This document shows positions 1-22,317 of a DNA stretch of 22,317 nt, piece by piece; positions within the stretch are counted from its first letter, which is position 1; each line of letters starts with the position of its first letter. The stretch spans positions 1 to 22,317 of the forward strand of contig MNUO01000070.1 in the NCBI GenBank assembly GCA_001871015.1, written 5' to 3'. The notes beneath the pieces are model-generated. The model was not told the DNA's origin. It worked only from the letters and a program-made list of their open reading frames with translations, and searched no databases. A program made the position numbers and the translations under genes. This DNA comes from Candidatus Desantisbacteria bacterium CG1_02_38_46. GTDB lineage: Bacteria; Desantisbacteria; UBA1551; UBA1559.

Positions 1-1136
1 TAATTGCCCAGGCTATAGTTTGCCCTGTCTTTTTTTGCCTGTTCTTCAAATAACCTTGTGGCAAGCATATCCAGTGCAAAAGGATTTCTGGAAACAATAA
101 TACCTATATCAGAAAAAATTGGTTTTTGTGGTCTGTTATTACAGTCGCAATCAGCAGTAACTGTGTAGAGGTGCCCCACATTCACAAGCCCTTCCCATCT
201 TCCATTCAGCAGGGTTATAAGAAAATCAGCCAGGCGCCTCGGAAAGGTATCCGCTCCTTTCCCCCATTTTATTGGTCCCCGACGAACCATCTCTATTGCT
301 TTTTGTGGACACACAGAAAGACATTCTCCGCAACCCATACATCTTTCTTCAATCAAAACTGGGATTTTTTCTTTGTTGTACCTCAGTGCTTGACCAGGAC
401 AATTCTTGGCACAGGTGCCACAGCGTTTGCACAATTCACTATTTATCTTGACAATAATATTTGCATGTATCTGTAATTTCCCCTTTCTTCCTGCTCCTCC
501 CATTGCCAATCCTTTCACGCACAATGCAAGGGGGCTGAGTCCATGAAGTGTAAGATGTGCATTGTTGAAAATAACGCCTGCTTTATCAATGGCGCCAGCA
601 ATATATATGTTCTGGTAATATCCCGGCGAATCAATATTACGCAATACCTCTTCTTCGCTAAATTCAATTACTCCCGGCACAGAAGTTATTGGCCTGTCGA
701 GTATGACGAATGGAACTCCGGTGTGTTTCTGGCTCCAGCGATTATGCTCTATAACGCTCGTATAGGCTGAAACATCACCCCCAGGGTTGCTCTCCCCTCC
801 ACGTGGTCCAGAGTAAATTACAGTTGTATCTCCGATTACACAATTAATCCCTTTTTCCTTAAGAAAGGAAATGTCTGCTTGAACAAGTTCAGGCAGCAGA
901 TACGTAATATTCTTGGGTTCTCCTGGGTGCACCTTTATGACTCCAGGACCCTTAAAATTACCGGGGTTAAGTTTTTTGAATACATCTTTGAGCTTCTGAT
1001 TCAGTTCTCTTTGAACTTGTGGATTATTGAGGTTAAGATTTTTCCCACGGATGTCTATGAAATACACCGGTGATTTTTGTCTATCACCGCTAAACTTCAG
1101 CCATTCAGGAATGTTGAGTGATTCTCTCTTACTCAC
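1..1136 (-). CDS. DUF362-family protein with two 4Fe-4S ferredoxin motifs (partial)
   Basis: The reading frame is open from a GTG at 1136 to the left edge, about 378 residues, so the C-terminus lies outside. The N-terminal 220 residues resemble the DUF362 domain. They are followed by two ferredoxin clusters: CKRCGTCAKNCPG, encoded near 435-400, and CMGCGECLSVCP, near 345-305. These should hold two [4Fe-4S] centres. DUF362 ferredoxin proteins are common in anaerobes, but their substrate is mostly unknown; an electron-transfer role is inferred. The GTG start is chosen because an in-frame TAG lies 9 bases upstream and GAGGAGAAGG directly precedes it. It is the last visible gene of the minus-strand operon, 9 bp after the SEC-C gene. 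No signal peptide or membrane segment is seen in the visible part. Confidence 0.82.
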   Translation of the reverse strand, partial: MSKRESLNIPEWLKFSGDRQKSPVYFIDIRGKNLNLNNPQVQRELNQKLKDVFKKLNPGNFKGPGVIKVHPGEPKNITYLLPELVQADISFLKEKGINCVIGDTTVIYSGPRGGESNPGGDVSAYTSVIEHNRWSQKHTGVPFVILDRPITSVPGVIEFSEEEVLRNIDSPGYYQNIYIAGAIDKAGVIFNNAHLTLHGLSPLALCVKGLAMGGAGRKGKLQIHANIIVKINSELCKRCGTCAKNCPGQALRYNKEKIPVLIEERCMGCGECLSVCPQKAIEMVRRGPIKWGKGADTFPRRLADFLITLLNGRWEGLVNVGHLYTVTADCDCNNRPQKPIFSDIGIIVSRNPFALDMLATRLFEEQAKKDRANYSLGN

Positions 1137-1145
1137 CCTTCTCCT

Positions 1146-1544
1146 CTATCTTCCGCAGCAATTTTTGTATTTTTTACCACTGCCGCACGGACAGGGGTCA
1201 TTGCGACCAATTTTTGCATGAACCCGCATTTCATCCTCAATAAAGTTGTAAGTTACTGCCGCTAAATTTTCATTATCAATTTGTCTGCGGTATTTGAAAG
1301 CTATTTTTGATGGTAAATGTCCGGTCCTGTCACACAAATGTTTTAATTTGTCGCATCGATAAAGCACAAACTTTTGCATCTCGGTTACGTCAAGGTCAGG
1401 ACCAAACCCTGCCATTCCTTCTTCAGTACTTAACATGCCGCATTTATTTCTAAAATCCTCTGGCGCACCACATACGGGGTGGAAATACAAGTCTACATAG
1501 AAGTATTTACAAATTTTATCTGCCTCTTTTCTTGAATCGGACAT
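1146..1544 (-). CDS. SEC-C motif protein
   Basis: This 132-residue protein ends in a SEC-C zinc motif, [16 protein letters not shown], the short metal-binding tail also found at the C-terminus of SecA. The rest, with several scattered cysteines and a [10 protein letters not shown] segment, is not recognised. SEC-C tails occur on many small proteins of unknown role and may bind zinc and ribosomes or partner proteins; no specific function can be given. The frame extends upstream to 1610 inside queF, but the ATG at 1544 is preferred: it follows the queF stop by one base and has a GAGG ribosome site. It is very likely co-translated with queF. Confidence 0.8.
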
Positions 1545-1545
1545 T

Positions 1546-1965
1546 TTATCCTCGTTGCGGTTTTCTGACGTTTTTGAGTACAGCAGGAAATTTGAAACCT
1601 TTTTTTGCATAGCGTGCCGTGATTACTGTCTTTACATTTCCGCGCGGATTAAAATCGCCTGTAACCTCAATCCATCTCGGTTTCAGAATTTGAATAAGGT
1701 CATCAAGAATTTTATTTGTTATCTCTTCGTGGGAAATATACACATTGCGAAATTTGTTTATGTAAAGTTTCAAAGATTTGAGCTCCACTATTTTTCTGTC
1801 AGGGATATATTCCACACGAATCGTAGCAAAATCCGGATACCCACTCCTCGGACAGAGACAGGTGAACTCATGTAAATTGATTTCTATTATATAATCCCTC
1901 TTGCGGTTTTTGTTAGGCCAGGATTCTAATTTCGCATCCTGAATAGCTTTTTCTCCGTATTTCAT
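1546..1965 (-). CDS. queF: NADPH-dependent 7-cyano-7-deazaguanine reductase QueF
   Basis: QueF reduces preQ0 to preQ1 with two NADPH, a late step in making queuosine for tRNA. The protein is 139 residues, the single-domain type I form and a little shorter than Bacillus QueF. The catalytic cysteine and aspartate lie in [12 protein letters not shown] (Cys38 and Asp45 by family alignment), and the QueF signature ELKSLKLY is at residues 61-68. The ATG overlaps the stop of a 29-codon frame upstream, with GGAG 5 bases before it, so initiation may be coupled. A queC fragment lies at the other end of the window; a complete queC must be elsewhere if preQ0 is made rather than imported. Confidence 0.95.
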
Positions 1966-2051
1966 ATTGACTCCATGACCCTATACTTCGACTCCTGCAT
2001 CTTCTCAAAATTCCTTTTTCCAACATATTCCTTCAACTTCTCTTTTTTCAT
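1962..2051 (-). pseudogene. 29-codon frame resembling the N-terminus of LigD 3'-phosphoesterase
   Basis: A short frame starts in an ATGA overlap with the stop of the flavoprotein gene and ends in another ATGA overlap with the queF start. Its peptide contains LKEYVGKRNFEK, which resembles the opening of LigD-type 3'-phosphoesterase domains (L-x-E-Y-x-x-K-R-x-F). Nothing of the catalytic domain follows. It could be the remnant of a deleted gene kept because it couples translation of its neighbours, or a chance coupling peptide. The homology rests on about 15 residues remembered from the family, so confidence is modest. Confidence 0.4.
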
Positions 2052-3283
2052 TTTTTCGCTGCACTTTCTCCTGCAATCCGCCCCGTGGAAAATGCCATCT
2101 GGAGGTTATAACCACCGGTTGGCGCATCTAAATCAAGAATCTCACCTGCAAAATATAATCCCTTCACAAGTCTTGACTCCATTGTATGATTGTCAACTTC
2201 TTCCAGTGCCACTCCGCCACTTGTTATAATTGCTTCCTCGATAGGATGTGCACGCGAAACTTCAAGTCTCAGGTCTTTAAACAGCGTTACCAATTTAATC
2301 CTTTCTTCTCTCGTAACCGAGTGAACAGGTTTGTCTTCAAGGATATTTGAAAGTCTAACAATTATAGGTATCAGACTTTTGGGGAGTAAATCATCGAGGG
2401 CATTCCTGAATGCCTTGTTTGAATATTTCACAAAATCCCTTTGAACTCTTAAATCCAACTTTTCAAAGCTGAGCGCTGGTTTTAAATCAATATGCAAAAA
2501 CACCTTTCCACTTTCCAGACTTTCGGCAATCTTTTTGCTCATTGAAAGTATTATCGGTCCTGAAACTCCAAAATGAGTAAAGAGCATATCCCCAAATTCT
2601 TCACAAATCTTCTTTTGTCCATACATTGCTTTAGCACTTATGTTTTCAAGCGTCAAGCCAGATAATTCATTTGTCCATTTTTCAACTGTGTCAAGCGGCA
2701 CAAGTGCAGCGCGCGGATGGACAATGGTATGTCCTAATTTTTTTGCTATTCTATATCCATCTCCCGCTGAACCTGTCCCCGGATAAGACATCCCACCTGT
2801 GCATAAAATCACTCTGTCGCATTCTATAATTTCATCGTCTTTAGTCTTCGCTGCACAGACACTTTTGCCGCGTCGGATAATTTCTTTTACACTTTTCCCT
2901 AACAATATCTTTACGCCTGATTTTTTAATATAATGAACAAGTGCTCCCTGTATATCTTCAGATTTGTCGGACTGTGGAAATATTCTTCCGCCTCGCTCTT
3001 CCTTTGAAGGAACGTTAAACTTCTTAAAAAATTCTCTCAAGTCTTCATTAAAAAAATTATAAAAAGCATGGTAGAGAAAACTTCCCTTTTTACCGAATTT
3101 CGCAATGAACTCTTTAAGCGGTGCGGTATTGGTAAAATTGCATCTGTCTTTTCCTGTTATCAGCAATTTATTGCCCAGGGAATCAGTCTTCTCCAGCAGA
3201 GTGACTTTTGCCCCGCATTCAGCTGCACGGCCTGCCGCCATCATCCCTGCCGCCCCACCGCCGATTATCACCACTTTTTTCAT
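2048..3283 (-). CDS. NAD(P)/FAD-dependent oxidoreductase, HI0933/BaiN family
   Basis: This 411-residue flavoprotein is full length for the HI0933/YhiN/BaiN family. The dinucleotide-binding motif GGGAAG is at residues 8-13, followed by the family segment GKDRCNFTN. The C-terminus has the typical TSGGVALEEVDNHTMESR and LYFAGEILDLDAPTGGYN blocks that close the FAD site. BaiN of Clostridium acts on bile-acid intermediates, but most members have no known substrate, so no specific reaction is assigned. It starts 25 bp after abiEii with AGGA upstream of the ATG, and its stop overlaps the next small frame by ATGA. Confidence 0.9.
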   Translation of the reverse strand: MKKVVIIGGGAAGMMAAGRAAECGAKVTLLEKTDSLGNKLLITGKDRCNFTNTAPLKEFIAKFGKKGSFLYHAFYNFFNEDLREFFKKFNVPSKEERGGRIFPQSDKSEDIQGALVHYIKKSGVKILLGKSVKEIIRRGKSVCAAKTKDDEIIECDRVILCTGGMSYPGTGSAGDGYRIAKKLGHTIVHPRAALVPLDTVEKWTNELSGLTLENISAKAMYGQKKICEEFGDMLFTHFGVSGPIILSMSKKIAESLESGKVFLHIDLKPALSFEKLDLRVQRDFVKYSNKAFRNALDDLLPKSLIPIIVRLSNILEDKPVHSVTREERIKLVTLFKDLRLEVSRAHPIEEAIITSGGVALEEVDNHTMESRLVKGLYFAGEILDLDAPTGGYNLQMAFSTGRIAGESAAKK

Positions 3284-3308
3284 AATTTGTGTCCTGGCAG
3301 ATTTTGTT

Positions 3309-4043
3309 TCACATCCACTTTTCCACTTCTTTTTTTAATATGGTTTTAAATTCTGGTAACAGACGATGGTAACTTCTCGGTAGAAAAATACTCAGCTCGG
3401 TTTTAAAATCAATCTTCTTTTCTTCTAATATCTTTAAAATCTTATGCCTTAATCCACCCTCTCGCCTGATTTTCTCTACGCCTGGAATTCGGCTGCGTAA
3501 TATGAAATATAGATCAAAAAAATCTCTTGGTTTTTGACGCTCCAGCAATGCATTAATTTTTTCTTTTATCAACATATGGTCAGGAAGATAAATAAGAGTA
3601 TATGGAGGAAGGATTTCGCTATGTATCAAGGCAGTTGCTCCTTTAACAGAAGTTTGTTTTCTTAGAGAAATCTCCAACTGGATCTGTGGTGAATATGAAA
3701 AAATTTGAAAATGAATTACTCCAAGATATCCACCTGTTGTTTTTTTTGATTCAACAATATCCGTTTCAATTCCTTCACCTTCCATTTTTGATAAAATGGT
3801 TTCCAATAAATCTTCAATTTTTTTAAACGAAATACTGAATCCAGAAAAATCAAGGTCTTCTGAAAACCGGGGGCTCTGATGAATAATTTTTAATGCTGTC
3901 CCTCCTTTAAAAAGTACTTGCTCTGAATCATCTTCTTGATAAAAATATGACAGAAAAAGATGTTGACAATATTCACGGATAACATTGACAACGTTGGTTT
4001 GATTTTTTACAGAAACATTTTCCAAAAACTCTAGAGTAATCAT
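3309..4043 (-). CDS. abiEii: AbiEii-type nucleotidyltransferase toxin
   Basis: This 244-residue protein has the AbiEii/AbiGii nucleotidyltransferase signature: GGTALK at residues 47-52 and SEDLDF at 61-66, the metal- and nucleotide-binding loop. A downstream KEKINALLERQKPRDFFDLY block is typical of the family. AbiE systems are type IV toxin-antitoxin pairs that can give phage abortive infection; the toxin is proposed to transfer GMP or other nucleotides. In classic systems the toxin start overlaps the antitoxin stop. Here 74 bp separate them, filled by a repeat element whose edge supplies the AAAGG ribosome site just before the ATG. It lies with abiEi behind one promoter. Activity is inferred from intact motifs. 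Confidence 0.88.
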   Translation of the reverse strand: MITLEFLENVSVKNQTNVVNVIREYCQHLFLSYFYQEDDSEQVLFKGGTALKIIHQSPRFSEDLDFSGFSISFKKIEDLLETILSKMEGEGIETDIVESKKTTGGYLGVIHFQIFSYSPQIQLEISLRKQTSVKGATALIHSEILPPYTLIYLPDHMLIKEKINALLERQKPRDFFDLYFILRSRIPGVEKIRREGGLRHKILKILEEKKIDFKTELSIFLPRSYHRLLPEFKTILKKEVEKWM

Positions 4044-4109
4044 AAGAACCTTTCCCCGCCAATAATTAGTGGCGGGTCAAGAACCTTGTTTCTCGTTAGA
4101 CAAACGTCG
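4042..4109 (+). repeat. REP-like two-hairpin element, diverged single copy
   Basis: This copy shares ATAAGAACCT, AGAACCTTGTTTCTCGT and ACGTCG with the tandem copies at 14709-14840. Its first hairpin is CCCGCC/GGCGGG (GTCGCC/GGCGAC in the others) and its second is CGTT/AACG (CGTG/CACG in the others). The stems differ but stay paired. Strand is given for the orientation matching the 14.7-kb copies; the flanking genes run the other way. Confidence 0.75.
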
Positions 4110-4117
4110 TGGGTGTG

Positions 4118-4717
4118 TCATAATAAAATTTTCCTTAAAAGTTCAAGCAACCTATTATTTTTGAAGACTTTTGCATATTTCATAATTTTTTTTGTCTGTA
4201 ATCCTTTAAATAAAAACCTTTCGTTTAATGTTTTTTTGCCCAGTGCTACAAAATAAATATAATCCACCAGTGCTTTTTCAGGTTCAGCAATAAGCACAAC
4301 AACGTTTCCGATCCTGTGTGGAATATATCCAAAGTAAACTTCCTTTTTTATGGTCCGATATTCGTAAGTCTTGTTTTGAGGCTGGAAAATGCGTGTTGGC
4401 TTTGTTGTTGCCGAAGTAACAGAGTATGCGGCCTCAGGAATAATATGGTAAAAAGCGAGTGCATATTCAAAGGAAATATATGAAGGACGATAGAGAGCAT
4501 TTGCTGTCTGCAGTTCGGAAGGGGGAGAAGATGGAAAAAAATAATATCCTTTGCGAAGTCTGCCTACCATTCCTTTCATAAAATATCTGTGCAGAAGGAA
4601 CCTTATGGAGACTTCAGAAGTATGGAATAATCTTTGAAGGTCTCTCGGGGTAAAGATAGTAAAGCCCTTCTTTATCAGTTCATTTTCAATAATATACCAA
4701 TTCAGTTTTTTAGCCAT
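4118..4717 (-). CDS. abiEi: AbiEi-type antitoxin / transcriptional repressor
   Basis: This 199-residue partner of AbiEii has an N-terminal winged-helix region, about residues 1-65, with IFTPRDLQRLF and RFLLHRYFMKGMVGRLRKG. The body contains the AbiEi-family segment AEPEKALVDYIYF. AbiEi proteins neutralise the toxin and repress their own operon by binding the promoter. The frame is open to a TTG at 4762, but that codon lies in the promoter at the -10 hexamer. The ATG at 4717, about 27 bases after the predicted transcription start, is therefore chosen, although its ribosome site is poor. The stop TGA sits in TTATGA, a relic of the usual stop/start coupling to abiEii. Confidence 0.82.
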   Translation of the reverse strand: MAKKLNWYIIENELIKKGFTIFTPRDLQRLFHTSEVSIRFLLHRYFMKGMVGRLRKGYYFFPSSPPSELQTANALYRPSYISFEYALAFYHIIPEAAYSVTSATTKPTRIFQPQNKTYEYRTIKKEVYFGYIPHRIGNVVVLIAEPEKALVDYIYFVALGKKTLNERFLFKGLQTKKIMKYAKVFKNNRLLELLRKILL

Positions 4718-4750
4718 TTTGCTAATTAAATGAAATAGACTTTTAGATGT

Positions 4751-4779
4751 ATTATAACCCAATTACGACTATTTGTCAA
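4751..4779 (-). promoter_or_regulatory. Consensus sigma-70 promoter for abiE operon
   Basis: On the minus strand TTGACA (4779-4774) and TATAAT (4756-4751) are separated by 17 bases, a perfect consensus. A direct repeat of GACAAAT covers and precedes the -35 box and could be part of an AbiEi operator; that is inference. Confidence 0.88.
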
Positions 4780-4815
4780 GATTTGTCCTTAATATTTATC
4801 ATAAAGGTCATAATT

Positions 4816-5251
4816 TCATTTGTTTGGTTCATCTTTCACCCAGAACACCCACAGCGGGTAATAGGCACATATTATCGTCAGCGGAATCGAAAGCCACAGG
4901 CTCATACTGAATACCTCTGGATAATACTTTGCAAGCGTTACTACAAAAAGAGCGAGTGACCCCTGGGCCATTTTTTCGTCAAAAAGTATGAATTTTCTGG
5001 TGCGCCTGGTCCAACCGATTCCTTTTTCAGTGTGGGCATTTTCAGGAAACTCATCCTTAAACCAGAAAACGTAAATCGGTTTCACAGCACAGATTATCGC
5101 ACCCGGAAGAGACAACCACGGATTTAAAAATAGTATACGGGGAAAAATTTTTATAACAACCAGCGTACCGAAAAAAAACAGAAAGCAGCGCAAGTGCCAG
5201 GTCCACAAAAATAAATTTTTTTAATCTCCTGTCCCATTCTACTTCACCCAT
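4816..5251 (-). pseudogene. Small duplicated membrane protein, broken by a one-base frameshift
   Basis: Two frames join at a run of eight T (minus strand, 5178-5171). Removing one T gives a 144-residue protein built of two similar halves. Each half begins with a basic WxRRxxKF(I) segment, continues with hydrophobic stretches (about two membrane helices per half) and ends with a VFWxKDE motif: VFWFKDE in the first half and VFWVKDE in the second. The ATG at 5251 has AAAAGGAA upstream. I do not recognise the family. The break is in a homopolymer, so it may be a sequencing error, a phase-variable tract, or true decay. It lies 28 bp after the preceding gene and is likely the last gene of that operon. 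Confidence 0.6.
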
Positions 5252-5279
5252 TGAAGTTCCTTTTCCAGTGTGTCCACTA

Positions 5280-5816
5280 TTAATCGTTCTGCCATTTTTT
5301 TAATTTTTCCTCAAACAATTTCAAATCAGAATCTACGGATTTAGCCATAAGCATCCCTGCATAAATAATTATAGAAAACTGCCAGCAATCTGCAGTACCT
5401 ACGATTAAACCGACATGCACATCTTCGGACCTTTCCAGTTTATCCTTAAAATGCTCTATTGCTTTTTGTAGCGAACCTTCATAAACATCCACCTTTGAAG
5501 TTTCATTTTTGAATTTTAAAGATGGAAATGAAATACCCCTTACCAGAAAAAATGTCTTTAGTGTTTCTTCATTTACGTTCAAATTATCCTCAAATCCAAA
5601 ACCCTCAAATTGTGGCAGGTTTCCCGGAAGTATAATCGCGGGCTTATGCACTAAAACCTTGCCGCGGCGCACAACAGTGTCCCCTAAATTTACCAGCGAC
5701 TCCGCCAGGAAAATGTACGGAACTTCTGTACTATGCAGAGTAGCCAGGTGAGGCAGCCGGAACCTCAATACCTGGGTAGAACCAAGTGCTTTTTCCCACT
5801 GCTCTTCTAAATTCAC
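5280..5816 (-). CDS. Conserved-looking protein of unknown function, 178 aa
   Basis: A soluble, mixed-charge protein of 178 residues that I cannot assign. Visible features are a basic/hydrophobic GDTVVRRGKVLVHKPAIILPG segment near residues 45-65, a FGFEDNLNVNEET stretch, and a hydrophobic VGLIVGTADCWQFSIIIYAG region near residues 135-155 that looks like a buried strand or helix rather than a clear membrane anchor. The end is strongly charged and helical. Its ATG overlaps the dapL stop by ATGA, so the two are translationally coupled, and a small membrane-protein gene follows. Coding is supported by the overlap and length. Confidence 0.65.
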   Translation of the reverse strand: MNLEEQWEKALGSTQVLRFRLPHLATLHSTEVPYIFLAESLVNLGDTVVRRGKVLVHKPAIILPGNLPQFEGFGFEDNLNVNEETLKTFFLVRGISFPSLKFKNETSKVDVYEGSLQKAIEHFKDKLERSEDVHVGLIVGTADCWQFSIIIYAGMLMAKSVDSDLKLFEEKLKKWQND

Positions 5817-7030
5817 AACTTCCTCCTCATTCTATCAATTGCTTCCCGGATTCTTTTTTTATCAACGGTTAAAGCGAAACGGAGATAGCTCTCGCCTGAT
5901 GGACCGAATCCAACCCCTGGTGTAGCAAGGATTCCGCAATCTGAAAGAAGTTTTTCGCACATCTGTACTGAGGAAAGTTTCCTCGCCCCCCGCTGCTTTC
6001 TGACCGAAAGTAGGCACTCTGGAAGTGCGAAAGCAACACGCGGGGGACAAGTCCATACATAAAAAGTGGCTTTGGGCAAATTTACTTTCCACCCCAACTT
6101 TTTAAGACCGCTGACAAGAATATCTCGCCTTTCCTGAAGAATCTTTAAATTTTTCTTCACGCATTCCTGGCTTGAGGAAAGCGCGGTAACTGCTGCTTCC
6201 TGAATTGCCTGAAAAACACCTGAATCCAAATTTGTCTTAATTTTGCCAAGTCCAGCAATAATTTCCCTATTTCCACAAGCCCACGCGATTCTCCAGCCGG
6301 TCATATTGTAAGTTTTTGAAAGTGAGTTATATTCAACGCAGACATCTTTTGCTCCCGGAACCTGAAGGATACTGGGTGCCTTATAACCATCAAAAGTCAT
6401 CTCTGAATATGTATTGTCATAACAGACAATGATGTTGTTCTTTTTTGCAAATCTTACTGTATCTTTAAGAAAACTTTTCGGTGCAATGGCTGCGGTCGGG
6501 TTGTTCGGATAGTTTATGAACATCATTTTTGCACGTCTTAAAATTTTTGATGGAATTTTGGAAAAATCCGGCAGAAAGCTATTTTCTTCCAGCAATGGCA
6601 TCATATATGGCATACCGCCTGCAAAAATGGTTCCAATTCTGTATACCGGATAGGCTGGTTCCGGAACAAACACAACATCACCCGGATTTATAAACGCGAG
6701 TGGAATATGTCCTATACCTTCTTTCGCACCTATGAGTGAAAGGACCTCGTCTTCAGGATTAAGTCTTACGCCGAAACGTTTTCTGTGCCATTTTGCCACT
6801 GCTTGCCTGAAAGAAAGCATTCCTTCATAAGAAGGGTACCTGTGATTTTCAGAGTTTTCGCTTGCTTTTTGAAGTGCTTTTATAATGTGCCTCGGTGTGG
6901 GAATGTCCGGGTCACCGATGCCAAAACTTATCACATCAACACCTTTTTTTATTGCTTCCGATTTCATCTTATCAAGTTTTGCAAACAGATATGGCGGCAA
7001 AACCTGCAACCTCTTTGCCTGTGTAAACAT
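5813..7030 (-). CDS. dapL: LL-diaminopimelate aminotransferase (internal start of the coaE frame)
   Basis: This is a class I/II PLP aminotransferase, 405 residues from its own ATG. DapL-type enzymes convert tetrahydrodipicolinate directly to LL-diaminopimelate in lysine and peptidoglycan synthesis. The opening AKRLQVLPPYLFAKLD matches the family; the PLP lysine is K239 in SLSKTYNMTGWR, and YPNNPT is at about residues 174-179. A perfect AGGAGG lies 6 bases before the ATG, so independent initiation is expected even though the upstream coaE frame is fused. Residues about 331-350 are an insertion relative to the family, encoded by a 60-bp palindrome. Related aspartate or branched-chain aminotransferase activities cannot be excluded from sequence. 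Confidence 0.88.
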   Translation of the reverse strand: MFTQAKRLQVLPPYLFAKLDKMKSEAIKKGVDVISFGIGDPDIPTPRHIIKALQKASENSENHRYPSYEGMLSFRQAVAKWHRKRFGVRLNPEDEVLSLIGAKEGIGHIPLAFINPGDVVFVPEPAYPVYRIGTIFAGGMPYMMPLLEENSFLPDFSKIPSKILRRAKMMFINYPNNPTAAIAPKSFLKDTVRFAKKNNIIVCYDNTYSEMTFDGYKAPSILQVPGAKDVCVEYNSLSKTYNMTGWRIAWACGNREIIAGLGKIKTNLDSGVFQAIQEAAVTALSSSQECVKKNLKILQERRDILVSGLKKLGWKVNLPKATFYVWTCPPRVAFALPECLLSVRKQRGARKLSSVQMCEKLLSDCGILATPGVGFGPSGESYLRFALTVDKKRIREAIDRMRRKL

Positions 7031-7639
7031 TGAAAACCTCCTGACCACAGATTGCAAAAGAACCTGCCATAAATCAGTTATTCTTTTCTTCAACCTTGCA
7101 ATTGAACCGTCATTTTCAATTATAAAATCTGTTTTCTTCTTTCTTCTTGCGTCACTCCACTGGGAAAAAATTATTGCAATTGCTTTTTTTCTATCAATAC
7201 CTCTTTCTTGAAGTCTTTTTATCCGCAATTCCTCTGGAGCAGTGATAAGAATTGTTCTCTTAACCAATTTATCCCATCCTGCCTCAAAAAGAACAGCTGC
7301 ATTGAGAACGACAGTTTTCACACCTTTATTTCTGTATTCTATTAACTTTCTTCTAAACTCTTTTTCCATCAGCGGATGTATAATTCTATCTAATAATTTG
7401 AGTTTCCTGCGATTGCCAAAGACTATTTTACCAAGTTTCCTGCGGTCTATTTCTCCATCAGGATTTAGAATTCCCAAGCCGAATAATTTTACTATCTTTT
7501 GATATACCGGGGTGCTCTTCTCAAGAAGTCTGTGTCCAACTTCATCTGCATTTATAATCACTGCACCCATTTTTTTAAAAACTCTGGCAGCTTCGTCTTT
7601 TCCTGCCCCAACACCACCTGTCAAACCAATTACAATCAT
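5813..7639 (-). CDS. coaE: Dephospho-CoA kinase frame fused in phase to LL-diaminopimelate aminotransferase
   Basis: The first 203 residues are CoaE, which phosphorylates dephospho-CoA in the last step of CoA synthesis. They show the P-loop GGVGAGKD at residues 8-15, the INADEVGH segment and a DRIIHPLM motif. The family normally stops after a segment like ITDLWQVLL, but here the frame reads on through QSVVRRFS straight into the DapL start, with no stop codon. The expected product is therefore either a CoaE-DapL fusion of 608 residues or a long read-through form alongside separately initiated DapL. The start is placed at the ATG at 7639, where MIVIGLTGG matches the family and GAGAGG precedes it; a TTG at 7675 is possible but less likely. 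It follows the channel gene by 58 bp. Confidence 0.85.
   Translation of the reverse strand: MIVIGLTGGVGAGKDEAARVFKKMGAVIINADEVGHRLLEKSTPVYQKIVKLFGLGILNPDGEIDRRKLGKIVFGNRRKLKLLDRIIHPLMEKEFRRKLIEYRNKGVKTVVLNAAVLFEAGWDKLVKRTILITAPEELRIKRLQERGIDRKKAIAIIFSQWSDARRKKKTDFIIENDGSIARLKKRITDLWQVLLQSVVRRFSMFTQAKRLQVLPPYLFAKLDKMKSEAIKKGVDVISFGIGDPDIPTPRHIIKALQKASENSENHRYPSYEGMLSFRQAVAKWHRKRFGVRLNPEDEVLSLIGAKEGIGHIPLAFINPGDVVFVPEPAYPVYRIGTIFAGGMPYMMPLLEENSFLPDFSKIPSKILRRAKMMFINYPNNPTAAIAPKSFLKDTVRFAKKNNIIVCYDNTYSEMTFDGYKAPSILQVPGAKDVCVEYNSLSKTYNMTGWRIAWACGNREIIAGLGKIKTNLDSGVFQAIQEAAVTALSSSQECVKKNLKILQERRDILVSGLKKLGWKVNLPKATFYVWTCPPRVAFALPECLLSVRKQRGARKLSSVQMCEKLLSDCGILATPGVGFGPSGESYLRFALTVDKKRIREAIDRMRRKL
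5987..6046 (-). repeat. 60-bp palindromic element inserted in frame in dapL
   Basis: On the plus strand CCCCCGC (5987-5993) pairs with GCGGGGG (6040-6046) and TGCTTTC (5994-6000) pairs with GAAAGCA (6029-6035), with ACAC bulged. Inside, GCACT/AGTGC (6014-6018/6024-6028) forms a small hairpin, and CTTTC/GAAAG can pair alternatively. It encodes about 20 residues between CPP and LSSV that are absent from typical DapL. Confidence 0.75.
7037..7042 (-). promoter_or_regulatory. Internal ribosome binding site of dapL
   Basis: AGGAGG on the minus strand, 6 bases before the ATG at 7030 and inside the open coaE frame. It decides that DapL is probably also made on its own. Confidence 0.8.
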
Positions 7640-7697
7640 AATCCTCTCAGAAATGATAACGAAAGCCTGTGTCAATACCTAGCGAACCAATTTTTAA

Positions 7698-8708
7698 CTA
7701 CTCCGCCTCCGTAAATTCTTTAAGTTTTTCCATCTGTTCTGGCGTTGCCATAACTATCAATGTATCTCCGCTTTGCATTTTTTCATCAACAGGGGGATTA
7801 TAAATATAGCCACCTGTATCACCTTTTTTGATTGCGAGCACAAGCGCGCCTGTTTTCTGGCGTATCTCAAGTTCACCGAGTTTTTGGCCCACAAATTTGG
7901 AGCTGGCTCCAACACGGGTCTCTGTTATTCTTAACCTCGCATCTTTATCCCTGAGCATTATATCAAGAAAAGATGTTACTGTGGGTCGAATTGTTTCTGA
8001 TGCCATCCTTAGACCCCCTATATAATTAGGGGAAACCACAGAACTTGCACCTGCTATCTTCAATTTATAGCCCGTTTCCTCCTCTGCAGCCTTTGCAACA
8101 ATGCGCAGGTTCGGGTTGATACTTTTTGCAGTAAGGGTAACAAACAAATTATCTTTGTCTTCTGGCAGTGCGCTAACAAGTCCTTTTGCTTTCTCTATAC
8201 CAGCCAACCGAAGAGTTGCATCAGAAGTTGCATCTCCCTGGATATACAGCAAATTTTCAAATCCCAATATTTTCTTCAGTTGCTCAATATTACTTTCTAT
8301 AACCACAAACTTGATCCTAGTTTGAAGAAACTCTTCCACAACATATCTTCCAGTTTTCCCTGTACCACATATTATATAATGACCATTCAATTGAGAAATT
8401 TGTTTTTCCATTTTTCTCCTCCATAAAATACCTGTAAGTTCACCTTCCACTACAAAAGCAACCAACGAACTTCCTGCATAAACCAGGAGTGTTGCACCTC
8501 CAAATATCAAAAAGATAGTAAAAATCCTTCCTGCATCAGAAAGTGGTTTAACCTCCATAAACCCTACAGTTGCAACAGTTATTACCGTCATATAAAGGGC
8601 TTCTAACAATGTCCACCCTTTCTCAATAACAGAATAACCTGCTATGCCAACGGTAAGAACTATACATAAAATTATTCCAACAATTAAGATTCTCTTTTCT
8701 ATGTTCAT
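7698..8708 (-). CDS. Two-TM potassium channel with RCK (TrkA-N/TrkA-C) domains
   Basis: This 336-residue membrane protein has the MthK-like layout: helix 1 at about residues 6-27, a pore loop at about 36-55, helix 2 at about 61-87, an RCK_N Rossmann domain from residue 109 (YIICGTGKTGRYVVEEF) and an RCK_C domain at about 255-336. RCK domains bind nucleotides or ions and gate the pore. The filter reads TVGFMEV at residues 47-53 instead of the canonical TVGYGD/E, so the second glycine is methionine. Variants with a different residue there exist in bacterial channel families, so a channel is still likely. It has its own consensus promoter and starts the minus-strand operon that continues into coaE. 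Potassium specificity is inferred from the family. Confidence 0.88.
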   Translation of the reverse strand: MNIEKRILIVGIILCIVLTVGIAGYSVIEKGWTLLEALYMTVITVATVGFMEVKPLSDAGRIFTIFLIFGGATLLVYAGSSLVAFVVEGELTGILWRRKMEKQISQLNGHYIICGTGKTGRYVVEEFLQTRIKFVVIESNIEQLKKILGFENLLYIQGDATSDATLRLAGIEKAKGLVSALPEDKDNLFVTLTAKSINPNLRIVAKAAEEETGYKLKIAGASSVVSPNYIGGLRMASETIRPTVTSFLDIMLRDKDARLRITETRVGASSKFVGQKLGELEIRQKTGALVLAIKKGDTGGYIYNPPVDEKMQSGDTLIVMATPEQMEKLKEFTEAE

Positions 8709-8748
8709 TTTTTATATCGCTCTCCTTTTATTATAGTATTTAAATTCT

Positions 8749-8777
8749 ATTATATCACACATGGGCTAAATAGTCAA
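8749..8777 (-). promoter_or_regulatory. Sigma-70 promoter for the channel-coaE-dapL operon
   Basis: On the minus strand TTGACT (8777-8772) and TATAAT (8754-8749) are 17 bases apart. It is back to back with the hisH promoter, with 18 bp between the two -35 boxes. Confidence 0.85.
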
Positions 8778-8795
8778 GCACATCTGCTCTAAAAG

Positions 8796-8823
8796 TTGAC
8801 AAATCTTTAATTTTGTGTATAAT
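8796..8823 (+). promoter_or_regulatory. Sigma-70 promoter of the hisH-guaA-pyrG-purF operon
   Basis: TTGACA (8796-8801) and TATAAT (8818-8823) are separated by 16 bases. Transcription should start near 8829-8832, just at the base of the leader hairpin. Confidence 0.88.
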
Positions 8824-8829
8824 TAAAAC

Positions 8830-8847
8830 AAAAGCAACGGCGCTTTT
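8830..8847 (+). promoter_or_regulatory. Candidate ANTAR-binding hexaloop hairpin in the hisH leader
   Basis: AAAAGC (8830-8835) pairs perfectly with GCTTTT (8842-8847), closing the hexaloop AACGGC. The loop has A at position 1 and G at position 4, the pattern reported for ANTAR target hairpins. It overlaps the left arm of the terminator, so the two folds exclude each other. Only one such hairpin fits between the promoter and terminator; known ANTAR targets usually have two. Confidence 0.6.
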
Positions 8848-8877
8848 TCGATGGAGAAGAAGCGTCTTTTTTGTTTT
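8839..8877 (+). terminator. Intrinsic leader terminator before hisH
   Basis: GGCGCTTTTTC (8839-8849) and GAAGAAGCGTC (8856-8866) form an 11-bp stem with two G-U pairs and the six-base loop GATGGA, followed by TTTTTTGTTTT. It lies before the hisH start, so it should attenuate the operon. Confidence 0.85.
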
Positions 8878-8901
8878 AAGACACGCATTAAAGAGGATAT
8901 T

Positions 8902-9531
8902 GTGATTGTGGCTATAAATTATGGAATGGGAAATCTCTATAGCATAAGCAAGGCGCTGGAAAGAATGGGCGCAAAAGTAAAAGTAACCAACAACCCGCGC
9001 CTGATTGGCTCTGCAAATGCGATTGTGCTTCCAGGAGTCGGTGCTTTCAGAGAGGCAATGAAAAATCTTTCAAAATATGAAATTGTGCCTGTTATAAAAA
9101 AAGCAATTGAAGAAGGCAAACCATTCCTTGGTATATGCCTTGGAATGCAGTTATTGTTTAGTGAAAGCGAAGAAGGTAACTGCAAAGGGCTTGATATTAT
9201 AAAAGGAAAGGTCAGGCGTTTCTGTCGGACAGAGAAGATACCGCATATGGGTTGGAACCAGGTCAAATGCAAAAAAGAAATTCCAATCTTGAAAGGATTA
9301 CCTGACCCTTGCTGGATGTATTTTGCTCATTCGTATTACGTCACACCCTCGACCCAAAACAACAAAGTAATTGCTGCCAACACTGATTACGGAGTTGAAT
9401 TTGCTTCAATAATCTGGAAACAGAATGTATTTGGAACACAGTTTCATCCAGAAAAAAGCGGGAAGGATGGAGTGATGTTTTTAAAAAATTTTATTAAGAT
9501 AGCAGGAGAAAGATGCAGGAGACAGTTTTAA
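8902..9531 (+). CDS. hisH: Imidazole glycerol phosphate synthase glutaminase subunit HisH
   Basis: HisH releases ammonia from glutamine and channels it to HisF to make imidazole glycerol phosphate and AICAR in histidine synthesis. The protein is 209 residues, a single class I glutamine amidotransferase domain with the nucleophile Cys79 in GICLGMQ and His182/Glu184 in [14 protein letters not shown] is also typical of HisH. The GTG at 8902 is chosen because the homology begins at once ([13 protein letters not shown]) and AGAGG lies 5 bases upstream. An in-frame ATG at 8851 is inside the terminator loop and is not believable. No hisF or other his gene is near; it is grouped with other amidotransferases instead. 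It overlaps guaA by 19 bases. Confidence 0.93.
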
Positions 9532-11048
9532 TTTTGGATTTCGGTTCGCAGTATACACAGTTGATTGCCCGCAGAGTACGGGAACACAAGGTATTTTGTT
9601 GTGTCCTGCCTTACAACACAAGCTTGCAGAAAATCAAAGAAATCTCTCCAAAAGGCATTATCTTTACAGGTGGGCCTGCAAGCACATATGAAGGAAAAAT
9701 TAAACCTTGCCCAGAAATTTTTAACCTCAGAATTCCAATCTTAGGCATATGTTACGGGATGCAGGTTATAGCAGATATCCTGGGTGGAAAGGTCCGGAAG
9801 GCAAAAGCAGGAGAATATGGAAATACAGGAATTTCAGTATCAACAAAAACAGAATTATTCAGGGGTTTGCCCGGGGATTTTGTCTGCTGGATGAGTCACG
9901 GAGATTCTGTCTTAATGGTGCCGGATAGTTTTGTAAAAATTGCCTTCACCAAAAATACAGATGTTGCTGCAATGGTTGACAGAGAAAGAAATATCTGGGC
10001 AGTTCAATTTCATCCTGAAGTTGTCCATACACAATATGGAAAGAATATCTTTTACAATTTTCTTTATGAAATCTGCAGATGCGCTGGCAAATGGACAATG
10101 GAATCATTTATAAAACAATCAATTAAAAATATTAAATCGCAGATGGGTAATAGTAAGGTCGTCCTCGGATTGAGCGGCGGTGTGGACTCCTCTGTTTGTG
10201 CGATTTTGATTCATAAGGCAATTGGTAAAAATCTATTCTGCATCTTTGCGGACAACGGGTTATTGCGCAAAGACGAAGGAAAACGAGTGAAGGAAGTTTT
10301 CAAAAGACATTTCAAAATGAATCTGCGATATGTGGATGCAGGGAAGAGATTCCTAAAAAAACTTAAGGGTGTGACTGACCCGGAACTCAAGCGAAAGATT
10401 ATAGGGAATGAATTTGTCCGCGTTTTTGAAGAAGAAGCCAAAAAAATTGGGAAAGTGGAATTCCTTGCACAGGGAACATTATATCCTGATGTGATTGAAT
10501 CTTGCTCTGCCTTTGGTGGACCAAGCGCTCGTATCAAAACACATCACAATGTTGGGGGGCTTCCTGAGAAAATGAAGTTAAAATTGATTGAACCACTCAA
10601 GGATCTTTTCAAGGATGAAGTGAGGCAACTTGGTATGAAACTTGGAATGCCTGAAGAAATTGTGTGTCGCCAGCCATTTCCTGGACCAGGTCTTGCTGTG
10701 AGGATTATTGGAGAGGTGAACAAAGAAAGACTGGGCGTTCTGCGGGAAGTTGACAGGCGGGTTATTATAGAAATGAAGAAAGCAGGACTGTATCGCAATC
10801 TGTGGCAATCTTTTGCGGTCTTGCTTCCAATAAAAACTGTGGGTGTGATGGGAGACAAAAGGACATACGAGAATGTTGTGGCATTGCGAATAGTTACAAG
10901 CGAGGATGCAATGACTGCTGACTGGGCACGCCTTCCCTATGACTTACTTGCAAGACTTTCAAATCAGATTATAAATGAAGTGAAAGGTGTAAACCGCGTG
11001 GTTTATGATATTTCTTCAAAACCACCCAGTACAATTGAGTGGGAGTAA
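9513..11048 (+). CDS. guaA: GMP synthase (glutamine-hydrolysing)
   Basis: GuaA converts XMP to GMP with ATP and glutamine. The 511-residue protein has the complete layout: an N-terminal glutamine amidotransferase domain with Cys80 in GICYGMQ and His167/Glu169 in FHPEV, the ATP pyrophosphatase loop SGGVDS at residues 221-226, and the C-terminal dimerisation domain ending with KPPSTIEWE. The ATG lies inside the end of hisH with AGGAG just upstream. Its stop is 2 bp before the pyrG ATG, so the genes are co-translated. No unusual feature. Confidence 0.98.
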
Positions 11049-11050
11049 AA

Positions 11051-12628
11051 ATGGCTAAGTATATTTTTGTAACCGGTGGGGTTGTTTCGTCGCTGGGTAA
11101 GGGAATTACTGCTGCATCAATTGGATGCATACTGAAAAATTGCGGGCTGCGCGTAAATATATTGAAAATAGACCCCTACCTCAATGTGGACCCAGGAACA
11201 ATGAGCCCCTTTCAGCACGGAGAAGTCTTTGTGACCGATGACGGAGCTGAAACCGACTTGGACCTGGGCAACTACGAAAGATTCATGGATGTCAATTTGA
11301 CTCAGGACAACAATTTTACAACTGGCAGGGTCTACAACACAATTATAACAAAGGAAAGAAAAGGAGAATTTCTTGGAGGAACAGTTCAGGTAATTCCGCA
11401 TGTAACTGATGAAATCAAATCAAGAATCAAAAAAATTGCAGATAATTACGATGTGGTCATTACAGAAATTGGGGGGACAACCGGGGATATAGAGGGATTG
11501 CCTTTCCTCGAAGCAATCAGGCAATTCAGATTGGATTTAGGATGGGACAATGTTTGTTATATTCATGTAACGCTTGTACCATATATTCGTGCTGCTGAAG
11601 AGATGAAAACAAAACCAACACAGCAGAGCGTGGCTAAACTTAGAGAGATTGGTATAGAACCGCAGATTATAATATGTCGCACAGAGAGACCTCTTACAGA
11701 AAGTATGAGGAAAAAGATTGCCCTGTTTTGCAACGTTCAGGAAAAAACGGTTCTGGAAGAAAGAGATGTGTCCTTCAGCATTTACGAAGTTCCTGTAATG
11801 CTCAAAAAACAGGGTCTGGATAAGTTGATTCTGGAAATGTTAAATTTAAAAGGGAAGTCCAGCAATTTAAGCAACTGGGGAAAATTATTAAATAAAATGA
11901 AAAAATGCAGGAAAAAAATTACGGTTGCTGTTGCCGGTAAATACACAATCCTCAAAGACGCCTATAAGAGTATCTGGGAAGCACTTACACATGCAGGTGT
12001 GGCAAATGGTGTGAGCACAGAAATAAAATATGTGGATGTAGAAAATAAAAATTTGAAGAATGAATTAAAAAATGCTGATGCAATTCTTGTTCCGGGCGGT
12101 TTCGGTGAAAGGGGCATTGAGGGAAAAATTGAAGTGGTGCGTTATGCACGTGAAAATAAAATTCCATTTCTTGGATTGTGTCTGGGAATGCAGTGTGCCG
12201 TGATTGAATTCGCAAGAAATGTATGCGGGATGAAAGGAGCAAATAGCATCGAGTTCGATGCGAAATCAAAATATCCTGTAATTGATATGATGCTCGAGCA
12301 GAAAAAATTAACACAGAAGGGCGCAACCATGCGCCTGGGAGAATACCCCTGCGAAATCAAAAATGGTTCCCTCGCCCACCGTGCATATAAAAAGAATCTG
12401 GTTTTCGAAAGACATCGTCACAGATATGAATTGAATAATGAATTCAGAGATATTTTGGAATCGAAGGGATTAAAAATAACAGGAGAATGCAGGGGTAAGA
12501 AACTTGCAGAAATTGTGGAAATTAATAATCATCCCTGGTTTATTGCTGTCCAGTTTCACCCGGAATTCAAATCCAGACCAAACAAACCCCACCCTTTATT
12601 CGTGAATTTTATTAAAGCAGCCAAATGA
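11051..12628 (+). CDS. pyrG: CTP synthase
   Basis: PyrG aminates UTP to CTP using ATP and glutamine. The protein is 525 residues, with the synthetase domain first ([16 protein letters not shown] at the start, then [15 protein letters not shown]) and a C-terminal glutamine amidotransferase domain with the nucleophile Cys377 in GLCLGMQ and FHPEFKSRP near the end. The start at 11051 fits the family and has GGGAG 5 bases upstream; an in-frame GTG at 11039 would add four residues inside guaA. Its last bases form an ATGA overlap with purF. Confidence 0.98.
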
Positions 12629-14019
12629 TAAAACACTCGTGTGGAATTTTTGGGGTTTTTGGCCATAAAGATGCTGCTGGACTCACATATTTAGGATTGT
12701 ATGCACTCCAGCATCGGGGTCAGGAAAGTGCTGGAATAGTTGTCTCAGATGGCAAAAACATTAGACACTGGCGCGGAATGGGCCTTGTAAGTGAAGTTTT
12801 TACAAGTGGAACCCTGAATACCCTCGCTGGAAAGTTCGCAATAGGACATGTGCGATATTCAACCACAGGTTCTTCAACTATAAAAAACACTCAGCCGTTC
12901 ATAGTTGAATATTTCGGCAATTCACTGGCAGTAGCACACAACGGAAATATAGTCAATGCCATACAATTGCACAGAAAACTGGAATCCTCAGGTTCTATTT
13001 TCCAATCCACTATGGACAGTGAATTGCTCGTCCATCTTATTGCCAAATCCAAAGGAGATTTTAAAGAAAAAGTTGCTAATTCCCTGACGAAATTAAAAGG
13101 TGCGTTCTCCATATTGGTTTTAGCTGAAAACCAATTCGTGGCTGCGAGAGATCCAGGCGGATTTCGTCCGTTATGTCTTGGAAAAATTGACGGGGCATAT
13201 GTAGTTGCATCTGAGACCTGCGCCCTTGACCTCATCCATGCAGACTATTTGCGTGAAATAGAACCGGGAGAGATTGTATTTTTTGATGAGAATGGACTGC
13301 ATTCAATTAAACCATTCACGAACAATAAACACTCTTTTTGTATCTTTGAATACATCTATTTTGCCCGTCCTGACAGTAATATATTTGGAGGAAATGTTTC
13401 TATTGCAAGAGAAAATCTGGGAAAGCGTCTCGCAAAAGAACATCCAGCAAAAGCAGATATTGTAATTCCTGTACCTGATTCAGGAACTTATGCAGCACTG
13501 GGTTTTGCAAGGGAGTCCGGAATTCCATTTGAGATGGGACTGGTAAGAAATCATTATGTCGGCAGAACCTTCATTCAGCCGTCACAGGAAATCAGGGACC
13601 TCGGGGTTAAAATAAAACTTAATCCGGTCAGCGAAGTATTAAAAGGAAAAAGCGTAGTAGTAATTGAAGATTCTATAGTGAGAGGAACAACCAGCTGCAT
13701 AAGGATTAAAGCACTGCGTGAAGCAGGTGCAAAAAAAGTACATATGCGCGTGAGTTGCCCTCCACTGCGGTATCCCTGTTTCTATGGAATTGACTTTCCC
13801 ACCTCGGAAGAACTCATAGCTTCCTCTCTCGGCGTAAAAGAAATAGGTGAACGTATCGGCGTTGATAGTCTTGGTTATTTAAGCATTGGTGGAATGCTTG
13901 ACTCAATGCCTATTCCAGGAGGCAAATTCTGCACCGCCTGCTTTACAGGAAGATACTCTGTTTCTGTAAAAGAAAAAATTTCCAAATACAAATTTGAAAA
14001 AGGAGGGAAACTACGGTGA
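12625..14019 (+). CDS. purF: Amidophosphoribosyltransferase
   Basis: PurF makes 5-phosphoribosylamine from PRPP and glutamine, the first committed step of purine synthesis. It has 464 residues. The N-terminal nucleophile Cys6 follows a five-residue propeptide, as in enzymes that cleave MxxxS before CGIFG. The PRPP-binding loop is [14 protein letters not shown]. Conserved cysteines in [22 protein letters not shown] and CTACF suggest the Bacillus type with a [4Fe-4S] cluster and propeptide. It overlaps pyrG by ATGA and the following GAF-ANTAR gene by GTGA. Confidence 0.97.
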
Positions 14020-14711
14020 GCAAAAAGACTTCTTATGCCAGGCAAATTGAAGCATTGTCAAAGATAAGCAAGGCAATTTCCTCAAAGTTATATTTAGAGG
14101 ACATTTTACGTCTTATAGTTACAGTTACAGCAGAAGTGATGCACTCAAGGATTTGTTCTTTAATGCTATTGAATGAAAAAAATGAACTGGTTCTTAAAGC
14201 AACCCAGGCTGTGAGTGAAGAGTATAAAAAGAAACCTCCCCTAAAACTCGGGGAAGGCATTGCTGGGAAAGTAGCAAAGGAAGAAAAGCCAATAATTGTT
14301 CCTGATGTAAAAGAAGATCCCGGATATCTACATCAGGGAATTGCAAGAAAAGAAAGACTCTGTTCACTGCTCAGCGTACCCCTAAGTGTAAAGGGAGGGG
14401 TTATCGGAGTGCTAAATCTTTATACTTCTACACCGCACAAATTCACAAAGGGTGAAATAGAAACTCTAACCACTGTGGCAAATCAGGCAGCAGTTGTTAT
14501 TGAGAATGCCAGGTTACTGGTACAGACCAGGATAATACAGGAAGAGCTGGAAACAAGAAAATTGGTTGAGCGCGCAAAGGGAATACTGATGAAACAGGGG
14601 TTATCAGAAGAAGAGGCATTCCGCAAAATTCAAAAGAAAAGTATGGACCTGCGCAAACCAATGAAGGAAATTGCAGAAGCAATAATACTGACAAGCGAAA
14701 TAGAAAAATAA
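14016..14711 (+). CDS. GAF-ANTAR RNA-binding antiterminator 1
   Basis: This 231-residue regulator has a GAF sensor domain at about residues 20-165 (LGEGIAGKVAKEEKPIIVPDV, SVPLSVKGGVIGVLNLY) followed by an ANTAR domain at about 176-231 (RKLVERAKGILM, GLSEEEAFRKIQ, LRKPMKEIAEAII). ANTAR domains bind paired hexaloop hairpins in leader RNA and block terminator formation, as known for NasR and EutV; the GAF domain probably senses a small ligand. The GTG start overlaps the purF stop, with AGGAGG 9 bases upstream. It is the last gene of the hisH operon, whose own leader carries a candidate target hairpin. Compared with its paralogue at 17228 it lacks one residue in ILMKQGLS. The stop TAA is the first part of a repeat element. 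Confidence 0.93.
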   Translation: MSKKTSYARQIEALSKISKAISSKLYLEDILRLIVTVTAEVMHSRICSLMLLNEKNELVLKATQAVSEEYKKKPPLKLGEGIAGKVAKEEKPIIVPDVKEDPGYLHQGIARKERLCSLLSVPLSVKGGVIGVLNLYTSTPHKFTKGEIETLTTVANQAAVVIENARLLVQTRIIQEELETRKLVERAKGILMKQGLSEEEAFRKIQKKSMDLRKPMKEIAEAIILTSEIEK

Positions 14712-14840
14712 GAACCTGTCGCCTCGGGCGACAGAACCTTGTTTCTCGTGGGACACGTCGATAAAATGTCAAAATAAGAACCTGTCGCCTCGGGCGACAG
14801 AACCTTGTTTCTCGTGGGACACGTCGATAAAATGTCAAAA
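14709..14840 (+). repeat. Two tandem copies of a 66-bp two-hairpin element
   Basis: Two nearly identical 66-bp units, the second starting at about 14775. Each has ATAAGAACCT, the hairpin GTCGCC/GGCGAC, AGAACCTTGTTTCT, the hairpin CGTG/CACG and ACGTCG, ending in ATAAAATGTCAAAAT. A diverged copy is at 4042-4109. The first unit begins exactly at the stop codon of the GAF-ANTAR gene. Confidence 0.88.
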
Positions 14841-14864
14841 TAGTTCCTGTAGCAAAATTTCAGA

Positions 14865-14912
14865 ACAAAAAAATGCCGTGGACTTGACAAATTGATAAAA
14901 ATGTGCTATAAT
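14865..14912 (+). promoter_or_regulatory. Sigma-70 promoter of the glutamate synthase operon with upstream conserved box
   Basis: TTGACA (14884-14889) and TATAAT (14907-14912) are 17 bases apart. Just upstream, ACAAAAAAATGCCGTGG (14865-14881) is repeated almost exactly before the promoter at 22193, so it is likely a shared operator, an UP-like element or the edge of a duplicated cassette. This stretch is part of the 482-bp gene-free region 14712-15193, which holds the repeats, this promoter and the leader structures listed here. Confidence 0.85.
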
Positions 14913-14918
14913 GGATTT

Positions 14919-14953
14919 TGACATAATGAAGTGTTGTAAGGCGAAGCAGCCTT
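14919..14953 (+). promoter_or_regulatory. Tandem hexaloop hairpins, candidate ANTAR target in the glutamate synthase leader
   Basis: Hairpin 1 is TGACAT (14919-14924) with GTGTTG (14931-14936), closing the loop AATGAA, which has A1 and G4; several pairs are G-U. Hairpin 2 is AAGGC (14938-14942) with GCCTT (14949-14953), closing the six-base loop GAAGCA, which has G4 but G rather than A at position 1. The right arm of hairpin 2 is the left arm of the following terminator, so hairpin 2 acts as an antiterminator. This is the arrangement of ANTAR-controlled leaders. Confidence 0.68.
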
Positions 14954-14990
14954 CTTTCCCGAGGTAGGGAGAGAAGGCTTTTTTTGTTTT
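14949..14990 (+). terminator. Intrinsic leader terminator before glutamate synthase
   Basis: GCCTTCTTTCCC (14949-14960) and GGGAGAGAAGGC (14967-14978) make a 12-bp stem with one wobble and the hexaloop GAGGTA, followed by TTTTTTTGTTTT. It lies 200 bp before the start of the next gene and directly after the promoter. Confidence 0.9.
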
Positions 14991-15018
14991 TTAAGAACAC
15001 AAGATTGGTTGCTCCAAA

Positions 15019-15118
15019 CGCAAGGTAGCGATTACTTTGCGACGAAGATGTCTTCCGTAGAGAATGACCTCTACAGTCATGAACTATTCAATTCATGGCA
15101 GGAAGGCTTTTTTTGTTT
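15019..15118 (+). promoter_or_regulatory. Second structured leader segment with a hexaloop hairpin and U-tract
   Basis: CGCAAGGTA/TACTTTGCG (15019-15027/15033-15041) forms a 9-bp stem with one G-U pair. GTAGAG/CTCTAC (15057-15062/15069-15074) closes the hexaloop AATGAC, again A1 and G4. CATGAA/TTCATG (15078-15083/15092-15097) follows, and GGAAGG (15101-15106) can pair with TCTTCC (15051-15056) to enclose these last two. A GGCTTTTTTTG tract follows, the same as in the first terminator. It may be a second attenuator or a single long-range fold. Confidence 0.45.
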
Positions 15119-15193
15119 TAGAGTGTCACAATAGTACCACTCTTATCTCTTTCAGAATCTGTGTAATCTATTTTTAACAAAAAGGAGGGCAAG

Positions 15194-16762
15194 ATGTCAT
15201 TCAGTAGAGCAAATGCAAGTCCAGCAACTGGAACAAGGAATCGCACTGCCTACAACCCTGGTTCAGGAATGTGTGTCACCTGTCTTGATGGGTGCGTAGG
15301 TCTGTGTGAAATTGGTAAATCCGCAATCAGGGGAAGAGAAGTTCTTTATCCCCAGCCTTTTGGTAAAATGACTGCTGGTTCGGAAAAGGATTATCCGGTA
15401 GATTTATCCCACTTCAACATTCAGGGAACCTGCGTGGGAGCAGTGGGTTTACCTGCGGACTCGGATAAGGCAATTTTCCCAGCAGTAGATGTTTCAACTG
15501 AAGTCGGTTCAAAAGGAAGTATTAAATTGAAAGTCCCCTACTTCACTGCTGCGGTTGGTTCCACAGACATTGCCAGACTTCATTGGGAATCGATTGCCAT
15601 CGGGTCAGCAATTTGCGGAACAATAGCTGTGATTGGAGAGAATGTTTGTGGCGTTGACCCCCAGAGTGAAATTAAAAAAGGGAGAGTTGTAAAATCTCCT
15701 GAGTTAGAAAGGCGCGTAAAAATCTACAAGAATTGGTACAAGGGATATGGGACACTTGCGGTGCAGATGAATGTGGAAGACACGCGCCTCGGTGTAGCAG
15801 AGTATGCCATTGAGAAACTCGGTGTTGAAACCTTAGAGTTGAAATGGGGGCAGGGTGCAAAGGACATTGGCGGAGAAATTAAATTGCCCAGTCTCGAGGG
15901 AGCTCTGGAACTGAAGAAAAAAGGTTACATTGTATATCCTGACCCTGAAGACCCTGTAGCACAGAAGGCATTCAAAGATGGAGATTTTAAGGAATTTGAG
16001 AGACACTCTCGACTGGGGATGGTAGATGAAGAAAGATTCTACAAGGAAGTGGAGCGGGCAAGGAAACTGGGAGCAAAATATGTCACGCTGAAAACCGGTG
16101 CTTATCGCCCCGCGGACCTGGCAAGGGCTGTGAAATTTGCCTCCAATGCTCGAATTGACCTGCTGACAGTTGATGGTTCAGGTGGTGGCACAGGAATGAG
16201 TCCCTGGCGAATGATGAATGAATGGGGTATTCCAACAGTGCAATTGGAGTGTCTGCTCTATCAATTCCTTAAGAAACTTGATGAAAAAGGTGCGTACATT
16301 CCACCCTGTGCTATGGCTGGCGGATTTTCTCTTGAGGACCATGTGTTCAAGGCATTTGCTTTGGGTGCACCTTACATTAAAGCGGTCTGCATAGGCAGGG
16401 CAACAATAGCTGCAGCAATGGTTGGAAACACTGTCGGAGAAATGGTAAAGAAAGGGAAAGTTCCACCAGAGTTTCAAAAATACGGTAAAACTCTAGACCA
16501 GGTTTTCTTCGGTGCAGCAAAGTTGAAGGAAAAATATGGCAAGGATTTTGAGAAAATGACTACTGGTGCCGTTGGAATGTACACCTACTACGAGCGTCTC
16601 ACCACCGGGCTGCAGCAGTTGATGGCTGGCGCAAGAAAATTTGCCCTAAAACATATCTCCAGAGACGATATAGTGGCATTGACTCGTGAAGCATCTGATA
16701 TTTCAGGTATTCCATTTGTAATGGAGTCTGACTGGAAGGAAGTAGAGAAAATTTTAAAATGA
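15194..16762 (+). CDS. Stand-alone FMN-binding glutamate synthase subunit (GltB central-domain family)
   Basis: This 522-residue protein is the FMN/synthase domain of glutamate synthase as a separate polypeptide, the kind seen in archaea and some anaerobes. It lacks the glutamine amidotransferase domain of GltB, so ammonia must come from a partner or free. The N-terminus has CVTCLDGCVGLC at residues 27-38, a cysteine pattern suited to a metal or Fe-S site. The FMN/phosphate region includes TVDGSGGGTGMSP and CAMAGGFSLEDHVFKAFALG. AGGAGG lies 5 bases before the ATG, and the gene is preceded by a 270-base attenuated leader. It overlaps the nucleotidyltransferase gene by ATGA. Reaction: 2-oxoglutarate plus ammonia and reductant to glutamate, inferred from the family. 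Confidence 0.88.
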   Translation: MSFSRANASPATGTRNRTAYNPGSGMCVTCLDGCVGLCEIGKSAIRGREVLYPQPFGKMTAGSEKDYPVDLSHFNIQGTCVGAVGLPADSDKAIFPAVDVSTEVGSKGSIKLKVPYFTAAVGSTDIARLHWESIAIGSAICGTIAVIGENVCGVDPQSEIKKGRVVKSPELERRVKIYKNWYKGYGTLAVQMNVEDTRLGVAEYAIEKLGVETLELKWGQGAKDIGGEIKLPSLEGALELKKKGYIVYPDPEDPVAQKAFKDGDFKEFERHSRLGMVDEERFYKEVERARKLGAKYVTLKTGAYRPADLARAVKFASNARIDLLTVDGSGGGTGMSPWRMMNEWGIPTVQLECLLYQFLKKLDEKGAYIPPCAMAGGFSLEDHVFKAFALGAPYIKAVCIGRATIAAAMVGNTVGEMVKKGKVPPEFQKYGKTLDQVFFGAAKLKEKYGKDFEKMTTGAVGMYTYYERLTTGLQQLMAGARKFALKHISRDDIVALTREASDISGIPFVMESDWKEVEKILK

Positions 16763-17214
16763 AAGCAAGTATTTTAATAAAGGAGGCTCTTCAGTTCTGC
16801 CAGGAAAAAGCAAGCTGGAGGGTCTCCGGAATATCGGATTTGCGTCGAGGAGATAAGTGGACTCACAGCACATTCCGCTATGGCCTGGCTCGCCAGATTT
16901 CCAATCATCTGCTTAATAACTACCGTGAAATTAAAGCAGTTTATATTTTCGGCAGTACACTGGAGGACAGGGCAGGTTCCACATCAGATGTTGATCTAAT
17001 CCTTGTGGTTCAGAAAAAGAACGAACTCCTTCTGCACTACATAAGGAAATTAAAAGCAGAAGTTTTGCGGGCATACAAAAAGTTGGCAGGAAATGGCACT
17101 GCCGGATTAACAGACCTGCTGGATGTAAACATCGTTGACGATGAAGAACTAAAACAGAAAAAGGGATGTGCATCGCTGATTGATTCTATTTACACACCTG
17201 CTATCAAAATTTAG
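16759..17214 (+). CDS. Small nucleotidyltransferase-fold protein in the glutamate synthase operon
   Basis: The 151-residue protein has the polymerase-beta/MNT nucleotidyltransferase signature: GSTLEDRAGSTSDVDLILVV at about residues 66-85 (GS, then D-x-D) and a later aspartate in LLDVNIVDD that could be the third metal ligand. Such proteins transfer AMP, UMP or similar groups to proteins, antibiotics or other targets. An N-terminal tryptophan/arginine-rich helix region precedes it. It overlaps the glutamate synthase gene by ATGA and is followed 13 bp later by a GAF-ANTAR gene, so a role in modifying a nitrogen-metabolism protein is possible but only inferred. No HEPN partner of a typical MNT-HEPN pair is seen. 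Confidence 0.8.
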   Translation: MKASILIKEALQFCQEKASWRVSGISDLRRGDKWTHSTFRYGLARQISNHLLNNYREIKAVYIFGSTLEDRAGSTSDVDLILVVQKKNELLLHYIRKLKAEVLRAYKKLAGNGTAGLTDLLDVNIVDDEELKQKKGCASLIDSIYTPAIKI

Positions 17215-17227
17215 TTGGAGGGGGGCG

Positions 17228-17923
17228 ATGAAAACACTCTCATCTGGAAAACAGATTGAGGCACTTTCCAAAATTGGCAAGGCAATTACATCATACACAT
17301 ACCTGGATGATGTGCTGAATTTTATTGTCTCAATTACGGCTGAGATTGTTGATTCAAAGATATGCTCTTTATTACTTCTGAATGAAAAAAAAGAACTTGT
17401 CATTAGAACAACCCAATCGGTGAGTGAAAGTTACAGAAGGAAAGACCCTATTAAACTTGGTGAGGGGATTGCAGGTAAGGTAGCAAAAGAAAATAAACCC
17501 ATCACAGTACTCGATGTCAAGGAGGACCTAAGATATATCAACCGTGAGATTGCTGAAATGGAAGGGCTCTGTTCATTGCTCAGCGTACCCTTGAGTATTA
17601 AGGGCAAAGTAATTGGAGTGCTCAATTGTTATACGGGTTCCCCGCACAATTTTACCGAAAAAGAAATAAATCTACTTACAACTATTGCAAATCAGTCTGC
17701 TGTTGTTATAGAAAATGCACAATTAATGCTCAAAACCCGGGAAATTCAGGAAGAACTGGAGACAAGGAAAATAGTAGAACGTGCTAAGGGAATACTGATG
17801 AGGATGCAAGGGCTAAGTGAAGAAGAGGCGTTCCGACGAATCCAGAAGAAAAGTATGAATATGCGTAAGCCAATGAAGGAAATTGCAGAAGCAATAATAC
17901 TGACGGAAGAATTAGGGAAATAG
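17228..17923 (+). CDS. GAF-ANTAR RNA-binding antiterminator 2
   Basis: This is a paralogue of the regulator at 14016, the same length (231 residues) and largely identical, especially in the ANTAR part. GAF occupies about residues 20-165 (LGEGIAGKVAKENKPITVLDV, SVPLSIKGKVIGVLNCY) and ANTAR about 176-231 (RKIVERAKGILM, GLSEEEAFRRIQ, MRKPMKEIAEAII). The ATG at 17228 is preferred to an upstream in-frame start at 17180, because GGAGGGGGG directly precedes it and the sequence matches its paralogue from there. It ends at the base before the carA ATG. Placed inside the operon that begins with a hexaloop leader, it is a likely autoregulatory antiterminator; the GAF ligand is unknown. Confidence 0.93.
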   Translation: MKTLSSGKQIEALSKIGKAITSYTYLDDVLNFIVSITAEIVDSKICSLLLLNEKKELVIRTTQSVSESYRRKDPIKLGEGIAGKVAKENKPITVLDVKEDLRYINREIAEMEGLCSLLSVPLSIKGKVIGVLNCYTGSPHNFTEKEINLLTTIANQSAVVIENAQLMLKTREIQEELETRKIVERAKGILMRMQGLSEEEAFRRIQKKSMNMRKPMKEIAEAIILTEELGK

Positions 17924-19081
17924 ATGAAAACGATTCTCGCATTAGAGGATGGAACTGTCTTTAAAGGAAAACCATTCGGTGCAACCGGTGAAAGATTTGG
18001 TGAGATTGTATTTAATACAAGTATGACCGGATATCAGGAAATTCTCACCGACCCTTCCTACAAGGGACAGATTGTCTGTATGACTTATCCTCTTATTGGA
18101 AATTATGGAGTCAGTCCTGAAGATTTTGAATCTCGTAAACCCTTTGTAGAAGGATTTGTTGTAAAGGAATGCAGTCGTATTTTTTCAAACTGGCGGGGCA
18201 AAATAAGTCTTGATGAATTTTTAAAAGAACATGACATCCTGGGTATTGAAGGAATAGACACACGAGAACTAACCTGTCATATAAGAAGTGCTGGAGCAAT
18301 GAAATCAGTTATTTCAACTGAAGACCTGGACGTGGACAGTCTCATATCAAAAGTGAAAGCATCCCATGGATTGATTGGTAGGGATCTGGTTAAAGAAGTG
18401 ACCTGCGAAAAAACATATAAATGGGAAGCAAATATCTCAGTAGTTCAGTCGCTCAATAGTTTAAAAACTAACCTTACACATAACACCTTACACCCTACAC
18501 GTTATAAGGTAGTTGTTCTGGATTGTGGGACCAAGCACAATATCCTAAACAGTCTCATCACAGTGGGCTGCGATATTACTGCTGTCCCTGCAAGAACAAG
18601 TGCAAAAGAAATTTTAAAGTATGAGCCAGATGGAATTCTCTTGTCCAACGGCCCTGGCGACCCCGCTGCTGTTCCGTATGTAGTGGATACTGTAAAAGAT
18701 TTAATACGATCGGCGATGGACGATGGACTACCGATGGCAATATTCGGCATTTGCCTTGGTCATCAGATACTGGGATTAGCACTTGGTGGGAAAACATATA
18801 AATTGAAGTTTGGCCATCACGGTGGAAATCATCCTGTTAAGGATTTGAGAACCGGAAGGGTTGCAATCACTGCACAGAATCACGGTTTTTGCGTGGACAT
18901 TGAATCACTAAATAAAGATGAGATAGAAATAACACACATAAACCTTTATGACAACACCCTTGAAGGAATGCGACATAAAAAATTACCAATCTTCTCGGTT
19001 CAATACCATCCCGAATCTTCTCCCGGCCCTCATGATGCGGGATATCTATTTGAGGAATTTGTGCAGATGATGGGAAAATAA
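17924..19081 (+). CDS. carA: Carbamoyl-phosphate synthase small subunit
   Basis: CarA hydrolyses glutamine and passes ammonia to CarB for carbamoyl phosphate, used in pyrimidine and arginine synthesis. The protein has 385 residues: the N-terminal CarA-specific domain (GEIVFNTSMTGYQEILTDPSY) and a C-terminal glutamine amidotransferase domain with Cys277 in FGICLGHQ and YHPESSPGPHD at the end. Between the domains, about residues 173-193 are an extra linker encoded partly by a period-7 tandem array, absent from typical CarA. FGHHGGNHPV replaces the usual FGHRGGNHPV. The gene starts directly after the GAF-ANTAR stop. Confidence 0.97.
   Translation: MKTILALEDGTVFKGKPFGATGERFGEIVFNTSMTGYQEILTDPSYKGQIVCMTYPLIGNYGVSPEDFESRKPFVEGFVVKECSRIFSNWRGKISLDEFLKEHDILGIEGIDTRELTCHIRSAGAMKSVISTEDLDVDSLISKVKASHGLIGRDLVKEVTCEKTYKWEANISVVQSLNSLKTNLTHNTLHPTRYKVVVLDCGTKHNILNSLITVGCDITAVPARTSAKEILKYEPDGILLSNGPGDPAAVPYVVDTVKDLIRSAMDDGLPMAIFGICLGHQILGLALGGKTYKLKFGHHGGNHPVKDLRTGRVAITAQNHGFCVDIESLNKDEIEITHINLYDNTLEGMRHKKLPIFSVQYHPESSPGPHDAGYLFEEFVQMMGK
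18473..18500 (+). repeat. Four 7-bp tandem units inside carA
   Basis: The units CTTACAC, ATAACAC, CTTACAC and CCTACAC lie end to end in the interdomain linker. The encoded threonine/asparagine-rich stretch has no counterpart in ordinary CarA. Confidence 0.75.
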
Positions 19082-19087
19082 AAAATT

Positions 19088-20797
19088 ATGCCTAAGCGCA
19101 CTGACATTCACAAAATCTTGATTATCGGCTCAGGACCAATTGTTATAAGCCAGGCCTGTGAATTTGATTATTCCGGAGCGCAGGCATGCAAAGCACTGCG
19201 AAACGAAGGTTTTGAAGTTGTTCTTATTAACTCCAATCCCGCCACAATTATGACTGACCCTGAAATGGCTCAGCATACATATATTGAACCAATCACGCCT
19301 CAGTTTGTTGAAAAAATCATTGTCAAGGAAAAACCCGACGCCCTGCTTCCAACCCTCGGAGGGCAAACTGCGCTCAACGTTGCCGTAAAAGCTGCCAAAT
19401 CAGGAATTCTTGAAAAATACAATGTTAAAATGATAGGTGCAAACCTGCAGGCAATTAAAAAAGCCGAAGACAGGGGATTGTTCAAAAACGCAATGTTAAA
19501 GATAGGATTGGATTTACCCAGAAGCAAGCAGGCATATAATACAAAGGAATCGCTTTCCATTGCTCGGGAAATAGGATTCCCCCTGATAATACGGCCGAGC
19601 TTTACTCTCGGTGGGACAGGCGGAGGAATAGCCTATAATATCGAAGAATTTGAAACAATTGCATCCAAGGGACTGGAAGAAAGTATGGTCAGTGAAATAT
19701 TAATTGAAGAATCCGTAATTGGATGGAAAGAATTTGAGCTAGAAGTGATGCGTGACATCAAAGATAATGTGGTCATTATTTGTTCAATTGAAAACTTTGA
19801 CTCTATGGGAATTCATACCGGAGACAGCATCACAGTTGCGCCAATCCAAACATTAACGGATAAGGAATATCAGAAAATGCGCGATGCCGCAATTGCGGTA
19901 ATCCGTGAAATAGGCGTGGAAACAGGCGGTTCAAATATCCAGTTTGCAGTAAATCCAGAAAATGGCAGAATGGTTATTATTGAGATGAATCCGCGAGTCT
20001 CGCGCAGTTCAGCACTTGCCAGCAAGGCAACCGGGTTTCCAATAGCAAAAATAGCTGCAAAACTCGCTGTAGGATGTACACTTGATGAAATTCCCAATGA
20101 TATAACAAAAGAAACTCCTGCTTCATTTGAACCAGTGCTTGACTATTGTGTGGTAAAAATTCCGCGTTTTACATTTGAAAAATTCCCAGGTTCAGACCCT
20201 ACCCTTACGATTTCTATGAAATCTGTAGGTGAAACCATGGCAATTGGCAGAACATTCAAAGAAGCACTGCAAAAAGGATTGCGCTCGCTGGAAATCGGAG
20301 CACAGGGACTGGATGATAAATTTATGCCTGTTCAATTAAAAATGCAAAATGGAAAATTAAAAATTGGCGAACAGACTCTGGAAGAAATAAAAGAAAGATT
20401 GAGGGTGCCGAATGCAAAAAGAGTTTTTTATATAAAATATGCTTTTCAGGCAGGTTTAGGTATTGAAGAAATTCATCATCTTACAAAGATTGACCCTTGG
20501 TTCTTGGACAATATAAAACAGATTGTGGAACTGGAAGGAGAAATTAGAAAAGAGTCAGAGAATCATAGAATCAGAGAGTCGGAGAGTCAAAAACCGAAAA
20601 TTCCAGCTGAATTATTAAGAAAGGCCAAGGAATATGGTTTCAGCGACCTTCAGATTGCCCGCTTACTCGGTTGCGACGAACTCGCCGTAAGGAACCTGCG
20701 CAAAAAATACAGAATTGAACCCACTTTTAAACTCGTTGATACCTGCGCTGCCGAATTTGAGGCAAAAACACCTTATTATTATTCTACATACGAGTAG
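19088..20797 (+). CDS. carB: Carbamoyl-phosphate synthase large subunit, N-terminal half
   Basis: This 569-residue protein corresponds to the first half of CarB only: the carboxy-phosphate ATP-grasp domain ([58 protein letters not shown]) plus the oligomerisation domain, ending in [20 protein letters not shown] at a TAG stop. Full CarB is about 1,070 residues. Separate carB1 and carB2 genes are known in Aquifex and Methanocaldococcus, so this may be a natural split, with the carbamate-phosphorylating half elsewhere; no trace of that half follows in any frame I read. Two short-period repeats (20339-20366 and 20549-20588) lengthen loops of the oligomerisation domain. It follows carA by 6 bp. 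Confidence 0.93.
20339..20366 (+). repeat. Four 7-bp tandem units inside carB, first array
   Basis: The units AAAATGC, AAAATGG, AAAATTA and AAAATTG are end to end and encode the stretch around KMQNGKLKI, at a place where typical CarB is several residues shorter. Confidence 0.72.
20549..20588 (+). repeat. Five 8-bp tandem units inside carB, second array
   Basis: The units AAAGAGTC, AGAGAATC, ATAGAATC, AGAGAGTC and GGAGAGTC (consensus AGAGARTC) are end to end. They encode the polar stretch [13 protein letters not shown] in a loop of the oligomerisation domain. Confidence 0.78.
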
Positions 20798-21022
20798 GAG
20801 AACCCCTGCAAGATTGATCAGGATAGAACATCGAAGTGTGCTCAAATTTCCTGCTGGCTACCCATATCAGAATTTACTTCATCAAGTGACCAGAAAAATT
20901 GAAAGTCTTAAAATTTGAAAAATTTGTCCAAATTCAAAAAGTTTGTACCGACAAGACAAGGTCAATCTCGGCGAAAGATTTGGCAAGATAGAAAAAAATG
21001 AAAAATGATTGAAGGGATTAAT
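20798..21022 (+). other. Spacer between carB and murI, no clear gene
   Basis: No recognised gene, promoter of consensus quality or second half of carB is seen here. An AT-rich imperfect hairpin, TTTGAA...TTCAAA (20914-20938), has no U-tract. A short frame running past the carB stop to 20918 has no known homology. Confidence 0.5.
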
Positions 21023-21826
21023 ATGGATAAGCGACCCATAGGAATATTTGACTCAGGCATTGGTGGCTTGACTGTTGCAAAAGAAATTTTCGCTTGTTTA
21101 CCTCGTGAAGATATTGTCTATTTCGGGGATACGGCGAGAGTCCCGTATGGGACAAAAAGTCCTCAGACCGTTAAAAAATTTTCATGCAGTAATACAAAAT
21201 TTCTGATGAGCCAGAAAGTTAAAATTGTGATAGTTGCCTGCAATACTGCTTCTGCAACAAGCTTTGGTAAATTGCGGGCGGAATTTCCGTCTATCCCCAT
21301 AATAGGAGTTATAGGTCCTGCCGTTAAACTTGCCCTGATGTGCACTAAAAATAAAAAAATCGGAGTTATAGGTACCGAAAGTACTATTTCAAGCAATGCA
21401 TACTTAAAAGAAATAAGGAAGTTCAAATCAAATGTTTCTCTTTTTGGACAATCCTGCCCTTTGTTTGTGCCTCTCGTTGAAGAAGGATGGATTGACAGAA
21501 AAGAAACCCTTTTAATTGCAAAAAAATATTTAACACCGCTAAAAAGAAAGAAAATAGATGCTCTGATTCTTGGATGCACTCACTACCCCATGCTTAAAAG
21601 CGTAATTAAAAAAATTATGGGAAAGGGAGTAGCCGTGATTGATTCTGCAAGAGCAGTTGCAGAAAAGTGTAAAAAAGTGTTAGAAGAAAAGGGGTTATTT
21701 AACGGAAAAAAGAGGAATGGCTGGCATAAATTTTTTGTCAGTGACAATCCCCTGAGATTCAAGAGAGCAGGGCAGAAATTTCTGGGACGCAAAATAGATA
21801 AGGTTGCCCAAATTGATATAGGTTAA
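21023..21826 (+). CDS. murI: Glutamate racemase
   Basis: MurI interconverts L- and D-glutamate for peptidoglycan. The 267-residue protein has all family landmarks: PIGIFDSGIGGLTV at the start with the conserved Asp10-Ser11, the two catalytic cysteines Cys73 in VACNTAS and Cys185 in GCTHYPML, and YFGDTARVPYGTKS. The ATG at 21023 is chosen over one at 21005 because the family homology begins there and AAGGG lies 7 bases upstream. It is separated from carB by 225 bp and may have its own weak promoter, which I cannot identify. Confidence 0.96.
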   Translation: MDKRPIGIFDSGIGGLTVAKEIFACLPREDIVYFGDTARVPYGTKSPQTVKKFSCSNTKFLMSQKVKIVIVACNTASATSFGKLRAEFPSIPIIGVIGPAVKLALMCTKNKKIGVIGTESTISSNAYLKEIRKFKSNVSLFGQSCPLFVPLVEEGWIDRKETLLIAKKYLTPLKRKKIDALILGCTHYPMLKSVIKKIMGKGVAVIDSARAVAEKCKKVLEEKGLFNGKKRNGWHKFFVSDNPLRFKRAGQKFLGRKIDKVAQIDIG

Positions 21827-21835
21827 ATTGTAGTG

Positions 21836-21859
21836 GCAGAGATTGCTCTGCAGATTTTT
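21836..21859 (+). terminator. Possible terminator after murI
   Basis: GCAGAG (21836-21841) and CTCTGC (21846-21851) form a 6-bp stem with a 4-base loop, followed by AGATTTTT. The stem is short, so this is uncertain. Confidence 0.4.
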
Positions 21860-22174
21860 CGGCAGCTCATCGACTGCGGAAAAACAGAAAAAAGAATTCC
21901 TCCCACCTATGTTCCTTCAAGAAATACAATTTTTTTAAGCATTGCCCTTTCATATGCTGAAGCAATCAGAGCCCGGGCAATTTTCATCGGAGCAAATGCA
22001 ATTGACTTCAGCGGTTATCCTGACTGCAGACCGAATTATTATACCGCTTTCAAAAAAATAGTACAACTTGGAACAAAGTGCGGAGTGGAAGGGAATCCGA
22101 TTTCAATTCTCGCGCCATTATTAAAAAAGACAAAGGCACAAATTATAGAATTGGGAAGAAAACTTGGGAGTTCC

Positions 22175-22220
22175 ACAAAAAATGCCGTGGGCTTGACAAA
22201 ATTAATTTTTATGTTATACT
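22175..22220 (+). promoter_or_regulatory. Third promoter of the same type, with the shared upstream box
   Basis: ACAAAAAATGCCGTGG (22175-22190) repeats the box at 14865. It is followed by TTGACA (22193-22198), 16 bases and TATACT (22215-22220). It reads out of the window to the right. Confidence 0.8.
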
Positions 22221-22252
22221 ATAAAAAATAATGGTTAAGATAAGGGAATAAC

Positions 22253-22305
22253 ACAATACAAGGGAGTGTTGTAAAAAGACGATGGTGTCCGAATTCCCGG
22301 AACAC
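22253..22305 (+). promoter_or_regulatory. Third candidate ANTAR leader (edge of window)
   Basis: ACAATAC (22253-22259) pairs with GTGTTGT (22266-22272), closing the hexaloop AAGGGA (A1, G4). A weak second hairpin, GAC/GTC (22278-22280/22287-22289), closes the hexaloop GATGGT. Its right arm overlaps a larger stem, GTGTCCG/CGGAACAC (22285-22291/22298-22305). The hairpin-1 3' arm and linker (AGTGTTGTAA) are the same as in the 14.9-kb leader. Any U-tract and the controlled gene lie beyond the edge. Confidence 0.55.
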
Positions 22306-22317
22306 ATGGGGTTATAA

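What the first reader, a model, noticed from the sequence alone, without database searches (positions are those of the whole stretch)
8796..20797. A glutamine-amidotransferase regulon controlled by ANTAR antitermination
Two operons gather hisH, guaA, pyrG, purF, a glutamate synthase subunit, carA and half of carB. These belong to histidine, GMP, CTP, purine, glutamate and carbamoyl-phosphate pathways, and what they share is glutamine or glutamate chemistry. Each operon encodes a GAF-ANTAR protein and each begins with a promoter, an A1/G4 hexaloop hairpin and an overlapping intrinsic terminator. Known ANTAR targets (NasR, EutV) control nitrate or ethanolamine use and, in some bacteria, nitrogen assimilation. 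Control of a whole set of biosynthetic amidotransferases by paired self-encoded antiterminators would be a global glutamine-budget switch. The sequence shows genes and hairpins; the regulatory link is inferred.
Basis: partly seen in the sequence, partly recalled or inferred. Interest (0 to 1): 0.9.

Follow-up and report, generated by a model that had tools for sequence, protein, structure and literature searches.

The report
RNA-switch regulon of glutamine-using enzymes
In a barely known bacterial phylum, most enzymes that take nitrogen from glutamine to make nucleotides, histidine and carbamoyl phosphate sit in two operons that each carry an ANTAR antiterminator gene and start with a conserved ANTAR-type RNA switch; similar groupings recur in unrelated phyla, which suggests that one RNA-level control covers both nitrogen uptake and nitrogen spending.

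Summary
The window (a Desantisbacteria-like contig) has hisH-guaA-pyrG-purF-ANTAR1 and gltB2-NTase-ANTAR2-carA-carB(N-half). Each operon starts with a near-perfect sigma-70 promoter, an A1/G4-type hexaloop hairpin and an overlapping intrinsic terminator. A third ANTAR leader at the contig end precedes gdhA, which lies on contig C129.

Independent checks also pass. The hisH leader is almost identical in a relative of another family; unrelated spacers are not conserved. In 85 loci around GAF-ANTAR genes, dual hexaloop plus terminator is specific to A1/G4 (30 dual hits, at most 7 for any other base pair). A covariance model found unseen leaders before nadE in the relative and before an ANTAR-gdhA-carA-carB½-glmS-purF-pyrG operon elsewhere. 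Twenty ANTAR-less genomes gave nothing below E=0.4. Most RNA-contact residues of EutV are conserved.

ANTAR control of nitrogen genes is known (Ramesh 2012). I found no report of extension to purine, CTP, histidine, NAD and amino-sugar amidotransferases. That the switch reads glutamine is inference (closest solved GAF fold: PtsP, a family with glutamine-binding members). The hisH leader departs from the canonical layout: no separate upstream hairpin, and its second hexaloop is the terminator's own loop. Nothing was tested at the bench.

The parts
8796..8823 (+). sigma-70-type promoter of the hisH operon (TTGACA-N16-TATAAT)
   Evidence: 12 of 12 consensus bases; conserved in G001
8830..8847 (+). 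antiterminator hairpin AAAAGC[AACGGC]GCTTTT, A1/G4 hexaloop
   Evidence: sequence; folds alone; near-identical in G001
8839..8872 (+). intrinsic terminator with apical hexaloop [GATGGA] ([AATGGA] in G001) and U6 run; its 5' arm overlaps the antiterminator
8902..9531 (+). hisH (likely true start about 8902)
   Evidence: TIGR01855 236 bits starting at residue 19 of the longer ORF
9513..11048 (+). guaA, GMP synthase
11039..12628 (+). pyrG, CTP synthase
12625..14019 (+). purF, amidophosphoribosyltransferase
14016..14711 (+). GAF-ANTAR protein 1
   Evidence: AlphaFold2 model pLDDT 90; most RNA-contact residues conserved
14884..14912 (+). sigma-70-type promoter of the gltB2 operon
   Evidence: 12 of 12 consensus bases
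14920..14935 (+). hexaloop hairpin P1 GACAT[AATGAA]GTGTT
   Evidence: R1 match, a training sequence
14938..14953 (+). hexaloop hairpin P2 AAGGC[GAAGCA]GCCTT (G001: [AGAGCT])
14948..14985 (+). intrinsic terminator overlapping P2, U7 run
   Evidence: conserved in G001
15050..15114 (+). second conserved structured element (three-way junction with [AATGAC] hexaloop, then U-run); role unknown
   Evidence: z -4.2; conserved in G001; one copy per genome
15194..16762 (+). gltB2, FMN-domain glutamate synthase-like protein
   Evidence: PF01645
16759..17214 (+). nucleotidyltransferase-fold protein
   Evidence: PF18765; also beside gltB2 in G001 and L030
17228..17923 (+). GAF-ANTAR protein 2
17924..19081 (+). 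carA
19088..20797 (+). stand-alone N-terminal half of carB
   Evidence: conserved in G001 and L051
22193..22317 (+). third ANTAR leader: promoter 22193-22220, P1 ACAATAC[AAGGGA]GTGTTGT 22253-22272, P2 GAC[GATGGT]GTC 22278-22289; precedes gdhA on contig C129
   Evidence: R1 match, a training sequence; gdhA begins 39 bp into C129; conserved with the G001 gdhA leader

Best explanation
This is an ANTAR transcription-antitermination regulon. RNA polymerase starts at strong constitutive-type promoters and by default stops at an intrinsic terminator in each leader. A GAF-ANTAR dimer, made from the same operons, binds the hexaloop hairpin(s) in the nascent leader and stabilises the one that pairs with the terminator's 5' arm, so transcription continues into genes whose products use glutamine or glutamate nitrogen (hisH, guaA, pyrG, purF; gltB2, carA, carB-N; gdhA). 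Shown by sequence and comparison: genes, leaders, mutually exclusive folds, conservation, conserved RNA-contact residues, recurrence with amidotransferase genes in other lineages. Inferred: RNA binding, antitermination, autoregulation, that the GAF domain senses glutamine or a related nitrogen signal, and the direction of the response.
For: hisH leader core nearly identical (46 of 47 columns) between G000 and G001, gltB2 and gdhA leaders also conserved, control spacers not. A1/G4 specificity of dual hexaloop-terminator hits over 15 other base combinations and over shuffles. Model R1 hits outside its training set: nadE leader in G001 at E=0.022, leader of the L051 amidotransferase operon, extra Aerophobetes leaders, a nitrite-assimilation leader next to an ANTAR gene in G052 at E=0.0065; 20 ANTAR-less genomes gave nothing below 0.4. 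In the held loci all non-training hits lie on the operon strand. EutV contacts R142, K143, K149 and M172 are 40/40 and position 164 is Tyr or Phe in 40/40. Four of five PF00117 amidotransferase genes in the assembly are in this window. 23 of 62 GAF-ANTAR loci have a glutamine amidotransferase within six genes on the same strand; 12% of immediate neighbours against 1-5% farther out. GAF closest to PtsP GAF, a family with glutamine-binding members (PMC4848567).
Against: No biochemical or expression data. In this genome three hexaloops start with G (gltB2 P2, hisH terminator loop, third-leader P2), and the gltB2 P1 loop in G001 is GGTTAT, breaking the rule. The hisH leader has no separate P1. EutV R177 and R168 equivalents differ (P and Q). 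A PtsP-like GAF fold does not prove a glutamine ligand. Genome-wide RNA searches scored only 150 candidates per genome, so the regulon list is incomplete.
Confidence: 0.82

Rival explanations
1. It is an ordinary ANTAR nitrogen-assimilation regulon of the kind described in 2012; the nucleotide and histidine amidotransferases are carried along by operon fusion, and there is no dedicated glutamine-budget control.
For: Nitrogen genes (glnA, gltB2, gdhA, amtB, glnK) are the commoner neighbours (34 of 62 loci); ANTAR leaders upstream of such genes are published (PMC3369931).
Against: hisH and nadE have their own leaders, and in G001 carA also has its own; amidotransferase sets recur in different combinations with GAF-ANTAR in L030, L051, L065, L067.
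Confidence: 0.4
2. The leaders are plain attenuators or terminators unrelated to the ANTAR proteins.
For: Terminator hairpins are common; the hisH leader lacks the canonical P1.
Against: A1/G4 specificity, conservation, hits in ANTAR genomes but not in 20 ANTAR-less ones.
Confidence: 0.08
3. A ligand-binding RNA, such as the second conserved element at 15050-15114, is the main sensor of the gltB2 operon, with ANTAR secondary.
For: Stable, conserved three-way junction followed by a U-run.
Against: Present only in the gltB2 leader; no Rfam match at gathering score.
Confidence: 0.1

Closest known systems
EutV/EutW system of Enterococcus faecalis (ANTAR with dual hexaloop leaders)
   Same: hexaloop hairpin overlapping a terminator; most RNA-contact residues conserved
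   Different: GAF instead of a receiver domain; no partner kinase gene seen in the window; biosynthetic instead of catabolic targets
ANTAR nitrogen regulons found by covariance search (Ramesh et al. 2012, PMC3369931), e.g. glutamate synthase genes in Desulfotomaculum reducens
   Same: several ANTAR leaders in one genome upstream of glutamate and other nitrogen genes
   Different: here also hisH-guaA-pyrG-purF, carA and nadE; the paper's text lists synthases for glutamate, glutamine and arginine but not these (its Table S2 could not be read)
NasR of Klebsiella (nitrate-responsive ANTAR)
   Same: one-component sensor fused to ANTAR controlling a nitrogen operon
   Different: NIT sensor domain and nitrate signal instead of GAF and unknown signal
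PtsP (EI-Ntr) GAF domain
   Same: closest solved GAF fold (3trc, 3ci6); glutamine acts through this domain in alphaproteobacteria (PMC4848567)
   Different: output is a phosphotransferase, not an RNA-binding domain

Membership tests
ANTAR antiterminator protein | ANTAR domain (PF03861) above curated cut-off | tested here: met
   71.7 and 77.4 bits, cut-off 27.3
ANTAR antiterminator protein | RNA-contact residues of EutV | tested here: met
   R142, K143, E146, K149, E160, M172, R175 kept, K147 to R, Y164 to F, N173 to D; R168 and R177 not kept in ANTAR1
ANTAR antiterminator protein | binds hexaloop RNA and prevents termination | not testable with these tools
   needs in vitro assays
ANTAR dual-hexaloop leader (gltB2 and third leader) | two hexaloop hairpins, stems of at least 3 bp | tested here: met
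   both are training sequences of R1
ANTAR dual-hexaloop leader (gltB2 and third leader) | A at position 1 and G at position 4 of each loop | tested here: inconclusive
   P1 loops AATGAA and AAGGGA conform; P2 loops GAAGCA and GATGGT have G at position 1 (G001 equivalents start with A); G4 present in all four
ANTAR dual-hexaloop leader (gltB2 and third leader) | intrinsic terminator overlapping P2 | tested here: inconclusive
   met for gltB2; the third leader is cut by the contig end, C129 begins at its U-run
ANTAR dual-hexaloop leader (hisH) | separate P1 hairpin upstream of P2 | tested here: not met
   only one hexaloop hairpin precedes the terminator; the second hexaloop is the terminator loop
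ANTAR dual-hexaloop leader (hisH) | A1/G4 hexaloop hairpin overlapping a terminator | tested here: met
   AACGGC loop, conserved in G001

The most novel reading that the evidence does not exclude
Several uncultured bacterial phyla use GAF-ANTAR proteins as direct glutamine sensors that set, by antitermination, the expression of the cell's biosynthetic glutamine amidotransferases (purine, CTP, histidine, NAD, amino sugar, carbamoyl phosphate) together with the nitrogen assimilation genes that supply them, and the hisH leader shows a compact variant in which the terminator's own loop is the second ANTAR site.
Probability: 0.3. Interest if true: 0.85.

Novelty: new variant of a known kind. Interest (0 to 1): 0.66.

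Why it matters
ANTAR antitermination has been linked to using or assimilating nitrogen. Here it also covers the enzymes that spend glutamine on nucleotides, histidine, NAD and carbamoyl phosphate, so supply and demand would be set by one RNA-level switch, in lineages without cultured members. In 2012 no GAF-ANTAR protein had been characterised (PMC3369931) and I found no later report; this gives concrete leader RNAs, proteins and a candidate ligand to test.

Tried and rejected
Rfam at gathering threshold: no match; the weak PyrG_leader match to the gltB2 terminator (23 bits, gathering 65) was rejected as a terminator look-alike. R1 hits below about 20 bits in G000, G001, G062, G028 and G012 mostly fall in unrelated genes and were rejected as noise. 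Covariation counts on A3 are not used as evidence because those leaders were chosen by pairing. A glutamine-dependent nadE in G000 was not found (assembly 88% complete). My first label 'GAFx' for one neighbour cluster was wrong: it is GlnA. Literature searches found no report of this gene set under ANTAR control.
Full report
What is there. The window is the whole contig C49 of a 1.73 Mb assembly. The nearest held relative, G001 (same order, another family), is Candidatus Desantisbacteria CG1_02_49_89. Operon 1 is hisH-guaA-pyrG-purF-GAF-ANTAR1, operon 2 is gltB2-nucleotidyltransferase-GAF-ANTAR2-carA-carB(N-half). The contig ends inside a third leader; gdhA and then a full carB begin contig C129, the order expected from G001, where gdhA with its own leader and a full carB follow the carB half. 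Of five PF00117 amidotransferase genes in the assembly, four are here; the fifth, on C109, follows a trpE-like gene.

Leaders. Operons 1 and 2 start with promoters that match the sigma-70 consensus in 12 of 12 bases. The hisH leader has AAAAGC[AACGGC]GCTTTT overlapping a terminator with apical loop GATGGA; the gltB2 leader has P1 [AATGAA], P2 [GAAGCA] and an overlapping terminator. Folding of truncated and full RNAs shows the two states. Between G000 and G001 the hisH leader core is nearly identical and the gltB2 and gdhA leaders are conserved, whereas the other spacer comparisons score no better or little better than shuffled sequence. G001 adds leaders at carA and nadE.

Is it more than chance? 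Over the window, G001 loci and about 80 GAF-ANTAR loci from other genomes, a mechanical scan for hexaloop hairpins overlapping terminators with a second hexaloop upstream gave 30 hits for A1/G4 and 1-7 for each of the other 15 base pairs; dinucleotide shuffles gave 4.7 against 57 at score 40 or more. A covariance model of P1-P2 (R1), trained on 13 leaders, found leaders it had not seen: nadE in G001, the ANTAR-gdhA-carA-carB(half)-glmS-purF-pyrG operon of L051, further Aerophobetes sites and a nitrite-reductase leader beside an ANTAR gene in G052. Twenty ANTAR-less genomes gave nothing below E=0.4. Limits: the genome tool scores only 150 candidates per genome, and R1 cannot see the hisH layout.

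Gene content elsewhere. GAF-ANTAR relatives lie in Omnitrophota, Aerophobetes, Elusimicrobia, Latescibacterota, Deltaproteobacteria and others by record title. Neighbours include nadE (12 of 62 loci), glnA, gltB2, gdhA, amtB, glnK, and purF, pyrG, purL, glmS, carA, hisH. Examples: L030 ANTAR-gdhA-gltB2-NTase-hisH-hisF-purF; L065 purL-purF-pyrG-glnA-ANTAR; L072 gdhA-purL-glnA-ANTAR; L067 ANTAR-pyrG-ANTAR. 23 of 62 loci have an amidotransferase within six genes on the same strand, and the share falls from 12% of immediate neighbours to 1-5% farther away. Some MAG records may be mis-binned, so taxon names are as given in the titles. Some 'nadE' labels may be the ammonia-dependent form, since blastp labels rest on the shared synthetase domain (e.g. 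the 244-residue protein of L030).

Proteins. The ANTAR domain aligns to EutV, NasR and Rv1626. Most EutV residues that bind RNA (PMC8934654) are kept: R142, K143, K149, M172 in 40 of 40 relatives, aromatic at 164 in 40 of 40; R177 and R168 are not kept in ANTAR1. An AlphaFold2 model (mean pLDDT 90) shows GAF, a long helix and the ANTAR helices; best solved matches are PtsP GAF domains. Glutamine binding to the PtsP GAF is reported in Sinorhizobium and its effect in Caulobacter (PMC4848567). That this GAF binds glutamine is inference.

Mechanism. Most likely the GAF-ANTAR dimer, on a nitrogen signal, stabilises the hexaloop antiterminator and lets polymerase pass. For hisH the antiterminator directly takes the terminator's 5' arm and the second hexaloop is the terminator loop; this compact layout is consistent with the single-hexaloop minimum proposed in PMC8934654, which argues that the dimer contacts each hexaloop in turn, but whether it works that way is open. 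Direction of control (on at high or low glutamine) is not known.

Known or new. ANTAR nitrogen regulons with glutamate synthase, glutamine and arginine synthesis genes are published (PMC3369931); I therefore call this a new variant of a known kind. New as far as I could find: control of nucleotide, histidine, NAD and amino-sugar amidotransferases, the phyla, the compact leader, and two paralogous GAF-ANTARs (70% identical), one per operon. The supplementary tables of that paper were not readable here, so overlap cannot be excluded.

Noticed in passing
window 15050-15114: Second conserved structured element in the gltB2 leader (three-way junction with an [AATGAC] hexaloop, followed by a U-run), one copy per genome, no Rfam family.
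   Followed up: partly
window 14872-14888 and 22181-22197; G001 carA, gdhA and nadE leaders: Shared sequence just upstream of the -35 box of ANTAR leaders: AATGCCGTGGRCTTGAC in G000, YCGACGCTTGAC in G001; possibly a second regulator site or a promoter extension.
   Followed up: partly
window 19088-20797; L015; L051: A stand-alone N-terminal half of CarB is conserved; in G000 and G001 it exists alongside a full-length CarB (49% identical to its N-half in G000).
   Followed up: partly
window 16759-17214; L015; L030: Small nucleotidyltransferase-fold protein conserved directly after gltB2 in three lineages; could modify a nitrogen-metabolism protein.
   Followed up: partly
window 21833-22231: QueC-like ORF matches only positions 83-179 of the 210-position family model, with murI ending just before it; looks like a truncated gene.
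   Followed up: partly
window 14710-14842: Two near-identical 66-bp tandem copies with a GC-rich palindrome downstream of ANTAR1.
   Followed up: no
L069, L075: DUF1846 proteins sit beside GAF-ANTAR genes in several Omnitrophota loci, hinting at a nitrogen-related role for this family.
   Followed up: no

Follow-up and report, generated by a model that had tools for sequence, protein, structure and literature searches.

A putative ANTAR-type antitermination leader upstream of a glutamate synthase gene in Candidatus Desantisbacteria

The gltB2 locus and its leader

The window analysed here, a 22,317-nucleotide stretch of DNA from Candidatus Desantisbacteria bacterium CG1_02_38_46, encodes between positions 8831 and 22317 a series of enzymes, most of which consume glutamine or produce glutamate (hisH, guaA, pyrG, purF, gltB2, carA, carB); the series is continued by gdhA on contig C129, and two GAF-ANTAR genes are interleaved with it. 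The controlled gene considered here, gltB2 (15194-16762, plus strand), encodes a glutamate synthase with an FMN-binding domain (Pfam Glu_synthase, 1.7e-12). Upstream lies the gene of GAF-ANTAR protein 1, hereafter ANTAR1 (14016-14711, plus strand; Pfam ANTAR 4.3e-20, GAF_2 4.8e-24), which ends 208 bases before the leader hairpins, and downstream that of GAF-ANTAR protein 2 (17180-17923, plus strand; Pfam ANTAR 7e-22). Both proteins are probable regulators, and the two genes flanking the gltB2 leader are the sole ANTAR genes in the 88%-complete genome.

Several other elements were observed in this neighbourhood and in the sister genome Candidatus Desantisbacteria CG1_02_49_89 (G001), the sole other genome of the phylum compared. 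A 66-base tandem repeat directly follows ANTAR1 (14698-14829) and contains a perfect hairpin, CTGTCGCC-TCG-GGCGACAG, with the flanks AGAACCTG and CAGAACCTTGTT; one further copy is present on contig C97, and an element resembling it, built on another stem, follows ANTAR1 in the sister. A small nucleotidyltransferase with a weak MntA-type match is encoded between gltB2 and the gene of GAF-ANTAR protein 2 (16759-17214), likewise in the sister. Farther upstream, an AbiEi/AbiEii-like pair of the toxin-antitoxin or phage-defence kind occupies 3309-4762 on the minus strand.

The intergenic region between ANTAR1 and gltB2 spans 482 nt and, as read from its sequence, contains a promoter, two hairpins and a terminator, all on the plus strand. 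The promoter is of the sigma-70 type (14884-14913), with TTGACA at about 14884-14889 and TATAAT at about 14908-14913, and is preceded by AAAATGCCGTGGAC. Hairpin 1 (HP1, 14919-14936) reads TGACAT-AATGAA-GTGTTG, with A as the first and G as the fourth loop base (A1 and G4), and three of its six base pairs are G-U. A single T (14937) separates it from hairpin 2 (HP2, 14938-14953), AAGGC-GAAGCA-GCCTT, the loop of which shows G1 and G4. The intrinsic terminator (terminator 1, 14948-14985) has the sequence (A)GCCTTCTTTCCC-GAGGTA-GGGAGAGAAGGC(T) from 14948 to 14979, i.e. 12 bp plus an A-U pair around the loop GAGGTA, and ends in seven T (14979-14985). Bases 14949-14953 serve both as the right arm of HP2 and as the opening five bases of the 12-bp terminator, and HP2 and the terminator are mutually exclusive. 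An earlier note on this DNA had described such an antiterminator/terminator overlap before the glutamate synthase gene, and its description proved correct to the base, including the coordinates, both loops, the one-base gap and the shared GCCTT.

The calculated folding energies are -1.9 kcal/mol for HP1, -6.6 kcal/mol for HP2, -8.5 kcal/mol for both hairpins together and -24.2 kcal/mol for terminator 1. When the growing transcript was folded, HP1 and HP2 formed first; the terminator prevailed from about nt 68 of the folded segment onward and ousted HP2 only once its own right arm had emerged. The arrangement is not readily obtained by chance. A unit was scored where two neighbouring hairpins had hexaloops of the form [A/G]nnG and the arm of the second opened a U-tailed terminator. 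The 482-nt intergenic region contains two such units; none arose when it was dinucleotide-shuffled 2000 times, nor in 60 dinucleotide shuffles of the whole window.

Further leaders in the genome and homologues in other phyla

The second of these units is a probable dual hairpin downstream of the first (15019-15052, plus strand; CGC-AAGGTA-GCG and GAC-GAAGAT-GTC), which is followed by terminator 2 (15050-15114, plus strand), composed of GTCTTCC/GGAAGGC around GTAGAG-AATGAC-CTCTAC and CATGAA..TTCATG and then a T-run. The last three bases of GAC-GAAGAT-GTC open terminator 2, which has a fold z-score of -4.55 and is conserved in the sister. Other folds compete with it and its hairpin 1 is unclear in the sister, so that this second tandem unit (15019-15114) is probable rather than certain. 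Two successive units before gltB2 were also found in a Thermodesulfobacteriota genome (L124) and, probably, in a Latescibacterota genome (L051). Terminator 2 holds a three-way junction (15050-15107) with inner hairpins that are nearly identical in the sister, loop RATGAC included, and are conserved beyond what a terminator needs.

Upstream of the hisH-guaA-pyrG-purF-ANTAR1 genes, a compact leader was assigned at 8831-8872 (plus strand), with AAAGC-AACGGC-GCTTT and TTC-GATGGA-GAA as its two hairpins. The right arm of hairpin 1 lies inside an 11-bp terminator, and hairpin 2 is the tip of that terminator. The covariance models do not find this leader because its hairpins overlap, and its putative assignment draws on its anatomy and on its conserved counterpart in the sister. 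Neither this leader nor the second unit before gltB2 had been named in the earlier note, and both carry G1 in loop 2.

Near the end of the window lies a further predicted leader (22254-22289, plus strand; CAATAC-AAGGGA-GTGTTG and GAC-GATGGT-GTC), in which the weak second hairpin that the earlier note had placed at 22278, with G at loop position 1, is borne out (G1 and G4). The contig ends inside the terminator of this leader; at the start of another contig of this genome, C129, stand the T-run CTTTTTTTG, a ribosome-binding site and glutamate dehydrogenase. The leader at 22254 thus precedes gdhA across the contig gap, and the sister has the matching leader immediately before glutamate dehydrogenase. 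The gltB2 and gdhA leader promoters have AAAATGCCGTGGNCTTGACA in common (14870-14889 and 22179-22198), a sequence confined to these two sites in the genome. The sister has a different upstream sequence, AAAATCTGNNCGACGCTTGACA, common to its carA and gdhA promoters. An open frame at 21833-22231 matches only residues 83-179 of the 210 of the QueC profile and extends into the gdhA promoter, and may therefore be a gene remnant. Together, gltB2, gdhA and the hisH-guaA-pyrG-purF operon probably form a putative ANTAR regulon, and carA also has a leader in the sister genome.

Are the two hairpins preserved in homologous leaders? In the sister, the gltB2 leader consists of TGACAC-GGTTAT-GTGTCA, then AAGGC-AGAGCT-GCCTT and then an identical terminator stem. 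The HP2 stem and the terminator are unchanged base for base, and the linker and both loops have diverged. HP2 thus persists together with the whole terminator stem, and the loss of HP2 beside a retained terminator, which the earlier note had named as the outcome that would speak against its proposal, was not what we found. Indeed, the left arm AAGGC is kept beside a diverged linker although the terminator has no need of it. The HP1 stem is also kept, with improved pairing, around a loop that lacks A1 and G4.

Similar dual-hairpin/terminator leaders precede homologues of gltB2, carA and gdhA beside ANTAR genes in other phyla; they were gathered from 18 other genomes, and their loops match the ANTAR consensus. 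A leave-out covariance model, built from 20 leaders of other genomes and phyla with no sequence from this genome or its sister, matched 14921-14951 (E 0.005), 15018-15052 (E 0.012) and 22256-22289 (E 0.00042) in a search over 58 kb. The covariance analysis proposed earlier likewise turned out in favour of the stems: when 30 leaders were aligned, pairing was found in 99.0% of the stem cells, 6 of 7 pairs were changed on both sides, and none of 500 shuffles matched either the percentage paired or the covariation score; slid controls gave 25-49% paired cells. The percentage paired is biased upward because the leaders were partly chosen for pairing, and the double-sided changes are the better evidence. 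This alignment was made on trimmed leaders, since MAFFT misaligned leaders of unequal length, and the first unbiased terminator-centred scans were too noisy for counting loop letters. Several weak model matches in other genomes, located within genes or without a terminator, were left out (L141, L145, L148 and L152), a match before pyrG with hairpins that were not assignable was not counted (L161), and two leaders were kept despite an absent U-tract (L047 and L048). In Omnitrophota, Actinomycetota and others, too, ANTAR genes adjoin gltB2, carAB, purF or pyrG.

Probable control of the leader by ANTAR proteins and its alternatives

The hairpins with their overlap, the homologous leaders and the neighbouring ANTAR genes are evident at the sequence level. 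Two neighbouring stem-loops of at least 3 bp each carry hexanucleotide loops with G at position 4 (AATGAA and GAAGCA), the second of them excludes the intrinsic terminator, and ANTAR proteins are encoded by the two flanking genes. The mechanism of ANTAR antitermination is experimentally established for EutV (Ramesh 2012, PMC3369931; Walshe 2022, PMC8934654), and A1/G4 loops together with a second hairpin that overlaps the terminator are the marks of this established antiterminator. The ANTAR character proposed in the earlier note is further strengthened by the adjacent GAF-ANTAR genes, the leave-out covariance model, the covariation and the conservation in the sister. We therefore consider it very probable that the gltB2 leader is a transcription-attenuation leader under an ANTAR-domain antiterminator.

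Could the same hairpins simply belong to an ordinary intrinsic terminator, either at the end of the purF-ANTAR1 operon or as a fixed attenuator, with the two small hairpins being incidental? The terminator is indeed strong and lies downstream of that operon. However, a promoter sits between the operon and the hairpins, the outer arm of HP2 is kept in the sister, a model trained on other genomes finds the leader, the stems covary and ANTAR genes flank the locus, which together make this reading very unlikely. A riboswitch or other ligand-binding leader, e.g. a glutamine-responsive or pyrG-type one, is extremely improbable: nitrogen-metabolism genes do lie downstream, and Rfam PyrG_leader (RF02371) gave a sub-threshold match, which scored 23.1 bits (E 0.69) where the gathering score is 65 and was rejected, but Rfam returned no match at the gathering threshold, the aptamer would consist solely of two hairpins with 6-nt loops, and the loops fit the ANTAR consensus across phyla.

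For an ANTAR-controlled leader, and by analogy to EutV, we propose the following sequence of events. Transcription would start just upstream of the hairpins, and by default the terminator of 12-13 bp would form and halt RNA polymerase before gltB2. Upon a presumed signal at the GAF domain, one or both of the GAF-ANTAR proteins, when active, would bind the two hexaloops as they emerge and keep HP2 closed. As HP2 would then occupy GCCTT, which otherwise starts the terminator, termination would be prevented and the polymerase would read on, so that the regulation would presumably be activating. The second, weaker unit some 60-70 bases downstream would probably act as a second gate, which suggests that one intergenic region may stack two ANTAR-controlled terminators before gltB2. 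The gdhA gene and the hisH-guaA-pyrG-purF operon would probably be under the same proteins, forming a small regulon of glutamine/glutamate use.

Some features count against this mechanism. HP1 is weak, HP2 has G at loop position 1, and the loop of HP1 in the sister gltB2 leader, GGTTAT, lacks both consensus bases. Moreover, the distance between the hairpins, 1 nt with full stems, is below the 3 nt that failed in an Enterococcus faecalis eutP reporter (PMC3369931). Other leaders of the group are equally compact, and the linker amounts to 5 nt if stems of 4 bp and 3 bp are counted; published ranges are 2-25 nt (PMC8164766) and, for eut leaders, 5-12 nt.

Compared with the EutV-controlled eut leaders of E. 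faecalis (Ramesh et al. 2012, PMC3369931), the gltB2 leader has the same two short hexaloop hairpins, G4 in both loops, A1 in hairpin 1 and an overlap between the second hairpin and the terminator's 5' arm. It differs in that the HP2 loop begins with G rather than A, in a linker of 1 nt instead of 5-12 nt and in a U-G closing pair in HP1, and its presumed regulators are one-component GAF-ANTAR proteins, whereas a REC-ANTAR response regulator serves eut. In the kind of RNA and the class of gene, the leader resembles those ANTAR targets of Desulfotomaculum reducens and D. acetoxidans that belong to glutamate synthase and further nitrogen genes (PMC3369931, Figure 9); here the phylum is another one and the regulator genes are located inside the cluster of glutamine/glutamate genes. 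Actinobacterial ANTAR RNAs (PMC8164766) also consist of dual hexaloop stem-loops that tolerate deviations from A1 and G4, but unlike these, the leaders in the window would act through terminators; the text of that study mentions no glutamine or glutamate synthase targets. It is well supported that the leader joins the known ANTAR antitermination leaders, with a gene class already reported as a target (glutamate synthase, Desulfotomaculum; PMC3369931). ANTAR antitermination with interleaved GAF-ANTAR regulators would thereby reach an uncultured phylum, Candidatus Desantisbacteria, and its glutamine/glutamate genes; related leaders occur in several other phyla.

Adenine or guanine at loop position 1 of hairpin 2

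The strict consensus has A1 in both loops; HP1 agrees with it, and HP2 has G in that place. A1 in each loop is a consensus, taken from the search model of Ramesh et al. (2012), and not a definition; single point variation in a loop is permitted in PMC8164766. The replacement is uniform and mildly surprising: the HP2 loops of the four leaders in this genome are GAAGCA, GAAGAT, GATGGT and GATGGA, each with G at position 1, and all four HP1 loops retain A1. The five HP2 loops of the sister (AGAGCT, AAGGAC, which is less certain, AACGGT, AATGGA and AATGGA) all begin with A. This difference (4/4 against 0/5) gives a Fisher p of 0.008, or 0.03 when the uncertain loops are dropped as one pair. Among 28 comparison loops from 18 other genomes, sister included, we counted 23 A, 4 G and 1 U; the contrast of 4/4 with 4/28 corresponds to p of about 0.002, with loops that are not independent.

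The earlier note had suggested that G1 may be a lineage-specific variant of the recognition rule and had proposed to examine its conservation in HP2 across copies. Such conservation does not extend to the homologues, which have A throughout the sister and mostly A elsewhere. The uniformity within this genome stands, as does the difference from the sister; a variant unique to this lineage is rejected, since G1 in HP2 also occurs in four unrelated genomes (G098, G126, G127 and G155). As for the rule itself, a residue search of the ANTAR domain found no residue that separates G1 from A1 genomes, and the phylum is represented by two genomes only. Taken together, the recurrence of G1 in unrelated genomes and the lack of a tracking ANTAR residue point to a genome-wide but recurrent purine variant and not to a proven new rule.

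The economical reading, which we regard as probable, is that either purine is tolerated at position 1 of HP2 and that the consistent G of this genome came about by drift or partial common descent of the leader copies, with the rule unchanged. Indeed, the common element of the gltB2 and gdhA promoters implies that leader copies may be partly related by descent. In the EutV structure, G4 is the only base-specific contact, which leaves the role of A1 of the hexaloop open (PMC8934654), and in Actinobacteria the conservation of A1 and G4 is stated merely as >50% (PMC8164766). The skewed counts, the A1 retained in HP1 and the orthologous hisH leaders, which differ at that base alone, argue against this reading. 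A further reading is a regulon-wide shift of the code at one base in this lineage, in which loop 2 would be read as GnnG and loop 1 still as AnnG, the protein, perhaps a heterodimer of the two GAF-ANTAR proteins, would tell the hairpins apart, and the sister would keep A in both; we consider such a shift unlikely. In other systems, selection with NasR favours A1 (PMC7496416), and A53U, at the corresponding position in loop 2, reduced eutP induction (PMC3369931). Over 42 bases, the hisH leaders of this genome and its sister differ only at position 1 of the HP2 loop; they are natural single-loop-base variants that could test whether A1 is read by the protein or is merely structural.
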